From positions 682,001 to 746,000 of the forward strand of contig NZ_JARUBF010000001.1 in assembly GCF_029626025.1 (NCBI RefSeq): DNA of 64,000 nt. Direction: 5' to 3'. Within the stretch, counting starts at the first letter, position 1. Each line of letters begins with the position of its first letter. A program made the translations under genes and the position numbers. This DNA comes from Solwaraspora sp. WMMD406. Its GTDB lineage: Bacteria; Actinomycetota; Actinomycetes; Mycobacteriales; Micromonosporaceae. Below the pieces are notes generated by a model that saw only the letters and a list, made by a program, of their open reading frames with translations, made no database searches and was not told the origin of the DNA. Of the stretch, positions 1-64,000 are shown in pieces.

Positions 1-2001
1 ACGCCGGATCACCACCGTACGAACCCCCAGTTCGCGCAGGTAGGAGATGCTCGCCTCGTCCGGGAAGGTCAGGGTCACCTCACGCACCTCGGCCAGCCGT
101 CGCGGGGTGAACCCGCTGCCGCCGTTGACCACCGGCTGGAAGCGGGTGGTCGACCAGAGCATCACGTGCTGGTCGAGGTTCTGACCGCTGGGCAGCACCA
201 GGATCGGTCCGTCGTCGACCCGCATGATCTGTGGTTGGGCGGGCACCACCGGATGCGGTGTCACGTTGAGCCCCTCGACCAGGACGAGCAGCAGTGGCAG
301 CAGGGTGGCCAACCGCAGCCAGGCACCGGGACGTTCGGTCACCCGCTGCCGGGCGATCTCGCCGACCCGGTCGACGAAGGCACCGACCGCGCCGGCGGCG
401 AGAACGGCCAACAGCAGGGTCGTCCAGAGCATCATCCGGCCCGGGGTCCGGATGCCGTCCCAACCGGGCACGTGCTCGAACAGCAGCCCGTAGGTGTAGG
501 TGCCGCCGAAGAAGGTGGTGCCCATCGCCAGCGCGCCGCCGAGCAGGGCGCCGCCGAGCAGCAGCAGACGTTGCCGCAGGGTCCAGATGGAAAAGACCAG
601 TCCGGCCAGGGCCAATGCGTAGAGCACGAAGCCGGGGAGCAGGGTCATCTCCGGATGCCAGGGCAGGGCGGCCCGAGCATCGGCGTGCAGGTCTCCCCAG
701 ATCCGGGACTCCTGGGGAGCGGTGAAGAAGCCCGCCAACGGTGGGGAGTACGCGGCCAGGTCGTCCATGGTGCGCGCGGCGTTCGGATGCAGCTCGGCCA
801 CCCGGAAGTACGGGATCGCGAGCAGCACGCCGACCGCGGCGAACAACGCCCCGCCGGCCAGGTCGGCGAGGAGTAGTACGGCCCCGAACGGCTTGCGTCG
901 CGGCCAGAACCAGGTGCGGCGGACCACGTACATGATTACGCTGACCAGGCAGATGGCGGCCAGGATGTAGATGAACGGCAGTCCGATGCCGAAGCCGAGA
1001 CTGATCTGCCAGGCGGCGGTGAGCCAGCCGGCGAGCGCCCAGGCCACGTTCCGCCGCTGCGGCCGGTAGCCGTGCCGCAGCGACCAGCCGTGCCCCCGCG
1101 CCAGCATGGCCAGCGCCAGCGGGATGCCGCCGTTGGAGACGATGTGCAGGTGCCCGGCCTGGGCGAGCAGCCAGGGCGCGTAGGCGTAGGCCGCTCCACC
1201 GACGACGGCGGCGGTCCGACCCGCGCCGAGTTGACGGACGAGCGCGTAGGCCCCGAGCGCCGCCAACGCGTGCGCCAGCACGAACATGATGTTGTATCGC
1301 GCGACGGCGGCGACCGGTCCGTCACCGATCATCCCGGCCGGGGCGTAGCCGAGCAGAGTGTCGGAGAAAGCGAAGCTCCACGGCTCCGGGTAAAAGGTGT
1401 TGGACCGCCACAGCTGGGTGGGGTCGGTCAACAGGATGTGTCCCGACCAGGCCATCTGCCAGGCCTGCAGGGTCGGATCCCAGGTGTCTTGCGGAATCGT
1501 GTAGAGCGGGTAGCGCAGCGTTGGCCAGGTCATCACGACCGCCAGCGCCAGGGCGGCCAGGCCGGCCAGCGTCCACTCGTGCGTCAGCCGCCGGCCGACC
1601 GCCGCGCCGGCACGTCGTAGCCGACCGGGCGGGCGGTCCGGTGCCGGGGCGAACGCGACGAACGGATCCGCCGGCTTCGGCGGTTCGGGGGCTGGCGTGG
1701 GTGTCGCGGCTTCGCCGCCGTCGGTCGTCCCGGTGGTGCCGGCCTTGGTGGTGTCGGGTTCGACCGCGTCGGCCGTCTTGGTGGTGTCGGGCCCGGAGGC
1801 ATCGTGGTCGGCTACCGCTGGCGCGGGGAGGTCGACCTTGGTCGCCGCAAGCGGAGGGGACTCGTCGGCGGCTGCCGCCGGAGTTGGCGTTGCCGCCGGA
1901 GTTGGCGTTGCCTCCGGAGCTGGTGCGGCGTCCGTGGCCGAATCGGGTCCGGCGGAGTCAGGATCCCGTGCGCCCGGGGTCGATGGCTGCGTGCTGCTCA
2001 T
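1..2001 (-). CDS. Large integral membrane protein, 3' end outside the window
   Basis: Open frame from ATG at 2001 down to base 1 with no stop, so at least 667 residues and truncated by the window edge. The first ~130 residues are rich in Ala, Pro, Thr and Asp with short repeats (for example TPTPAATPTPA), probably a disordered cytoplasmic tail. The rest has many hydrophobic segments separated by short loops containing aromatic and charged residues (for example QAGHLHIVSNG, WHPEMTLLPG), as in polytopic lipid-linked-sugar glycosyltransferases of the GT-C fold. It lies just downstream of the endonuclease IV gene on the same strand, with a 20-bp gap. Membrane location is clear. The glycosyltransferase-like assignment is inference from topology, and no substrate can be named. 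Confidence 0.75.
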   Translation of the reverse strand, partial: MSSTQPSTPGARDPDSAGPDSATDAAPAPEATPTPAATPTPAAAADESPPLAATKVDLPAPAVADHDASGPDTTKTADAVEPDTTKAGTTGTTDGGEAATPTPAPEPPKPADPFVAFAPAPDRPPGRLRRAGAAVGRRLTHEWTLAGLAALALAVVMTWPTLRYPLYTIPQDTWDPTLQAWQMAWSGHILLTDPTQLWRSNTFYPEPWSFAFSDTLLGYAPAGMIGDGPVAAVARYNIMFVLAHALAALGAYALVRQLGAGRTAAVVGGAAYAYAPWLLAQAGHLHIVSNGGIPLALAMLARGHGWSLRHGYRPQRRNVAWALAGWLTAAWQISLGFGIGLPFIYILAAICLVSVIMYVVRRTWFWPRRKPFGAVLLLADLAGGALFAAVGVLLAIPYFRVAELHPNAARTMDDLAAYSPPLAGFFTAPQESRIWGDLHADARAALPWHPEMTLLPGFVLYALALAGLVFSIWTLRQRLLLLGGALLGGALAMGTTFFGGTYTYGLLFEHVPGWDGIRTPGRMMLWTTLLLAVLAAGAVGAFVDRVGEIARQRVTERPGAWLRLATLLPLLLVLVEGLNVTPHPVVPAQPQIMRVDDGPILVLPSGQNLDQHVMLWSTTRFQPVVNGGSGFTPRRLAEVREVTLTFPDEASISYLRELGVRTVVIRR

Positions 2002-2021
2002 GTCGAGGCCGTCTTGTCTCG

Positions 2022-2795
2022 TCACCCCAGTTGACCACGGAGATAGGCGATGTCCGCCGCCTGGCCGGTGGATCCACCCGGGGTCTCGACGATCACCGGA
2101 GCGTCGGCGGCGCGGACGATCGCGACGATCGCAGCCGGGTCGATCTCGCCGTTCTGGAGGTTGTCGTGGCGGTCGCGGCCGGAGCCGAACCCGTCCTTGG
2201 ATCCGTTCGCGTGGATCAGATCGATCCGTCCGGTGATGGCCTTGACCCGATCGACGATCCCCAGCAGATCCTCGCCGGCCGCGTGCGCGTGGCAGGTGTC
2301 CAGGCAGAAGCCGACGTCGAACTCGCCGACCGCGTCCCAGAGCCGGGCCAGCGCGTCGAACCGGCGGGCGCAGGCGTTGTCCCCGCCCGCGGTGTTCTCG
2401 ATCAGCACCGGCAGCGGAAATCCGCCCTGTTCCCTTGCGTACGCGAAGGTCTTGCGCCAGTTGTCGAACCCGACGGCCGGGTCGTCGCCCCGGTTGACGT
2501 GGCCGCCGTGCACGATCAAACCTTTCGCGGCGATCGCGCCGGCGGCGGCGGCATGACCGACCAGCAGTTTGCGGCTCGGGATGCGAATGCGGTTGTTGCT
2601 GGTCGCGACATTGATCACGTACGGGGCGTGGACGTAGACGTCCACGTCCGAGGCGCGCAACTCGTCGGCGTCGTCCCGCGACTTCGGCGCCTGCCAACCT
2701 TGCGGATCCGCGAGGAAGAACTGTACGGCGTCGGCTCGGCGGTCGGTGGCGGCGGCAAGCGGGTCGGCCGGGTCGACGTGGGCTCCGATACGCAT
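2022..2795 (-). CDS. nfo: Deoxyribonuclease IV (AP endonuclease)
   Basis: 257 residues. Endonuclease IV of the TIM-barrel AP2Ec family cleaves DNA 5' to abasic sites in base excision repair, using three metal ions. Visible family signatures are the start MRIGAHVD, the HAPYVINVA strand, the IVHGGHVN metal-binding segment, VLIENTAGG, and the FCLDTCHAHAAG and LIHANGSKD segments carrying His/Asp/Glu ligands. The frame is open upstream, but ATG at 2795 is chosen because the family begins with the (M)xxGAHVS-type strand and the 20 extra residues look like intergenic sequence. It precedes the membrane protein gene on the same strand by 20 bp, so the two may be co-transcribed. Confidence 0.92.
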   Translation of the reverse strand: MRIGAHVDPADPLAAATDRRADAVQFFLADPQGWQAPKSRDDADELRASDVDVYVHAPYVINVATSNNRIRIPSRKLLVGHAAAAGAIAAKGLIVHGGHVNRGDDPAVGFDNWRKTFAYAREQGGFPLPVLIENTAGGDNACARRFDALARLWDAVGEFDVGFCLDTCHAHAAGEDLLGIVDRVKAITGRIDLIHANGSKDGFGSGRDRHDNLQNGEIDPAAIVAIVRAADAPVIVETPGGSTGQAADIAYLRGQLG

Positions 2796-3433
2796 GTCGG
2801 CGAGCCTACGTGGCCGGCCTGACCGACTCGGCACGGTGGGCTGACCCCGCCCCACCCGCCGGCGGCGTCACCGGGGTCCGACGGCGTCGTTGAACCGGTC
2901 GGACATCCGGCCCGGTGGCTCCCGGTCAGCGTCGGGCCTCGCCCGGCTGGGAGTGACATGGCAGGTGACCGTCGGTCGGTGTACTGGTGACGGGCTCGTG
3001 GTGGAGCGAGCTGGCCGGACAGGAGCAGGCAACCGGACTTCTCGTATTGCTGGCGGCAATTGCCGTGATTGGTGTATCAGCGGCAGCTATTAGGGTTATT
3101 GTGGTGCAACACGGGCGGCGCACGCGCCGGCTGCCCTGATCCGAGACGCCATCGCCGCACAACTAAACAGGCTCCGCGGGGCGCTCCATGTCCAACCTCG
3201 TCGGTGTGGTCGTTCCTCCCCAGGTCCCACCCAAAGAATGCGGACAGGGGCGCCCCGCGGCTGGTGTCTCCCGGCCCCGGCGGCCGCGAGCCGCACCGAG
3301 CCGGGCCTGGTGCTCAGGCGCGAGCTCCCTGCTCGCCCGGGGTGCGCGTGCTGCCTGCTTCGGGGCCGGCTATCCTTGTCCAGTTGCGCTGGTGGTCGGC
3401 AATCCTGTTCGGCGACCGGCGCCACGACGCCAG
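2796..3433. other. Intergenic region between nfo and the rpsF operon
   Basis: About 640 bases between divergent genes. It must carry the promoter for rpsF (plus) and one for nfo (minus). I see no convincing ORF, tRNA or repeat. A locally AT-richer stretch around 3050-3115 is a plausible promoter area, and TATCCT at about 3370 is a possible -10 for rpsF, but I see no good -35 partner. Confidence 0.4.
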
Positions 3434-3477
3434 ACCTCCTGCCACGGAAGGACCGTGGCCGCCAGTCCAGAGGAGGT
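3434..3477 (+). promoter_or_regulatory. Candidate S6:S18 autoregulatory leader of rpsF
   Basis: ACCTCCT (3434-3440) is exactly complementary to AGGAGGT (3471-3477), the rpsF Shine-Dalgarno. Between them a perfect 6-bp hairpin (CCACGG 3442-3447, loop AAGGA, CCGTGG 3453-3458) is followed on its 3' side by an unpaired stretch that begins with CCG (3459-3461). A helix with a 3'-side bulge containing CCG is the hallmark of the S6:S18-binding motif known from bacterial rpsF mRNAs, which mimics the 16S rRNA site. Binding would stabilise the stem that hides the ribosome-binding site. The pairing is seen directly; the regulatory role is inferred from the known motif. Confidence 0.65.
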
Positions 3478-3486
3478 GAGTACGTC

Positions 3487-3777
3487 TTGCGTCATTACGA
3501 AATCATGGTGATCCTCGACCCCAGTCTCGAGGAGCGCACCGTAGCGCCATCGCTCGACACGTACCTGAACGTGATTCGGACCGCGGGTGGCTCGGTCGAG
3601 AAACTCGACGTCTGGGGCCGTCGGCGCCTTTCCTTCGAGATCAACAAGAAGGCCGAAGGGATCTACGCCGTCATCGACCTGCAGGCCAACCCGGATGCCG
3701 TCGCTGAGCTCGACCGCCAGCTGCGACTCAACGAGTCGGTGCTGCGTACCAAGGTCATTCGGCCGGAGACGCGCTGA
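3487..3777 (+). CDS. rpsF: 30S ribosomal protein S6
   Basis: 96 residues, the usual size. S6 binds the central domain of 16S rRNA as a heterodimer with S18. The start is a TTG at 3487: this gives the family N-terminus (M)[11 protein letters not shown], and it lies 10 bases after the strong AGGAGG at 3471-3476. The first ATG lies inside the conserved strand and would remove it. Conserved features include the [19 protein letters not shown] strand region and a C-terminal [10 protein letters not shown]. First gene of rpsF-ssb-rpsR-rplI, and probably translationally controlled by the hairpin that covers its Shine-Dalgarno. Confidence 0.96.
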
Positions 3778-3875
3778 CGCGCCTTTCCCGGCACGCCCGG
3801 ACAGCCTCGGTCGTCCTGTCGGTGGGCTCTGGCAGCCTTGACCGGGACGACGACTGAGCGCGCGAGGAGATGGTC

Positions 3876-4388
3876 ATGGCAGGAGATACCACCATCACGG
3901 TCATCGGCAACCTGACCGATGACCCTGAGTTGCGTTTTACCCCTTCGGGGGCGGCGGTCGCCAAGTTCCGGGTCGCCTCGACGCCCCGGTTCATGGACAA
4001 GGCCTCCGGTGAATGGAAGGACGGCGAGCCGCTCTTCCTGTCCTGCACCGTGTGGCGTCAGGCGGCCGAACACGTCGCCGAGTCACTTCAGCGGGGCGCC
4101 CGGGTGATCGTCTCGGGTCGGCTGCGGCAGCGGTCGTACGAGACCCGTGAGGGCGAAAAGCGCACCGTCATCGAGTTGGAAGTGGACGAGATCGGCCCGT
4201 CGCTGCGGTACGCCACGGCGAAGGTGCAGAAGATGTCCCGTTCCGGTTCCGGTGGTGGCGGCTTCGGCGGTTCCGGCGGCGGCAACTCCGGCGGCGGCAA
4301 CTTCGACGACCCGTGGGCCACCGCCGCGCCGGCAGCCTCGTCTGCCCGTTCCGGCGGCGGCAACTTCGACGAAGAACCTCCGTTCTGA
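3876..4388 (+). CDS. ssb: Single-stranded DNA-binding protein
   Basis: 170 residues. SSB coats single-stranded DNA during replication and repair. The OB fold is visible in the first ~110 residues ([53 protein letters not shown]). It is followed by a Gly/Ser-rich linker and the acidic tip DEEPPF that recruits partner proteins. ATG 3876 is preferred over the in-frame ATG at 3870 because GAGGAG (3864-3869) sits at ideal distance and the protein then begins MAGDTTITV as in relatives. Lies 98 bp after rpsF and 43 bp before rpsR. Confidence 0.96.
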
Positions 4389-4431
4389 CGTGGCAACCAA
4401 CGCACGCGATCGCAAACCAGGAGCAAGAGCA

Positions 4432-4671
4432 ATGGCCAAGGCTGCGGCACTGCGCAAGCCAAAGAAGAAGGTGAACCCGCTCGACAAGGACGGGATCACC
4501 TACATCGACTACAAGGACACCGCGCTGCTGCGCAAGTTCATCTCCGACCGCGGCAAGATCCGCGCTCGGCGGGTGACTGGGGTCACCTCCCAGCAGCAGC
4601 GCCAGATCGCTCGTGCGGTCAAGAACGCCCGCGAGATGGCGCTCCTGCCGTACACCACGACGGCACGCTGA
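4432..4671 (+). CDS. rpsR: 30S ribosomal protein S18
   Basis: 79 residues. It partners S6 in the 30S platform. The lysine-rich N-terminus ([13 protein letters not shown]) and the [31 protein letters not shown] and AREMALLPY blocks are diagnostic. It has no CxxC zinc motif, so this is the zinc-independent (C-minus) form, common as one of two S18 paralogues in actinobacteria. A ribosome-binding site (CAGGAGCAAG) precedes ATG 4432. Followed by rplI after 16 bp. Confidence 0.96.
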
Positions 4672-4687
4672 GCGGGAGGGCACCGGA

Positions 4688-5137
4688 ATGAAGATCATCC
4701 TGACTCAGGAGGTCTCTGGGCTCGGTTCCCCAGGGGACATCGTCGAGGTCAAGGACGGTTTCGGCCGTAACTACCTGCTGCCCCAGGGGTTCGCGATCTC
4801 CTGGACCAAGGGAGCCGAGAAGCAGGTCACCTCGATCAAGCGGGCCCGGTCGGCGCGCGAGATTCGTGACCTCGGCCACGCCACCGAGGTCAAGGGGCAA
4901 CTCGAAGGCCTCAAGGTCAGCATGACCGCGCGGGCTGGCGACGGTGGCCGCCTGTTCGGTTCGGTCACGCCGGCCGAGGTGGTGGACGCGGTCCGGACCG
5001 CTGGTGGCCCGGCCATCGACCGGCGTCGGCTCGAACTGCCCGGTCACATCAAGTCGGTGGGGACCTACCCGGTGCGGGTGAAGCTGCACCCGGAGGTCAC
5101 CGCCACGTTCGACCTCAACGTGCTCCAGGCCAAGTAA
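4688..5137 (+). CDS. rplI: 50S ribosomal protein L9
   Basis: 149 residues, the full length of the two-domain family. The N-terminal rRNA-binding domain shows MKIILTQEVSGLGSPGDIVEVKDGFGRNYLLPQG, written here only as landmarks (MKIILTQEV at 1-9 and GFGRNYLLP at about 26-34). A long connecting helix rich in Lys/Arg/Glu and the C-terminal domain (GRLFGSVTPAEV, YPVRVKLHPEV) follow. GGGAGG upstream of ATG 4688 is the ribosome-binding site. Last gene of the operon; a large terminator follows 18 bp after the stop. Confidence 0.96.
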   Translation: MKIILTQEVSGLGSPGDIVEVKDGFGRNYLLPQGFAISWTKGAEKQVTSIKRARSAREIRDLGHATEVKGQLEGLKVSMTARAGDGGRLFGSVTPAEVVDAVRTAGGPAIDRRRLELPGHIKSVGTYPVRVKLHPEVTATFDLNVLQAK

Positions 5138-5155
5138 CCGCGGCTCGCACGACAG

Positions 5156-5212
5156 CGTCAGACACACCTGAGCCGCACCGGTCCGACCGGTGCGGCTCAG
5201 GTGTGTCTGACG
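5156..5212. terminator. 28-bp perfect palindrome, probable bidirectional terminator
   Basis: Arms 5156-5183 and 5185-5212 are exact reverse complements with one base between them, so the RNA hairpin has a 25-27-bp stem. It has no U-tract, as is usual for high-GC actinobacteria. It sits between convergent rplI (plus) and a lipoprotein gene (minus) and can serve both. Confidence 0.85.
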
Positions 5213-5280
5213 TGGGCGGACGACGATGTCTCCGGCGGGGGTCCGTGGTTCGGCCGGACCGGGCCGGCGGCGGAACGGGA

Positions 5281-6549
5281 TCAGCGCAGCGTGCTGGAGG
5301 TGACCTTCGGTTCGCCGGCCCCGAGAAAGAAGATGCCGGGATACCCGGCGGTCTCGAAGCCTCGGCTGGGATTGCGCCGCAACACCGAGTCGGTCAGCCG
5401 CAGGCTGCCGGAACGATCGTTGCTGACGAAAAAGATCGCGCCGCCACCTTCCCGGGCCTCGTTGTCCTCGATGATGGTGCCGGCGATCGTGACGGTGAAC
5501 TGGTTGCCGTCGGCGTAGATCGCGCCGCCACTGCCACCACCCGGCGTACCTGGCTTGGCGGGATTCGCGCCGTTGCCGACCGCCGAGTTGTGGGTCATCA
5601 GGCTGTTGAGCACGGTCCACGACACACCGATGCTGCTCACCGCTCCGCCGTTGGCGCACACCCCGCCCGCGTTCGGGGCACCGCCGAACGTGCTGCCGAC
5701 CACGTACACCGGCTTGTCCTGCCACTGGTCCAACACCCGGATCGCCGCCCCGCCCAGATCCGGGCCGGTACGGTCGCACCGGTTGCCCACGAACCGCGAA
5801 TTGACCACCCGGAACTGCCCGCCCCGAACGAAGATCGCGCCGCCGCCACCGCCGTCGGTCTGCTCGCCGGTCGCGTCGCCGTCGGCGAAGGTGAGGTTCT
5901 GCACCACCAGGCGCGGATGGTCCTGATCGTTGCAGTGCGACGTCGTCCACCCCTGAGCCTCGTCGCAGGTGTTCATGTAGAGGATGCGACGTTCGCCGCC
6001 GCCACTCAACGTCACCCGGCCGCCGCCGTCGAGCACCACCTGCCGGTTCGCCGCGTTGACGACCTTGGCGGTTCGCGTCATGGTGATGGTGACCGGCGCG
6101 GGCCCACAGGAGAACGTGATGATTCCGCCAGCGGCGACGGCGTCGACCACCGCAGCCGACGTACAGCTCGCCGCGGTCCCGTCACCAACGACGCGCGTCG
6201 GTCGGCTGGTGTCCACCGCCCGCGCGTGCTCGGGCACCGCCGCGCGACCAGCCGGATTGCCGGCCGAGAAGTCAGCCGCGGAGCCGGTCACCGCACCGTC
6301 CGGCGGGGCGCTCTCGGCCGTACCGGTAGGGCTCGGGGCAGCGCCGAGCGCGGCTAGGCCGGACGGCTCGCTGGACGGCGACCGTGGCGGGTCGGACGAC
6401 GGACTCGCCGCAGTCGCCGATGCGGCCGCCGGTGCCGTCGCCGGCGCGGAACCGGGCACCGGTGCGGTTCCACCGCATCCGGCGGCCAGGACGGCGATCG
6501 CCGTACCGGCGACGACCGTCAGCGAACGATTCCGGCTCCGGTAAGGCAT
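5281..6549 (-). CDS. Secreted lipoprotein with right-handed beta-helix repeats
   Basis: 422 residues. An N-terminal signal peptide ends in the lipobox LAAGC (Cys at about residue 25), so the protein is probably anchored on the outside of the membrane. A Pro/Ala/Ser-rich spacer (to ~100) follows, then a beta-helix type region with recurring turns such as GGGGAIFVRGGQFRVVNSRFVGN, cited here as GGAIFVRGG, GGAIYADGN and GGAIFFVSN at roughly regular spacing. Such folds are found in polysaccharide lyases and in surface proteins of unknown role; no catalytic residues could be recognised. The start ATG 6549 is chosen because it gives a typical basic-hydrophobic signal. It is convergent with rplI across the palindromic terminator. 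Confidence 0.75.
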   Translation of the reverse strand: MPYRSRNRSLTVVAGTAIAVLAAGCGGTAPVPGSAPATAPAAASATAASPSSDPPRSPSSEPSGLAALGAAPSPTGTAESAPPDGAVTGSAADFSAGNPAGRAAVPEHARAVDTSRPTRVVGDGTAASCTSAAVVDAVAAGGIITFSCGPAPVTITMTRTAKVVNAANRQVVLDGGGRVTLSGGGERRILYMNTCDEAQGWTTSHCNDQDHPRLVVQNLTFADGDATGEQTDGGGGGAIFVRGGQFRVVNSRFVGNRCDRTGPDLGGAAIRVLDQWQDKPVYVVGSTFGGAPNAGGVCANGGAVSSIGVSWTVLNSLMTHNSAVGNGANPAKPGTPGGGSGGAIYADGNQFTVTIAGTIIEDNEAREGGGAIFFVSNDRSGSLRLTDSVLRRNPSRGFETAGYPGIFFLGAGEPKVTSSTLR

Positions 6550-6625
6550 CCGCCGATCGTAGGAGGGGAACCGGCTCGCGGGCCAGGACGCCGGGCCGCG
6601 ATTCGTCGCCGACCAGATCGCCCGG

Positions 6626-8542
6626 TCACCCGATCGGCTGACCGGAGATCGCGCTGGCCAGCACCGTCGACATGCCGCCACCGATGACGGCGGCTGCCAG
6701 CCCGACGCTCGATGCCCGCCAGGTGCCGCTCAACCAGCGGATCGAGACCGCGAGGACGAGCGAGATCAGCAGGGCGTACGCGAAGTCCGTCGCGCTGGCC
6801 ACCAGCGAATTGATCGCCTGCGCCCGGGCGGAGACGCAACCGCCGTCGATTCCCGGAATGCAGTCTGCGCTGGCCGGCGTGCCGTCCAGGGTGAGGCTCC
6901 AGATCAGAAACGCCATCACCGGTACGGCGTACCAGGCGGCGGTGTAGAGCAGCGACGAAAGATAGCCACCCTGATCGGCATCGATCAACTCGTCGTCGAT
7001 CCGGTAGGTCAGTCGATGCCGGGACGGCGGCTCGTAGCGGGGCCGGCGGGTCGACTCCGGCAGCGATCGGGAGCGCGGAGCACTGGGAAACGCGACCGCT
7101 GGCGATCGTGGTGCGGACTCGGGGGGCTCCACCCAGCGTGGGTCGTCGCCGGCCAACCGGGTTCCTGACCAGAACCCGTCGTCCCGGCCGGGCTCCGCCG
7201 CCTGCCAGGGATCGACCGGCACCGGATCCGGATCGGGCCGCACCACGTCCGCCGCCCGACGCTTGCGGGCACCGGTCCGACTACCGGCGGGCCAGCTGTC
7301 GGGATCGTCACCACGATGCCACTGGCCGGTGTGGTCACTCGCGTCGCGCCAGCTGCCGATCAGGTCGTCTCGACTGGTGGAGCTACCTGAACTGATCGCG
7401 CGCGGTGCCGGCGTACGCGTCCAGGTGTCGGTCTGGTCGCTCAGCTCCGCCCGGCTCGACTCGATCTGGCGAGGCGGACGCCGACGCCACTCGTCTGACC
7501 GCTGGCTGGTGCCGGTGTAGTCGGTGGGCCGCTGCCACTCGGTGGTGTAGTCGGTGGGCCGCTGCCACTCGGTGGTGTAGTCGGTGGGCCGCTGCCACTC
7601 GGTGGTGTAGTCGGTCGCGTCCCGCTGCCACGTGCCGGTGAGGTCGCTCACCTGCTCCCAGCGGTCGGAGCGACGGCTGCCGCGCCCAGCGGGCGGGGGG
7701 GACTCGAGGTCGGCTGGTCGCCGCCATTCATCGGGCCGCTGCCACTCGGTGGTGTAGTCGGTGCCGTGCTGCCATTCACTGGTGTAGTCGGCGCGATCAC
7801 GCTGTCGGTCCGCGCGTGGGTCTCGGTCCGCTCGGGCGTGACGGCTGCGCCTGCCGCCGGAGTCCCGCTGGGTCGGTCGGTCGGTCCGCCGCTCCACCTC
7901 GCGTCCAGCTGCGGGGTCCCGGTCGCGCGACCAACCCTCGAACTCGCTCGCCGGCCGAGCTTCGGACTCGCTCGCCGGCCGAGCTTCGGACTCGCTCGCC
8001 GGCCGAGCCGGCAGCCCGACCGCGCCCGTCGACCAGGTGGCGCCCGGGTCGGTGGATCGCCGAGCGGACCGATCCCGCCGCGACGTGTCGGCGCGCCGGG
8101 AGTCCTCGACAGGGTCGGGGTGGGGGTCGCTGGCCGGCGTACCCGTACCGGCGGAACCACGGGCTCGGGTGCTACGCCGTCCCCGGACCTGTTCTGTCGG
8201 TATCTGCCATGATTCGTCACGGTGGCGCCCGGTGCGTTCGGTTGCCCCGATCGGACCGGTTGCCCCGATCGGACCGGTTGCCCTGGTCGGACCGGTTGCT
8301 CCGGAGGGACCCGCCACTTCGGACGGACCGGTGCGACGCGACGAATCGTCGATCTCCGTGGCCGGTTCCGCCCGCCGATGCCGGCTCCGTCGCGGTGGGT
8401 CGACGATCTCACCAGCCTGACTGTCGTACCTTGAGTGAGTGCTTGGTTGTTCTGCGTCAGGTTGGGTGTCACCGGCCCAGCGAGCGGCCGGTCGCCGCTC
8501 GCGCGGCGGGCGGTCGCCATACTCCCAGTCCCGGTAATCCAC
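6626..8542 (-). CDS. Repeat-rich hydrophilic protein with C-terminal membrane domain
   Basis: 638 residues from a GTG at 8542. Residues ~1-500 are highly charged and low in complexity (Arg, Asp, Ser, Pro). They include a short collagen-like run (GATGPTRATGPIGATGPIG, ~75-95), three SESEARPA-type repeats (~180-200) and a series of TDYTTEWQRP decapeptides (~310-350) with degenerate neighbours. The last ~110 residues hold three or four hydrophobic segments (YAVPVMAFLIWSLTL; FAYALLISLVLAVSIRWL; VGLAAAVIGGGMSTVLA) with a Cys pair (ADCIPGIDGGC) between the first two. It is probably a membrane protein with a long disordered cytoplasmic arm. I do not recognise a family and assign no function. It is divergent from dnaB across a DnaA-box-rich region. 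Confidence 0.7.
   Translation of the reverse strand: MDYRDWEYGDRPPRERRPAARWAGDTQPDAEQPSTHSRYDSQAGEIVDPPRRSRHRRAEPATEIDDSSRRTGPSEVAGPSGATGPTRATGPIGATGPIGATERTGRHRDESWQIPTEQVRGRRSTRARGSAGTGTPASDPHPDPVEDSRRADTSRRDRSARRSTDPGATWSTGAVGLPARPASESEARPASESEARPASEFEGWSRDRDPAAGREVERRTDRPTQRDSGGRRSRHARADRDPRADRQRDRADYTSEWQHGTDYTTEWQRPDEWRRPADLESPPPAGRGSRRSDRWEQVSDLTGTWQRDATDYTTEWQRPTDYTTEWQRPTDYTTEWQRPTDYTGTSQRSDEWRRRPPRQIESSRAELSDQTDTWTRTPAPRAISSGSSTSRDDLIGSWRDASDHTGQWHRGDDPDSWPAGSRTGARKRRAADVVRPDPDPVPVDPWQAAEPGRDDGFWSGTRLAGDDPRWVEPPESAPRSPAVAFPSAPRSRSLPESTRRPRYEPPSRHRLTYRIDDELIDADQGGYLSSLLYTAAWYAVPVMAFLIWSLTLDGTPASADCIPGIDGGCVSARAQAINSLVASATDFAYALLISLVLAVSIRWLSGTWRASSVGLAAAVIGGGMSTVLASAISGQPIG
7516..7605. 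repeat. 30-bp tandem repeat inside the coding region, 3 perfect copies
   Basis: Units 7516-7545, 7546-7575 and 7576-7605 are identical, with a partial fourth copy after them and diverged copies at about 7610-7650 and 7736-7795. The period is a multiple of three and encodes the TDYTTEWQRP decapeptide on the minus strand, so copy-number change would keep the frame. Confidence 0.9.
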
Positions 8543-8645
8543 CGCCGGAGCCTCGCCCCTTCGCTGTCGAGCCGTGATGGCTGAGCTGGCGAATCAGTTA
8601 CCGCCGATAGTAGCCGGTTGGCCTGGACACAGCCGGGTACGAATT

Positions 8646-8785
8646 TTGTCCACCGGGTGTGGACGACGTAATCCCTGGTCAAAGCCGTTCGGCGCCAGTT
8701 GCCCCCGGGTTATCCACAGGCTGTGCACAAGGTTGTGCACAGCCTGTGGCTCGCTATCCACAGCTTGTCCCAAGGTTCGTCCACC
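8646..8785. promoter_or_regulatory. Cluster of DnaA-box-like 9-mers upstream of dnaB
   Basis: Sites found by eye, against TTATCCACA and the actinobacterial TTGTCCACA: TTGTCCACC 8646-8654; TGTGGACGA 8658-8666 (reverse); TTATCCACA 8710-8718 (perfect); TTGTGCACA 8733-8741 with its mirror TGTGCACAA 8722-8730; CTATCCACA 8754-8762; and a weaker TCGTCCACC 8777-8785. They lie in the divergent region between dnaB and the repeat-rich gene. Regulation of dnaB by DnaA, or DnaA titration, is inference. No dnaA or dnaN is next to it, so this is not taken as the main origin. Confidence 0.6.
8714..8749. repeat. Perfect 17-bp inverted repeat within the DnaA-box cluster
   Basis: Arms 8714-8730 and 8733-8749 are exact reverse complements around a GG. 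Two DnaA-box-like 9-mers face each other at its centre, and the perfect box at 8710-8718 overlaps its left arm. It could be a symmetrical DnaA-binding site or an RNA hairpin in the dnaB leader. Confidence 0.85.
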
Positions 8786-8969
8786 GACCTGTTTGGGCCA
8801 GCTCCGCGGAGTCCGTATCGTTTCGGTCGGCCCTGGAACACCGATGCGACGTCCCCCGGTCGCGGCGGCGTCCGAGGGGCAACTGGCGGACGACGTCTTG
8901 TCGTACCCGCGACGTTCACTGGCAGGCAGGTGGACCGGCGGGCAGTTGGTCGACGTGGAGGGGGTGCTG

Positions 8970-11900
8970 GTGTCCATCACTGACGACATACAGGCCGGCA
9001 CCCGACCGGCCCGTTCATCCGGTCCAGCGGGTCCGCCCTCCGGCGGCGGGCCACCCGGACCGCCCTCCGACGGTGGACAGTTCGATCGCACACCGCCCCA
9101 GGACATCGCCGCCGAGCAGTGCGTTCTCGGCGGCATGCTGCTGTCCAAGGACGCGATCGCCGACGTCGTGGAGATCCTGAAGTCCAACGACTTCTACCGG
9201 CCGATCCACGCCACCATCTTCGACGCCGTACTCGACCTGTACGGCCGGGGCGAGCCGGCCGACCCGATCACCGTCTCGGCGGCGCTGGCCGACTCCGGGG
9301 ACCTGGGCCGCATCGGCGGAGCTCCCTACCTGCACACCCTGATCGCGAGCGTGCCGACCGCCGCGAACGCCGCCTACTACGCCCGGATCGTCGCCGAGCG
9401 GGCCGTGCTCCGCCGGCTGGTCGAAGCCGGCACCCGGATCGTCCAGCTCGGGTACGGTTCGGCCGCCGGAAGCGGCCGGGACATCGACGACGTCGTCGAC
9501 CTGGCACAGCAGGCCGTGTACGACGTGACCGAGCGCCGGGTCAGCGAAGACTTCGCCATCCTCGCCGACATGCTGCAACCCACCCTCGACGAGATCGAAG
9601 CCGTCGGTGCCCAGGGTGGCGTGATGACCGGGGTGCCGACCGGATTCACCGATCTCGACCGGCTGCTCAACGGCCTGCATCCGGGACAACTGATCATCGT
9701 CGCCGGCCGGCCGGGTCTCGGCAAGGCACTGGCGCTGGACACCCCACTGCCCACCCCGACCGGCTGGACCACCATGGGTGAGGTCGACGTGGGCGACCAA
9801 CTCGTCGGTGCCGACGGTCGACCCACCACCGTGATCGCCACCTCGGGAGTCATGCTGGGCAGCACCTGCTACCAGGTGGAGTTCTCCGACGGCTCGTCGA
9901 TCGTCGCCGACGCCGACCACCTCTGGCAGGTGTCGTCCCTGCCGCCACGGCTGCCGGTGGCGATGGCCGGCGTCGGCTCCGCCGGCCAGCCACCCGTACC
10001 CGCTCACGTCGGTCGGTCGGTCGCGCGCACGCTCGCCACCGACGGCGTCCGGTCCACAGCGTCAGATGACGCGTCGCGGACCTGGGACGGTTCGGTCGCC
10101 GACGCCGTCACCGAGGTGACGACCACCGAACGGATCGCCGCCGCGCTGCGCCGGCAACCGGACGACCAACCCCGGCACGCGGTACGCAACTGTCGCCCGC
10201 TGGCCTTGCCGGACCGGGCCGACCTGCCGGAACAGCCGTATGAGCTCGGGGTCGCCCTCGCCACCGACCGGGATCCGGCCGACGTCGAGGAACCCGAGGA
10301 CGATCGGGGCATTCCCGACCCCTACCTTCGTGCCTCCGAATCGCAACGTCGTGCCCTGCTCGCCGGTCTGTTGGACGCCGCCGGCACGGTGAGCCCCAGC
10401 GGTCTGGTGGAGTACCGCACCACCTCCCGCCGACTCATCGACGGGGTACGTGAGCTGATCGCCAGCCTGGGATACCACTGCACCGTCTCGGGGGCCAGCG
10501 TCCAAGGGCGGATGACCGCCCCACCGACCGTCTACACGCTGACCTTCGACCCGGTCGACCAGGTGTTCAGCGAGTCCGGACGGCAGACCGGCCCTGGCGA
10601 GCCGGACCGGCTCGGCCGGTCCGGCTCCGCCTACCGCCACATCGTGGCGGTACGACCCGTACCCAGTGTCGCGGTCCGTTGTGTCACCGTGGCCAACGCC
10701 GATCATCTCTACCTGGCCGGTCGGACGATGATCCCGACGCACAACTCCACCGCGTCGATGGACTTCGCCCGCAACGCGGCGATCCGGCATGGCTGCGCGA
10801 GCGCGATCTTCTCCCTGGAAATGAGCAAGGTGGAGATCGTGATGCGGCTGCTGTCCGCCGAAGCGAAGGTGCCGCTGCACGTGCTGCGCTCCGGTCAGCT
10901 CTCCGACGACGACTGGACCAAACTGGCCCGACGGATGGGTGAGATCAGCGAAGCGCCGCTGTTCGTCGACGACACCCCCAATATGAACTTGATGGAGATC
11001 CGGGCCAAGGCGCGCCGGCTGCGCCAGCGGCACGACCTCAAGATGATCGTCGTCGACTACCTCCAGCTGATGTCGTCGCCGAAGCGGACCGAGAGCCGTC
11101 AGCAGGAGGTCGCCGAGCTGTCCCGAGGCCTCAAGCTGCTGGCCAAGGAGGTCGAGTGTCCGGTCATCGCGGTGAGCCAGCTCAACCGTGGGCCGGAGCA
11201 GCGTACCGACAAGCGACCGCAACTGTCCGACCTGCGGGAGTCGGGGTGTCTGACCGCCGCGACCCGCCTGATCCGGGCCGACGACAACTCGGAGGTCGCC
11301 CTCGGGGACCTGCTCGCTTCGGGGGCGACCGACGTCCCGGTCTGGGCACTCGACGAGAGTCTGCGCTACACCCCGCGCACCCTGACCCATGTGTTCCCGA
11401 GTGGACACCGTACGGTGTTCCGCCTGACGCTGGCCTCCGGCAAACAGATCGAGGCCACCGCGAACCACCCCTTCCTCACCGTCGCCGGGTGGACGCCGCT
11501 CGGTGACCTCACGATCGGCACCAGACTCGCCACGCCCCGGCACATTCCGCCGCCACTGGCCGTGCGGCCCTGGGCGGAGCCGGAGGTTGTGCTGTTGGCG
11601 CACCTGCTGGGTGCCGGCTCGTTCGCCCGCCAGCCGGTCCGCTACGTCAGCCGGGACGAGGCCAACCTGCGGACCGTCGCGCAGGCGGCCAAGCATTTCG
11701 GGATCGACGCGCCGCGTGTCGACGAGTCGTGTGGCGACGCACCGCGTGACGAGGAGTCGCCGGCCACTGCTACCACACTCCGGCTGGCCGAGCCCGAGCC
11801 CGACCCCGACTCCGACCACGGCGCGGCCGGTACGCCCCGTTCGATCGCGCGATGGCTCGACGGGATGGGTCTGCTCGGCCTCGGTCCAGACGAGCTGTTC

Positions 11901-12758
11901 GTCCCACCTCGCGCGTACAGCCTGCCGAAGGAACAGGTGACGATCCTCCTGGGGCAGCTGTGGTCGGCGGCCGGTTCGATCCGGCTCGGTCAACCGGGCG
12001 GCGAGGGATCCATCGAGCTCAGCTCGCCCAGCCGCCGGTTGCTCGAAGACGTCTCCCGGCTGCTGCTGCGCTACGGCGTCACCGCTCGGCTGACGCCCGC
12101 GCTGACGCCCGCGCCCGCTGCTGCTGCCGCGTCCGGTCCTCCGACGCAGGACTCCGGGTCGTATCTTCTCGACATCGCCGGACGCGACGACCAGCTCCGC
12201 TTCCTGCGCGAGATCGGCGGGTACGGGGGGCAGGCCGGCGACCGCATCCAACTGCTCACCGCGTTGAGTAGTATGTCGGCCCGGCCCGGCACCGAGCCCG
12301 ACGCGACGCAGGCCCAGGCGTGGCGCCGACTTCGAGCGATTCTCACCGATGCCGATGCCGATGCCGATGCCGGAACTCGTGCCGGGACGGGTGCCGGCCG
12401 ACCTCGCCTGGCGGAGATCGCCGAGGTCCTCGACGCGGCGGATCTCGACCTGCACGCGACGAACGACATCTACTGGGACGAGATCGTGGCCATCGAGCCC
12501 GTCGGGGAGCGGGACGTCTTCGACGCGACGGTGCTCGGCACGCACAACTTCATCGCCAACGGCATCGCCGCGCACAACTCGATCGAGCAGGACGCTGACG
12601 TGGTGATTCTGCTGCACCGGGACGACTACTACGATAAAGAGTCACCCCGGGCGGGAGAGGCGGACTTCATCGTGGCGAAGCACCGTAACGGCCCGACGGA
12701 CACCGTGACCGTCGCGGCGCAACTCCACCTCTCCCGCTTTGTCGACATGGCGATCTAG
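8970..12758 (+). CDS. dnaB: Replicative DNA helicase DnaB precursor with two inteins
   Basis: 1262-residue precursor. DnaB is the hexameric 5'-3' helicase that opens the replication fork. Host residues are 1-252, 593-759 and 1204-1262, together 478, the normal DnaB size. The N-terminal domain shows PPQDIAAEQCVLGGMLL. The RecA-like domain has the P-loop GRPGLGK|ST, interrupted by intein 1, then SLEMSK, IVVDYLQLM, AVSQLNRGPE and LRESG|SIEQDADVV, interrupted by intein 2, and finally the KHRNGPT block. Joining the host parts restores these motifs exactly. GTG 8970 is chosen because GGAGGG lies 7 bases upstream and the protein then starts (M)SITDD. An Ala/Gly/Pro-rich segment (~10-40) precedes the conserved domain. 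Activity requires both protein-splicing reactions. Confidence 0.95.
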   Translation: MSITDDIQAGTRPARSSGPAGPPSGGGPPGPPSDGGQFDRTPPQDIAAEQCVLGGMLLSKDAIADVVEILKSNDFYRPIHATIFDAVLDLYGRGEPADPITVSAALADSGDLGRIGGAPYLHTLIASVPTAANAAYYARIVAERAVLRRLVEAGTRIVQLGYGSAAGSGRDIDDVVDLAQQAVYDVTERRVSEDFAILADMLQPTLDEIEAVGAQGGVMTGVPTGFTDLDRLLNGLHPGQLIIVAGRPGLGKALALDTPLPTPTGWTTMGEVDVGDQLVGADGRPTTVIATSGVMLGSTCYQVEFSDGSSIVADADHLWQVSSLPPRLPVAMAGVGSAGQPPVPAHVGRSVARTLATDGVRSTASDDASRTWDGSVADAVTEVTTTERIAAALRRQPDDQPRHAVRNCRPLALPDRADLPEQPYELGVALATDRDPADVEEPEDDRGIPDPYLRASESQRRALLAGLLDAAGTVSPSGLVEYRTTSRRLIDGVRELIASLGYHCTVSGASVQGRMTAPPTVYTLTFDPVDQVFSESGRQTGPGEPDRLGRSGSAYRHIVAVRPVPSVAVRCVTVANADHLYLAGRTMIPTHNSTASMDFARNAAIRHGCASAIFSLEMSKVEIVMRLLSAEAKVPLHVLRSGQLSDDDWTKLARRMGEISEAPLFVDDTPNMNLMEIRAKARRLRQRHDLKMIVVDYLQLMSSPKRTESRQQEVAELSRGLKLLAKEVECPVIAVSQLNRGPEQRTDKRPQLSDLRESGCLTAATRLIRADDNSEVALGDLLASGATDVPVWALDESLRYTPRTLTHVFPSGHRTVFRLTLASGKQIEATANHPFLTVAGWTPLGDLTIGTRLATPRHIPPPLAVRPWAEPEVVLLAHLLGAGSFARQPVRYVSRDEANLRTVAQAAKHFGIDAPRVDESCGDAPRDEESPATATTLRLAEPEPDPDSDHGAAGTPRSIARWLDGMGLLGLGPDELFVPPRAYSLPKEQVTILLGQLWSAAGSIRLGQPGGEGSIELSSPSRRLLEDVSRLLLRYGVTARLTPALTPAPAAAAASGPPTQDSGSYLLDIAGRDDQLRFLREIGGYGGQAGDRIQLLTALSSMSARPGTEPDATQAQAWRRLRAILTDADADADAGTRAGTGAGRPRLAEIAEVLDAADLDLHATNDIYWDEIVAIEPVGERDVFDATVLGTHNFIANGIAAHNSIEQDADVVILLHRDDYYDKESPRAGEADFIVAKHRNGPTDTVTVAAQLHLSRFVDMAI
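9726..10745 (+). mobile_element. DnaB intein 1 (P-loop site), class 3 type
   Basis: 340 residues inserted after the P-loop Lys, before Ser+1 (TCC 10746). The first residue is Ala (ALALDTPLPT), not Cys or Ser. Block B reads VADADHLW, block F VRCVTVANADHLYLA and block G MIPTHN followed by Ser+1. Trp in B, Cys in F and Thr in G form the W-C-T signature of class 3 inteins, which splice through the block F Cys rather than an N-terminal nucleophile (established for the class). The LAGLIDADG region is degraded: the E block reads LLAGLLDAAGTV with Ala where the metal-binding Asp is expected, and the C block (YELGVALATD) has lost the GDG. Homing activity is therefore unlikely; splicing residues look intact. 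Confidence 0.9.
11247..12578 (+). mobile_element. DnaB intein 2 (LRESG site), class 1 type
   Basis: 444 residues, starting with Cys1 (CLTAATRLI) and ending NGIAAHN before Ser+1 (TCG 12579). Block B has the TxxH equivalent ATANHPFL; block F is DVFDATVLGTHNFIA. It is a normal class 1 intein with penultimate His and terminal Asn. The LAGLIDADG endonuclease core is recognisable, but both catalytic Asp positions are Ala: LLAHLLGAGSF in block C and LLGQLWSAAGSI in block E. Asp/Ala-rich low-complexity stretches (about 11790-11825 and 12345-12400) suggest relaxed selection on the endonuclease part. Splicing is probably functional because the host needs DnaB. Confidence 0.9.
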
Positions 12759-12794
12759 CGCTCGGGCGTCGGGAACCGGCCGACGCCTGCCGCC

Positions 12795-13163
12795 TCAGTC
12801 GAAGAGCTGGTTGAGGAAGCTCTTCTGCCGCTTGTGACGGTAGTGCCCGTGGTAGCCGTGATGCCCGTACGCGGGAGCCGGCGGCGGGTAGGCAGCCGGC
12901 GGCGGGTATCCGGGTTGATGATGGGCCGGTGCCGCAGGTGGTGGCGGCGGAGGTGGGTAGCCGCCCGGGCTTGCCGCCGGCGGCCGTCCCGGCTGACCGG
13001 CCCGGCCCTGACCACCGTTCCACGCCGCTTCGGCGTCCATCAGCCGTTCCAACTCGCCACGGTCGAGGAAGACGCCCCGGCACTCGGTGCACTGGTCCAC
13101 GGTGACGCCACTGCGTTCGTACTGCCGCATCTGGCCGTGGCATTTCGGACAGGTCATATGCAT
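12795..13163 (-). CDS. TFIIB-type zinc-ribbon protein with Pro/His-rich tail
   Basis: 122 residues. The N-terminal ~45 residues form a zf-TFIIB-like ribbon: CPKC (about 5-8), then DQCTECRGVFLDRGELERL with the second CxxC. The remainder is Pro-, Tyr-, Gly- and His-rich (for example PPPPPPPAAPAHHQPGYPPP) and ends in a basic segment (RHKRQKSFLNQLFD). Small proteins of this type are widespread in bacteria and have no settled function. ATG 13163 is used; ATG 13157 two codons later is equally possible, as neither has a clear ribosome-binding site. Convergent with dnaB, 36 bp from its stop. Confidence 0.8.
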   Translation of the reverse strand: MHMTCPKCHGQMRQYERSGVTVDQCTECRGVFLDRGELERLMDAEAAWNGGQGRAGQPGRPPAASPGGYPPPPPPPAAPAHHQPGYPPPAAYPPPAPAYGHHGYHGHYRHKRQKSFLNQLFD

Positions 13164-13185
13164 GCTTCGACGGTACCGGCTCGGC

Positions 13186-13827
13186 TCACCTACTGCCGAC
13201 AGGCAGGGCGGCGACTTCCTCATCGGACACCTGGTGAAAATCCACGTAATACTGACCGACTGCGCGGAAATCATCCGAACATACCGGGCAGACCATCTCA
13301 TCGACCTCACCCGCCAGGTCCGCGACCGCAGCGGCGGAGCCGACCGGCACCGCCAACACGACCCGGGTCGCGCCGAGTCCGCGACTGACCGCGATCGCCG
13401 CCCGCGCGGTCGCGCCGGTGGCCAGGCCGTCGTCGACGAGCACCACGGTTCGCCCGGCCAGCCGCAGCGGCGGTCGGCCGCGCCGGAACAGCTGTTCCCG
13501 TCGGAGCAGTTCGGCGGTCTCCGCCGCGACGACCCGGTCACGCTGGCCGGCGTCGAGCTGGTCGGCGATCTCCCGGTTCAACACCTGGACCCCACCCGGC
13601 CCGATCGCGCCGAAGGCCACCTCCGGCGCCGATGGCAGACCGAGCTTGCGAATCACCAGCACGTCGAACGTCACGTCGAGTCGTCGCGCGACGACCGCCG
13701 CGATCGGGGCTCCGCCCCGCAACAACCCGAGTACGGTGACGTCCGGCCGACCGGCGAACGTGGTGAGCTGCTCGGCGAGCGCCTCGGCGGCGTCGCGTCG
13801 GTCCTGGAACACCGTCTCCACCCCCAC
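13186..13827 (-). CDS. Phosphoribosyltransferase family protein
   Basis: 213 residues from GTG 13827. It has the type I PRTase signature VVLVDDGLATGAT (two acidic residues followed by the PRPP loop, about 128-140) and the LGLLRGGAPIAAVVA hood/loop region. The substrate is unknown: proteins of this group are usually annotated generically rather than as a salvage enzyme. The C-terminus carries CPVC near 180. It follows crcB on the same strand after 57 bp, and the zinc-ribbon gene follows after 22 bp. Confidence 0.82.
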   Translation of the reverse strand: MGVETVFQDRRDAAEALAEQLTTFAGRPDVTVLGLLRGGAPIAAVVARRLDVTFDVLVIRKLGLPSAPEVAFGAIGPGGVQVLNREIADQLDAGQRDRVVAAETAELLRREQLFRRGRPPLRLAGRTVVLVDDGLATGATARAAIAVSRGLGATRVVLAVPVGSAAAVADLAGEVDEMVCPVCSDDFRAVGQYYVDFHQVSDEEVAALPVGSR

Positions 13828-13884
13828 AGGTGTACGCCGAATCCGTCCCGTTCGCTCGCCGGATCAGAAAATCGTCTCGCCGGA

Positions 13885-14262
13885 TCAGAAGATCGTCTCG
13901 GTGGACATGACGAGCACACCCGCCACCAGTCCGGCGAATCCGAAGGTCAGCGTGCCGGTGGCGTACCCGACGGTGCGTAGCCGGTCCCGCCGACTGCCGC
14001 CGGCCAGCTGCACCACCTCGTAGGCGAAGGTCGAGTAGGTGGTCAACGCGCCGCAGAAGCCGCTGCCGAGCAACCGCCACACCCATCCGTCGCTGGCCAT
14101 CCCCGCGCCGGCCAGCAGCCCGAGCAGCACCGCCCCGACCAGGTTGACGATGAAGGTGCCCTGGTAGGACGGCCGCCCGGAACCCACCGCCAGCCGGTCC
14201 ACCAGGTAGCGCAGCAGAGCTCCGGCGGCACCGCCGAGCATCACCAGCAGCACCCCGGTCAC
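13885..14262 (-). CDS. crcB: Fluoride channel subunit CrcB (second copy)
   Basis: 125 residues, four hydrophobic segments. CrcB/Fluc forms dual-topology fluoride export channels. Family motifs are GGAAGALLRY near the start, GTFIVNLVGAVLLGLL (the conserved Asn in TM2) and GFCGALTTYSTFAYE in TM3. The GTG start at 14262 overlaps the stop of the upstream crcB by four bases (GTGA), so the two subunits are translationally coupled and probably assemble together. A 21-bp near-repeat covers its 3' end (about 13858-13900). Confidence 0.93.
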   Translation of the reverse strand: MTGVLLVMLGGAAGALLRYLVDRLAVGSGRPSYQGTFIVNLVGAVLLGLLAGAGMASDGWVWRLLGSGFCGALTTYSTFAYEVVQLAGGSRRDRLRTVGYATGTLTFGFAGLVAGVLVMSTETIF

Positions 14263-14690
14263 CCGGCACCTCCGTCGGACCGTTCGGCGAGGCGCACCGC
14301 CCACGGTCGGGCCAGCATCCCGCCGAGCCAGACCGAGGCCAGCGCCCCGACGAGGGTGCCGAGCGCGTACCCACCGGCGGACCAGGGCCGGCCGGCGTCC
14401 ACGAGGTTCCAGACCTCCAATGACTGAACGGAGAACGTGGTGAATCCACCGAGCAGACCGGCACCGAAGAACGGCCGCAGCAGCCGATGCGGCCGCCGGC
14501 TCGCGGCGACGACCGCCATCAGGACGCCGATCAGCGCACAGCCGACCAGGTTCGTGGCCAGCGTCGGCCAGGGAAAGCCGTCCGCCGGGACGGGCCACCC
14601 GGCGGCCAGGCCGTACCGGGCGGCGGCGCCGATCGCCCCGCCGACGGCGACTGCGGCCAGGACCGCCGGCGCGGTGGAGCGAGGCGGCAT
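14259..14690 (-). CDS. crcB: Fluoride channel subunit CrcB (first copy)
   Basis: 143 residues. Motifs are VGGAIGAAARYGLA, WPTLATNLVGCALIGVL and LLGGFTTFSVQSLE, each matching the paralogue that follows. Paired crcB genes are common in Gram-positive bacteria, where the two proteins make a heterodimeric channel with fixed opposite orientations (established). The ATG overlaps the stop of the upstream membrane-protein gene (TGATG). I looked for a fluoride riboswitch but did not recognise one before the operon. Confidence 0.93.
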   Translation of the reverse strand: MPPRSTAPAVLAAVAVGGAIGAAARYGLAAGWPVPADGFPWPTLATNLVGCALIGVLMAVVAASRRPHRLLRPFFGAGLLGGFTTFSVQSLEVWNLVDAGRPWSAGGYALGTLVGALASVWLGGMLARPWAVRLAERSDGGAG

Positions 14691-16027
14691 CAACGGGGCA
14701 CCTGGACCGTACGCAGCACCGGCACCCAGCTCAGCAGCGCGACCGGATACAGCAGGTAGCCGAACCGGGTCGACGGCATCAGCAGGATCGCCACCAGCAG
14801 GCCGTACCCGCAGACCAGTGCGGCGGCGGCGGCCGTACCCGGCGGATCCCGCAGGACCCGGACGGCGATGACCGCCCCGGCCAGCAGGAGCAGCACGGTG
14901 GCGACCGCCCGGCCGTACGGCAGCCAATCGGCGATCAGCTGCCCCGGTAGCGGGGACGCCGCCGGTGTCGGCACCAGACCGGCACCGAACGGGAAGCCCG
15001 CCACGTTGTGCAGCAGCGCGGCTCCGTCGGTGAGCGCGGCCGGAAGGACCACGGCCACCGGGATGATCAGCGCGCCGGTGGCGAGCCGGACCAGGGCACG
15101 GCGCCCACGGGTGGCGGCGTGGACCAACAGCACCGCCAGGACCGGCCAGGCGATGATCTTGAGCGCGGCGGCGGTGCCGATCGCCGTACCGGCGGTGCCG
15201 TAACGACCGGCGGCGCAGAGCACGAGGGCGAGCAGCGCGAGCGTCAGGACCGGCAGATCATCGCCGCCGGTGCTCAACGCCAGCGCACCCAGCGGCAGCA
15301 CGACGGTCAGCTGGACGGCCCGGATCAGCGCGGGTCCGACCGTACCGGTGCGGCGGCGGACCAGCGCGCCGGCTGCGGCGAGGGTGACCAGGGTCCCGAG
15401 GGCGAACCAGATTCGCGCGTCGGTCCACCAGTCGGGTGTGGTCAGCGCACGCGGGATCCCGAAGATCGCCATTCCCGGCTGGTACGGCAGGTAGCCGAGG
15501 AGACGCTCGTCGGCCGGAATGGCCGCGATCTCCTCCTTGGACAGGTACGGGCTGCCGTCGGCGAGGAGCCGGGCACCGCCGTCCTCGACGACCAGTACCT
15601 CTTCCTGCGCCCGTTCGGTGTGCCCGGCGGCCCGCTGGGTCGCCTGCAGCGTCAGTGGTACGCCGACGGTGAGTGCCCAGGCCACCGCGGTCGACCAGGC
15701 GCGGGCCCCGGTGCCGGTGACGGCGTCGGCGAACCGGGTCGGTCCCCGACGCCGTGGACCGGTGGACTCGGCCGGCGCGCAGGACGGTGGGCCGGCGTAC
15801 CGGCGAATCAGGAGCTGTCCCAGCACGATGAGGGTCATGACGGCGTAGCCGGCGGTGGCCACGCCGGCCCAGGCCTGGTGGGCAGGGAGTTCGGTCGCCA
15901 CCGCGGTGAGCGCGGCGAAGACGGCGGACAGCAGGTACAGCCACAGGTCGCCGGTGAGTGCTCCGTCGGAGTGGTTCAGCTGGTGCCAACGCTGGCGGAC
16001 CTCGACAGCGGCCGCCCGGACGATCAT
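14690..16027 (-). CDS. Polytopic membrane protein, DUF2029/GT87-like
   Basis: 445 residues with about ten hydrophobic segments. The extracytoplasmic loop DERLLGYLPYQPGMAIFGIP and the following WWTDARIWFALG resemble the region after the catalytic Asp in DUF2029/GT87 polyprenol-phosphate-mannose-dependent transferases, and LKIIAWPVLAVLL resembles their K-x-x-P loop. The family assignment is therefore probable but the sugar is unknown. ATG 16027 gives a short cytoplasmic start (MIVRAAAVEVRQRW). It heads an apparent operon with two crcB genes (TGATG junction); the link to fluoride export is probably only positional. Confidence 0.72.
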   Translation of the reverse strand: MIVRAAAVEVRQRWHQLNHSDGALTGDLWLYLLSAVFAALTAVATELPAHQAWAGVATAGYAVMTLIVLGQLLIRRYAGPPSCAPAESTGPRRRGPTRFADAVTGTGARAWSTAVAWALTVGVPLTLQATQRAAGHTERAQEEVLVVEDGGARLLADGSPYLSKEEIAAIPADERLLGYLPYQPGMAIFGIPRALTTPDWWTDARIWFALGTLVTLAAAGALVRRRTGTVGPALIRAVQLTVVLPLGALALSTGGDDLPVLTLALLALVLCAAGRYGTAGTAIGTAAALKIIAWPVLAVLLVHAATRGRRALVRLATGALIIPVAVVLPAALTDGAALLHNVAGFPFGAGLVPTPAASPLPGQLIADWLPYGRAVATVLLLLAGAVIAVRVLRDPPGTAAAAALVCGYGLLVAILLMPSTRFGYLLYPVALLSWVPVLRTVQVPR

Positions 16028-16131
16028 GCCGGTCAGTGTCGCAGACGTCGGGCCGGTCGGCCGCCGGCCGGGCTGGGACGCGCCCGGCCGTGCCTCAGCG
16101 GGCTGGCCGGCCTGGCCGGCGCCCGGCGTGG

Positions 16132-18663
16132 CTAGGCCGGCAGGTGCGGCACGCGCTCCGACCTGGTACGGCTGCTCACCCTGCGGCTCTGGGCGAGGTG
16201 GATGACGGCACCTTCGCTGTGGATCGGGTTGGCGAGGGTGCCGGGACGTCCGCTCGAGCCGCACTGCAACGCGGCCAGCAGCCGGTGGGCCGGCATCGGC
16301 CGGGCGAAGAGGTGCCCCTGTCCGGCGACGCAACCCAGCGCCCAGAGCGCCTGGCGTTGTGGTTCGCTCTCGACTCCGGCGGCGACGACGGTCAGCCCCA
16401 GGCTGCGGCCGAGATCGACGGTGGACCGGATGACCGCGACGGCCTCGGTGGAGCCTTCCATCGTCATCACGAAGGACCGGGCGATCTTCAGCTCGTGCAC
16501 CGGGATCCGGGCCAGGACCGACAACGACGAGTAGCCGGTGCCGAAATCGTCCAGGGCGAGCCGGACACCGGCGTCGCGTAGCTGGCCCAGGACATGGTCG
16601 ACGACTTCGAGTTGGCTGATGGTCAGCGTCTCGGTCAGCTCCAGGATGAGCCGGTCGGCCGGGATGTCGTGAGCGCGCAGCCGGGCGAGTACGGCGCTGG
16701 GAAAACGCGGATCGAGCAGGCTGCGGGGCGAGAGGTTGACCGCGACCGGCAGGGCGAAGCCGGCTTCCGCCCAGGTGGCGGCGGCGATCAAGGATTGGTC
16801 GAGGACGGCGTCGACGAAGGCCGGAAGCAGGCCGGAGCGTTCGATCGTCTCCAGGAAACGGCGCGGGTCGAGCCGGCCACGGTCGGGATGCTGCCATCTG
16901 GCCAACGCCTCGGCGGCGATCACCTCTCCGCTGCCGAGGTCGACGATCGGTTGGAAGCTGACGCTGAACTCGTGCTGGGCGACCGCTCGGGGCAGATCAC
17001 CGCCGAGGGCGAGTCGGCCGACGTCGGCGGTGTCCCCGCTGCGTGTGTAGGTGGCGATCCGACTGCCCGACCGTTTCGCCTGGTACATCGCTACGTCGGC
17101 GCGGCGCAGCAGTTCCGGCATGCCGCCGTTGCTCGGCGCGACCGCGATTCCGCCGCTGGCCTCGACCCTGATCCGCATGCCGTCGAGTTCCATCGGTTCA
17201 CAGATGGCGGTGAGCAGGGTGTCGGCCCGGTGCGTGGCGATCGCCGGTGCCGGCAGGGTGGTGAGCAGGACGGCGAACTCGTCGCCGCCGAGCCGGGCGA
17301 CGAGGTCGCCGGCCTGGCTGCTGTCGGACAATCGTTGGGCGACCTGCCGGAGTACCGTGTCGCCGGCGGCGTGTCCCAGTGTGTCGTTGATCTCCTTGAA
17401 GTGGTTGAGATCGATCAGCAGCAGGGCGGTGATGCCGTCGGCATGTCGCTGGCCGAGCAGTTCGGTGCCGTGCTCCATCAGCCGGCGCCGGTTGGCCAGA
17501 CCGGTCAGCGAGTCCTGGGCGGCGGCCTGGGCGTTGCGGTCGGCGACCTCGATCAACTGCTGGTACGCCGTGGCGTTGCGGACGGCTGTGCACAGCGCGG
17601 ACGCGAAGGTGCGCAGGGTGTACTTCTCCCGTTCGGAGAACCGGATCGTGCCGGTGAAGCAGAGGCGCAGTGTGCCGATGGTGGATTCGTTGTCCGGGCC
17701 GGCGAGTGGTGCGTCGATGACGGTGCGTACGCCATTGGCGGGTGCGGCACCGGGTAGGCCGTCGTACCGGACGCCGTCGTTGTTGCCTTGGACCAGGCGG
17801 GCGGGGTCGTTGAGTTCGACCTCGACCCGGTCGGTGGAGAAGAGTTCGGCGGCCTGCACCACCGAGGTGGACAGGACGGCGTCGAGGTCGACGACGTTGA
17901 GCGCGTCGGTGGCCCGGGCGAGGCGTTGCCACGCCTGCTGCTCGGCCCGGGCGCGGGCCTGGCCGGCGTGCGCCAGGTGGATGCAGAGGATCAGGGGTGG
18001 GATCGCCACCAGCAGCAACTGGTCGGCGACCAGGATGGTCAGCGCTCCGACGATCAGGACGTACCGCACCAGGGCGCTGGCCAGCCGCAGGCCCCAACCG
18101 TCCTTGAAGAGTCTGCGTAGTTTGGTGTGGGTGTCCAGGGCGATGACCGGCAGGGTCAGTAGTTCGTCCAGCACCACGGCGACGCCGTACGCGACGCCGA
18201 GCGGGATCAGCAGTGCGGGCAGGTCGGGTGGCGGCCACTGCCAGCCGAACAGGTGCAGGACGATCCCGGCGGTGCCGGCGACCAGCATGTTCTTGGCGAT
18301 GGCGAAGGCGGCCTTCATCCGGGGCAGGCTCTTGATCGCCAGCGCGATGCCGACGCCGAGCCCGGTGCAGAGCACCACCAGCGGTACGGGGGCCACCGCG
18401 AGTCCGACGACGATGGCCGTCTCGCACCAGGAGACGGCGTGGGCGGTCGATCGGATTCGCAGCTGCCATTTGACGATGAAACCGACCGCCACCAGGAAGA
18501 TGAGGGTGGCCGTCAACGCCAGTTCGGTGACTGTGGCGGTCATCGTCCCGGCGACGAGATAAAGCGAGACGATCCCGGCTAAAGATGCGCAAACGACGAC
18601 GAGACCGACGAGCAGCAAAAGCCGCCGATCGGTCTCAGCATCGCGTCGGTCTGTACGAGTCAC
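16132..18663 (-). CDS. Membrane-bound GGDEF-EAL protein (c-di-GMP turnover)
   Basis: About 843 residues. The N-terminal ~240 residues hold seven or so membrane segments. A GAF-like region (~265-370), a GGDEF domain with intact RLGGDEFAVLL (~460) and an EAL domain (AAEALARWQ at ~585, ELTET, DDFGTGYSSL) follow. Both catalytic signatures are complete, so it could make and break cyclic di-GMP; which activity dominates cannot be told. The frame is open to a TTG at 18681, but GTG 18663 has AGGA six bases upstream and is preferred. An unusual AT-rich region lies between it and divergent moaC. Confidence 0.9.
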   Translation of the reverse strand: MTRTDRRDAETDRRLLLLVGLVVVCASLAGIVSLYLVAGTMTATVTELALTATLIFLVAVGFIVKWQLRIRSTAHAVSWCETAIVVGLAVAPVPLVVLCTGLGVGIALAIKSLPRMKAAFAIAKNMLVAGTAGIVLHLFGWQWPPPDLPALLIPLGVAYGVAVVLDELLTLPVIALDTHTKLRRLFKDGWGLRLASALVRYVLIVGALTILVADQLLLVAIPPLILCIHLAHAGQARARAEQQAWQRLARATDALNVVDLDAVLSTSVVQAAELFSTDRVEVELNDPARLVQGNNDGVRYDGLPGAAPANGVRTVIDAPLAGPDNESTIGTLRLCFTGTIRFSEREKYTLRTFASALCTAVRNATAYQQLIEVADRNAQAAAQDSLTGLANRRRLMEHGTELLGQRHADGITALLLIDLNHFKEINDTLGHAAGDTVLRQVAQRLSDSSQAGDLVARLGGDEFAVLLTTLPAPAIATHRADTLLTAICEPMELDGMRIRVEASGGIAVAPSNGGMPELLRRADVAMYQAKRSGSRIATYTRSGDTADVGRLALGGDLPRAVAQHEFSVSFQPIVDLGSGEVIAAEALARWQHPDRGRLDPRRFLETIERSGLLPAFVDAVLDQSLIAAATWAEAGFALPVAVNLSPRSLLDPRFPSAVLARLRAHDIPADRLILELTETLTISQLEVVDHVLGQLRDAGVRLALDDFGTGYSSLSVLARIPVHELKIARSFVMTMEGSTEAVAVIRSTVDLGRSLGLTVVAAGVESEPQRQALWALGCVAGQGHLFARPMPAHRLLAALQCGSSGRPGTLANPIHSEGAVIHLAQSRRVSSRTRSERVPHLPA

Positions 18664-18681
18664 ACCCGTTCCTGTGTTCAA

Positions 18682-19105
18682 CGGGGAAGCGTTACGTGCC
18701 TCGCAAGACTACTTGTCGTGACCCGGTGACAACAGGTCTCAGCACCACTCGTGTCCGCGCATGGCTTCCTCCTTCAGTCGATTTACCGCTTTGAACCGAT
18801 CTCTTTGGTTCGACTGAGAGAAGCTTAAGTTGCGTTATGCCACTTGCATACTGATAAATGTCCATATGCGCAGATTAAGTGAAGGTCACCTGGATTTATC
18901 ACTCTGTGTCCAGGTCTATTGACGGTACGCTTTCGAACAGCGTTCGCTCATATCCTTAGGTTTTCCTTATGGGTGCGCAATCGCTCCTCTTGGCTGCACC
19001 TCACACCGAGATCGAACGGAAGACGCGGCGGTCTCTTGGGTCAACTCTGCCGCCAGTCGTGTGGGTGAACCAGGGCCAACCGGTGCACGTCGTTAGGCTC
19101 ACCGG
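18682..19105. promoter_or_regulatory. AT-rich divergent promoter region with two inverted repeats
   Basis: 424 bases between the GGDEF-EAL gene and moaC. The part at about 18780-18970 is clearly AT-richer than its surroundings. It contains CAGTCGA (18775-18781) with TCGACTG (18810-18816), and ACCTGGA (18888-18894) with TCCAGGT (18909-18915): perfect 7-bp inverted repeats that could be operators. TAGGCT at 19094-19099 lies six bases before the moaC GTG and would fit the -10 of a leaderless transcript. An 18-codon ORF at 18761 has no ribosome-binding site and is not called. Confidence 0.45.
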
Positions 19106-19597
19106 GTGACTGAGGCGCAGAACCTGACCCATGTTGATGAATCGGGCGCGGCCCGAATGGTAGACGTTTCCGCCAAAGCGGCCAATCCGCGTCGGGCCGT
19201 CGCGGCCGGGCGGATCCGCACCACGGCCGAGGTGGTCGAGCTGCTGCGCGGTGACCGCCTGCCCAAGGGCGACGCGCTGGCGGTCGCCCGGATCGCCGGG
19301 ATCATGGGTGCCAAGCGCACCCCGGACCTGATCCCGTTGTGCCATCCGATCGCCCTGCACGGCGTGACCGTGGACCTGGTCCTCGCCGCCGACGGCGTCG
19401 ACATCACCGCCACCGCGAAGACCGCCGACCGCACCGGGGTGGAGATGGAGGCGCTCACCGCGGTCGCCACCGCCGGGCTGACCCTCATCGACATGGTCAA
19501 GGCCGTCGACCCGGCGGCCAGCCTCGACCAGGTACGGGTGCTGAGCAAGGAAGGCGGCAAGACCGGGGACTGGCACCGTCCGGCGGACCGGTCGTGA
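19106..19597 (+). CDS. moaC: Cyclic pyranopterin monophosphate synthase MoaC
   Basis: 163 residues. MoaC converts the MoaA product into cyclic pyranopterin monophosphate, the first stable intermediate of molybdopterin. Motifs include MVDVSAKA, KRTPDLIPLCHPIAL, GVEMEALTAV and the catalytic-site Lys/Asp run LTLIDMVKAVD. The start GTG 19106 has no clear Shine-Dalgarno, but a -10-like TAGGCT ends six bases upstream, which fits leaderless translation. First of four overlapping genes moaC-mog-moeA-moaE. Confidence 0.95.
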   Translation: MTEAQNLTHVDESGAARMVDVSAKAANPRRAVAAGRIRTTAEVVELLRGDRLPKGDALAVARIAGIMGAKRTPDLIPLCHPIALHGVTVDLVLAADGVDITATAKTADRTGVEMEALTAVATAGLTLIDMVKAVDPAASLDQVRVLSKEGGKTGDWHRPADRS

Positions 19598-20097
19598 CCG
19601 CGTACGCCCGGGTCGTGGTCGCCTCCAACCGGGCGGCCGCCGGGATCTACTCCGACACCAGCGGCCCGCTGCTCGTCGCCGGCCTGCGGGACCTCGGATG
19701 CCGGGTCGACGAACCGGTGATCGTGCCGGACGGTGAACCGGTGACGGCCGCTCTGCGGCAGGCGGTCGCCGACCGTGTCCAGCTGGTCGTCACCAGCGGC
19801 GGCACCGGCATCAGCCCGACCGACCGGACCCCGGAAGCGACCAGGGCGGTGCTCGACTACGAGATCCAGGGAATCGCCGAGGCGATCCGGGCCGCCGGCC
19901 GGTCGGCGACACCGATGGCGGCGTTGTCGCGGGCGACCGCCGGAGTGGCGGGCCGCACCCTGATCGTCAACCTGCCCGGCTCCACCGGCGGGGCCCGCGA
20001 CGGTCTGGCCGTCCTGACGCCGATCCTGCGCCATGCCCTCGACCAGCTGAGCGGTGGCGACCACCCTCGCGAACCGACCGATACGCTCGACCAGTGA
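19594..20097 (+). CDS. mog: Molybdopterin adenylyltransferase (MogA/MoaB type)
   Basis: 167 residues. It activates molybdopterin by adenylylation before metal insertion. The MoCF-biosynthesis fold shows VTSGGTGISPTDRTPEAT (the GGTG phosphate-binding loop) and IVNLPGSTGGARDGL. GTG 19594 overlaps the moaC stop (GTGA), showing translational coupling. The symbol could equally be moaB, as the two are not distinguishable by eye. Confidence 0.9.
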   Translation: MTAYARVVVASNRAAAGIYSDTSGPLLVAGLRDLGCRVDEPVIVPDGEPVTAALRQAVADRVQLVVTSGGTGISPTDRTPEATRAVLDYEIQGIAEAIRAAGRSATPMAALSRATAGVAGRTLIVNLPGSTGGARDGLAVLTPILRHALDQLSGGDHPREPTDTLDQ

Positions 20098-21332
20098 ACG
20101 TCCCCCCACCACCCGACGACGCGCCGGTCAACTGGGCCGCCGCCCGGGAACGGGTCTACGCGGCCGGCCGGGCCGCCATGGTGCCCGACGTCGAGCTGCC
20201 GCTGTCGGAGATCGACGGCTGCACCCTCGCGGAGCAGCTGACCACCCTGACTGACCTACCGGCGTTTCCCACCGCGAGCGTCGACGGCTGGGCGGTACGC
20301 GGCGACTCACCGTGGCGGGTGGTCGGGCGGGTGCTGGCCGGCGCCACCCCTGCCCCGCTGACCGCCGACGGCAGCGCGGTGCAGATCGCCACCGGGGCGA
20401 TGGTGCCGACCGGGACCACCAGCGTGCTGCGGGTCGAGGAGTCGAGCCGCGACGTCCATGGCAACGTGCTCGGCACCCCGCGAACGACGCCGGAGTGGCG
20501 CGCCGCCGGTGAGGAGGCCGCGGCCGGGGAACACCTGCTGCCCGCCGGCACGCCGATCGATCCCGGCCTGATCGGACTGGCCGCTTCCTGCGGCCACGAC
20601 CGGCTCCGGGTACGCCGGCCGGTGCGGGCGGCGGTCCTGGTGTTCGGTGACGAACTGCTGACCACCGGTCGGCCCGGTGCCGGCCGGGTCCGCGACGCGC
20701 TCGGCCCGGCGGTCCCGGCCTGGCTCCGCCGGTACGGCTGCCAGCCGGCACCCACGGCGGTGGTCGGCCCGGTCGCGGACACCCTGGCAGCGCACGTCGA
20801 CGGTCTCCGGGCCGCCCTCGACGAGGCGGATCTGATCTGCACCACCGGCGGGACGATGCACGGGCCCGTCGACCATCTGCATCCGGCACTGCGCGAACTC
20901 GGCGCCGAATACGTGGTGAACACCGTCGCGGTCCGCCCCGGGTTCCCGATGCTGGTCGCCCGGGTCACCGGTCCCGACGGGCGGGACCGCTTCGTCGCCG
21001 GACTGCCCGGCAATCCGCAGTCCGCCATCGTGGCCCTGGTGTCGCTGGTCGCACCGCTGCTCGCCGGCCTGCACGGGCAACCGGATCCGGTGCTGCCCCA
21101 CCATCCGTTGGGCGCGCCGATCCCGGGCCGGGGCGACTTCACCCATCTGGCCCTGGTCCGGCTGGACCCGGTGACCCGTACGGCGTACCCGCTGCGGCAC
21201 GTGGGTTCGGCGATGCTGCGCGGGCTGGCCGCCGCCGACGGGTTCGCGGTGATCGCGCCGGGTGGCACCGGCCAGGCCGGTGACCTGGTGCCCGTCGTAC
21301 CGTTGCCGTTGCGTTCCGGGGAGCGACCATGA
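20094..21332 (+). CDS. moeA: Molybdopterin molybdenumtransferase MoeA
   Basis: 412 residues, the normal size. MoeA inserts molybdate into adenylylated molybdopterin. Visible are LPAFPTASVDGWAVRG (substrate-binding domain), QIATGAMVPTGTTSVLRVEE, a GGT-containing loop (TTGGTMHGPVD) and the LPGNPQSA loop. In typical MoeA the loop reads GGTSVGDYD; here it is GGTMHGPVDH, a departure worth noting, although Asp is kept. GTG 20094 overlaps the mog stop by GTGA, and moaE begins inside its stop by ATGA. Confidence 0.9.
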   Translation: MNVPPPPDDAPVNWAAARERVYAAGRAAMVPDVELPLSEIDGCTLAEQLTTLTDLPAFPTASVDGWAVRGDSPWRVVGRVLAGATPAPLTADGSAVQIATGAMVPTGTTSVLRVEESSRDVHGNVLGTPRTTPEWRAAGEEAAAGEHLLPAGTPIDPGLIGLAASCGHDRLRVRRPVRAAVLVFGDELLTTGRPGAGRVRDALGPAVPAWLRRYGCQPAPTAVVGPVADTLAAHVDGLRAALDEADLICTTGGTMHGPVDHLHPALRELGAEYVVNTVAVRPGFPMLVARVTGPDGRDRFVAGLPGNPQSAIVALVSLVAPLLAGLHGQPDPVLPHHPLGAPIPGRGDFTHLALVRLDPVTRTAYPLRHVGSAMLRGLAAADGFAVIAPGGTGQAGDLVPVVPLPLRSGERP

Positions 21333-21763
21333 CGCGTACCGACAGCCGGTTGGCCCTGGTCACGGTGACCACGACGCCGCTCGACCCGGCCGCCCACGAG
21401 GCCGCCGTGGCCGATCGCCGGGCCGGGGCGGTGGTGTCCTTCCAGGGCGTGGTGCGTGACCACGACCACGGCCGGACGGTCACCAGGCTGGAGTACGAAG
21501 GTCACCCCAGCGCCACGGACGTGCTCCGGGCGGTCGCCGCCGAGGTGGCCACCGACCCGGCGGTGTACGCCGTCGCGGTGTCGCACCGGGTGGGTGAACT
21601 GGCGATCGGGGACGTGGCGCTGGTCGCCGCGGTGAGTACGGCGCACCGGGCGGCGGCCTTCGCCGCCTGTGCCCGGCTGGTCGACGAGGCGAAGGCGCGA
21701 CTGCCGATCTGGAAGCGGCAGTTCTTCGCCGATGGCACCGAGGAGTGGGTCAACTGCCCGTGA
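21329..21763 (+). CDS. moaE: Molybdopterin synthase catalytic subunit MoaE
   Basis: 144 residues. With MoaD it adds the dithiolene sulfurs to cyclic pyranopterin monophosphate. Motifs are GAVVSFQGVVRDHDHG, LEYEGHPSA, VSHRVGELAIGDVALVAAVS and LPIWKRQFFADG with the active-site Lys. Its partner moaD is 12 kb away next to moaA. The ATG overlaps the moeA stop (ATGA). Its last 14 bases overlap the 3' end of the convergent mannosyltransferase gene. Confidence 0.95.
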   Translation: MTRTDSRLALVTVTTTPLDPAAHEAAVADRRAGAVVSFQGVVRDHDHGRTVTRLEYEGHPSATDVLRAVAAEVATDPAVYAVAVSHRVGELAIGDVALVAAVSTAHRAAAFAACARLVDEAKARLPIWKRQFFADGTEEWVNCP

Positions 21764-23249
21764 CGTTCGCGGCGCTGGCCGGGCGGTGGCGGTGGCGGTG
21801 GCGCAGCTGCGGCCGAGGATCGGTGTAGAACGCCGGCTCGGCACCGGGACGCCAGGGCAGCGCCGCGACCAGTGCGATCAGTGCCAGCCCGAGCGAGTTC
21901 TCCATCACGACGCCGAACAGCCCGTCGTGGTAGTGCGACACCTGCGGCAGCTTGTGCTCGTACGGCCAGATCGGCGAGATCAGGAAGACCAGGTAGAGGC
22001 CGAGCGCGGCACCCGCGTGCCGAAGACCGGTCAGTGCCGGAAACCAGATGGGCGTACGCAGTCCCGCCACGCCGCTGATCCCGGCACCGGTCGGCGGATA
22101 GGTGCTGCGGGAGATGAGACCCCGGCTGGCGCTGCGGCGACGCAGCGCGGCGTCGGCCAGCACGATGATCGCCGGAATCACGAAGACCAGGTGATGCGAC
22201 CAGCTGATCGGGCTGATCACGTTGGCGGTCAGTCCGATCAAGGTGAACGCGGTGAGTTCGTCACCGTCGGCGTGCGAGTGGGCGGCCCGGGACAGCCCGA
22301 GCGCGAGTACCAGCGAGGCGAACGACAGCCAGAGCAGCCCGGGGGCCTGCATCGAGTCGTAGAGCCTGGCCAGGACACCCGCGAGCGACTGGTTGGGGGT
22401 CATGTCCGCCACCCCGACCCGGCCGGTGTCCCAGATGATCGAGGTGAAGTAGACCGTCGACTCGTGAGCGGCGACGAGAATCGTGCCGGTGGTGACCGCC
22501 GCCGCGGTGCCGATCGCCGTCATCGCGGCCCGCCACTGCTTGGTGACCAGGAAGTACACGATGAACAGCGCCGGGGTCAGCTTGATCGAGGTGGCCAGAC
22601 CGATCCCGGCACCGGCCCAGATGCCGCTGAAGAACAGCCGGCGTAGCGGTCCGCCGGTGGACAGTCGGTGCGGCACCGGCGCCGCCCGCCACCGCAACGC
22701 CACCAGGTCGGCGATGATCAGGCCGAAGAGCAGCAGATTGACCTGTCCGTAGCCGAGGGTCTCCCGGGCGGGTTCGATCGCGACCGCCAGCGGCACCGCG
22801 AGCGCCACCACGAACCAGCGGGGCCACCCGCAACGATCGGCGATCGGGCCGAGTAGCACCGCCAACACCACGGTGAGGGCCGCGACGCTCAGGACGACGT
22901 TGACCCAGCCGGCGGCGACCATCGGCAGCAGCGCCATCGGCAGCATGGTGATCCCACCGAACGGCGGATAGGTGAAGCCCAGCGTGGTGTCCGGAGCGAC
23001 GAACTCGTACAACTCCGCTCCGCTGGCCCACCACACCACGGCACCGTGGTAGATCCGCATGTCGAAGAAGTTGTACGGCCGTCCGAAGGCGCCGATCGCC
23101 GACCAGGCGGCGTAGCAGGCGATCGCCACGATGCCGAGTCTGATCAGGGTACGGCGGTCGAGATCGCGTACGGCGCGACGAAGCGGAGCCAGGTGACGTT
23201 TCCGCAGTGGGGTCAGGCGACGGACCTGTCTTCCGACGTCCGTCACCAT
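21750..23249 (-). CDS. GT87-like polyprenol-phosphate-mannose mannosyltransferase
   Basis: 499 residues with about ten membrane segments. GT87 enzymes (PimE and relatives) transfer mannose from decaprenyl-phosphate-mannose to phosphatidylinositol mannosides or lipoglycans outside the membrane. The first loop has FFDMRIYHGAVVWW, matching the family's Asp-containing motif, followed by TLGFTYPPFGGI and GYGQVNLLLFGL. ATG 23249 is preferred (GGGTGG upstream); a GTG at 23282 would add 11 residues. Convergent with moaE and overlapping it by 14 bp. The exact acceptor is unknown. Confidence 0.82.
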   Translation of the reverse strand: MVTDVGRQVRRLTPLRKRHLAPLRRAVRDLDRRTLIRLGIVAIACYAAWSAIGAFGRPYNFFDMRIYHGAVVWWASGAELYEFVAPDTTLGFTYPPFGGITMLPMALLPMVAAGWVNVVLSVAALTVVLAVLLGPIADRCGWPRWFVVALAVPLAVAIEPARETLGYGQVNLLLFGLIIADLVALRWRAAPVPHRLSTGGPLRRLFFSGIWAGAGIGLATSIKLTPALFIVYFLVTKQWRAAMTAIGTAAAVTTGTILVAAHESTVYFTSIIWDTGRVGVADMTPNQSLAGVLARLYDSMQAPGLLWLSFASLVLALGLSRAAHSHADGDELTAFTLIGLTANVISPISWSHHLVFVIPAIIVLADAALRRRSASRGLISRSTYPPTGAGISGVAGLRTPIWFPALTGLRHAGAALGLYLVFLISPIWPYEHKLPQVSHYHDGLFGVVMENSLGLALIALVAALPWRPGAEPAFYTDPRPQLRHRHRHRPASAANVTGS

Positions 23250-23594
23250 GATCGAGCCACCCCCATGTCGTCGAGACGGCACCTGCGGTCAGGTGCCGGT
23301 CCGAGCCTAGAACGGAGCGGGGGTCCGATAGCGGGCGCGTTACCCTACCGTGTCCGATCCCACACTAGTTCGCGATATTTCCAGCTGGTTAACGCTCTGT
23401 GGTGCCTTCTGTATATTTCGTGGTCCTCGATGCCAAACCCGCGCCGATGTCCGATATCTACCTCGGTATAGGACCTGGCCGGCACCCGGAGGCGTAGCCG
23501 TCACGCCGCTGCGCGTGGCACCCGGCGGTCCGAGCCTGCGCCGCGCTGCGCCCCGCCGCGCCACCCGGGACCGCCGGCTCCCCCCGAGGGGCGG
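23250..23594. other. Intergenic region upstream of the mannosyltransferase
   Basis: About 345 bases between two minus-strand genes. The AT-richer segment 23340-23470 probably contains the promoter for the mannosyltransferase. The part next to the DoxX gene is GC-rich with Arg-coding bias in all frames. I see no convincing gene or repeat. Confidence 0.35.
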
Positions 23595-24140
23595 TCAGCC
23601 TGGTAGCCGTCGGGCGACAGCCGCAGAGCGGAGCGCGAGCCGGGCGTCCCGACGAGCCGAGCGCACCGCCCGCCGTACCCGGCGTCGACCGTGTCGCACG
23701 GCGCGGTCCGTCCGCCAACGCAGCCCCGGTCGTCCCTGAGTATCCGCCACGGCGAGCAGCAGCCCGCCCAGAAGTCCGAGGTTCTTGAGAAAATGCACCT
23801 GATCGAGTCGCCGTTGCTCCGGATCGGCGACCGACCAGAACGGGTGGCCGGCGATCGTGGTCGGCACCAGCGACCCGGCGAGTACCGCTGCGGCTGGTCG
23901 AGTCAACTGACCGGTGGCCAGCAGCAGCCCGCCGACGAGCTGGGCGGCACCGTGCATCCGGACCATGCTGGACGGGTCGGTCGGGATGTGCTGGTTGGCG
24001 CGGGACAGCACCGGCCCGACCCGCTCGGTCACCGGCCTGGCCTGCTCCACGTAGGGCTCGGGGTTGGCTACCGCCCGCGCGCCGCTGACGATGAAGATGC
24101 CGCTGAGCAACGCGCGAGCCGTGGTACGTACGGGTCTCAT
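23595..24140 (-). CDS. DoxX family membrane protein
   Basis: 181 residues. The four-helix DoxX fold is seen in LLSGIFIVSGARAVANPEPYV, HGAAQLVGGLLLATG and FLKNLGLLGGLLLAVAD. The extra C-terminal ~45 residues are extremely Arg-rich and probably cytoplasmic. DoxX-like proteins are linked to redox or thiol stress in some mycobacteria (as part of a complex with superoxide dismutase), but no partner gene is present here. ATG 24140 gives the usual short basic N-terminus. Confidence 0.85.
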   Translation of the reverse strand: MRPVRTTARALLSGIFIVSGARAVANPEPYVEQARPVTERVGPVLSRANQHIPTDPSSMVRMHGAAQLVGGLLLATGQLTRPAAAVLAGSLVPTTIAGHPFWSVADPEQRRLDQVHFLKNLGLLGGLLLAVADTQGRPGLRWRTDRAVRHGRRRVRRAVRSARRDARLALRSAAVARRLPG

Positions 24141-24237
24141 GGTTCAGTCATACCCGGTCGCACACCCCGCTACCCATCGAACGACCCAGCCGGTGCCCCG
24201 ACTCGTCGGCGACGGCCCGCCCCGACGCCCTGGTCGG

Positions 24238-25560
24238 TCAGCTGGGCTGGGTCCGTAGATATCGGCCGAAATGCGGAACGGTGAAGGCGACCGTGCCCCG
24301 TTCACCCGAGTAGATCAGCCCCTTCTTGATCAGCGCGTCGCGGGCCGGGGACAGACTGGCCGGCTTGCGCCCGAGTGACCGGGCGATCTCCGCCGTCGGT
24401 ACCGCGACGTCCGGGTCGCCGTCGCCACGGTGCTGCTCGCCGCCGCTGAGCTGCCGGTCGGTGTCCCCGCCGCCGTTTTCGTCGTCGCCGCCCCCACCTG
24501 CGCTGGTGGCGGCGCGGTGCTCGCCGGGGAAGGCCAGGGCGGCCATCGCCCGCATGTATTCGCGCTCCGCCGGGGTGGCCCGCTCGAAGCGGGACCCGAA
24601 GAAGCCGACCGCGAGTTCCGCTTCGGCTTCCGGGGCGGCGACCCGGACGTCCGCGGCCGTGATCGGCGAGCGCGGGGCGTGATCCCAGGTCGCCTTGCCG
24701 TACGCCTGAACGAAGTATGGATATCCGCCCGACTTGTCGTACAGCAGGTCGAGCGCCTTCGCGTCGTACTCGACCTCCTCCCGGCCGGCCGGCGCGGTCA
24801 GCGCATGGTCGGCGGCGACCCGGTCCAGCCGGTCGATCCGTTGGTACCGGAACAGGCGTTCGGAGTACGACTTCGCCGCCGAGAGCACCGCCGGAAGGTG
24901 TGGCAGTCCGGCCCCGACCACGATCAGCGGTCCGCCCTGCTGGGACAGTTCGTGGCAGGCGGCGCAGAGCGCGGAGACGTCGTCGCCACCGACGTCCTGC
25001 ATCTCGTCGATGAACAGCGCGATGCCCGTACCGACGTCGCTGGCGACCGCCGCCGCGTCGGTGAAGAGCTCGACCAGGTCGATCTCGATGTCTCCGGAGT
25101 CCGCGCGACCGGTCGCCGCCGGCACGTCGATGCCGGGCTGCCAGCGGTCCCGCAGCCGAGCGGGCGTGCCGCGTCCGGCGGTCGTCGGGTTCGCGCGCAA
25201 CGCGAAGGCCTTCAGTACGCCGAGGAAGTCGTCGATCCGGTCGGGTGCCCGGTGGCGGGGGGCGAGTTCGCGTACGGCCATGTGCAGCGCGGCGGCGACC
25301 GGCCGACGCAGCGACTGGTCCGGCCGGGCTTCGATCTTGCCCGTACCCCAGAGCCGGGTGATCGCCTGCGAACGCAGTGTGTTGAGCAGCACGGTCTTGC
25401 CGACTCCACGCAGGCCGGTGAGCATCAGGCTGCGCTCGGGCCGGCCACGTGCGACGCGTTCCAGGACGACGTCGAAGACGTCCAGTTCGCGTCCTCGCCC
25501 GGCGAGTTCCGGTGGTCGTTGGCCGGCGCCGGGCGCGTACGGGTTCCGGATCGGGTCCAC
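24238..25560 (-). CDS. AAA-type ATPase with C-terminal winged-helix region
   Basis: 440 residues. Walker A is LTGLRGVGKTVLLN (about 55-68) and Walker B IALFIDEMQD. The C-terminal part (AEIARSLGRKPASLSPARDALIKKGLIYSG) looks like a winged helix. A Gly/Asp-rich insertion (about 365-400) separates the two. The order AAA then wHTH is as in Orc1/Cdc6-like and STAND-type ATPases, but I cannot assign a process. GTG 25560 yields (M)DPIRNPYAPGAGQRPPELAGR, a start shared by actinobacterial relatives. Upstream lies a strong terminator that isolates it from the LppU-like gene. Confidence 0.82.
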   Translation of the reverse strand: MDPIRNPYAPGAGQRPPELAGRGRELDVFDVVLERVARGRPERSLMLTGLRGVGKTVLLNTLRSQAITRLWGTGKIEARPDQSLRRPVAAALHMAVRELAPRHRAPDRIDDFLGVLKAFALRANPTTAGRGTPARLRDRWQPGIDVPAATGRADSGDIEIDLVELFTDAAAVASDVGTGIALFIDEMQDVGGDDVSALCAACHELSQQGGPLIVVGAGLPHLPAVLSAAKSYSERLFRYQRIDRLDRVAADHALTAPAGREEVEYDAKALDLLYDKSGGYPYFVQAYGKATWDHAPRSPITAADVRVAAPEAEAELAVGFFGSRFERATPAEREYMRAMAALAFPGEHRAATSAGGGGDDENGGGDTDRQLSGGEQHRGDGDPDVAVPTAEIARSLGRKPASLSPARDALIKKGLIYSGERGTVAFTVPHFGRYLRTQPS

Positions 25561-25673
25561 GTCTGGCACCGTATCGGGTCGTCTAACGTCAGCGCTAGAA
25601 CTCGATAGAAACCGCGAGCATGTCGAGATCGCCGGGCACAAGTATGGGCCGTCGAGCTGTCGGGCCGTCGAGC

Positions 25674-25719
25674 AAAGACTAGGGCTGTCTAGCTGGCACG
25701 CTAGACAGCCCTAGTCTTT
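25674..25719. terminator. 20-bp perfect stem terminator
   Basis: Arms 25674-25693 and 25700-25719 are exact complements around a six-base loop (TGGCAC), and the outer bases are AAAGACT/AGTCTTT. It lies just downstream of the LppU-like gene (minus) and upstream of the ATPase gene, and should end transcription of the former. Confidence 0.85.
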
Positions 25720-25747
25720 CCGATGCACCTGGCTGGCGACCAGGTCG

Positions 25748-26581
25748 TCAGAGTTCCCTCATGCAGAGCACGTAGTCGAGGATCGTTTGCTCGCTGTCGT
25801 TGGTGTAGGTGGTGTCGGTGTCCGGGTGGCCGAAGACCGGATCGTTGCACCGCTCGGTGTCAGTGGTCAGCGGGATGCGCGCCAGCACCTCGAACGTGCC
25901 GGGATCACACGGCACCTTCCGCAGTACGGCATCGTCGTCGGTCCCGTCGTTGACCACACAGTCACCGACCACGATCAGGTCGCTGTTGCCGCCGGATCCC
26001 GGCGGCGGGGTGGTGGCGTCGAGATCCGGATCGTCCTCAGTCGGCGACGGCTCGGCGGTCACGACCGGTGCGCCGGTCGCACCCGTACCGTCGCCTTCCA
26101 TCAGCGCGAAGGCGGCGATCGCGCCACAGCCGCACAACAGAAGCAGCACCACCGCGCCGATCACCAGGCCGATGATCAGCCCGGTCTTCGACTTCTTCGG
26201 CGGCTGCGGAGGACCGCCGGGCATGCCCGGCGCCGGGCCCCAGCCCGGACCGGGTGGCGGTGGAAAACCGCCACCGGAGCCCGGCGGTGGTGGGTACCCA
26301 CCACCGGACGTCGGCGGTGGGTAGCCGCCGCCCGGGTACCCCGCCGGCTGCCCGCCCGGCTCGTAGCCCGGGGGATAAGCCGTGGTCGGATCGGGATATC
26401 CGCCACCGGACACCGGTTGTGCCCCTGGTGGCGGAGGGTAACCGCCGCCGGCTGGATACTCGGGTGGCGGCGGGAAGGCGGGGCCCTGCGGGTACTGGGG
26501 GTAGGCGGGCTGGCCGGGCTGGCCGGCGGGGTCGTCGGGCTGTCCCATACCGGGGTAGCCCGGCGGACCGTAGCTGGACAT
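25748..26581 (-). CDS. LppU/SCO3897-like membrane-anchored protein (copy A)
   Basis: 277 residues. Residues 1-125 are Pro/Gly/Tyr-rich with repeats such as GGGYPPPP. A single membrane segment (GLIIGLVIGAVVLLLLCGCGAIAAF, about 133-157) follows, then an acidic spacer and an extracytoplasmic domain with VGDCVVNDG, VPCDPGTFEVLARI, a Cys in ERCNDP and a final YVLCMREL. Four spaced cysteines in this pattern are typical of the LppU-like domain; its function is unknown. Neighbouring copy B has the same architecture. Confidence 0.8.
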   Translation of the reverse strand: MSSYGPPGYPGMGQPDDPAGQPGQPAYPQYPQGPAFPPPPEYPAGGGYPPPPGAQPVSGGGYPDPTTAYPPGYEPGGQPAGYPGGGYPPPTSGGGYPPPPGSGGGFPPPPGPGWGPAPGMPGGPPQPPKKSKTGLIIGLVIGAVVLLLLCGCGAIAAFALMEGDGTGATGAPVVTAEPSPTEDDPDLDATTPPPGSGGNSDLIVVGDCVVNDGTDDDAVLRKVPCDPGTFEVLARIPLTTDTERCNDPVFGHPDTDTTYTNDSEQTILDYVLCMREL

Positions 26582-26704
26582 GATCTCCCTAGCGTCGTCG
26601 CTGCGGCGGTCGGTGCGATCTGGCGGCGTGGCGCGGACCGACCGTGCTACCGGCCACGGTAACCAACTGTCGCCAACGGCGGACCGGCCGCCCGGCCATG
26701 ATCG

Positions 26705-27664
26705 TCACCGTTGCCTGAGGCAGAGAACGAAGTCCAAGGCGTCGAGCTGGCTGTTGAAGAAGTACCAGTTGGTGTAGCCCTCGACGTCGGCGCATTTGGT
26801 CTTCGCGTCTTCCTCACCGTCAGTGACTCCGTCGAAGCGAGCCAGCACCTCGTAGGTGCCATCGTCGCACTCGGTGATCGTCAGTACGGGAGTCTCGTCC
26901 TCCGACGGTGCCTCGTTGCGCACACATTGCCCCTCGCTGACGAAGCGGGCGTCGTTCGACGAGGTCGGCGTCGGGGTCGGAGCCGGGGTGGTCTGGTCGA
27001 CGTCCGGCGTCTCGGTAGGTGCCGGCGGGTCGACGGTCGGCACGACCTGCGTATCGGTCGTCGGCAACGTCTGGTCCAGCTCGGTCTGCTGCTGATCTGG
27101 CCGGGTCATCAGGTAGACGCCGGTCGCGCCGCCACCACAGAGCAGCACGGCGAGCCCGATCACGACCGCGACCAGAGTCGTGCTGAAGCCGCCTCGCTTC
27201 GGCGGCCGACCCGCGCCACCACCGCCCGGTTCCCACGCCGGGCCGGGCGCCGGAGCCGCCGGTTGGCCCGCTCCCACCTGCCAGGTCGAATCCTGCTCAC
27301 CGGCCCAGCCGCCAGCGGGTCGGGTGGCGGTGTTCCAGTTCTGGTCCGAACCGCCCGGCTGCGCCGTCGTCGCCGACCAGTGCTGGTCTCCCCCGTCCGG
27401 CGACCACGGCTGGTCCGGCCCGCTCGCGCCCTGCCACGGCTGCTCGCGCTGCGGAGTCCAGCCTTGGCCCCCGTAGCCCGGCTGAGTCGAATAGCCGTCG
27501 GCCGGACCGCTGGGTGCCGGTTGACCGGCGGGCGTGTCACCCCACGGGTCGTTGCCGCCCCAGGGATCCGAGGGCTCCCGATATTGCTCCGGCGGCTCAC
27601 GATCGGGCCACCGGTCGGGCTGCTGACCGGGGTACGGCCCGCCGGGCGGTCCGTATTGCGCCAT
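26705..27664 (-). CDS. LppU/SCO3897-like membrane-anchored protein (copy B)
   Basis: 319 residues. A Gln/Pro/Trp/Gly-rich N-terminal half (to ~165), a membrane segment (TTLVAVVIGLAVLLCGGGATGVY, about 177-199), a Thr/Pro spacer, then the domain EGQCVRNEAP, ITECDDGTYEVLARFDG, TKCADVEG and DFVLCLRQR. This is the same four-Cys pattern as copy A, so the pair arose by duplication and diverged strongly in the disordered arm. ATG 27664 has AGGAGG seven bases upstream; the longer frame to 27703 is rejected. Confidence 0.82.
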   Translation of the reverse strand: MAQYGPPGGPYPGQQPDRWPDREPPEQYREPSDPWGGNDPWGDTPAGQPAPSGPADGYSTQPGYGGQGWTPQREQPWQGASGPDQPWSPDGGDQHWSATTAQPGGSDQNWNTATRPAGGWAGEQDSTWQVGAGQPAAPAPGPAWEPGGGGAGRPPKRGGFSTTLVAVVIGLAVLLCGGGATGVYLMTRPDQQQTELDQTLPTTDTQVVPTVDPPAPTETPDVDQTTPAPTPTPTSSNDARFVSEGQCVRNEAPSEDETPVLTITECDDGTYEVLARFDGVTDGEEDAKTKCADVEGYTNWYFFNSQLDALDFVLCLRQR

Positions 27665-27886
27665 GTCCTGTCCTCCTGCGCGGCGGGGGGCGATCCTGGC
27701 CACCCGCTTGGGACGGCGATGATGACGTCACCGTAGCGTGGCCTACCGATGAGCTCACCTCCCGGAAGAACGCCAACCCGCCGTGGACCGTCCGATTCGT
27801 CGGGACTTTCCGATGCCGGCCACCCCGCCCGCCCACGCCGTGTCAGGAACCCGACGCCGCTCGTGCCTGGTCAGCGGACGAAGAGG

Positions 27887-28921
27887 TCAGCGGACGAAGA
27901 GGGTGGCCCGGCCGTCCCGTACGCCGAGGATGCGTCCCATGCTGTCGACGTCCACGACGCGGTCCGTGGCCCGCAGCCCCACCGTGGTCAGGTCGACCAT
28001 CGTGCCGCCCTGCCACCGGAACGGATGCACCGCCCCGTCGACCGTGTGCGCGAGGCCGACGATCACGCCCCGGTCGCTGATCGCCGCCGCGGCGCTGCCG
28101 CGCCCGCCGAGCGTACCGAGGTCGCGGATCACACCGTTGCGCCACAGGTACGCGTGGCTTTCACCCGCCGCGGTGGCCGAGTTGCCGACGATCTCCCGGC
28201 GGTTGTTGACGTCGGTCGGTTCGTTCAGCCACCATCCCGTGCCACCCAGGTCGCCGAGGTCGGTCAGCTCGCCGTCGTGCCACCGGGCACCACGACACAG
28301 GCACGGGTAGCCCGGCAATGGTTCGTACTGGCCGACGATGTCGCCCCAGTTGTTGATGCCGACCTGGGAGGAGTACGGATTGTTGTGCCACAGCGGGGTC
28401 AGCGTCCCGGCACGCCAGAGGAAGCTCTGATCGGGTGAGGTCACGGATTCGCTCGTGCCGTACACCGTGCCCCAGTCGTTGATCGACATCCCGTACGCCG
28501 CCCTGCCGGCGATCCGGTCGATGAGGGTGAACGTGCCGTGGCGCCAGACAGCGGCCTGCGAGGTGCCGTCGCCCGCCCAGGCGGTGCCGACGACCGTGCC
28601 GCGTTCGTTGATGTCGCCGACGGTGAACCGGGTGAATCCGGGCGGCGGTGCCAGCAGGGTCAGCCGTCCGGCCTGCCAGCGGTAGGTGTGGTTGGTGCTG
28701 CTGCCGACGACCTGACCCCGGTCGTTCATGGTCAGGCTGTAGTAGTTGGCGGTGAAGCCCAGGTCGATGGCGTGGTAGTGCCGTTCACCGGAGTCGGCCG
28801 CAGCGGGGTCGGGCGCGGGTGCGGCGGTGAGCGTGCCGGTCGCGGCGAGGGCCAGCACGGCGGCCAACGCCAGGGTACGGGGGGTACGTGTCACAGTGGC
28901 GAGGGTGGACGGTCGGCGCAT
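27887..28921 (-). CDS. Secreted HAF-repeat protein
   Basis: 344 residues. It has a signal peptide (basic start, then LALAAVLALAATGTLTAAPAP). About seven repeats follow in which a short strand ends in (I)NDRGxVVG or a similar sequence: MNDRGQVVGSS, INERGTVVGTA, INDWGTVYGT, INNWGDIVGQY, VNNRREIVGNS and ISDRGVIVGLA. They alternate with RWxxGxLxxL segments, giving a probable beta-propeller. No enzyme motif was recognised. AAGGAG lies before ATG 28921. Secretion is clear; the function is not. Confidence 0.85.
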   Translation of the reverse strand: MRRPSTLATVTRTPRTLALAAVLALAATGTLTAAPAPDPAAADSGERHYHAIDLGFTANYYSLTMNDRGQVVGSSTNHTYRWQAGRLTLLAPPPGFTRFTVGDINERGTVVGTAWAGDGTSQAAVWRHGTFTLIDRIAGRAAYGMSINDWGTVYGTSESVTSPDQSFLWRAGTLTPLWHNNPYSSQVGINNWGDIVGQYEPLPGYPCLCRGARWHDGELTDLGDLGGTGWWLNEPTDVNNRREIVGNSATAAGESHAYLWRNGVIRDLGTLGGRGSAAAAISDRGVIVGLAHTVDGAVHPFRWQGGTMVDLTTVGLRATDRVVDVDSMGRILGVRDGRATLFVR

Positions 28922-29083
28922 GGTGGGCTCCTTACCGCTCCGGGCGGGTCCGCCGGGAGCATCAGCGAGATCACTTATGGTGCGCTGCTGAAGGCGCACG
29001 GTGATAACACTGTGGAGTCAGGAGCCGTGCCCGGTCAATGCGAACCGCTGTCGGATGGCCGCCTGCCGGCGCGGACGATCGCC

Positions 29084-32000
29084 CTACAGCAGACGGAGCT
29101 GACGGTCCTTGGGGCGACGTGGGCCGTCGTCGCCGAGCCGGTCGAACAGTCCGGCGTCGATCGCGTCGAGAAACGGTGTCGGTCGGGTCTCCCGCTCCTG
29201 CCCGTGCCGAACCCGCCGCCGGGCGTGCGACACGTAGAGCCGGTCCTGCGCCCGCGTCAGGCCCACGAAGAACAGCCGACGTTCCTCGGCGACGTCGTCG
29301 TCGGTCGGTGTCCTGCCGGGGAACCGCATCGGTAGCAACCCGTCCTCGCAGCCGACCAGGAAGACCACCGGGAACTCCAGGCCCTTTGCGGCGTGCAGGG
29401 TGAGCAGGGTGACCGCTTCCGCCCGCGGATCCAGTGCGTCGACCTCGGCGCCGGTGGCGATCTGGGCCAGGAACGTCGGCAGGTCGTCGCCGCAGCGCAA
29501 CGCGAGCGGGGTGAGTAGGTCGACCGCCGCCCAGATGTCGGCCGGGGCCAGCGACGGCCCGGACGGCGAGTCGAGAGTGGGCGCGGTGAGCCGTTCGGCG
29601 AGCAGTTGACCGGTCAGGCGTACCCGTGCGGCGAGCGAACCGCCCAGGTTGCTGGCGTGCCGCAGTTCACGGGCGATCGCGGCCACCCCCGGCCGGTCAC
29701 GCAACCGGTCGTGCGACCGCTTCTGCACCGGCACCCCGGCCCGGGACAACGCGTCGACGATCGGGCCGGCCTGGGCGTCGGTCCGGTACAGCACGGCGAT
29801 GTCCGAGAACGACACGGTCGAGGACTGACCGTCGATGCGGCCCGAGTCCAACGAGCGGTGCGAGATCCCCCCGACCAGTTCGTCCACCGTACGCACGACG
29901 AACGCCGCCTCGTCGCCGGCCGTACCCGCCGGGTAGAGCCCGACCAGCGGGGCCTGGGGATCCAGCCGGGCCGGCTCCAGCCGCCGCCCACGGACCAGCG
30001 AACTCGGCGCGATCGCCTGCACCGCGGCGGCCAGGATCGGGGCGGCGGACCGGTAGTTGCGGGCCAACCGGACCAGCCGGGCGTCGACGAAGTCCTCCGA
30101 GAACCGCAGGAAGTAGCCCACGTCGGCACCCCGGAACGAGTAGATCGCCTGATCCGGGTCGCCGATCGCGCACAGGTTGCCGTCGGCCGGGCTGAGCAGC
30201 CGCAGCAGTTCGTACTGATCGGCGTCGACGTCTTGGTATTCGTCGACGAAGATCCACCGCCACCGGTCCCGGTACCGCTCGACCAGTCGCGGGTCGTCGC
30301 GCAACATCCGCAGCGGCAACGTGACCAGCTCGTCCAGGTCGACCAGGTCCTGGCCGCGCAGCAGCTTGGCGTACGCGGCGTCGTCCTCGCCGGCCTCGGT
30401 GCGGGCCTGCGCCCGTTCGGTGTCGTCGGCGATGCGGAAGGTCGCCGGTAGCCCGGCGGCCTGCGGATTGTCGCGCAGGATGGCCAGACCCAGCGAGTGG
30501 AAGGTGGCGACCGTCACGTCCTCGGCGACCGGGCCGAGCAGCCCGTCGAGCCGGGACCGCAGCTCCTCGGCGGCCCGGCGGGTGAAGGTGATCGCCAGGC
30601 AGTGCTCCGGGTAGACGTTCAGCTCGGCACAGAGGTACGCGATCCGATGGGTGAGGGTCCGCGTCTTGCCGGTACCCGGCCCGGCCACGATCAACAGCGG
30701 GCCGCCCGGTGCCGAGGCGGCCACCCGTTGCATGGCGTCCAGCCGGTCCAGCAACCCGGTGCCGACCTCCTCCATGCCGGCCAGCATCGGCTCGAACGGC
30801 TCGTGCGGCGACAGCGGAGGTGGTGGCGGGATCGGCGGCGGGTCGGCCTGGGCGGTCGCCCGGCCGGCGCGGACTCCGGCGCGGGCTCCGGTCCGGCCGC
30901 CGCGGCGGCCGCCGGTCTCGCCGCCGGCCGCCCGAGCACCGCTACCCGACCGGGCGGCGGCGTCGGCCGCCGCCGGCTCGTCGGCGGGGCGCTGCCGGGG
31001 CGCGGGTACGTCGAACAGCGCCTCCGGCTGCGGTGCCCCGCCGCCGCTGCCCAGCTCCTCGGGCGCGAAGAGACTGATCACCCCGTACTCGCCGTCGTAA
31101 CCCGGCACCCGACGGACCTCACCGCGACGCAGCCGCTCGATTGCCTCGCCGAGCAGTTCGCCGCCGACGCGGCGGATCTCGTCGACCGGCACCGTGGTCA
31201 GGATGTCCAGCTCCGAACCGAGCGCGGCGACCAGGTTGACGACCTGGCCCTCGACGGTCTTGGAACGGGCCCCGACCCGGTTGATCTCGCCGACGATCTC
31301 CGGCAGCTGCACCAGGTGGGTGACCTGCTTGGCGTTCGTCGGCCGGTGGCCTTCGGCCCGGTCGGCGAGGTCGGTGACCCGGCTGAGCACCCCGACGGTC
31401 AGCGGTTTGCCGCACTGCGGGCAGCGGCCACCGGCCTGGCGGGTCCGCTCCGGCGCCCAGTTGATCCCGCAGTTGCGGTGGCCGTCGGCGTGGTACTTGC
31501 CCTCCTCGGGGAAGAACTCGATCGTGCCGACCAGCCCGGCGCCGGTGCGCAACGCCTCCCGTACGGCGTAGTAGTCCATCGCTGTGGCCAGCACGGTCGC
31601 CTCGCGGGCCAGCGCCGGCGGTGAGTGGGCGTCGGAGTTCGACACCAGCTGGTAGCCATCCAGACTGGACACCCGCCAGTTCATCGCCGGATCCGACGAC
31701 AGCCCGGTCTCCACGGCGAAGATGTGCCCGGCCAGGTCGGCGTAGCAGTCGGCGATCGCGTCGAAGCCCGACTTGGAGCCGAGCGCCGAGAACCACGGGG
31801 TCCAGATGTGCGCCGGCACCAGATAGCCGTCGGGGCTGGCCTCCAGGGTGATCTCCAGCAGATCGCGGGAGTCCAGCCCGAGGATCGGCCGGCCGTCCGA
31901 ACCGAGGTTGCCGATCCGCCCCAACGCGGTGTTGAACCGGGCGACCGCGTCCAGATCCGGCAGGTAGATCAGGTGATGCACCTTGCGGGTACGGTCGTCG

Positions 32001-32362
32001 CGTTTGTAGATGGTGGAGATCTCGACGCTGAGCTGGTAGCGGACCGGATTGGCCTCGGCTTCGCTGGCGAGCCGGGGCGGCAGCCGCCGGGCCACGTCAC
32101 GTTCGGCTTCCGGGCTGAGCCGGTAGAGCCCCGGCTCGGCCGGGCGCAACGACTCCCGCAGGTGGTCGAACCAGGCCGGGTGGGTGAAGTCGCCGGTGCC
32201 GAGCAGGCTCACGCCCTTGCGCCGGGCCCACCAGGCCAGGTTGGACATGTTCAGGTCGCGGCTGCAGGCACGGGAGTAGCGGGAATGAATGTGCAGGTCG
32301 GCGACGAAGGATCCGGGACCCGTGGCGGAGCCGGGGGAGGGCACGGCGCGGTACGGGGGCAC
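29084..32362 (-). CDS. PHP-domain / UvrD-type helicase fusion protein
   Basis: 1092 residues. The N-terminal part (~15-430) is a PHP-like phosphoesterase: DLHIHSRYSRACSRD, GTGDFTHP, PAHIWTPWFS and SNSDAHSP supply metal-binding His/Asp residues, and a small Cys cluster (NCGIN, CPQCGKP at about 297-317) looks like a zinc ribbon. A low-complexity linker follows. The C-terminal half is a superfamily 1A helicase: Walker A AGPGTGKT (~560), DEYQDVD (~707), GDPDQAIYSFRG, ARNYRS, LTLHAAKGLEFPVVFL and VGLTRAQDRL. A nuclease-helicase pairing suggests DNA repair or restart. GTG 32362 is chosen because AGGA lies six bases upstream; the frame extends to 32419. Confidence 0.88.
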   Translation of the reverse strand: MPPYRAVPSPGSATGPGSFVADLHIHSRYSRACSRDLNMSNLAWWARRKGVSLLGTGDFTHPAWFDHLRESLRPAEPGLYRLSPEAERDVARRLPPRLASEAEANPVRYQLSVEISTIYKRDDRTRKVHHLIYLPDLDAVARFNTALGRIGNLGSDGRPILGLDSRDLLEITLEASPDGYLVPAHIWTPWFSALGSKSGFDAIADCYADLAGHIFAVETGLSSDPAMNWRVSSLDGYQLVSNSDAHSPPALAREATVLATAMDYYAVREALRTGAGLVGTIEFFPEEGKYHADGHRNCGINWAPERTRQAGGRCPQCGKPLTVGVLSRVTDLADRAEGHRPTNAKQVTHLVQLPEIVGEINRVGARSKTVEGQVVNLVAALGSELDILTTVPVDEIRRVGGELLGEAIERLRRGEVRRVPGYDGEYGVISLFAPEELGSGGGAPQPEALFDVPAPRQRPADEPAAADAAARSGSGARAAGGETGGRRGGRTGARAGVRAGRATAQADPPPIPPPPPLSPHEPFEPMLAGMEEVGTGLLDRLDAMQRVAASAPGGPLLIVAGPGTGKTRTLTHRIAYLCAELNVYPEHCLAITFTRRAAEELRSRLDGLLGPVAEDVTVATFHSLGLAILRDNPQAAGLPATFRIADDTERAQARTEAGEDDAAYAKLLRGQDLVDLDELVTLPLRMLRDDPRLVERYRDRWRWIFVDEYQDVDADQYELLRLLSPADGNLCAIGDPDQAIYSFRGADVGYFLRFSEDFVDARLVRLARNYRSAAPILAAAVQAIAPSSLVRGRRLEPARLDPQAPLVGLYPAGTAGDEAAFVVRTVDELVGGISHRSLDSGRIDGQSSTVSFSDIAVLYRTDAQAGPIVDALSRAGVPVQKRSHDRLRDRPGVAAIARELRHASNLGGSLAARVRLTGQLLAERLTAPTLDSPSGPSLAPADIWAAVDLLTPLALRCGDDLPTFLAQIATGAEVDALDPRAEAVTLLTLHAAKGLEFPVVFLVGCEDGLLPMRFPGRTPTDDDVAEERRLFFVGLTRAQDRLYVSHARRRVRHGQERETRPTPFLDAIDAGLFDRLGDDGPRRPKDRQLRLL

Positions 32363-32435
32363 GCCGCATCCTGGCACGCCGACGCCGGCTTCGGCGTGTC
32401 GCCACGCGCGGAAACCCACGAGACGTGACTCTCAC

Positions 32436-33716
<1,281 letters not shown>

Positions 33717-33758
33717 GTTTCGTGGCCTTTCTCGGCAGCTGTCCAGCTGTCGACGAGC

Positions 33759-34058
33759 CTAGCCACCTGCGAACGGTGGCAGGACGTCGACGGTCACACC
33801 GGGCGGCAGCGGAGTCTGACGATCCTGCCAGGTGGTGCCGTCCACCAGGAAACCCGCCACCGCCAACACCCGGGCCAGTCGCTCACCGTGCCGGTCGGCG
33901 AGTTCGGCGACGAAGGCGGCGTGGTCGAGCCCCGCGCCGAGCGTCTCCTCGGCCCGCCCGGCGGCGGCCCGCGCGCCAGCGAAGTATCGCACCGTGATCG
34001 TGTCTCCGGCGGCCGTCCTCGTGTCTCCGGCACCCGTCGGCCTGTCTCCAGTGGCCAT
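33759..34058 (-). CDS. moaD: Molybdopterin synthase sulfur carrier subunit MoaD
   Basis: 99 residues. A ubiquitin-like fold ending in the required Gly-Gly (LPPFAGG), which is thiocarboxylated and donates sulfur through MoaE. Core features are ITVRYFAGARAAAGR and VAGFLVDGT. ATG 34058 lies four bases after the moaA stop, so the pair is coupled. The first ~18 residues (ATGDRPTGAGDTRTAAG) are an extra flexible extension, so a GTG closer to the fold is possible. Confidence 0.92.
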   Translation of the reverse strand: MATGDRPTGAGDTRTAAGDTITVRYFAGARAAAGRAEETLGAGLDHAAFVAELADRHGERLARVLAVAGFLVDGTTWQDRQTPLPPGVTVDVLPPFAGG

Positions 34059-34062
34059 CCAG

Positions 34063-35115
34063 TCAGCCGCCGATCGCCGACATCGGCCGCGTGGGCTGGA
34101 GGAACGTCGGATCGTCAATTCCGTGTCCGGCCCGCTTTCCCCACATCGCGACGCGCCAGAGCCGCGCCAGTTCCTCGTCGTCGGCGCCGGAGCGTACGGC
34201 GGTCCGCAGGTCGGACTCGTGTCGGGCGAACAGGCAGTCCCGTACCTGGCCGTCGGCGGTCAGCCGGGTACGGTCGCAGTCGCCGCAGAACGGTCGGGTG
34301 ACGGTGCCGATCACCCCGACGCGGGCCATCCCGCCGTCGTGCGCGGTACTGCCGTCGTGCGCGGTACTGCCGTCGACCAGCCAGGTCTCGGCCGGCGCGC
34401 CGCCCCGTTCGGCGGGATCGGGCAGCAGGGTGAACTCGGCCCGCAGCGCGGCGAGGATCTCGGCGGCGGTGACCATCTCGGTACGGTCCCAGGCCTGCTG
34501 CGCGTCGAGTGGCATCTGTTCGATGAACCGCAGTTCGTAGCCGTGATCGAGGGCGAACCGCAGCAGCGCTGGTGCCTCGTCGTCGTTGATCCCGCGCAGC
34601 AGCACCGAATTGAGCTTCACCGGGGTCAGCCCGGCGCTCGCCGCACCCGCCAGCCCCGCCAGCACGTCGGGCAGCCGACGGCGGTGCGCCAGCCGGGCGA
34701 AACGTTCCGGGTCGAGAGTGTCCAGCGACACGTTCACCCGGTCCAGGCCGGCCGCGCGCAACCCGGGAGCGAGCCGGTCGAGCCCGATACCGTTGGTGGT
34801 CAGCGACAGCACCGGTCGGGGACGCAGCGCGGCGGCGGCGGCGACGATCCGGGTCAACCCAGGGCGCAGCAGCGGCTCACCGCCGGTGAACCGGACCTCG
34901 GTCACCCCCAGCATCCGGACGGCGACGCCGATCAGCCGACTGACCTCCTCGTCGGTGAGGATGTCGGGGCTGGGCAGCCAGGGCAGACCCTCCGGTGGCA
35001 TGCAGTAGGAGCAGCGCAGGTTGCACCGGTCGGTGAGGGACACCCGTAGGTCGGTGGCGACCCGCCCGTACCGGTCGGCGAGCCCGTCGCCGTCGGGCCG
35101 TGCGCTCGGTTCCAT
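34063..35115 (-). CDS. moaA: GTP 3',8-cyclase MoaA (radical SAM)
   Basis: 350 residues. It starts molybdopterin synthesis from GTP. The radical-SAM cluster motif is CNLRCSYC, with VRFTGGEPLLRPGL and LTTNGIGLDRLAPGL. The second cluster ligands are FCGDCDRTRLTADGQVRDCLF, and the C-terminus ends in the conserved Gly-Gly (SAIGG) needed for activity. A tandem 18-bp duplication (about 34334-34369) adds DGSTAH twice in a surface loop. ATG 35115 is chosen because the family begins a few residues before DRYGRVATDLRVSLTDRC. Forms an operon with moaD. Confidence 0.95.
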   Translation of the reverse strand: MEPSARPDGDGLADRYGRVATDLRVSLTDRCNLRCSYCMPPEGLPWLPSPDILTDEEVSRLIGVAVRMLGVTEVRFTGGEPLLRPGLTRIVAAAAALRPRPVLSLTTNGIGLDRLAPGLRAAGLDRVNVSLDTLDPERFARLAHRRRLPDVLAGLAGAASAGLTPVKLNSVLLRGINDDEAPALLRFALDHGYELRFIEQMPLDAQQAWDRTEMVTAAEILAALRAEFTLLPDPAERGGAPAETWLVDGSTAHDGSTAHDGGMARVGVIGTVTRPFCGDCDRTRLTADGQVRDCLFARHESDLRTAVRSGADDEELARLWRVAMWGKRAGHGIDDPTFLQPTRPMSAIGG

Positions 35116-35186
35116 CCGCCGACGGTAGCGCGCCGCCGCCGACTCCGGCCGCCCCAGCCCGGCGCTCGGTCGGACGCGGGCGCGGC

Positions 35187-36089
35187 TCAGCCCGCCAACG
35201 CGCGCCGCGCCGCGCCGGCTACCGCCGACCGGTACGTCGCCCCGAACAACGCGGTGTGCACCAGCAACAGATGCAACTGGTGCACCGGCAGCCGGGCCGC
35301 CCAGCCGTCCGCCAACGGCCATTCCTCCTGGTAAGCGGCGAGAATCCGGTCCAGGTACGGCGCCCCACCAAAGAGCGCCAACTGGGCGAGATCGGTCTCC
35401 CGATGTCCGCCGTGCGCGGCCGGATCCACCAGCCGGCACCGACCGTCCGCCGCCCAGAGCAGATTGCCCGGCCAGAGATCGCCGTGGATCCGTGCCGGCG
35501 GTTCCTCCCCGCCGTACCCGTCGATCGTGTCGATCACCTGCTCGACCAGCGCGACCTCCGCAGCCGACAGCGCGCCGTCGTCCGCCGACATCCGCAGGTA
35601 CGGTGCCAGCCGGCGCTGCGCGAACCACGCCGACCAGGGCTGCCCGGTGACCACGGTGTTGTCCTGCGGCAGCCCGCCGATGAAGCCCGGCCAGTACGCG
35701 CCGAAATGCTCCGCCCCGGCCCGATGGGTGTGTGCGAGGGCCCGGCCGAACCGTTCGGCGGCGACGGGATCCGGCTCGCCCGGTTCGATCCATTCCAACG
35801 CCAGCAGTCCGGGCAGCGCGACGACGACCTCGGGAACCGGCGCACCGCCGGCCGAGGCCGCCGCGCCCAGCCAACGCAGCCCGGCTGCTTCGGTGGTGAA
35901 GAAGCCGTCCGGCACCGGCCGCCCGGCCCGCTCCGGCCAGGACTTGGCGAACACCGAGTTGCCGTCGTCGAGCGTGAGCCGGCTCGCCGTACAGATGCTG
36001 CCCCCGGTCACCGGTGTCTCCCGGATCCGCTGGTGGGTCAGGAACGTCGGCAGGTGCTCCGGGTGGGCCCGCAGGTACGCCAGATCCAT
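35187..36089 (-). CDS. Fructosamine kinase family protein
   Basis: 300 residues. Kinase fold of the FN3K/aminoglycoside phosphotransferase clan: GGSICTASRLTLDDGNSVFAKSW (nucleotide-binding strand with Lys), IHGDLWPGNLLW (catalytic loop with Asp and Asn) and LVDPAAHGGHRETDLAQLALFGG (DFG-equivalent Asp and metal site). In bacteria such enzymes phosphorylate ketoamines on glycated proteins or small molecules, releasing the sugar. ATG 36089 gives MDLAYLRAHPEH. Divergent from the DUF4192 gene. Confidence 0.9.
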   Translation of the reverse strand: MDLAYLRAHPEHLPTFLTHQRIRETPVTGGSICTASRLTLDDGNSVFAKSWPERAGRPVPDGFFTTEAAGLRWLGAAASAGGAPVPEVVVALPGLLALEWIEPGEPDPVAAERFGRALAHTHRAGAEHFGAYWPGFIGGLPQDNTVVTGQPWSAWFAQRRLAPYLRMSADDGALSAAEVALVEQVIDTIDGYGGEEPPARIHGDLWPGNLLWAADGRCRLVDPAAHGGHRETDLAQLALFGGAPYLDRILAAYQEEWPLADGWAARLPVHQLHLLLVHTALFGATYRSAVAGAARRALAG

Positions 36090-36257
36090 GTGTCGCACGG
36101 TAGCCCCCATCGCCGTACCATCCACCGGGCCGGTCCGTCGATCTGCCCGATCGACCTGCCCCACCGGCCTGCCCCACCGACCTGTCCCACCGGCCGCTTC
36201 GCCGGGTAACCGCCAAGGGCGCGGAATCGCCCCACCTGGACAAATACGCAGAGTAGC

Positions 36258-36284
36258 TGTGGATAAGTCGGCGTGTCGTCCACA
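36258..36284. promoter_or_regulatory. Pair of DnaA-box-like sites
   Basis: TGTGGATAA (36258-36266) is a perfect DnaA box read on the minus strand, and TCGTCCACA (36276-36284) matches TTGTCCACA at eight of nine. They sit 50-80 bases before the DUF4192 start, in the divergent promoter region with the fructosamine kinase gene. Confidence 0.55.
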
Positions 36285-36336
36285 GACGGGCCGGAGGTGG
36301 CCGCGCCGGTCGGCCGGCCGGCGGAACAGTTCCGGC

Positions 36337-37464
36337 ATGACACCCACCGATCCCGCCGAATCCGTCGCCCTCACCGTCCGCGAACCCGCCGACCTGATCG
36401 CCGCCGTGCCGTACCTGATCGGTTTCCACCCCACCGACAGTGTGGTCGTGGTCGGGATGCGGGACGCGTCGGTGATCTTCGCCGCCCGCGCCGACCTGCT
36501 CGACGACGCCGTACCGGCCGACATCCGGGCCGCCGCCACCGCCCAACTGGTCTCGATCGTCGACCGCCAACGGGTGGACGCCGCCGTCGTACTCGGCTAC
36601 GGCCCGGCCGACACCGTCGACCCGACCGTGGACGTGACCGCCAACGCCCTGCGTCAACTCGGCATCCCGCTGTTGGACGCGCTGCGCGTGACCGACGACC
36701 GCTACTGGTCCTACTACTGCGACGATCCGACCTGCTGCCCACCGGAGGGCCGTCAGATCGCGCCCGGGGTCAGCCCGTTGGCTGTCGCCGCGACCGTCGC
36801 CGGCCAGGTGGCGCTGCCCGACCGGACGGCCCTGCGGCAACAGGTGGAGCCGGTCACCGGTGTGGCCCGCCAGGCGCTGCGGGCCGCGACCGAGCGGGCC
36901 CGCGTCCGCTGGTCCGCACTGGTCGACCAGGCCCCGCCGAGCGATCTGCTCGGTGCCCGTACCCTGCGCCGGGCCGGCGAGAAGACGATCCGGTTGTTGC
37001 TCGACCGGCAGCGTCGAGGTGCCGCTCCGACCGATGACGACGTCGCCTGGCTCACCCTGCTGTTGACCGACCTGGCGGTGCGCGACTACGCCTGGGAACG
37101 GATCACCGACGAGCCGTGGCAGGTCACCTTCTGGCAGGACGTGCTGCGCCGGGCCGAACCGGAACTGGCCGCCGGGCCGGCCAGCCTGCTCGCCTTCGCC
37201 GCCTGGCGGCTCGGCAACGGAGCGCTGGCGCGGGTCGCCCTCGATCGGGTGCTGGACACCGAGCCCGACTATTCGATGGCCCGGCTGATGGACGACGTAC
37301 TGGTGCGTGGGATTTCACCAGCGGCGCTCGGTGACTGGCCCAAACGGGATCAGGACGGTGGCGACGGACGGGCCGGTCGCATCGATCGTCGGCGCGGTCG
37401 CCGTCGTCGCCCGGACAGTGAGCGGCGCGATCGCGCCCGCCCCGCTGGCCGTCGCCGCCCGTAG
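36337..37464 (+). CDS. DUF4192 domain protein
   Basis: 375 residues. Features of the family are LTVREPADLIAAVPYLIGFHPTDSVVVVGM near the start, VVLGYG and the YWSYYCDDPTCCPPEG cysteine segment (about 128-143), followed by a helical C-terminal half with a TPR-like AAWRLGNGALARVALDRVL segment. The last ~45 residues are Arg-rich. DUF4192 is confined to actinobacteria and its role is unknown. ATG 36337 follows a Shine-Dalgarno-poor leader. DnaA-box-like sites lie in its promoter region. Confidence 0.88.
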   Translation: MTPTDPAESVALTVREPADLIAAVPYLIGFHPTDSVVVVGMRDASVIFAARADLLDDAVPADIRAAATAQLVSIVDRQRVDAAVVLGYGPADTVDPTVDVTANALRQLGIPLLDALRVTDDRYWSYYCDDPTCCPPEGRQIAPGVSPLAVAATVAGQVALPDRTALRQQVEPVTGVARQALRAATERARVRWSALVDQAPPSDLLGARTLRRAGEKTIRLLLDRQRRGAAPTDDDVAWLTLLLTDLAVRDYAWERITDEPWQVTFWQDVLRRAEPELAAGPASLLAFAAWRLGNGALARVALDRVLDTEPDYSMARLMDDVLVRGISPAALGDWPKRDQDGGDGRAGRIDRRRGRRRRPDSERRDRARPAGRRRP

Positions 37465-37530
37465 GAGCAGCCGCCGCCAGTGAGCCGCCAACGCCGGTGA
37501 GAGCCACCATCGCCCGTGCACCGCGCCCAG

Positions 37531-38427
37531 TCAACCGACCCGGTCGGCACCGGCGTAGACGTTCATCGTCGATCCACGCAGGAAACCGACCAGGGCCATG
37601 CCCGCCTCCTCGGCGAGCGCCACCGCCAGGCTGCTCGGCGCGGAGATCGCGGCCAGCATCGGGATACCGGCCATCCACGCCTTCTGGGTCAGTTCGAAGC
37701 TGGCCCGCCCGGACACCAGCAGCAGGTGACCGCGTAGCGGCAGCAACTCCTCGCGCGCGGCCCAGCCGATCACCTTGTCGACGGCGTTGTGCCGTCCGAC
37801 GTCTTCGCGGACCGCCCGCAGTTGCCCGTCGGCGGTGAACAGGCCGGCGGCGTGCAGTCCGCCGGTCCGGTCGAAGCCCTGCTGGGCGGCGCGCAGCCGG
37901 TCCGGCAGGCCGACCAGCACTTCGGCGGTGACGGTGGTCCGGTCGGCGGCCAAGTCGAAAAGCGACCGGGTACGGATCGCGTCGATGCTGGCCTTTCCGC
38001 ACACCCCACACGAACTCGTCGTGTAGAAGTTGCGGGCCGGGTCGGTATCCGGCGGCGGCACGTGGCCGGCCAGGGTCACGTCGACGACGTTGTACGTGTT
38101 CGGCCTGTCGGTGCCGGCACACAGCTGGGCGGTCAGCACGTCGTCGGCCGACCGGATCACTCCTTCGGTGAGCAGGAACCCGATCGCCAGATCGATGTCG
38201 TGGCCCGGCGTACGCATGGTGACCGCCAGTGGACGCCGCCGCGCCGGCCCGGCCGGCCCGGCCGGCCCGACCCGGATCTCCAGCGGCTCCTCGCCGGCCA
38301 CGGTGTCCATCCGGCGTACCCGCCGGGCCGCTGCGGGCGTGTCGGTTCCGCCGCCTGTGCCGCCGGCACCGCTCTCGTCGCCGACTTCGATCCGCAGCAC
38401 CGTCCGGCGCTCACCTGCCCTGCCCAT
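37531..38427 (-). CDS. fdhD: Formate dehydrogenase accessory sulfurtransferase FdhD
   Basis: 298 residues. FdhD moves sulfur from a cysteine desulfurase to the molybdenum cofactor of formate dehydrogenases. Motifs are [37 protein letters not shown] (the CxxC sulfur carrier), [24 protein letters not shown] and [13 protein letters not shown]. Of several ATGs, 38427 is preferred because AGGA lies eight bases upstream; 38436 is possible. Its client is presumably the FdhF-like oxidoreductase 3.3 kb away. Convergent with DUF4192. Confidence 0.95.
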
Positions 38428-38593
38428 GTCACCCATCCTGCCGCCGGCCATCGGTCACCGGCCATCGGTCCGGCTGATCACGGCTCGACCGAGGTGTCTG
38501 CGGTGCATCTGCGGCTTGCGCGGGAACCTCCGTTGTCGTCATCCGCCACGCGTGACGACAATGGGTGTTCCCTCGATCAGAGATTCAGAGTGT

Positions 38594-38947
38594 TCAGTCG
38601 AACTCGAGGCAGAACGGGTGGCCGGCGGGGTCGGCGTACACCCGGAAGCCCGGCTCGACGTCCGACAGTTTCGTCGCACCGAGCGCGAGCACGGCGCGCT
38701 CGGCCTGATCGATGTCGTCGACCCGGACGTCGAGGTGGATCTGCTGCGGCCGGTCCGGGTCCGGCCAGCGGGGCGGCTGGTGGTCGGGAGCGTGCTGGAA
38801 GCTGATCCGTGGACCGTCTCCGGCGGAGATGTCGATCCAACTGCCGTCGATCCGGGTGATCTCGTACCCGAGCAACTCGCAGTAGAACCGGGCCAGCCGC
38901 TGCGGGTCCGGACAGTCGAGCACGATCGCTGAGAGTCGTCCGATCAT
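38594..38947 (-). CDS. VOC (glyoxalase/bleomycin-resistance) family protein
   Basis: 117 residues, one vicinal-oxygen-chelate unit pair: IVLDCPDPQRLARFYCELLGYE in the first half, and the usual HLDVRVDDIDQAERAVLALGA and VYADPAGHPFCLEFD in the second. His in QIHLDV and Glu in LEF are probable metal ligands. These small domains dimerise; the substrate is unknown. It follows fdhD on the same strand after 166 bp that hold no evident gene. Confidence 0.9.
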   Translation of the reverse strand: MIGRLSAIVLDCPDPQRLARFYCELLGYEITRIDGSWIDISAGDGPRISFQHAPDHQPPRWPDPDRPQQIHLDVRVDDIDQAERAVLALGATKLSDVEPGFRVYADPAGHPFCLEFD

Positions 38948-38992
38948 CCCGCCACGCTACCTTCGCGCGTCCGTAGTCGTTGGGCGATGGCG

Positions 38993-39033
38993 GCGTAGTG
39001 CGGTCAAGTGTCCCTTGAGTTGCCGCACTACGC
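38993..39033. terminator. Hairpin downstream of the NYN gene
   Basis: GCGTAGTGCGG (38993-39003) pairs perfectly with CCGCACTACGC (39023-39033), and an inner TCAAG/CTTGA stem (39004-39008 with 39014-39018) closes on TGTCC. It lies 15 bases beyond the stop of the NYN gene on the minus strand, and is a likely terminator for it without a U-tract. Confidence 0.6.
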
Positions 39034-39683
39034 AGCCAGGCCTTGAGTCAGGAATAGTCGGTTGTGTCCCGGCAATTGAGGAAATCGGTGTGCCGAAGTC
39101 GGGTGTTCCAGATCTGCCTCACGCTAGGACGCAGTTGTTGGCGGCCATGAGGCTTGTTCGGTTCGTACCAGCTGAATGTCTCGATCTTGGCGGTGCCAAG
39201 AAGGAGGGCCTCGTCAAGGGCCGGAATCAGGTCGGTGTCCTGGGCGGCGAGGATGACAAGGTCGACCTCCTCGCGGCGGGCCTCCCGAACCATGGCTAGG
39301 GCGCAAAGCACATCAACACCCTTTTCTTGTGGCGTACCGATCACGATGCGCTTCCCGGAGGGGTCGCTTGCTGGTTTGCCGTATTCGTCGTAATGGTATC
39401 TGTACTTGAGTGGTCGTAGGGTTACCGATACACGCGGGTCGCGTTCCCACTCGGCTTTTTGCATCTGGTTTCTGCGGTGTCCGCTTGGGTCGTGATCGGG
39501 TGATGGCTCGCCTCGATAGACGAGCACTTTATGTAGCTCTGCATGTGCCATGCCTGGTTTTTGTAGGTCGTTTCGAGTCTTCAATAATTGGTTGGCGAAG
39601 TGTAAGGGATGTATCAAGGTTTCATGTTTTGGTAGGCCTTGGTGCGCGACGAAGAGTCCGTGTCCGGTAAGGTGCACATTTTG

Positions 39684-39705
39684 GAGGCTTATTCAGCAGG
39701 CCTCC
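39684..39705. repeat. Left terminal inverted repeat of the IS
   Basis: 22 bases. Aligned to the right end with one gap it agrees at the GAGG, ATTCA and CAGGCC blocks. Confidence 0.8.
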
Positions 39706-39800
39706 GACCCGCTACAGTAGACCCCCAATAAAAGGACGATCCGCTCTTCCGTAGGATGGAGTTACCACACAACATCACAAAGAAAAGCGGACCGCCGAAC

Positions 39801-40562
39801 ATGTATCATACCACTGGCTTCACCACGGACCAGATCCGCGACCTCTGCGTGCTGGTCCGAGCGGAATGCCAGGATCTGGATGTGGAGCCGTGGCCCCCGG
39901 TCCTTGGTCTCTACCGCGCTGTCGTCGTCGCGTTGACCTACATGCGTCGCAACCGCGTCCAAGCGGAGATCGCCGAAGCACACGGCGTCTCCCAGCCGAC
40001 GATCTCGCGAGCGGTCACCGGCATCACCCCGGTCCTCGATCGCGTGCTGACGGAGTTCGTACCGACAGCCGACGACCTCAGCCCGACCGACCAGTACATC
40101 GTCGACGGCACCCTGCTTCCCTGCTGGTCATGGCGCACGCACCGCTGTCTGTACTCCGGCAAGCACAAGACCACGGGCATGAGCGTCCAGGTCGCCTGCA
40201 CCCTCGACGGCGCGCTCGCCTGGATCTCCGATCCCGTCACCGGCAACCACCACGACTCGTACGCGATCAACGACACCGGGGTCCTCGTCACCCTGAATCC
40301 CGGAGACTGGATCGGTGACAAGGGCTACGTCGGCAACGGCATGATCACCCCGTACAAGAAGCCCAAAGGTGGCGAGCTCGCGGAATGGCAGAAGGAATAC
40401 AACAGGCAGGTCAACAAGATCCGCTGGGTTGTGGAACAGGTCGTCGCGAACCTGAAGACATGGCGGATCCTGCACACCGACTACCGCAGACCGCTCGCGA
40501 CCTTCACAGAAACGATCTCCTGTGTTATCGGATTGCACTTCTACAGGATGGCCTGTGAATAG
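39801..40562 (+). CDS. Transposase, IS5-family type (DDE_Tnp_4 domain)
   Basis: 253 residues. It has an N-terminal helix-turn-helix (AEIAEAHGVSQPTISRAV, about 61-78) and a DDE catalytic core: Asp in YIVDGTLLP, Asp in WIGDKGYVG and Glu in WVVEQVVANLKTW. The GNHHDSY segment between them is typical of this domain. Start: ATG 39801 (MYHTTGFTTDQ) fits relatives. An in-frame ATG at 39756 adds 15 atypical residues but has GTAGG upstream, so the longer form cannot be excluded. It lies inside the IS and is complete. Confidence 0.92.
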   Translation: MYHTTGFTTDQIRDLCVLVRAECQDLDVEPWPPVLGLYRAVVVALTYMRRNRVQAEIAEAHGVSQPTISRAVTGITPVLDRVLTEFVPTADDLSPTDQYIVDGTLLPCWSWRTHRCLYSGKHKTTGMSVQVACTLDGALAWISDPVTGNHHDSYAINDTGVLVTLNPGDWIGDKGYVGNGMITPYKKPKGGELAEWQKEYNRQVNKIRWVVEQVVANLKTWRILHTDYRRPLATFTETISCVIGLHFYRMACE

Positions 40563-40567
40563 ACCTC
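40546..40567. repeat. Right terminal inverted repeat of the IS
   Basis: Counterpart of the left repeat; the transposase stop codon (40560-40562) lies inside it, as is common in compact IS elements. Confidence 0.8.
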
Positions 40568-40627
40568 TTGGTAATCAATGACGATGGTGGCGCGAAGGGT
40601 TGTCATGGGAACATGCTACTCGAGCAT

Positions 40628-40661
40628 AAAAAAACCCCACCAGTCCCGGAGGACGGTGGGG
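40628..40661 (-). terminator. Intrinsic terminator just upstream of the NYN start
   Basis: On the minus strand CCCCACC (40661-40655), an inner GTCC-TCCG-GGAC hairpin, and GGTGGGG (40641-40635) are followed by seven T. Stem of 11 bp with one bulged base. It stands 21 bases before the NYN ATG at 40606, so it must end either a small RNA or the NYN transcript prematurely. A true U-tract is rare in this window. Confidence 0.85.
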
Positions 40662-40689
40662 AACTATGTAGCTAGTCTGCCACACAGAT

Positions 40690-40762
40690 GCTCCCCGCGC
40701 CAGCCGATCTGGCGACAAGATCGCCATCCTGCGTCGCTGGCTGGGCCAGCGATGCGGGGAGC
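40690..40762 (-). ncRNA. Structured leader or small RNA, junction-like, unknown family
   Basis: Closing stem GCTCCCCGC (40762-40754) with GCGGGGAGC (40698-40690), 9 bp perfect. Inside are a hairpin CGCTGG-CCCAG-CCAGCG (40751-40735) and a hairpin TGGCGA-TCTTG-TCGCCA (40726-40710). A GCTGGC/GCCAGC pairing (40704-40699 with 40742-40737) would compete with the first hairpin. GGGGAG in the 3' strand of the closing stem can also pair with TTCCCC in the terminator's 5' arm, so an antiterminator is possible. The RNA could be an attenuation leader of the NYN gene or a free small RNA. I recognise no known family; there is no tRNA T-loop. The stems are seen, the role is inferred. Confidence 0.6.
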
Positions 40763-40830
40763 CTTTCGGCCTATACCGGGCATGGGGGGCAGGTCCGGGC
40801 ACGTCGCGCTGTTCCCCGTACCGTCAAGGT

Positions 40831-41451
40831 GTGACCGAACTCGCGGCGATCGTGTTGACCGGTGGCGCGGCGCGCCGGATGGGCGGCGTCGACAAACCGG
40901 GCGTACCGGTGAATGGGGTGGCCATGCGGGACCGGGTGCTGGCGGCCGTCGCGCGCGCCGACCCACGCGTCGTCGTCGGCCTACTGGCCGATCCGCCGCC
41001 GGGTGTGCTGACCGTACGGGAGGAGCCGCCCGGTGCCGGTCCGGTCGCCGCGACCGCCGCCGGCCTGGCAGCGCTGACCCGGCCCGACATCGAGCCCGGG
41101 GTACGCGTCGACATGGTCGCGGTGCTCGCCGGCGACCTGCCGCTGCTCACCGCGCACGCGGTGGACCTGCTCGTCGACGCCGCCCGGGACCAACCGGCGG
41201 CCGGGGCGTTGTACGTCGACGACACCGGCCGGCGGCAACTGCTCTGCGGAGTGTGGCGTACGGCTGCGCTACGCGACGCGATCACCCGACTCGCCACCGG
41301 ACGGGGTGGCGCGTTGGCCGGGGCGTCGATGCGGGCGTTGCTCGCGGACCTGACCGTCACCGAGGTCACCTGGCGCGACCCCGGCCCGCCACCGTGGTTC
41401 GATTGCGACACCGACCAGGACGTGCGGCAGGCGCAGGAGTGGAGCCGATGA
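40831..41451 (+). CDS. mobA: Molybdenum cofactor guanylyltransferase MobA
   Basis: 206 residues. It attaches GMP to molybdopterin to make the dinucleotide cofactor used by formate-dehydrogenase-type enzymes. The nucleotide-binding signature is LTGGAARRMGGVDKP, with LAGDLPLL (Asp for metal) and a C-terminal WFDCDTDQD. GTG 40831 has TACCGT ending six bases upstream, a -10-like element compatible with leaderless translation, and only a weak AAGG. Its ATGA overlap with the next gene and the nearby FdhF gene fit a joint role. Confidence 0.92.
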   Translation: MTELAAIVLTGGAARRMGGVDKPGVPVNGVAMRDRVLAAVARADPRVVVGLLADPPPGVLTVREEPPGAGPVAATAAGLAALTRPDIEPGVRVDMVAVLAGDLPLLTAHAVDLLVDAARDQPAAGALYVDDTGRRQLLCGVWRTAALRDAITRLATGRGGALAGASMRALLADLTVTEVTWRDPGPPPWFDCDTDQDVRQAQEWSR

Positions 41452-41750
41452 GCGACACGATGGACCAGTGGCTGGCGGTGGCCACCGCCGAACTCGGCCT
41501 CGATCCCGACGACGTGCCGGTGCCGGTGGTGCTGGACCTGGCCCGCGACGTGGCGCACAACGTACTGCGCCCCGGCGCGCCGGTCACCGCGTACCTGCTG
41601 GGGGTGGCCGTCGGTCGAGGCGCAGACCCGGTCGAAGCCGGCGCCCGGCTGGCCGCCCTGGCCCGCGCCTACGGCGGCGGTGAGGTCAGGCCGGCTCCAG
41701 ATGAGGTCAGGCCCGCGCCAGGTGAGGTCAGGCCGGCTCCAGGCGGATGA
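41448..41750 (+). CDS. DUF6457 protein, MobA companion
   Basis: 100 residues. Short helical protein (MDQWLAVATAELGLDPDD, VLDLARDVAHNVLRPGAPVTAYLLGVAVG) that regularly follows or is fused to mobA in actinobacteria. Its function is unknown; a helper role in guanylyl transfer is inference. The C-terminus carries three EVRPAP repeats from a DNA duplication at about 41681-41743. It starts on the mobA stop (ATGA), and its last 23 bases overlap the 3' end of the convergent oxidoreductase gene. Confidence 0.85.
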   Translation: MSDTMDQWLAVATAELGLDPDDVPVPVVLDLARDVAHNVLRPGAPVTAYLLGVAVGRGADPVEAGARLAALARAYGGGEVRPAPDEVRPAPGEVRPAPGG

Positions 41751-44016
41751 CGATCTGCTTGGACGTCGGGGTGTTCGAGCCGGCGGCGGTGGAGTCGAGC
41801 GGCACCAGCACGTTCGCTTCCGGGAAGTACGCCGCCGCACATCCGCGCGCCGTCGGGTAGCTCACCGCTCGGAACCCACTGGCCCGGCGCTCGACCTGGT
41901 CGGACCACTCCGACACCAGGTCCACCAGGTCACCGTCGGCGAAGCCGAGCGCGGCCAGGTCGTCCGGGTGCACGAAGACCACCCGCCGTCCGCCCCGGAT
42001 GCCCCGGTAACGGTCGTCGAGCCCGTAGATCGTGGTGTTGTACTGGTCGTGGCTGCGCATCGTCTGCAGCAGCAGCCGACCTGCCGGCACGTCGATGACC
42101 GTCAACGGGCTCACGGTGAACGCGGCCTTGCCCGACGCGGTGGCGAACGATCGCCGGTCGCGCGGCGGATGCGGCAGGACGAAACCGTCCGGCTCGGCGA
42201 CCCGCCGTTCGAAGTCGGCGAAGCCCGGCACGACCTCGGCGATGGTCGCCCGGATCATCGCGTAGTCGGCCTGGTACGCCTCCCACGGCACCGGCGAGTC
42301 GGGCAGCGTGGCACGGGCCAGCCGGGCGACGATCGCCACCTCGGACAGCAGATGCTCGCTGGCCGGGGCGAGCCGGCCCCGGGAGGTGTGCACCGCCGAC
42401 ATCGAGTCCTCGACGGTGACGAACTGGTCGCCGCCGGCCCGCCGGTCCCGTTCGGTGCGGCCCAGGCAGGGCAGGATCAGCGAGGTCTGACCGGGCACCG
42501 CGTGCGAGCGGTTCAGCTTGGTCGACACGTGCACGGTCAGCGCGCACGAACGCAGAGCGGCCTCGGTCACGGCGGTGTCCGGGCTGGCGGCGGCGAAGTT
42601 GCCGCCGAGCGCCACGAACACGCGGACATCGCCGTCACGCATCGCCCGGATCGCGCCGACGGTGTCCAACCCGGTCCCGGTCGGCATCGGTACGCCGAGT
42701 TGCCGACCGAGCGCCGGCAACCAGGCCGGCGGCTCGTGCCAGATGCCCATGGTCCGGTCACCCTGCACGTTGGAGTGCCCACGGACCGGGCACAGCCCGG
42801 CTCCCGGCTTGCCGATCATGCCGCGCAGCAGTTGGACGTTGACGATCTCGCGGATCGCGTCGACCGAGTCCTGCCGCTGGGTCAGCCCCATCGCCCAGCA
42901 GACGATGGTCGCCTCGGAGTCGGCGAACAGCTTCGCCACCTCGACGATCTGGGCCCGGTCCAGCCCGGTGGCGGCGGTCACCGCCGCCCAGTCGGGCCCG
43001 TCGGGGCCGGCGAGCCCGTCGAGGCTGGCGCGGTACTCGGCGTACCCGGTGGTGTGGGTGTCGACGAAGTCGGTGTCGACCGCGTCGGCGGCGACCAGCA
43101 GGGCCCCGATCGCCCGGAACAGGGCCAGGTCGCCGCCGATGCGGATCTGCAGGAAGTGGTCGGCCAGCGGGGTGCCGGCACCGACCAGCCCGCCGGGGCG
43201 CTGCGGGTTGCGGAACCGCATCAGCCCGGCCTCGGGCAGCGGGTTGACCGCGACGATGGTGGCCCCGTCGCGTTTCGCCTTTTCCAGGGCGGACAGCATG
43301 CGGGGGTGATTGGTGCCGGGGTTCTGCCCGACCACCACGATCAGCTTGGCCCGGTGCAGGTCGTCGAGGGTCACCGACCCCTTGCCGATGCCGATGGTGC
43401 CGAGCAGCGCCACCCCGGACGACTCGTGGCACATGTTGGAGCAGTCCGGCAGGTTGTTGGTGCCCAGTGACCGGGCGAACAGCTGGTAGAGGAACGCGGC
43501 CTCGTTGGAGGTGCGGCCGGAGGTGTAGAAGGCGGCCCGGTCCGGGGTGTCGAGTGCCTGCAGCTGGTCGGCGACCAGCCGGAACGCCTCGTCCCAGTCG
43601 ATCGGCGTGTAGTGGTCGGCGCCGGGCCGGCGGACCACCGGGTGGGTGAGCCGGCCCTGCTGGCCGAGCCAGTGGTCGGATCGGGTGGCGAGTTCGCTGA
43701 TCGGGTGGGCGGAGAAGAACTCCGGGGTGACCCGGCGCAGCGTCGCCTCCTCGGCGACGGCCTTGGCGCCGTTCTCGCAGAACTCGGCGTGCGCGCGGTG
43801 CGTGGCGGCCGGCTCCGGCCAGGCGCAGCCGGGGCAGTCGAAGCCGCCGGGCTGGTTGACCCGGGCCAGGGTGAGCGCGGTACGGCGTACCCCCATCTGC
43901 GCGACGCCGGCGCGCAGCGCGTGGGTGACACCCGGCAGCCCGGCCGCGCTGGTCGCCGGTTCGCCGACGGTCAGGCCGCGGTCACCGGCGTCGTCGCGGG
44001 GAGCGGAACGGGCCAT
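41728..44016 (-). CDS. FdhF/YdeP-family molybdopterin oxidoreductase
   Basis: 762 residues. Molybdopterin-guanine-dinucleotide enzyme of the formate dehydrogenase alpha-subunit superfamily. The N-terminal part has GGFDCPGCAWPEP and a spaced Cys (EFCENGAK), consistent with one Fe-S cluster. Cofactor-binding stretches include YTSGRTSNEAAFLYQLF, CSNMCHESSG, VVGQNPGTNHPRML and VRGHSNVQGDRTMG. The C-terminal cap shows MRSHDQYNTTIYG. YdeP relatives are linked to acid resistance; the real substrate, formate or other, is open. The cofactor genes mobA and fdhD flank it. Confidence 0.9.
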   Translation of the reverse strand: MARSAPRDDAGDRGLTVGEPATSAAGLPGVTHALRAGVAQMGVRRTALTLARVNQPGGFDCPGCAWPEPAATHRAHAEFCENGAKAVAEEATLRRVTPEFFSAHPISELATRSDHWLGQQGRLTHPVVRRPGADHYTPIDWDEAFRLVADQLQALDTPDRAAFYTSGRTSNEAAFLYQLFARSLGTNNLPDCSNMCHESSGVALLGTIGIGKGSVTLDDLHRAKLIVVVGQNPGTNHPRMLSALEKAKRDGATIVAVNPLPEAGLMRFRNPQRPGGLVGAGTPLADHFLQIRIGGDLALFRAIGALLVAADAVDTDFVDTHTTGYAEYRASLDGLAGPDGPDWAAVTAATGLDRAQIVEVAKLFADSEATIVCWAMGLTQRQDSVDAIREIVNVQLLRGMIGKPGAGLCPVRGHSNVQGDRTMGIWHEPPAWLPALGRQLGVPMPTGTGLDTVGAIRAMRDGDVRVFVALGGNFAAASPDTAVTEAALRSCALTVHVSTKLNRSHAVPGQTSLILPCLGRTERDRRAGGDQFVTVEDSMSAVHTSRGRLAPASEHLLSEVAIVARLARATLPDSPVPWEAYQADYAMIRATIAEVVPGFADFERRVAEPDGFVLPHPPRDRRSFATASGKAAFTVSPLTVIDVPAGRLLLQTMRSHDQYNTTIYGLDDRYRGIRGGRRVVFVHPDDLAALGFADGDLVDLVSEWSDQVERRASGFRAVSYPTARGCAAAYFPEANVLVPLDSTAAGSNTPTSKQIVIRLEPA

Positions 44017-44207
44017 ACCGAAACCATCTCACGCCGTGCTCGTCAGGTCGACCTTCGGTTGCCCGTCGTCGCAGCTCATCGCGGGTCGGGCCGGGTGCTG
44101 ACCCGACGGTGCCGGCTTTCCGACCGTAACCGGGGCTGGTCTGGCCAGCAGGTGACGTGGGTAGGGTGTGCGCACAGCAAGACCGAGCTGACCGTCGTGG
44201 GGGAGCA

Positions 44208-45296
44208 GTGCCGGCAACAGGAGATCAGGCGAGCGGGAGTCAATCGTCGGGCTACGAGCCGATCCTGCTCGACGAACCGAACACGGCCGACCTGCGGGAC
44301 AAGGTCACTCAGGCGTGGCGGGACTTCGCCACTGCGCTGGCGGCCACGCTTCCGACGCTGCCCGCCGGCGCCCAGGTGGTGCTCACCCTGGATCCGACCG
44401 CGTCCGGCACCGGCGACGCCATCTACTCGGTCGGCATCAGCATCGGCCTGCAGGACCGGCTGAACGGGTCGGCGGTCAGCAACGCCACCCTGCCGGCGGA
44501 TTACCGGATGGATCGGTCCGCTGTCGCCGATCTGGTCGCGCTCGGCTGGTCGCCGCCGGGTGTGGTGCCGGGTTCGGGCAACGACTTCGGGCTGGCGACC
44601 ACGACCGGTGAGGCCAACCGGCTCGCGTCGGTGGTCGCCCGGACGCTGCGCGACGTGTACGGCGCACCGCATCCGGCGTTCCTGGTCTATCAGGTACGCG
44701 GCGACGACGACGCGCCGATCGAGGTCGAGCCGTTCGGCACCGCCCGCCCCGAGTCGTCGCTCGGTGACCACCTCGGATTGCCGGCCGACGACGTTCTCGC
44801 CGACGACGGCACCGACGACGAGTCCGGTCCCGCGCTGCCGCTGGACGAGCAGGTTCGTACGGTGGTGGCCACGATGATGCGCAGCACCCCCGAACATCTG
44901 CACGTCGACGCGGACGGTGACATCGGGATCCGGGCCGGATCGGCGATGGTTTTCGTCCGAATTCGTGACAATCCGCCGTTAGTCGACGTGTTCTCTCCGG
45001 TGCTGACCGAGGTCGAGCCGACCGAGCAGCTCTACGTCAAGCTGTCGGAGCTGACCAACCGGATGCCGATCGGCCGGCTCTACTGCACCAACGACACGGT
45101 CTGGGCGTCCGTGCCGGTCTTCGGCCGCAACTTCCAGCCGACACATCTGATGTTGGCGGTCCAGGTGATGACCGGTCTTGCCGACGAGCTCGACGACCGG
45201 CTGCACGGGGAGTTCGGCGGCAAGCGGTTCTTCGGCGACGGCGACAAGCCGGCCCGTGGCGACACCGGCAATCACCGTACCGGCATGTATCTCTGA
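44208..45296 (+). CDS. YbjN / type III secretion chaperone-like domain protein
   Basis: 362 residues. The N-terminal half (~20-165) is an alpha/beta region of unknown type (AWRDFATALAATLPTLPAGAQVVLTLDP). The C-terminal half (~225-345) resembles YbjN/T3SS-chaperone-like domains: DEQVRTVVATMMRSTPEHLHVDADGDIGIRAG, VFVRIRDNPPLVDVFSPVL and LYVKLSELTNRMPIGRLY. Such actinobacterial proteins have no known clients. GTG 44208 is preferred (GGGGGAG upstream). Divergent from the FdhF-type gene over a 190-bp region with no other gene. Confidence 0.75.
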   Translation: MPATGDQASGSQSSGYEPILLDEPNTADLRDKVTQAWRDFATALAATLPTLPAGAQVVLTLDPTASGTGDAIYSVGISIGLQDRLNGSAVSNATLPADYRMDRSAVADLVALGWSPPGVVPGSGNDFGLATTTGEANRLASVVARTLRDVYGAPHPAFLVYQVRGDDDAPIEVEPFGTARPESSLGDHLGLPADDVLADDGTDDESGPALPLDEQVRTVVATMMRSTPEHLHVDADGDIGIRAGSAMVFVRIRDNPPLVDVFSPVLTEVEPTEQLYVKLSELTNRMPIGRLYCTNDTVWASVPVFGRNFQPTHLMLAVQVMTGLADELDDRLHGEFGGKRFFGDGDKPARGDTGNHRTGMYL

Positions 45297-45319
45297 CCGG
45301 TGCGGGTCAGCCCGGCGGG

Positions 45320-45787
45320 TCAGCCCGGCGGGTCGGTCACCGCGACCGGCGGTGGCGCGTCGACCAGGCGGGACAGCACGATCATGCTGCGGGTCGAGGT
45401 GATGAACGATTCCGCCCGCAGCCGCTCCAGTGCCTGTTCCAGATGGGCGATGTCGGCGGCCCGCAGGTGCACCAGGGCGTCGGCCTCGCCGCTGACGGTG
45501 TAGGCGCCGACGACTTCCGGGTGTCGTCGGGTGGCCGCGGCGATCTGGGCGGGGGTGGTCCGTCCGGTGCAGAACAGTTCGATGAACGCTTCGGTGGTCC
45601 AGCCGACAGCGGCGGGGTCGACGACGGCGGTGAAGCCCCGGATCACGCCGGCGGCCCGCAACCGGTCCACTCGACGTTTCACGGCAGGCGCGGACAGCGA
45701 CACCCGGGCACCGATCTCCGCGTACGAAGAGCGGGCATCCGCTACCAGAGACGCAATGATTCGCTGGTCTACGGCGTCTATCTGCAA
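45320..45787 (-). CDS. Lrp/AsnC family transcriptional regulator
   Basis: 155 residues. An N-terminal helix-turn-helix (DQRIIASLVADARSSYAEIGARV, then LSAPAVKRRVDRLRAAGVIRGF) and a C-terminal RAM ligand domain (EAFIELFCTG, VVGAYTVSGEADALVHLRA) that usually binds amino acids. TTG 45787 is chosen: AAGGA lies seven bases upstream and the protein begins LQIDAVDQRI like relatives. It is divergent from ddaH, which is its probable target, with arginine-derived compounds as possible effectors (inference). Confidence 0.92.
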   Translation of the reverse strand: MQIDAVDQRIIASLVADARSSYAEIGARVSLSAPAVKRRVDRLRAAGVIRGFTAVVDPAAVGWTTEAFIELFCTGRTTPAQIAAATRRHPEVVGAYTVSGEADALVHLRAADIAHLEQALERLRAESFITSTRSMIVLSRLVDAPPPVAVTDPPG

Positions 45788-45855
45788 CGTATGGTCCTTC
45801 AGGCGCAACGATCACGGCTTCTTATTGCGTAACAGCATACCTACTCTTGGTTTCC
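45788..45855. promoter_or_regulatory. Divergent Lrp/ddaH promoter region
   Basis: 68 bases, AT-richer than the surroundings (around 45815-45845). TACTCT at 45842-45847 lies eight bases before the ddaH GTG and could be the -10 of a leaderless transcript. A site for the divergent Lrp regulator would be expected here, but I could not define one. Confidence 0.4.
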
Positions 45856-46686
45856 GTGACCGATGCGCGCGCCACCGACGGGCTGCCCCGCGTCTACCTG
45901 ATGTGCCCGCCGGAGCATTTCGCGGTGGAGTACGCCATCAATCCCTGGATGCACCCGGAGTTGCCGGTCGACCCGGAACTCGCCCTCAAACAGTGGGACG
46001 GGTTGCGCCAGACACTGCTCGGGTTGGGGCACCAGGTGCACCTGCTCCCGGCCCGCCCGGGGCTGCCGGACATGGTGTACGCGGCCAACGGTGCCTTCTC
46101 GGTCGACGGCACCGTCTATGGGGCGCGGTTCACCCATCCGCAGCGGGCCCCGGAAGCCGCCGCGCACAGCGACTTCTATCGACAACTCGGCTGGCGTTAC
46201 GTCCGGCCGACCGAGACCAACGAGGGCGAGGGTGACTTCGCCTACCTGCCGGTGGCGTACGGCGGCACCATCCTGGCCGGCTACGGGTTCCGGACCGACC
46301 CCGACGCGCACCGGCGGGTGCAGGAGACGTTGAGCCGGCCGGTGGTGTCCCTGCGCCTGGTCGACCCGTACTTCTACCATCTGGACACCGCGTTGACCGT
46401 GCTCGACGACGAGAACGTCGCCTACTATCCCGACGCGTTCTCCGCCGGGTCGCAACGAGTACTCCGGCAACTGTTTCCGGACGCGCTGCTCGCCGACCGG
46501 GCCGACGCGCTCGCCTTCGGGCTCAACCTGGTCAGCGACGGACGCAACGTGGTGCTCAACAGTGGGGCGACCGCGTTGGCGGACCGGCTCGCCGCCGCTG
46601 GTTACCGCCCGCACCTGGTCGAACTCGGCGAGCTGCACAAAGGCGGGGGCAGCGTGAAGTGCTGCGTGGCTGAGCTACGCGGCTGA
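45856..46686 (+). CDS. ddaH: Dimethylargininase-like amidinohydrolase
   Basis: 276 residues. The pentein-fold family hydrolyses N-omega-methylated arginines to citrulline and methylamines. Motifs are MCPPEHFAVEYAINPWM, VYAANGAFSVDG, NEGEGDFAYL (catalytic Glu/Asp), LVDPYFYHLDTALTVLDD (catalytic His) and the C-terminal GGGSVKCCVAEL with the nucleophile Cys. GTG 45856 follows an apparent -10 by eight bases with no Shine-Dalgarno; TTG 45847 would add three residues. The related arcA gene is 13.8 kb downstream. Confidence 0.85.
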   Translation: MTDARATDGLPRVYLMCPPEHFAVEYAINPWMHPELPVDPELALKQWDGLRQTLLGLGHQVHLLPARPGLPDMVYAANGAFSVDGTVYGARFTHPQRAPEAAAHSDFYRQLGWRYVRPTETNEGEGDFAYLPVAYGGTILAGYGFRTDPDAHRRVQETLSRPVVSLRLVDPYFYHLDTALTVLDDENVAYYPDAFSAGSQRVLRQLFPDALLADRADALAFGLNLVSDGRNVVLNSGATALADRLAAAGYRPHLVELGELHKGGGSVKCCVAELRG

Positions 46687-46745
46687 CCCGGCGGCACCGG
46701 CCGCGACGCTCAGCGGCGTCGCACGGCTCAGCGGCGTCGCACGGC

Positions 46746-47948
46746 TCAGCCGAGCGTCGCCAGCTCGGTGATCAGGACGTTGGACAGCACCGGCCCGTCC
46801 CGTAGCACCTCCCGGAGGTACCACTTCTGTTGCGGCGTACGTGGCTGGTTGAACTGCCACGGCCCGCGTGGGCTGTCGATCTGCCCGATCCGGCCCAGCG
46901 CCAGGTTGAGCTCCTGCGCGGTTACCTGCGGACCAGCCGTACGAATCGCCTTGTCCAGCACCTGCGCCGCGTCGTAGGAGGCCATCGCGTACGTGGTCGG
47001 CGGCGCGCCGAAGCGCTTGCGGTAGCTGCTGGCGAACCGCAGGTTGGCCGAGTTGTCGAGGTCCACCGAGTAGTTGAGGGCGGTGATGATCCCGGTCGCT
47101 TCCTCGCCCAACTGGTCGACGACCGTACCCTCGGTCAGGAAGCCCGGACCGTAGATCTGCCGCTCGTAACCGGCGTCGCGCAACTGCCGGATGAACTCCA
47201 CCGCCGCCGTGCCGGTGAAGAAGCAGTAGACCGCCTCCGGGTCGCGGGCGATGACCTCCTGCACCGGCTCGGTGAAGGTGTCCCGGCCCGGGTTGGGGGT
47301 CGAGTCGGCCCAGATGATCGGCGCGGAGATCCGTTCGTCGCCGGTGCCGAAGCCTTCCCGGAAGCCTTGCACGAGGTCCCGGCCGGCCGGTTGGTCAGCG
47401 GCGACGATCGCCACCTCGCCGTCGGCGGAGACCTGCCGCCGCACGTACGTGCCGAGCGCCAGTCCGGGCTCGTCGGAGACATACGATGTACGCCAGATGT
47501 AGACCACGCTCTGCAGACTGCGTGGTGAGGCGTTCGAGCCGATCAGCGGCACTCGTGCCTCTTCGACCGTGTCGCGGATGGCGAGCATCACCGCCGAGTT
47601 GGCGACCCCGGTCAACGCCAGCACCTGCTGGTTGAGCAGCGAGTCGACGGCGGCCTGGCCGGATTCGGGGGTTTCGCCCTCGTCGGCGATGATCAGATCG
47701 ACCGGCCGGCCACCGAGCCGCCGCTCGTTGCTGTCGAGGAACAGTTGGAAGCCGTTGAGCATCTCGTCGCCGATCGGCTTGTAACCGCCGGTTTGTGGCA
47801 CGATCAACCCGATTCGTACGGGTTCGTCGTTGACCAGGCCCTCGTCGTCGGGGTCGTCGCCCGTGCCGATGCTGCACGCACTGGCCAGCCCGGTCGCGCC
47901 GAGTGCGGCGAGCAGCTTGAGTGCTTGCCGGCGGTCGATGTGCGGCAC
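46746..47948 (-). CDS. Branched-chain amino acid-type ABC substrate-binding lipoprotein
   Basis: 400 residues from GTG 47948. The signal has a twin-Arg (DRRQALKLLAALGATGLASAC) ending in a lipobox Cys at ~25, so it may be exported by Tat and lipidated. The mature part is a Leu/Ile/Val-binding (Peripla_BP_6) fold: VRIGLIVPQTGGYKPIGDEMLNGFQL, LTGVANSAVM, and YAMASYDAAQVLDKAI near the C-terminus. No transporter permease or ATPase gene is adjacent, so it is either an orphan binding protein or a sensor. Small repeats (CGGCGTCGCACGGCTCAG) follow its stop. Confidence 0.9.
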   Translation of the reverse strand: MPHIDRRQALKLLAALGATGLASACSIGTGDDPDDEGLVNDEPVRIGLIVPQTGGYKPIGDEMLNGFQLFLDSNERRLGGRPVDLIIADEGETPESGQAAVDSLLNQQVLALTGVANSAVMLAIRDTVEEARVPLIGSNASPRSLQSVVYIWRTSYVSDEPGLALGTYVRRQVSADGEVAIVAADQPAGRDLVQGFREGFGTGDERISAPIIWADSTPNPGRDTFTEPVQEVIARDPEAVYCFFTGTAAVEFIRQLRDAGYERQIYGPGFLTEGTVVDQLGEEATGIITALNYSVDLDNSANLRFASSYRKRFGAPPTTYAMASYDAAQVLDKAIRTAGPQVTAQELNLALGRIGQIDSPRGPWQFNQPRTPQQKWYLREVLRDGPVLSNVLITELATLG

Positions 47949-48139
47949 AGGGGTGGTCCTCTCGAACGGTTCGACAGGGCAGGATCGACAGGCCGGGTGG
48001 AGGGCCCTTCCGGCGTTCTACCGGGTCGGCTACGTCGCGTCAATGCTAAGCGATGCGTTGGGTGCTTATTGTGCTGGTGGTGGGCGTGATCGGGGGACCG
48101 GCGAGCGGTCAGCCACCGCGCTGCGTCAAGATGGGACCC

Positions 48140-48754
48140 ATGACCGACACGCCAGGCTCCCCGGACAAGACCGATGAGTCAGTACGGCCCGGTGCCCGCC
48201 CCGGTGCGGTGGTGGTGGTAGGCCCGGACGGCCGACCGGTCGGCACGGTCAACACCGGTGCCGCCGCTGACGACGACAGCGCCGATCCGGACGATCCGTC
48301 GCGGCTGATCGAGCAGCCGGCGAAGGTGATGCGGATCGGCAGCATGATCAAACAGTTGTTGGAGGAGGTGCGCGCGGCTCCTCTCGACGAGGCGAGCCGG
48401 CAACGACTCCGCGAGATCCACCAGCGCTCGATCACCGAGCTGGAGGACGGGCTGGCCCCCGAGTTGCGGGAGGAGCTGGAGCGGATCTCGTTGCCGTTCG
48501 AGGACGGCGCGACGCCCAGCGAAAGTGAACTGCGGGTCGCCCAGGCGCAGTTGGTCGGCTGGCTCGAAGGGCTGTTTCACGGCATCCAGGCCGCGCTGAT
48601 GGCGCAGCAGATGGCCGCTCGGTTGCAGCTGGAGCAGATGCGTACCGGTGGTCGACCGGCCCTGCCGGCTGCGGCGGGCGGGATGATTCCCGGCATGCCG
48701 GGTCAACCGGGTCAGCCGGGGGAAGGCGGCGGCCGGACCGGTCAGTACCTGTGA
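48140..48754 (+). CDS. bpa: Bacterial proteasome activator Bpa (PafE)
   Basis: 204 residues. A dodecameric ring protein that opens the 20S proteasome without ATP. Signature helices are RIGSMIKQLLEEVRAAPLDE, HQRSITELEDGLAPELREELERISLPF and LVGWLEGLFHGIQAALMAQQMAARLQL. The protein ends in GQYL, the C-terminal motif that docks into proteasome pockets in Mycobacterium (established). An acidic/Gly-rich N-terminus and Pro/Gly linker flank the helical core. ATG 48140 is used; ATG 48131 is also in frame. Its presence implies a proteasome elsewhere in the genome. Confidence 0.93.
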   Translation: MTDTPGSPDKTDESVRPGARPGAVVVVGPDGRPVGTVNTGAAADDDSADPDDPSRLIEQPAKVMRIGSMIKQLLEEVRAAPLDEASRQRLREIHQRSITELEDGLAPELREELERISLPFEDGATPSESELRVAQAQLVGWLEGLFHGIQAALMAQQMAARLQLEQMRTGGRPALPAAAGGMIPGMPGQPGQPGEGGGRTGQYL

Positions 48755-48822
48755 CCGACGGGACCGACGGCCTCTGACCGACGGCCTCTGACCGACGGCC
48801 GGTGACCGACCGCCCGTCCCGG

Positions 48823-49653
48823 CTACTGGCCTGACGACAGCTCCTGCTGGTCGAGGAGTGTTTCGAGGTAGGCGGCGACTCCGTCGTCGGCGTTCGAGGC
48901 GGTCACCGCGTCGGCGATCTCCCGTACGGCCGGGTGGGCGTTGGCCATCGCCACCGCGCGCCCTGCCCAGGTCAGCATCGGTACGTCGTTCGGCATGTCA
49001 CCGAAGGCGACCACCTCGGCGGCGGTCACATCCAGCCGGGTGCAGAGCCAGGCCAGACCGGCGGCCTTGGTCACCCCGGCCGCCGAGATTTCCACCAGAC
49101 CCGACTTGGACGAGTGGGTGGCCTCGGCGAGTCCGGCGAGCGCGCCGGCCACGGTCTGTACGAACACGTCCGGATCGTCCTGGCTGCTTCGGGCGAGCAG
49201 CTTGACCGCCGGTGCGGTCAGCAGGTCGGCCGGGTCGGTGACCAGGAGAGCGCTGGGATGGTCGCTGTTCCAGTGGGCCGGCCAGTCCGCGCAGTGGCGC
49301 ATCAGCCGGCCGTCGTCGACCTCGACGGCGAAGACGACGTCGGGCACCTCCGCACGCAGCCGCCGGGCGACTTCGGCCATGATCTCCGGGTCGAGCGGAT
49401 CGGCGCGGAGCACCGTGTCGGTGTGTGGGTCGAAGACGACGGCGCCGTTGGCGCAGACCGCCGGCACCGGTTCCCGTAACTGTTCGTATACGGCCGCCAG
49501 CCACCGTACCGGCCGGCCGGTGACCAGGATCACCCGGCCGCCGCGGGCCTGGAACTTGTCGAGGGCAGCGGCGGTCCGGGCGCTAACCGACTTATCGGGC
49601 CGCAGTAGCGTCCCGTCGAGGTCGGTGGCGACCAGTTGCGGTTGCACTGCCAT
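48823..49653 (-). CDS. Cof-type HAD phosphatase (first of two)
   Basis: 276 residues. HAD motifs: VATDLDGTLLRPD (nucleophile Asp), ILVTGRP, the cap-2 domain with GLVEISAAGVTKAAGLAWL (Lys), and VVAFGDMPNDVPML (metal Asp). It probably dephosphorylates sugar or cofactor phosphates in the cytoplasm; the exact substrate is unknown. ATG 49653 is preferred over GTG 49656. Its start overlaps the 3' end of the upstream paralogue by 62 bases. Confidence 0.9.
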   Translation of the reverse strand: MAVQPQLVATDLDGTLLRPDKSVSARTAAALDKFQARGGRVILVTGRPVRWLAAVYEQLREPVPAVCANGAVVFDPHTDTVLRADPLDPEIMAEVARRLRAEVPDVVFAVEVDDGRLMRHCADWPAHWNSDHPSALLVTDPADLLTAPAVKLLARSSQDDPDVFVQTVAGALAGLAEATHSSKSGLVEISAAGVTKAAGLAWLCTRLDVTAAEVVAFGDMPNDVPMLTWAGRAVAMANAHPAVREIADAVTASNADDGVAAYLETLLDQQELSSGQ

Positions 49654-50473
49654 CACCGGACATTAACCGATCGAGGTAAATCGCTACGCCATCATCGTCA
49701 TTACGTAGTGTAATGTCATCGGCGGCCCGGCGCACCAGCTGATGCGCATTGGAGACCGCGACCCGAGCCCAGCCGGCCCAGGCGAACATCGGCAGGTCGT
49801 TGGGCATGTCACCGAAGACGAGCACATCTGCCGGGTCGACGCCGAGGCTCTCGGCGACCACGGCCAGCCCGCTCGCCTTGTCGACTCCGGGCGGGCAGAT
49901 CTCGATGTAGCCGAGCCCGGCCTGGGTGACGCTGGCCATCGTCGGTGGGATGAGCTGGACGGCGGCGGCGAGCAGCGCGTCAACGTCGTGCGTCGGCGTC
50001 CGGGCGAACGCCTTGATCACGTCGCTGGACAGGCAGTGCGCCCGGCTGCGCGCCTCGAACCGCTCCGGATAGCGCCAGTACGGGTCGTAGTCGCCCCAGA
50101 GCGGGGCCTCGTGTTCGTCGGACGCCTCCACCATCACGGTGAGCGGGCCGACGGTCGCCTCCAGCATCGTGATGATCTCAGCCAGGTCGGCGCCGGGCAG
50201 CCGTTCGTCGCGCAGGACCCGTGGCCCGGTCGGGTCGCTCTGGTCGACGACCCGGCCGCCGCCGGCCATCACCAGGTAGTCGGCGGCCCGGATGTCGTTG
50301 CGGGTCAGCTCGATCAGGCGCGGGCCGCGTCCGGTGGCCCCGACGACCGGGATGCCGAGCGAACGGGCCCGGTCGAGCACCTCGTGGGTGTACTCGGACA
50401 CGGTCTCGTCGCTGCGGACCAGGGTGCCATCGAGGTCGGTGGCGATCAGCTTGGGTAGGCCGGGGCGCGGCAT
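49592..50473 (-). CDS. Cof-type HAD phosphatase (second, upstream paralogue)
   Basis: 293 residues. IATDLDGTLVRSDETVS, VVGATGRGPRLI, YIEICPPGVDKASGLAVV and LVFGDMPNDLPMF match the neighbouring gene motif by motif, so the two arose by tandem duplication. A C-terminal Arg/Ala extension (DGSATATGRHRPRRDATAAR) is what creates the 62-base overlap with the downstream copy. ATG 50473 has AAGGAGG nearby. Translation of the downstream copy is probably coupled. Confidence 0.9.
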   Translation of the reverse strand: MPRPGLPKLIATDLDGTLVRSDETVSEYTHEVLDRARSLGIPVVGATGRGPRLIELTRNDIRAADYLVMAGGGRVVDQSDPTGPRVLRDERLPGADLAEIITMLEATVGPLTVMVEASDEHEAPLWGDYDPYWRYPERFEARSRAHCLSSDVIKAFARTPTHDVDALLAAAVQLIPPTMASVTQAGLGYIEICPPGVDKASGLAVVAESLGVDPADVLVFGDMPNDLPMFAWAGWARVAVSNAHQLVRRAADDITLRNDDDGVAIYLDRLMSGDGSATATGRHRPRRDATAAR

Positions 50474-50620
50474 GCTGTCCTCCTTGATCCGCCGAGGTCG
50501 ACGCCTGAGGTCGCGAGTCCCAAGGTCGACGGGGCAGCAACCGTACCTCGCGTACCGTGACCTGACCATGACTTTCGCGCGAAGACCGCGTGCACACTGA
50601 TCAGGTATCGGTGTCCACCG

Positions 50621-50690
50621 CTCGACGTCGCTCGACGTCGCTCGACGTCGCTCGACGTCGCTCGACGTCGCTCGACGCCGCTCGACGCCG
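50621..50690. repeat. Seven tandem copies of a 10-bp palindromic unit
   Basis: Five exact CTCGACGTCG units (50621-50670) are followed by two CTCGACGCCG units (50671-50690). Each exact unit contains the palindrome CGACGTCG. The array is between the DivIVA-like gene and the HAD gene, ending next to the DivIVA-like stop (50693). Confidence 0.9.
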
Positions 50691-50692
50691 GT

Positions 50693-51058
50693 TCAGCGAC
50701 CGACCGCAGCGGCCTGGCTGGACTGCCAGCGGCGCAGCGCGTCCTTGATCCGGTCGTTCTGTTCGTAGGTGCGGTCGAGTTCGGCGTACAGAATGCCGAG
50801 GTCGTGGGCGACCCGTTCGAGGAAGGCGGCGACCTCACCGGGGTCCAGGCCGCCGCCGCGCCGGGTGGCCGTCGGGAAGCGGCGGCCGCGCACCTGCCAG
50901 GGTCGGATCGGCCGGTACGCGGTCGGTCGCTGGTTGCGGCCGCGATCGGCCGGTACGCGGTACACGCCGCTGCCGTTCGGCCAGTCACGCGGCGGCGTGC
51001 CGGCCATCTTGCGGCGTTGCCGCCGCAGTCGCCAGCGCCGCCAGAGCTCTCGCATCAC
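50693..51058 (-). CDS. Small DivIVA-domain-like protein
   Basis: 121 residues. A basic N-terminus (MMRELWRRWRLRRQRRKMAG) is followed by RGRRFPTATRRGGGLDPGEVAAFLERVAHDLGILY, in which the spacing resembles the N-terminal DivIVA lipid-binding motif (F-xxx-RxGLDxxEVxxFLxxVA), and a short coiled coil (ELDRTYEQNDRIKDALRRW). Such proteins may bind curved membranes at poles or septa; this is inference. GTG 51058 has AGGAGG six bases upstream; ATG 51055 is the alternative. Divergent from the GntR gene. Confidence 0.8.
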   Translation of the reverse strand: MMRELWRRWRLRRQRRKMAGTPPRDWPNGSGVYRVPADRGRNQRPTAYRPIRPWQVRGRRFPTATRRGGGLDPGEVAAFLERVAHDLGILYAELDRTYEQNDRIKDALRRWQSSQAAAVGR

Positions 51059-51304
51059 GTGTTACCTCCTGTCGGTGGGCTTCCTCGCTCGTGCTTGTCT
51101 CGGGCGTTCGTCGGGCTGGTCGGTGGAAGGGGTGGTCCCGCCGCTTTGCCGATCCGGCGGGGCCACCCCGGCCGCCAATCGCCGCAGCCCTCCTCGGCAG
51201 TACGGCGACCAGGGCACATCTTCGGGGCCGGGACGCCCGACGGCGTGACTCGCCGACTGCCCCGACCGGAGGTGAGCGCCCCAAGAGCCATCCGGGAGCG
51301 TTCG
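51059..51304. other. Intergenic region between the DivIVA-like and GntR genes
   Basis: Mostly GC-rich sequence, apart from the regulatory part at 51305-51360. ORFs through it on both strands have no ribosome-binding site or known motif. I see no gene here. Confidence 0.4.
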
Positions 51305-51337
51305 TTGACAACCTACAATTGCCACCGGTTGTAGGTT
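51305..51337 (+). promoter_or_regulatory. Promoter with overlapping palindromic operator
   Basis: TTGACA (51305-51310) is a consensus -35. AACCTACAA (51310-51318) and TTGTAGGTT (51329-51337) form a perfect 9-bp inverted repeat that would cover the -35 to -10 interval. A second palindrome, CAACCGGTTG, is at 51351-51360. This looks like an autoregulated promoter for the GntR gene 75 bases downstream. Confidence 0.65.
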
Positions 51338-51411
51338 AATGCGCTAGGTGCAACCGGTTGAGGTTGGAGGTCGGAGCGTGATCAAATGGGTATGCCATCC
51401 GGGGAGTGAGC

Positions 51412-51630
51412 ATGCCCAAGCAGCAGTACCAAGTTCTTGCCGACGAACTCCGAGCGAAGATCGATTCTGGTGAGTGGCCGCCGGGCACCAAGCTGCCCAG
51501 CCGCTCCCAGCTTTGCAGCGACTACGGCGTCTCGGACACCGTCGTCGGCAAGGCGATGATGATCCTTCGAGCCACCGGGCTGACCGAGACCCTCGAAGGC
51601 GTCGGCGTGTTCGTGGCTGAACCGAAGTAG
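51412..51630 (+). CDS. Minimal GntR-type winged-helix regulator
   Basis: 72 residues, only the DNA-binding half of a GntR protein: VLADELRAKIDSGEWPPGTKLPSRSQLCSDYGVSDTVVGKAMMILRATGLTETLEGVGVFVAEPK covers it fully (landmarks SGEWPPGTKLPS and GVSDTVVGKAM). No ligand domain follows, so activity is probably controlled by abundance or dimerisation. ATG 51412 has GGGGAG upstream; GTG 51406 would add two residues. Palindromes in the promoter are candidate binding sites. HTH-only GntR proteins are frequent in actinobacterial mobile and developmental loci. Confidence 0.88.
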   Translation: MPKQQYQVLADELRAKIDSGEWPPGTKLPSRSQLCSDYGVSDTVVGKAMMILRATGLTETLEGVGVFVAEPK

Positions 51631-51678
51631 CGGACGTCTACGTCAGCGACCCAGCCGCCTTCTGACGCCCAGGTCCGC

Positions 51679-51745
51679 CAAGATCAGTTGATGTAAATAC
51701 GGACGACACGCCGGTGCCGCTCTGGTTTTACATCAACTGATCTTG
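51679..51745. repeat. 19-bp perfect inverted repeat with 29-base spacer
   Basis: Arms 51679-51697 and 51727-51745 are exact complements, AT-rich compared with their surroundings. It lies between the convergent gntR and serS genes, so it can act as a terminator for both; the long loop and clean borders also fit a small palindromic repeat element. Confidence 0.85.
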
Positions 51746-51824
51746 AAACCCGGGTCGCCACAGCCAGAGCCACAGCCAACGCAGGGCACCCGGAAGCGGC
51801 CGGAACGGCACCTGCACAGGGACG

Positions 51825-53090
51825 TCAGGCGGTGGCCAGCGGTTCCAGCACGTCGCGGCCGCCGACGTACGGCTGCAGCGCCTTGGGCACCCGTACCGAG
51901 CCGTCCGGCTGCTGGTGGTTCTCCAGGATCGGGATCAGCCACCGGGTCGTCGCCAGGGTGCCGTTCAAGGTCGCCACCGGCTGGGTACGCCCGTCGGCGT
52001 CGCGGTAGCGGATGTTGAGCCGGCGGGCCTGGAAGGTGGTGCAGTTCGACGTCGACGTGACCTCGCGATAGCGGCCCTGCGACGGCACCCACGCCTCGCA
52101 GTCGTACTTGCGGGCCGCGCTGGTGCCGAGATCGCCGGCGGCGACGTCGATCACCCGGTACGGGATCTCGACCTTGGCCAGCATCTCCTCCTCCCAGGCG
52201 AGTAGCCGCAGATGCTCGTCGTGGGCCTGCTCCGGCGGGCAGAAGGAGAACATCTCCACCTTGTCGAACTGGTGCACCCGCAGGATGCCGCGCACGTCCC
52301 GGCCGTACGAGCCGGCTTCCCGCCGGAAGCACGACGACCAGCCGGCGTAGCGCACCGGCCCGTCGAGGGTCAGGATCTCGTTCGAGTGGTACGCCGCCAG
52401 CGGCACCTCGCTGGTGCCGACCAGATACAGGTCGTCGGCTTCGAGCCGGTAGATCTCGCTGGCGTGCTCGCCGAGGAAACCGGTGCCCTCCATCGACTCC
52501 GGCTTGACCAGCACCGGGGTGATCGTCGGGGTGAGTCCGTATTCGACCGCCTGGGCGATGGCCAGCTGCAGCAGGCCGAGTTGCAGCAGCGCGCCGACGC
52601 CGGTCAGGTAGTAGAACCGACTGCCGGAGACCTTCGCGCCGCGTTCGACGTCGATCGCGCCGAGCGCTTCACCGATGGCCAGGTGGTCGCGCGGTGCCTC
52701 GATGTCGGGGCGCTCACCGACCTCGCGCAGCACCACGTAGTCGTCCTCGCCGCCGGCCGGCGCGCCCGCCTCGACCAGGTTGGGGAAGGCCAACTGCGCC
52801 CGGCGTAGCGCCTGCTCGGCCTCGGTCACGGCCGTTTCGGCCGACTTCACCTGCGCCGACAACTTCTTGGTACGGGCGAGCAGCTCAAGCTTTTCGGCCG
52901 GCTCGGCCCGGGGCAGTTGTTTGCCGAGCTGCTTCTGTTCGGCGCGCACCGCCTCGAACGTCTGCACCGCCGTACGGCGGGCCTCGTCGGCGGCGATCAG
53001 ATCGTCCACCCGGGACTCGGACTCACCGCGGGCACGCTGGCTGGCACGGAAGAGGTCCGGATCGTCACGGAGCAGGCGGAGATCAATCAC
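51825..53090 (-). CDS. serS: Seryl-tRNA synthetase
   Basis: 421 residues. Class II synthetase that charges tRNA-Ser and tRNA-Sec. The N-terminal arm is a long antiparallel coiled coil (about 30-105, Glu/Lys/Ala-rich). Catalytic motifs are [49 protein letters not shown] (motif 2) and [19 protein letters not shown] (motif 3, TTR). GTG 53090 is chosen because it gives the standard [12 protein letters not shown] start; TTG 53099 would add three residues. Full length. Confidence 0.96.
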
Positions 53091-53145
53091 GGATGTCAAC
53101 GATACCGGGCGCGCCGTCCCGCCCGCGCGCAGGTTTTGCCGGTAC

Positions 53146-54012
53146 CTACCAGCGTCGGTTCTGGTACGGCGGCTGCTCCGGCCGGACGAAGGGGTCAGCC
53201 GGCGCGACCGTCAGGTCGGCGGGTGGCCCCAGATCGGCCGGCGGTCCCAGATCGGCCGGCACTTCCAGCTCGGCACCCGGCCCGGTGTGCAGCTCAGCGG
53301 CTGGTCTGGCGGCCGTCGGTGCCACGGCACCGTCCTGGCCGCTGCCAGTGTCGCCGGGCGAGTCCGCCCGCCCAGCCAGGTGGACGGCGAGCATCAGCGC
53401 GACGACGCCGACGAAACCGGCGGTCAGGCCGGCACCGATGTCGGCCTGGACGACCAGTTGCCGCCCGACCCCCAACGGTGAGCGGACCAGTACTTCGGTG
53501 TTGCGAGTGATCACGACCAGCAGCACCAGCAACCCGCCGCCGAGGGCCAGCGCGGCGATCCGCAGGTCGCGGCGGATCCCGGTGGAACCGAACAGCGTCA
53601 GCGCGGCACCGACCAGCAAAACGAAAAAGCCAAGCAGGTACGCCGTGCCGTACCCGCCGAGGGCGGATACCAGCAGGGTGTCGGCGTACGGTTCGCCGCG
53701 GTCGTTGGTGGTGATTCCGGGAAACACGAAGTCGATCCATACGCCGCCAGAGGAGACGGCTCCGGCCAGCGCTCCGAGGGCGGCCAGCGCCAGACTCGCC
53801 GTACGGCCGGTCCCGGGTGGGGTGCGCAGGCCACTGGCGGCGGTCCGCAGCCGCTGCGTGAGCTGGGCGGCCGACCCGGACCAACGACGTGGCGGCCCGG
53901 GCCAGCGGCGTGGCCGGTCGGTCGGTGGCGTCGGTGCGCCACCGAATTCGAGCACGACCGGCTCTGTTCGGGCGCTGGCGTCCACGGGAGTACGGCTGTG
54001 GTCGTCGGCCAT
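53146..54012 (-). CDS. Four-helix membrane protein, unknown function
   Basis: 288 residues. A hydrophilic, Arg/Pro-rich N-terminus (to ~70) precedes hydrophobic segments: [64 protein letters not shown] and [25 protein letters not shown], and a Pro/Ala-rich C-terminal tail containing PPADLG repeats (about 53206-53262). ATG 54012 has AGGAGG ten bases upstream; ATG 54063 is an alternative. No family recognised. Divergent from the OsmC gene. Confidence 0.7.
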
Positions 54013-54106
54013 CGCGGCTGGCCCTCCTGGGGTGTCGTCGGCACCACGGTGTCGTTCGTCCATGGCATCGTCGCACCGGCCACCGGGGTGAGCTAGCGTC
54101 ATGCCC

Positions 54107-54538
54107 ATGCCTATCCGTACCGCATCAGCCCGCTGGCAGGGCAATCTGACCGAGGGTTCCGGCACGATCCGCACTGGTAAGGGCGGGTACGAGGGGAACT
54201 ATTCGTTCAAGTCCCGTTTCGAGGAGGGTGAGGGCACCAACCCGGAGGAGTTGATCGGGGCGGCCCACGCCGGCTGCTTCTCGATGGCGTTCTCCAAGGG
54301 GCTGGCCGACTCGGGCTTCACGCCGACCTCCGTACAGACCACCGCCTCGGTGCACCTGGACAAGACCGATGCCGGGATGACCGTCACCCGGATCGATCTG
54401 GAGACGGTGGGCGAGGTGCCCGGCATCGACCCGGAAACCTTCCAGAAGCTGGCCGAGGCTGCCAAGGCCAACTGCCCGATCTCCCGCCTGCTGTCGCCGG
54501 GTGCGGAGATCACCCTCAACGCCAGCCTCTCCGTCTGA
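54107..54538 (+). CDS. OsmC family peroxiredoxin
   Basis: 143 residues. OsmC/Ohr proteins reduce organic hydroperoxides with two cysteines. The first Cys is in AAHAGCFSMAFSKGLAD and the second in EAAKANCPISRLL, the normal spacing. TASARWQGNLTEGSGTI is the typical start. ATG 54107 sits seven bases after TAGCGT (54094-54099), a possible -10, suggesting a leaderless mRNA; ATG 54101 would add two residues. Confidence 0.93.
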   Translation: MPIRTASARWQGNLTEGSGTIRTGKGGYEGNYSFKSRFEEGEGTNPEELIGAAHAGCFSMAFSKGLADSGFTPTSVQTTASVHLDKTDAGMTVTRIDLETVGEVPGIDPETFQKLAEAAKANCPISRLLSPGAEITLNASLSV

Positions 54539-54678
54539 CCACAGTTCCGCGCGAGCTTCCCCTCGGCGGTAGCCCGGTTTCGTCCCATTCCGCGTTCTTG
54601 GGCTTGTCCAGCGGCTTGTCCAGCGGACTGTCCGCTTCGTTCCCTGACAGGTCCAGGAACGTGGATGGGTGCGGCAGA

Positions 54679-55041
54679 ATGGACCGGGTGCCGGTCGAGA
54701 TGAGCCGTGAGCGTTTCGAAGACCTCGTCGGGGAAGCCCTCGACGAGGTCCCGGCGCAGCTGCTCCGGCTGATGAACAACGTGGTGATCCTGGTCGAGGA
54801 CGAGTCACCGGACGGCGGACCGGAACTGCTCGGCCTCTACGAAGGACACGCGTTGACCAGCCGGGGCTGGGACTACGCCGGCGTACTGCCGGACCGGATC
54901 TTCATCTTCCGCAATCCGATCCTGCGCATCTGTCACAGCGAAGCCGAGGTGATCGACGAGATCGCGGTCACCGTGGTCCATGAGATCGCTCACCATTTCG
55001 GCATCGACGACGAACGGCTACACGCCCTCGGCTGGGGGTGA
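54679..55041 (+). CDS. Small zincin-like metallopeptidase
   Basis: 120 residues. The C-terminal HExxH (VVHEIAHHFGIDDERLHALGWG) with a following Asp/Glu is the zincin signature, and RFEDLVGEALDEVPAQLL is the family's N-terminal helix. This bacterial group of short metallopeptidases has no known substrate. Starts ATG 54679, GTG 54688 and ATG 54700 are all possible; none has a strong ribosome-binding site. Upstream (54590-54625) is a short repeat, CTTGTCCAGCGG twice. Confidence 0.87.
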   Translation: MDRVPVEMSRERFEDLVGEALDEVPAQLLRLMNNVVILVEDESPDGGPELLGLYEGHALTSRGWDYAGVLPDRIFIFRNPILRICHSEAEVIDEIAVTVVHEIAHHFGIDDERLHALGWG

Positions 55042-55134
55042 CGCCAGGTTCGGCCGGCCGGGCGATGACGATCCCTTGCGCTGGTTCCTTACCCTTCGGT
55101 CGATCATCTCTGCTCTGACCAGGAGGAAGAAACC

Positions 55135-55827
55135 ATGCGCAGCGCCCTGTTCTCCGCCGAGCACTTGGAGAAGGAGTCGGCCCAGCCCGGTCTCCGTCTG
55201 CAGAATTCCAAGATGCTCAAGATCGAACTCAACGGTGAGGCGATGGCCCGCACCGGATCGATGGTCGCCTACCAGGGTCACGTCCAGTTCCAGGCGCTCG
55301 GATCCGGAGGCCTCGGCAACTTTCTCAAGCAGAAGCTGACCGGCGAGGGCGTCCCGCTGATGAAGCTGACCGGTCAGGGTGACGTGTTTCTCGCCGACGA
55401 GGCCTCCGACGTACACCTGATCGACCTGGAACCCGGCGACGCCCTGTCGATCAACGGATCCAGCGTGCTGGCCTTCGACTCGACGCTGCAGTACGACATC
55501 CGGATGGTGCAGGGCATGGGATTCGCCTCGTCCGCCGGCCTGTTCAACTGTGTCTTCAGCGGCCAGGGACGGATTGCGATCACCACCAAGGGCACCCCGG
55601 TGGTGTTGAACGTCAACCAGCCCACCTACGTCGACCCGCAGGCGGCGGTCTGCTGGTCGGCCAATCTGCAGACCGGCTACCACCGGGCCGAGCAGCTCGG
55701 ACTCGGCACGCTGCTCGGTCGGCGTACCGGCGAGGCGTTCACGATGAGCTTCGCCGGCCAGGGGTTCGTGATCGTGCAGCCGTCGGAGGAGCCGCCGGTC
55801 CGTGGTTCCGGCGTACAGCAGCACTGA
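55135..55827 (+). CDS. AIM24 family protein
   Basis: 230 residues. The beta-sandwich AIM24/TRAP-like fold is seen in MLKIELNGEAMARTGSMVAYQG, GGLGNFLKQKLTGEGVPLMKLTGQGDVFLAD, DLEPGDALSINGSSVLAFD and AFTMSFAGQGFVIVQPS. Function in bacteria is unknown; the eukaryotic namesake is a mitochondrial protein. ATG 55135 has an AGGAGG seven bases upstream. It is single, with its own promoter region of about 90 bp. Confidence 0.92.
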   Translation: MRSALFSAEHLEKESAQPGLRLQNSKMLKIELNGEAMARTGSMVAYQGHVQFQALGSGGLGNFLKQKLTGEGVPLMKLTGQGDVFLADEASDVHLIDLEPGDALSINGSSVLAFDSTLQYDIRMVQGMGFASSAGLFNCVFSGQGRIAITTKGTPVVLNVNQPTYVDPQAAVCWSANLQTGYHRAEQLGLGTLLGRRTGEAFTMSFAGQGFVIVQPSEEPPVRGSGVQQH

Positions 55828-55921
55828 CGCCCGGCAGCACCGATGCCGTCGGCCGGCCGCGCGGAGCCGCGCAGAGGCGTGCGGAGCCGAGTAGGCGTCG
55901 GCCGTCGGCCGGCGGCGTCCG

Positions 55922-56881
55922 TCAGTCGAGCTGCCCGGCCCGGATCCGGGCCAGCCAGGCGGCGGCCTTGGCGTAGTCGTCGTCGGAACGCCGGGCGGAG
56001 CCCGACCCGGCGGCCCGGCCACCGGCGACCGCCTGCCAGTCGTGCCGGGGATAGGAGCCGAGGAACCGTACGTCGGCACAGACCCGACGCAGGCCACGGA
56101 GCGCCTCGCCGAGCCGGTCCTCGGCGACGTGACCCGAGCAGTCCAGGAAGAAGGCGTACCGGCCGAGGGCCTCACCGGTGGGCCGGGACTCGATCCGGGT
56201 CAGGTTGACCTCGCGTACCGCCAGCTCCATCAGCACCGCGAGCAGTGCGCCGACCCGGTCGTGCGCGATGTAGACCGCGAGGCTGGTGACGTCGTCGCCG
56301 GTCGGCGGTGGCGGCGGGCCGGGGCGTCGGACCAGCACGAACCGGGTGACCGCGTCGCCGTGGTCGGCGATCTTGTCGGCCAGGACGCGCAGTCCGTGTC
56401 CGTCGACGCCGATCGGAGCGCAGATCGCCGCGTCGTAGTCGCCGGCTGCGGCGCCGGCCGCCGCCGCGCCGTTGGAGAGTACGTCGACGATCGTGGCGTC
56501 CGGGACCTGCCGGCGCAGCCAGCCCCGGCACTGGGTCGACGCCTGCGGATGGGCACCGATGCTGGCGACCTGCTCCAGGGTCGTCCCGGCGCGGCCGGCC
56601 AGCACGAACTCGACCGGCAGCACCACCTCCTCGGTGATGATCAACGGACCGCCGCTGCTCAGCTCGTCGAAGGTGACTCCGACCGCGCCGCCGATCGAGT
56701 TCTCCAACGGGACCAGCGCCGCGTCGACCGTCCGCGCCCGTACGGCGTCCAGGGCTTCGGCGACGCTGCGGGCCGGGATCCGGGCGCCACGCTCGGCCGC
56801 TGGAATCGTGCGCAGCGCCTGCTCGGTGAAGGTTCCTTCGGGTCCGAGGTACGCGAAGCGGGTCGGTGTGGAGTCGGGCAT
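55922..56881 (-). CDS. pheA: Prephenate dehydratase
   Basis: 319 residues. It converts prephenate to phenylpyruvate in phenylalanine synthesis. The catalytic domain shows FAYLGPEGTFTEQAL, ALVPLENSIGGAVG and TRFVLVRRPG (active-site Thr-Arg-Phe). A C-terminal ACT domain senses phenylalanine: SLAVYIAHDRVGALLAVLMELAVREVNLTRIESRPTGEALGRYAFFLDCSGH (landmarks NLTRIESRP and YAFFLDCSG). A C-terminal ~35-residue Ala/Arg-rich extension follows. ATG 56881 fits the family start. Co-oriented with the lipoprotein gene upstream. Confidence 0.95.
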   Translation of the reverse strand: MPDSTPTRFAYLGPEGTFTEQALRTIPAAERGARIPARSVAEALDAVRARTVDAALVPLENSIGGAVGVTFDELSSGGPLIITEEVVLPVEFVLAGRAGTTLEQVASIGAHPQASTQCRGWLRRQVPDATIVDVLSNGAAAAGAAAGDYDAAICAPIGVDGHGLRVLADKIADHGDAVTRFVLVRRPGPPPPPTGDDVTSLAVYIAHDRVGALLAVLMELAVREVNLTRIESRPTGEALGRYAFFLDCSGHVAEDRLGEALRGLRRVCADVRFLGSYPRHDWQAVAGGRAAGSGSARRSDDDYAKAAAWLARIRAGQLD

Positions 56882-56891
56882 GGCGGCCAGC

Positions 56892-57521
56892 CTACGGAGT
56901 CGGCGGCAGGTTCGGCACCGACTCGCAGGCGAGCGCCCGGATCCCGGCGGGGGCGCCGACCCGGACCGGGATCGTGCAGACATCGGTCCCGGCCGTCACC
57001 AGCGAAAAGGAGGTTGGTGATCCTTCGGACACCACCTGTAGCGGTTCGCGGTTCGGGATCTGCACCACGGTGTACTGCCAACTGCCGGCACAGCGGGGAG
57101 CGACCTGGACGGTGACCCGTACCCCGGCCGGTAGCAGTCCGTCGGTGCGGCGCAGCATGGCGACGACCTGGTCGGCGGAGGGCTGCCCGGCGCAGTCGAC
57201 CGCGACCGTTGCGGGACGCGTGGCCGTGGTCGGCGTGGTCGACGGTGTCGCTCTGGTGGTCGGCGGTGCCTGCGGTACGTCGGCCGGGGTGCCGGTGGGC
57301 GCGGTCGACGGCGTCGCCCCAGCGGCGATCGTCGTCCCGGACGGCGGGTCCAGCAGTTCGGGCGGCCGACCGCAGCCTCCGACGGTCAAGACACCGATGA
57401 TCAGTACGGTGATCGCCAGCTCGCGGACCGCCAGCTTGCCCGCCGCTGACTCGTGGACCGCCAGCTTGCCGGCCGCCACCCGCCGGGTGGCTGCCGCGCG
57501 CCACTGGTGCCGGACTAGCAC
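56892..57521 (-). CDS. Probable lipoprotein of unknown function
   Basis: 209 residues from GTG 57521. A long N-region with a duplicated AAGKLAV segment precedes a hydrophobic core and a lipobox-like TVGGC (~50). A Thr/Pro-rich spacer and a small domain with three more Cys (VAVDCAGQPS, APRCAGSW, LACESVPN) follow. It lies between pheA and an ACT-domain gene on the same strand, 10 bp from pheA. The long N-region makes the start uncertain; an internal start nearer the hydrophobic core is possible. Confidence 0.68.
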   Translation of the reverse strand: MLVRHQWRAAATRRVAAGKLAVHESAAGKLAVRELAITVLIIGVLTVGGCGRPPELLDPPSGTTIAAGATPSTAPTGTPADVPQAPPTTRATPSTTPTTATRPATVAVDCAGQPSADQVVAMLRRTDGLLPAGVRVTVQVAPRCAGSWQYTVVQIPNREPLQVVSEGSPTSFSLVTAGTDVCTIPVRVGAPAGIRALACESVPNLPPTP

Positions 57522-57538
57522 CAGCTCATGGTATGTGC

Positions 57539-57925
57539 TCAGCCGGCGACGTGGTGACCGGTTCTGGTCAGCGTGGCGAGCGCTTCGTCGAGCCGGACCG
57601 CCGGCACCAGCAGATAGTCCGTGTCGTAGGTGGAGAAGGCGACGATGTTGACCCGGGCCTGCGCCAGTGGCCCCACCAACGAGGCGAGCACGCCGGTGGA
57701 TGCCAGGTCCAGCGGACCGACGACGCGCAGACAGCGCCAGGACGCCTCCGCCTTGGCCGCCGCCGGCACCCGGTCGACCCGGCAGATGATGGACACCTCG
57801 TCGGCGGTCCAGGTCACCGAGATGACACCGTCAGCCGGTGCCGTGAGCAGTTCCGCCGGTATCGACGACCCGGCCGGTAGTCGGCAGACCGCGTACTCCT
57901 CCGGCAGCAGGTCGAGGTTCAGCAT
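57539..57925 (-). CDS. ACT-domain protein
   Basis: 128 residues. The second half reads as an ACT/CASTOR-type ligand-binding unit (LRVVGPLDLASTGVLASLVGPLAQARVNIVAFSTYDTDYLLV). Such stand-alone proteins probably sense amino acids. ATG 57925 opens on MLNLDLLPEEYAVCRLP. Lies 17 bp upstream of the lipoprotein gene, same strand. Confidence 0.88.
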   Translation of the reverse strand: MLNLDLLPEEYAVCRLPAGSSIPAELLTAPADGVISVTWTADEVSIICRVDRVPAAAKAEASWRCLRVVGPLDLASTGVLASLVGPLAQARVNIVAFSTYDTDYLLVPAVRLDEALATLTRTGHHVAG

Positions 57926-58021
57926 GGGGGCAGCCTACGGGCACTGCGGCCGGGCCCCAAGGCGGTGCCGGCGAAGCCGGCCGAGGGCCGGCGGGTGATC
58001 AGCTCCTGGCGAAGCGGGAGG

Positions 58022-58504
58022 TCAGCTCGTGGGGAAGCGGGTCGAGATCGGCGAGAAGAAGGTGAGCGAGCCGGCTACCTTCTGGCCGATCCACACCGGC
58101 GTGGCGATCGCGTCGACGGTGCCGTCGCTCTCGCCGTCGTGGGCACCGTTGGCCACCCGGAGCAGTCCTCGGGCGAGCCGCCCCGAGGTCAGCGCCAGCA
58201 GCGGCGGGATCTTGTCGATCTCCGCCTCGTCGAGTTCGCCGCGTTGCGCGGTGAAGTCGACGAGACGTAGCTCCTCGAGCAGTGGCCGTCCCACCACGGA
58301 GCCGTGCTCGCTCAGACCGAGCAGCTCCCGGCAGGAGCGGGACGCGGCGACGACCACCAGCTCGTGGTCGATGACGAGACACGGTTCCAGGGCTGCCGCA
58401 GCGGCATCGGCCCAGAGCCGGAAGTTGTCCACGCGCATCGGCTCGATCGGTTCGCGGACCTGCGGCACCAACGATTCCGAGATTGAGAGCTCGACGTGCG
58501 CCAC
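58022..58504 (-). CDS. PAS-domain protein
   Basis: 160 residues from GTG 58504, with GGGGAGG upstream. A PAS-like fold fills most of it: AAAALEPCLVIDHELVVVAASRSCRELLG, GRPLLEELRLVDF and a final AIATPVWIGQKVAGSLTFFSP strand. No output domain is present, so it probably modulates another protein by direct contact. Single gene followed by a ~96-bp gap. Ligand unknown. Confidence 0.82.
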   Translation of the reverse strand: MAHVELSISESLVPQVREPIEPMRVDNFRLWADAAAAALEPCLVIDHELVVVAASRSCRELLGLSEHGSVVGRPLLEELRLVDFTAQRGELDEAEIDKIPPLLALTSGRLARGLLRVANGAHDGESDGTVDAIATPVWIGQKVAGSLTFFSPISTRFPTS

Positions 58505-58699
58505 CCGCGCCTCCCCTGACTCCGCCGGACCACCGCCACGCTAACCGGTCTCCGCCGCGTCCGTCGACTGACGGCGGGTAGGGGCCCGCCGGGCTGCCGG
58601 ATGGGCGCGGACACGCACAGTTGTCATCTGCTGCGGGCAGCCTTGTGCCGAGGTGGCAGCGGAGAACGCCGCACGGGAGGGTAGCGCCTCCGCACGAGG

Positions 58700-59452
58700 C
58701 TACCGCTGGCCGGTCGGCTTGTCAGCGGCCGTTCGGCCGGCGCCGTACCACCGGTAGTCAGCCGATGAACGGTACGGAGCGTTGAGCCAGGTGCTGGGGT
58801 GGCTGGCTACCTGGGAAAGCTTGTCGGCGGTGGCCGCGCTGATCCGGTTGCCGCCGGCGATCAGCAGCCGGTCCAGTTCCCGATGGGTGGTGACCATGCA
58901 CTCCTTGGGCAGGCCGTAGACGCTGATCACGCCGGAGCCGACGAAGGTGAGTACCGGGGCGACCGGGATGGTGTGGCCGATCGCGGCGGACATCGCCTTG
59001 CTGGCGCGCTTGGCGTCCCGGCGAGCCTCCGCCACGTACGGCGGCCGCTTGCCGTTGATCTGGACCACGTCCCCGGCGACCAGCACCCGGCTGCGACCGT
59101 GGTCGACGACCGTCACCGCGAACAGGCCACTCGGTCCGATCGCCAGGAATCCGGCGCGTTCGCCACGACCGCCGGTCTCCAGGCCGAGCGCCTGGTCCGG
59201 GCTGTCCGTACGGGGCCAGTTGACCACGTGCCAGGCCGGCCCGAGGTGGTCGAGCCGGTGCAGGGCGCGGGCCCCGGCCGCTTCGATCCGCCGGGCGCCG
59301 CGTTCGGCCCGTCGACGGCGGGCCCACTCCATCGGGGATGGCCGGATCGCTTCCAGGGTGCCGGGTGGCGACTCTTCCGTGGGGTCGGCGTCGACTCGCC
59401 GGGGCAGAGCCCGCTGCGCGGGCAGGACTCGACGTTCATGGAACACAGTCAT
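58700..59452 (-). CDS. NERD-like nuclease-related domain protein
   Basis: 250 residues. The middle part (~75-200) resembles nuclease-related (NERD) domains: HLGPAWHVVNWPR, DHGRSRVLVAGDVVQINGKRP and APVLTFVGSGVISVYG. The key acidic residues cannot be confirmed by eye. ATG 59452 has GGAGG seven bases upstream; the longer frame to 59467 is not used. Divergent from arcA. Confidence 0.65.
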   Translation of the reverse strand: MTVFHERRVLPAQRALPRRVDADPTEESPPGTLEAIRPSPMEWARRRRAERGARRIEAAGARALHRLDHLGPAWHVVNWPRTDSPDQALGLETGGRGERAGFLAIGPSGLFAVTVVDHGRSRVLVAGDVVQINGKRPPYVAEARRDAKRASKAMSAAIGHTIPVAPVLTFVGSGVISVYGLPKECMVTTHRELDRLLIAGGNRISAATADKLSQVASHPSTWLNAPYRSSADYRWYGAGRTAADKPTGQR

Positions 59453-59616
59453 CACGACCTCCGGCAAAAGGTCCCCTGGATTGGACTACCACTACCGTAC
59501 GTGGCGATACCGGTACTGAAGCAAGGCGCCGAGCCGGAGTGAGTAGGGATGAATGCCCTATTCACCCAACGACTCTTTCGGCAGATAGTGCCAAACGACT
59601 GCAATAAGCTGAGGTT

Positions 59617-60825
59617 GTGACGCACTACGTCGACAGTGAGATTGGCCACCTTCGGACGGTCCTGCTGCACCGACCGAACGCGGAGCTGGCCCGGTTGACC
59701 CCGCGAAACAGCGCCGGCCTGCTCTTCGACGCGATCCCCTGGGTCGCCCGCGCCCAGTCCGAGCACGACGCCTTCGCCGCCGTGCTGCGCGCCCGCGGCG
59801 TCGAGGTGCTCTACCTCGAACGATTGCTCGCCGAGACGCTGGCCAGCGCCGACGCCCGTGCCGAGGCCACCGAGACCGTACTCGCCGCCGACCATCTCGG
59901 ACAGACCCTACGACAGCGAACCAGTGAACAGCTCAACTATCTCGATCCGGCGGCACTGGCCAGCGTCCTCGTCGCCGGGATCGCCCGCGACGAACTCCGC
60001 CCGACGGCCGAGCGCTCCCCAGGCCTGGTCCACGCGTTGATGCGGCGGCACGAGTTCATCATCGAGCCGATACCCAACCTGCTATTCACCCGCGACTCGG
60101 CGGTCTGGATCCGGGACCGGGTCGCGGTCGCCAGCCTGGCCATGCCGGCCCGCCGACGCGAAGGACAGCTCACCGACGTGATCTATCGGCACCATCCCCG
60201 GTTCACCGGCACGGATCTGATCTACCGGCCGTCGCTGGAGCACCTCGAAGGCGGCGACGTGTTGCTGCTCGCCCCCGGGGTGATCGCCGTCGGGGTCGGC
60301 GAACGCACCACCGCCGCCGGCGTCGAACGGCTCGCCCGGCGCGTCTTCGACCACCAACTCGCACACACCGTCCTGGTCGTCCCGATCACCCAGCGGCGCG
60401 CGACCATGCATCTGGACACGATCTGCACGCTGGTGGATCTGGACACCGTGGTGATGCATCCGCCGATGGCGGAGTCGCTGACCGCGTACACGGTGATCGG
60501 TGCCCCGGACGGAGCGTTGCGTATCGACGGCCCGGCGCCATTCCTGCGGGCCGCCGCCGACGCCATGGACCTCGACCGGCTCCGGGTGATCGGCACCGGC
60601 CTGGACCCGGTCACCGCCGAACGCGAGCAATGGGACGACGGCAACAACACGCTGGCGCTGGCGCCCGGGGTCTGCGTCGCGTACGAACGCAACACCGCCA
60701 CCAACGCGCAGCTGGAGCGGGGCGGCATCGAAGTGCTCACCATTCCCGGTGCCGAGCTGGGCTCGGGGCGCGGCGGGCCACGCTGCATGTCGTCGCCCCT
60801 GGTCCGTGACCCGCTTGGCCCGTGA
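59617..60825 (+). CDS. arcA: Arginine deiminase
   Basis: 402 residues, full length. It hydrolyses arginine to citrulline and ammonia, the first step of the ADI pathway. Pentein-fold motifs are [34 protein letters not shown] (catalytic His), and [10 protein letters not shown] with the nucleophile Cys at ~390. GTG 59617 lies six bases after TAAGCT (59605-59610), a -10-like sequence, indicating a leaderless mRNA. No arcB/arcC genes are adjacent, so downstream steps must be elsewhere. Confidence 0.94.
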
Positions 60826-60859
60826 CCGGCTTTTCTGGTCCGTGACCGGCTTCGAGCTG

Positions 60860-61741
60860 TCAGCGCAGGGTGAGCTGGCGACCCAGCAGACCCTGCCGGG
60901 CACGCCGCGCGGCGGCATCGAGCGGTCCCGACTCAGCCAGCGTCTCGGCGTACCGTTTGGCGAACTCGGCGAGCGATCCCTCCCACTCCTCGGCGGACGG
61001 TTGGACCGGCAGGTCCCAGACCGGTACCAGCAGCCCGTGCGCCCGGAACATCCCCGCGAAGCGGGTCCCCGTACCCAGCGGCAGTTCGCCAGCGGCGCTG
61101 AGCCGGGCCAGCGTGTCGAGGGCGCGGTCCTCCTCGTCCGGCAACACCCAGCGCACATGCGCCTTCTCGCCGACCCGGCACCAGTACGCCGCCGTCGCGG
61201 CCGACATCCGGGTGGTCGGATAGATGCTCGCGTCCGCTCGTTCCAGCGAGGCCTGCACCGCCGGATCGGCGGCGGCGTCCGGGGCGACCCAAAAGGCGAA
61301 GCTGTCGCGCACGCTGACCTCCAGCGCGCCGTCGACCAGCACGTCCTGCAGCCGAGGGCCGGGACCGGGCAACGGCGGCACGGCCACCGTACCGCCCGGC
61401 TCGGTCTCCAGCGCGGACAGCAGCGCCGCCGCCAAGTCCCGCGAGATGTCGCCGGACTGGGCGTGACGCTGCAGCCCGAGCAGGATCTGGCCCTCTGCCC
61501 GGACGATCGCCGGAACCGCCATCGGCAGCACCGTGGCCAGCGTCACCTGCGGATCGCCGTGCGCGGCGGCCAGCTCGGGATCGAGCACCAGCGGTGCCGT
61601 CGCGGCCGGCACCAGCTCGCGCAGAGCGATCCAGTCCGGCTCGTCGGCGAGGCCGGCGAAGGGCCGGGGTACGTATACGTCGCGGATCTTCTCCCGCTTG
61701 CCGGGGCTCGCGGACCGCTCGTGCTTTCGGCGCTTGCTCAC
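60860..61741 (-). CDS. DUF5926 protein
   Basis: 293 residues from GTG 61741. The start SKRRKHERSASPGKREKIRDVYVPRPFAGLADEPDWIALRELVPAATAPL (landmarks KRRKHER and DVYVPRPFAGL) marks the actinobacterial DUF5926 family, a soluble alpha/beta protein. The rest (for example FAFWVAPDA, YWCRVGEKAHVRWVL) is conserved in the family, but no function is known. Preceded by a tandem DNA repeat (61801-61890). Confidence 0.88.
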   Translation of the reverse strand: MSKRRKHERSASPGKREKIRDVYVPRPFAGLADEPDWIALRELVPAATAPLVLDPELAAAHGDPQVTLATVLPMAVPAIVRAEGQILLGLQRHAQSGDISRDLAAALLSALETEPGGTVAVPPLPGPGPRLQDVLVDGALEVSVRDSFAFWVAPDAAADPAVQASLERADASIYPTTRMSAATAAYWCRVGEKAHVRWVLPDEEDRALDTLARLSAAGELPLGTGTRFAGMFRAHGLLVPVWDLPVQPSAEEWEGSLAEFAKRYAETLAESGPLDAAARRARQGLLGRQLTLR

Positions 61742-61800
61742 GGCGAGTCAGCCTAGAGGACAACTCCTGGTCGGGTCGCCCCGCGCCGCACCCAGGTGCC

Positions 61801-61890
61801 GTCCGCTGTCACCGCGGTGTTCAGGGTGCCGTCCGCTGTCACCGCGGTGTTCAGGGTGCCGTCCGCTGTCACCGCGGTGTTCCGGTGCCG
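61801..61890. repeat. Three tandem copies of a 30-bp unit
   Basis: Units 61801-61830 and 61831-61860 are identical and the unit at 61861-61890 differs only near its end; a degenerate fourth follows to about 61912. The array lies between the DUF5926 start and the stop of the ATPase gene. Confidence 0.85.
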
Positions 61891-61946
61891 TCCGGTGTCA
61901 CCGCCGCGTAGCCGGGACAGGGGTGCCGAGTCGGCTACGGTCGGCG

Positions 61947-62378
61947 TCAGGCCGCCGGCGGGTCCGGGCAGGCGATCTCGGCCCATACACATCGCCCGGA
62001 GCCGGTCTTCTCCACCCCCCACCGCTGGGCGAGCGCCGCGACGATGCTCAGCCCCCGGCCGTTGAGCGCGTCGGCGGTCGCGGACCGTACCTGCGGAACG
62101 CTGCCGGAACCGCCGTCGGTGACCTTGATCCGGACCGTGGCGCCGCGGTTGAGCGGAATCAGCTGGCAGGTGATCCGTACCATCCCGTCCGGCAGCGGTC
62201 GGGCATGTCGGACAGCATTGCCTACCAACTCCGCGACCACCGCCATCACATCGGACAGCAAGGTGGGCCGAACCCGGTTGGCCAGCGCCGTGGCCAGTTT
62301 GTGTCGGGCAAGCCGTGCGCCGCTGACGTGGTGCGGCACCAGAACGCTCCATGTTCGTCCGGCCAGAACCACGGTCAC
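61947..62378 (-). CDS. Anti-sigma-type HATPase (RsbW-like)
   Basis: 143 residues from GTG 62378. A stand-alone GHKL ATPase domain: SDVMAVVAELVGNAVRHARP (N-box), VTDGGSGSVPQ, GRGLSIVAALAQRWGVEKTG (G-box) and RCVWAEI. Such proteins bind sigma factors or anti-anti-sigma factors, or are orphan histidine-kinase-like switches, in Streptomyces and relatives. It follows the histidine kinase by 12 bp on the same strand, suggesting a shared signalling role; the partner is not in the window. Confidence 0.88.
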   Translation of the reverse strand: MTVVLAGRTWSVLVPHHVSGARLARHKLATALANRVRPTLLSDVMAVVAELVGNAVRHARPLPDGMVRITCQLIPLNRGATVRIKVTDGGSGSVPQVRSATADALNGRGLSIVAALAQRWGVEKTGSGRCVWAEIACPDPPAA

Positions 62379-62390
62379 CCCCGCCTCCTC

Positions 62391-63851
62391 TCACCCGCGG
62401 GGTAGCCGTACCTCCGCGACCGTTCCCCCGCCGGCTCGTGGCCGTAGGGACACCCATCCGTGCTGTCGCTCGATGATCTGCCGGACCAGGTAGAGCCCGA
62501 GACCCGCGCCCGGGTAGCGACGCTGGTCGCCGGATTCGCCCTGCCAGAACCGGTCGAACGCTCGTTCCACGTGCTCAGGACGTACCCCGATGCCCCGATC
62601 ACTAATCCGGAACACGACGGTGCGTTGGTCGGACGCGGCGGTCAACTCCACCGGCGTATCGGCCGGTGAGTACTTGTCCGCGTTGGTGGCCAATTCGGTC
62701 AGTACGGTCGCCAGGCTGCCCCGGTCACCGAAGGCTTTGGGCAGATCCGTCGGCAGGTCGATGGTGAGCCGGCGGCGCAGGTCGGCTGGCAACGTGGCGG
62801 CCGCCGCCCGCAGCGTCTCCACCAGATCGAACGGGGCGGCGGGGGTGCCGCTCACCGGCCCGGCGTCGTTGGCGGCGGACAGCAGCCGGTCGACCAGCCG
62901 AGCCAACTCGGTCGCCCGTTGACCCAGCACCCGGGCGGCTTCCCGGCGCTCCTGGTCGCCGAGCGAGTCCCAGTGCTCGCTCAGCGTCTCCGCGTACCCC
63001 TTGATGACGGTGACCGGCGTGCGCAGCTCGTGGCTGGTGACCGCGATGAACAGATCGACGTCGTGGTCCCGGCGATGCTGGTCGGTGATGTCGCGGAAGG
63101 TCACGACCCGCGATTCCACGAAACCTGGGAGCTCGCCCGACGTGATCCGCAGCCAGCGGCTGTCGGTGAGCTGGTGGTCGATCACCTGACCGGGCGGCGG
63201 GACCGGAAAGGGGATCGGGCGGTGCAGGCACTGGGCCGCCGGCTCGCCGGTGAGCTGCTCGGCGGCCGGGTTCCACAGCCGTACGCAGCCCTCCTTGTCG
63301 ATGATGGCGAGCCCGTCGGCGAGCGCGGCGACCACCGGCCCGTCACCGTGCACCGGCAGGCCGGTCTGATCGCCGTAGATGTGGGCGATACAGGAGGAGA
63401 GGTAAGCGATTAGGGTGTGATGCTCGGCACTGGCCGTCCCGTCCCGGTCCGGGTAGTACGCGTGCAGACTTCCGATGAGCACGCCGCCGATCTCCGCCCG
63501 TGCGGTCAGCATCCGGTGCAGGCCACGTCCGGCGATCTGATCGGCCTGTTCCGCCGAGAGCGCCTGCACCGGAAACTCGACCGTACGGGGGCCGGCCAGC
63601 AGTCGGGCGTTCGCCGGATCGGAGAGCCGGATCGGACGGCCGATCGACCACTCCGCTTCACCAGAGGCGGCGATGATCCGGCCGTCGCGGGGCCCGTACT
63701 CGGCGAACGAGGTGCCGGCCGCGCCGAGGGCCCGCTGGGCCAGCCGGAGAAGGTGGTGCAGCACCGGCAGGCCGGAATCCCCACTGTTGATCATGTCGAG
63801 GACGACGGTGTGACCGGCGATCAGGCTGGGGTAGTCGGGACGTTCCGGCAT
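62391..63851 (-). CDS. Cytoplasmic sensor histidine kinase (GAF-PAS-HisKA-HATPase)
   Basis: 486 residues, no membrane helix. A GAF-like sensor (~20-155), a PAS domain (~170-260; VVAALADGLAIIDKEGCVRLWNP), the dimerisation domain with phospho-acceptor His274 (TSHELRTPVTVIKGYAE) and an ATPase domain: ELATNADKYSP (N-box), ISDRGIGVRPEH (G1), FWQG and GAGLGLYLV (G2). No response regulator is adjacent, so it is an orphan kinase here. ATG 63851 begins MPERPDYPSLIAGH. A perfect 18-bp tandem repeat lies about 60 bp upstream. Confidence 0.93.
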   Translation of the reverse strand: MPERPDYPSLIAGHTVVLDMINSGDSGLPVLHHLLRLAQRALGAAGTSFAEYGPRDGRIIAASGEAEWSIGRPIRLSDPANARLLAGPRTVEFPVQALSAEQADQIAGRGLHRMLTARAEIGGVLIGSLHAYYPDRDGTASAEHHTLIAYLSSCIAHIYGDQTGLPVHGDGPVVAALADGLAIIDKEGCVRLWNPAAEQLTGEPAAQCLHRPIPFPVPPPGQVIDHQLTDSRWLRITSGELPGFVESRVVTFRDITDQHRRDHDVDLFIAVTSHELRTPVTVIKGYAETLSEHWDSLGDQERREAARVLGQRATELARLVDRLLSAANDAGPVSGTPAAPFDLVETLRAAAATLPADLRRRLTIDLPTDLPKAFGDRGSLATVLTELATNADKYSPADTPVELTAASDQRTVVFRISDRGIGVRPEHVERAFDRFWQGESGDQRRYPGAGLGLYLVRQIIERQHGWVSLRPRAGGGTVAEVRLPRG

Positions 63852-63910
63852 GATCTGAGTCTGCCCGCTGGCGACCGATTTCGGCAGTGGCCGGTGCGCC
63901 GAGCGTCCGC

Positions 63911-63982
63911 CGCCATCCGATCACCGGCCGCCATCCGATCACCGGCCGCCATCCGATCACCGGCCGCCATCCGATCACCGGC
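63911..63982. repeat. Four perfect tandem copies of an 18-bp unit
   Basis: Units start at 63911, 63929, 63947 and 63965 and are identical (CGCCATCCGATCACCGGC). They lie upstream of the histidine kinase, outside its coding frame, so this is not a protein repeat of that gene. Confidence 0.92.
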
Positions 63983-64000
63983 AGGCGGGACGGTCGGCTA

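Follow-up and report, generated by a model that had tools for sequence, protein, structure and literature searches.

A bulged hairpin RNA element associated with NYN-domain genes in actinobacteria and present without them nearby in actinophages

We show herein that a predicted RNA element, consisting of a leader of 5-6 nt, a stem with a single bulged U and a U-rich tail, is conserved as a structure and starts close to a promoter-like box, and that this putative hairpin RNA and a gene for a predicted NYN-domain RNase travel together. The presence of the hairpin beside the NYN gene, together with phage copies that lack the gene nearby, suggests a bacterial RNA-protein pair, for defence or of the toxin-antitoxin kind, with a phage decoy directed against it. 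We infer that the NYN protein would bind the RNA, that the RNA would inhibit the protein and that phages would benefit from their copies. The element was recognized in a 64,000-nt stretch of the genome of Solwaraspora sp. WMMD406 (hereafter the window).

Results

The hairpin and the interrupted NYN gene of the window

An 11-bp hairpin (7 + 4 bp) occupies 40661-40635 on the minus strand. Its parts follow one another as CCCCACC (40661-40655), GTCC, the TCCG loop, GGAC, a bulged T (40642) and GGTGGGG (40641-40635), and seven T residues resembling the tail of an intrinsic terminator come next (40634-40628). The first-pass annotation had described this terminator hairpin with its seven T, 21 bases ahead of the NYN start, as well as a three-codon ORF (ATG CTC GAG TAG) in between; both are indeed there, the ORF at 40627-40616 and the ATG of the NYN gene, 21 bases from the hairpin, at 40606. 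The predicted stability of the hairpin is -22 kcal/mol (z -4.2), and none of 200 shuffled sequences was equally stable. Across the window, Rfam yielded no match at the gathering score, the best sub-threshold match having an E value of 0.1. A covariance model built in this work, R1, covers 40668-40623 of the minus strand (leader CAUAGUU, hairpin and U tail) with 65.4 bits (E 1.5e-14), a score that is not independent, since the window itself contributed to the 72 sequences used to build R1. This is the sole R1 match in its own genome at E up to 0.001. A candidate -10 element, CAGACT (40679-40674, minus strand), fits the family pattern described below, its last T lying 13 nt ahead of the first C of the hairpin, and the same pattern would place the transcription start at about 40667.

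The locus in the window is itself broken, because an insertion sequence splits the NYN gene after codon 13, a break that had previously gone unseen. The first 13 codons are read at 40606-40568 (minus strand); the insertion sequence (39684-40567, plus strand) measures 884 bp, has inverted ends GAGG..GGCC and is flanked by a 3-bp duplication, CAA (40570-40568 and 39683-39681), and its transposase ORF lies at 39756-40562 on the plus strand (DDE_Tnp_4, 5.3e-27). The protein start quoted in the first-pass annotation runs across this insert (39684-40567). The rest of the gene (39048-39683, minus strand), searched alone against Pfam, gave nothing at E up to 0.001; it groups with the protein of Kribbella antiqua (L108) in the NYN tree with a support of 90.

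The fold upstream of the putative promoter

Between mobA and the putative NYN promoter, a very stable fold resembling a four-way junction was observed at 40690-40762. The 73 nt from 40762 to 40690 (minus strand) have a predicted energy of -48 kcal/mol (z -4.47), matched by none of 200 shuffled sequences. The earlier description of a junction fold thus holds as to its stability but not as to its two inner hairpins, of which there are three. Its union with the terminator into one unit finds no support: when the whole region was searched against 298 genomes of the order, 12 matched, own genome included, and of the 11 others seven match the hairpin and four only short upstream pieces, so that no locus matches the entire fold. 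In the six other genomes of the genus, DNA similarity ends at the mobA start (40828-40832), and the junction fold is absent at the DNA level from all six. Its region is present in a single copy in its own genome. An antiterminator had also been proposed, in which GGGGAG of the closing stem pairs with TTCCCC at the base of the terminator. This pairing would be missing from the transcript, because the fold sits upstream of the inferred promoter (-10 at 40679-40674, start at about 40667), and it too lacks, among the loci compared, one that matches the whole fold. The fold was also considered as a riboswitch, a tRNA-like RNA or an attenuator; it is stable, but it is unconserved and single-copy, contains no tRNA and belongs to no Rfam family. 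As judged from these comparisons, the larger junction fold is no part of the hairpin-NYN system.

Linkage of hairpin and NYN gene

An initial protein search found matches in 9 of 200 genomes from the family. Seven matches to the hairpin DNA came from other families, with an NYN gene just downstream in six, two of these genes being damaged. When the hairpin pattern was searched for in 394 class genomes, it turned up at 33 places in 26 genomes, versus at least four matches for the reversed control. Thirty of these loci were read: 22 have an NYN match downstream, and three of the other eight still possess an NYN start, while two of the eight (L044 and L047) are poor pattern matches.

An NYN-alignment scan of species genomes, from which the best 80 of 145 relatives were kept (L098-L177), approached the linkage from the protein side. 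One relative (L170) is filed under Chloroflexota; the hairpin-NYN loci are nearly all actinobacterial. The hairpin stands 5' of the NYN gene in 73 of the 78 loci with a readable start. The refutation proposed in the first-pass annotation is split by the homologous loci, which keep the terminator hairpin of the window but not the closing stem of the junction fold. The five exceptions are L117, L123, L153 and L154, where a 5' hairpin is lacking, and L158, where it has decayed. For the family of 72 hairpins analyzed below, these five were left out, as were L119 and L120 (N-terminus off the contig) and L138 (identical to L137); the hairpins of L115, L161 and L174 were placed by eye.

An NYN-alignment search of the 394 class genomes found 39 places in 29 genomes; 28 of these places, including the broken gene of the window, begin at query position 9 or lower. 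Upstream of these 28, R1 matches clearly in 25, weakly in two (G633/L249, 22.7 bits; G553/L262, 17.6 bits) and not at all in one (G450/L256). At L256, which carries a remote NYN gene, a different hairpin (GGCCCGG..CCGGGCC) was seen by eye at the same place, perhaps a co-evolved RNA type. Eight of 296 genomes of the phylum, own genome included, matched R1; in the other seven, the NYN gene lies directly downstream in four (L188, L189, L190 and L193) and is divergent in one (L192), and no NYN gene was found in the stretch read at L187, whose flank is partly masked, or at L191. Since R1 was built from NYN-linked hairpins, these counts show the recurrence of a known type rather than the absence of other types.

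Two clades are devoid of a 5' hairpin, one comprising three of four Herbidospora species and the other L117, L123 and the plasmids L181 and L184. The second clade gave no R1 match even with filters off and E up to 10. The RNA is therefore not universal for this NYN protein, and the idea of a strict need of the protein for the RNA is weakened accordingly. Upstream of the NYN gene of L181, a long TGACATCCCGG/CCGGGATGTCA inverted repeat takes the place of the R1 hairpin.

A tree was built from 62 NYN proteins, 57 of which have a hairpin, and on it features of the RNA follow the protein. The fifth stem base changes 6 times (shuffled mean 14.1), leader base -4 three times (16.0) and the stem-length class three times (13.4); host order, available for 50 rows, changes 22 times versus 34.4 when shuffled.

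Eight plasmid stretches contain the NYN gene, six with the hairpin and two, from Mycolicibacterium plasmids, without it. By annotation, no neighboring gene recurs among the eight, though mobilisation, partition or replication genes lie near the NYN gene in three (L179, L180 and L182), and Shedu and Abi genes in the Dietzia stretch. A plasmid search with one 43-nt query returned nine records, seven being NYN plasmids of the known set and two being weak Embleya matches.

In the Frankia family, 29 hairpins were found in 22 of 35 genomes, and an uninterrupted NYN reading frame follows five of them within the stretch read (L195, L197, L200, L204 and L207). The 24 hairpins beside broken genes fit a gene that is costly to keep, but recent decay accounts for the intact hairpins no less well, and solitary Frankia hairpins were for that reason dropped as proof of a separate function of the RNA. 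Internally deleted Frankia copies had raised the idea of a mobile element bounded by the hairpin and the gene end; decay is the simpler view, because the one pair compared closely has no common 3' boundary. In L052, two Frankia copies (4965-5502 and 9005-9542) share 97.8% identity over a region that starts 5 nt ahead of the hairpin and extends into the gene; their promoters differ, and the left edge of the shared region is sharp.

Conservation of the structure and the putative promoter

Among the 72 hairpins, the lower stem is mostly CCCC[GA][CT]C/GG[CT]GGGG, the upper stem differs among members in both length and loop, and 68 of them have a U as the bulge. At least five T residues occur among the eight bases after the stem in 65 of the 72, but the longest T run is just 2-3 in 15, making the tail a weak terminator in some members. 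Alignment A3, which holds 71 of the 72 family hairpins plus the window, was used to examine covariation at nine pairs. Paired bases fill 99.2% of the cells. Double-changed cells number 41 versus 8.9 in shuffled data, two-sided changes occur in five pairs versus 2.4, and sliding the partner by one to three columns as a control lowers pairing to 35-55%. The compensatory changes in homologous loci that had been put forward as a check are thus found for the stems of the terminator hairpin.

The leaders have a T at -13 in 51 of 72 cases and an A at -6 in 49, which points to a -10 element and a transcription start about six bases before the stem. A -10-like hexamer is present in 57 of the 72 NYN-linked leaders versus 322 of 4800 random positions.

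The NYN protein

Profile, fold and conserved acidic residues all identify the product as a predicted NYN-domain protein. The Pfam model PF01936 (NYN) matches 14 of 14 members of alignment A2 at E up to 1 (best 1.9e-18), although the first NYN member, with 23.5 bits, falls just below the Pfam cut-off of 24.2. NCBIfam gave no match for any of the nine proteins tested. The candidate defence gene model HEC-09 of PADLOC likewise matches all 14 A2 proteins at E up to 1 (best 6.9e-11). An AlphaFold model based on 62 sequences has a pLDDT of 95.9, and its best structure matches are the NYN structures 2qip and 5yaa/6fdl. In Foldseek, VPA0982 (2qip) reached an E value of 1.4e-6, and the NYN domain of MARF1 was weaker at about 1e-3; the TM scores by query length are modest (0.41-0.44). 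D13, N16, D135, D160 and D162 are invariant among the 62 proteins.

Hairpin units apart from the NYN mRNA

The position of the hairpin 5' of the NYN gene in 73 of 78 loci, its U tail and its closeness to the start codon would all be expected of a leader acting only in cis, either an attenuator or a stem-loop through which the NYN protein regulates its own mRNA, the RNA having no role of its own. Other RNases, RNase III for instance, are known to autoregulate by cleaving their own 5' leaders. Such a precedent notwithstanding, we regard a cis-only leader as unlikely, on account of loci in which the predicted hairpin occupies a separate transcription unit beside the NYN gene, as is shown by three kinds of loci without an intact 5' hairpin: three Herbidospora species, L192 and L273.

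Each of the four Herbidospora loci contains another hairpin unit, which begins 41-54 nt past the NYN stop, is read from the same strand and has a -10 of the TGGTA type and a T-rich tail; no second NYN match was found there. Its TGTTCCCCGCC..GGCGGGGCT parts are identical across the four species, whose NYN genes are 67-81% identical. The 5' hairpin has been deleted or has decayed in three of these four species, that is, where a separate copy exists. At L192, the hairpin lies about 130 nt from an NYN frame (HMM 2-201) on the opposite strand, as a divergent unit. L192 belongs to a low-GC genome, in which the NYN frame and the divergent unit, of the same type as elsewhere, were read at 1501-2305. 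The viral contig L273 has an NYN frame (HMM 1-201) followed right after its stop by a convergent unit with TTGACT and GATACT-like boxes, and R1 has no match 5' of the NYN gene at E up to 0.5. A purely cis-acting leader RNA would, we argue, have no reason to persist in these stand-alone places. The attenuation leader of the nuclease suggested in the first-pass annotation is accordingly possible in cis but insufficient, because three kinds of loci keep the RNA outside the NYN mRNA, and phages that have no NYN gene nearby keep it too. Tandem hairpins before the NYN gene were found only at L107 and L155 among the NYN loci compared.

Copies in phages and viral contigs

The exact pattern, a 27-mer including the bulge, is present in 16 viral contigs. 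Within stretches of 2.7-14 kb, 15 of the 16 have no NYN match, and in the sixteenth (L282) an NYN gene begins at the contig end. A separate NYN scan found nine viral contigs, none among these 16; R1 matches clearly 5' of the gene in five of the nine and weakly in one, another is L273, and two hold no NYN start. Two 43-nt queries further retrieved 16 records of 12 named actinophages with similar copies, namely those of Microbacterium (Footloose, Hortus1, OlinDD, Tandem and Alleb), Mycobacterium (Krypton555, Finnry and prophiGD102-1), Gordonia (Holliday, Birdsong and GAL1) and Clavibacter (CN1A). Two NYN queries against 50,697 phage records found nothing. All 24 phage loci examined match R1, with 26.3 to 68.2 bits, CN1A and Krypton555 being the weakest.

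Because the query that found the named phages contained the leader, the leader was counted apart in 13 distinct exact-pattern contigs. It has T at -5 in 10, A or T at -4 in 13, G at -3 in 7 and T at -1 in 10, a total score of 53 of 65, versus a random mean of 20.0 and none as high in 5000 trials. A -10-like hexamer occurs in only 4 of these 13 contigs and in 0 of 8 named phages, in contrast to the 57 of 72 NYN loci. What the phages retain is thus the predicted transcript, with its leader, hairpin and U tail, whereas the promoter is for the most part absent. The phage copies could also serve the phage as terminators for another reason.

A good generic terminator might simply have spread among actinobacteria and phages, its linkage to NYN being incidental; the CN1A copy is annotated as a terminator, and phages keep the U tails. 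We hold this to be most improbable, given that 22 of the 30 pattern loci read in the class genomes have an NYN gene downstream and three more keep its start, that neither the bulged U nor a 5-nt leader is needed for a terminator, and that unbulged, swapped-upper-stem and reversed versions of the pattern each occur 0 times in the viral collection versus 16 for the true one. Alternatively, the hairpin in phage transcripts might be a target or trigger, recognized by the NYN protein, which would cleave these transcripts or be activated by them, with the copy in its own leader providing feedback. The phages that carry the element infect several host genera, some copies adjoin late genes or tRNAs, and the conserved bulge and stem would fit recognition by the NYN protein. 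Phages should, however, lose a trigger, yet 16 viral contigs keep the exact 27-mer with its bulge, and also the leader, and we therefore consider a target or trigger rather improbable.

Discussion

Proposed role

We somewhat favor a role of the hairpin as an RNA antitoxin or inhibitor of the predicted NYN RNase, type III-like in its logic but with other folds, to which phage decoys would be added. RNA polymerase would start about 6 nt before the hairpin and mostly stop at the U tail, giving an RNA of about 40 nt in excess, and read-through past the hairpin would yield a little NYN mRNA. The NYN protein would recognize the conserved lower stem, the bulged U and the flanks and would be kept inactive by the RNA, which would act in trans like an antitoxin. 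If this balance were disturbed, as when a phage takes over transcription, unbound NYN protein could cleave RNA and stop the phage or the cell. Phages, in turn, would place copies of the hairpin in their own transcripts as decoys, some beside late genes and some beside tRNA genes. The earlier guess of a small RNA handled by an RNA-cleaving partner gains from the conservation, the covariation, the NYN linkage, the stand-alone units and the phage copies, although it is presumably, rather than visibly, the NYN protein itself that does the handling.

A bolder version, to which we give slightly less than an even chance, would make the pair a minimal module of immunity or addiction: one hairpin of about 40 nt would be both terminator and antitoxin of the NYN RNase, and phages of Microbacterium, Gordonia, Mycobacterium and Clavibacter would have acquired exact or near-exact decoys against it, placed beside late and tRNA genes. 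To our knowledge, few families of RNA antitoxins of RNases are known. If true, this would be a second, unrelated solution of that kind, using a single small hairpin, across the actinobacterial phylum; it would supply a group of "NYN domain-containing proteins", and also unexplained intergenic hairpins of phages, with a function, and the copies in named, culturable phages would offer a compact model of an RNA-level arms race. The RNA, the protein and the phages are small and cheap to test.

Relation to known systems

Type III toxin-antitoxin systems (ToxIN, CptIN and TenpIN) share with the hairpin-NYN loci a promoter, a short RNA, an intrinsic terminator and an RNase gene, all predicted here, and an occurrence on both plasmids and chromosomes. 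The nearest precedent for the phage copies comes from mutant phages that reportedly escape ToxIN through an RNA mimic, "pseudo-ToxI", as described in passages of the review PMC5086642. In those passages, the criterion used to search for type III systems is a terminator preceded by tandem nucleotide repeats. A single hairpin is the rule here; among the loci compared, two copies stand before NYN only at L107 and L155, and two occur in the phage contig L287; the toxin fold is NYN instead of ToxN. Because repeats and toxin fold both differ, the hairpin-NYN pair is not filed as type III. The antitoxin RNA of type III is pseudoknotted; a simple bulged hairpin accounts for the covariation here. Unlike in type III, the hairpin itself is the putative terminator and the RNA may lie downstream of the gene or on the other strand.

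With other NYN/LabA-like nucleases (PF01936; VPA0982, 2qip; MARF1), the protein has profile, fold and acidic residues in common, but it forms a separate subfamily, with a first member just under the Pfam cut-off, no NCBIfam match for the nine proteins tested and a link to a dedicated RNA. The PADLOC model HEC-09, which the hairpin-linked NYN proteins match, is without a description. The passage of PMC12447246 that names HEC-09 makes no mention of RNA, and the terms HEC and NYN are absent from the PADLOC paper (PMC8565338). Autoregulated leaders of the RNase III type resemble the present case in having a hairpin in the RNase's own 5' leader; unlike them, the NYN hairpin is also found away from the mRNA and in phages. 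A literature search by title, abstract start or passages found no description of the hairpin among the matches listed, bioRxiv and most subscription papers being outside its scope.

Neighbors of the phage hairpins

Twelve contigs were tested with one or two ORFs each. In ten of them, a phage family whose function is named was matched (portal, terminase, capsid, tail, exonuclease or lysin); L285 matches a phage family of unknown function, and L276 matches none but has 16 tRNA genes. A tRNA gene is no more than 210 nt away from five of the 19 phage hairpins, whereas random positions within these stretches give a mean of 1.36, with five or more in 42 of 20,000 placements. Copies beside tRNA genes would fit a tRNA-attacking RNase if the module reading is true; their proximity may also stem from terminators that follow tRNA arrays, but Footloose and CN1A have the opposite order, with the hairpin ahead of the tRNA. 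The 16 tRNA genes of L276, a 146-kb viral contig, were observed within 2538-4627, with the hairpin following the last one after about 110 nt, in the same orientation. In L287, the hairpin is present twice. The hairpin of L288 (7702-7747) lies about 107 nt upstream of an ORF for the major head protein, and that of L291 (4122-4167) about 26 nt upstream of a terminase-like ORF, each on the same strand as the ORF. In Hortus1 (L293, 2499-2798), annotated gene 22 and the hairpin overlap; the gene may have been given a wrong start or may not be real.
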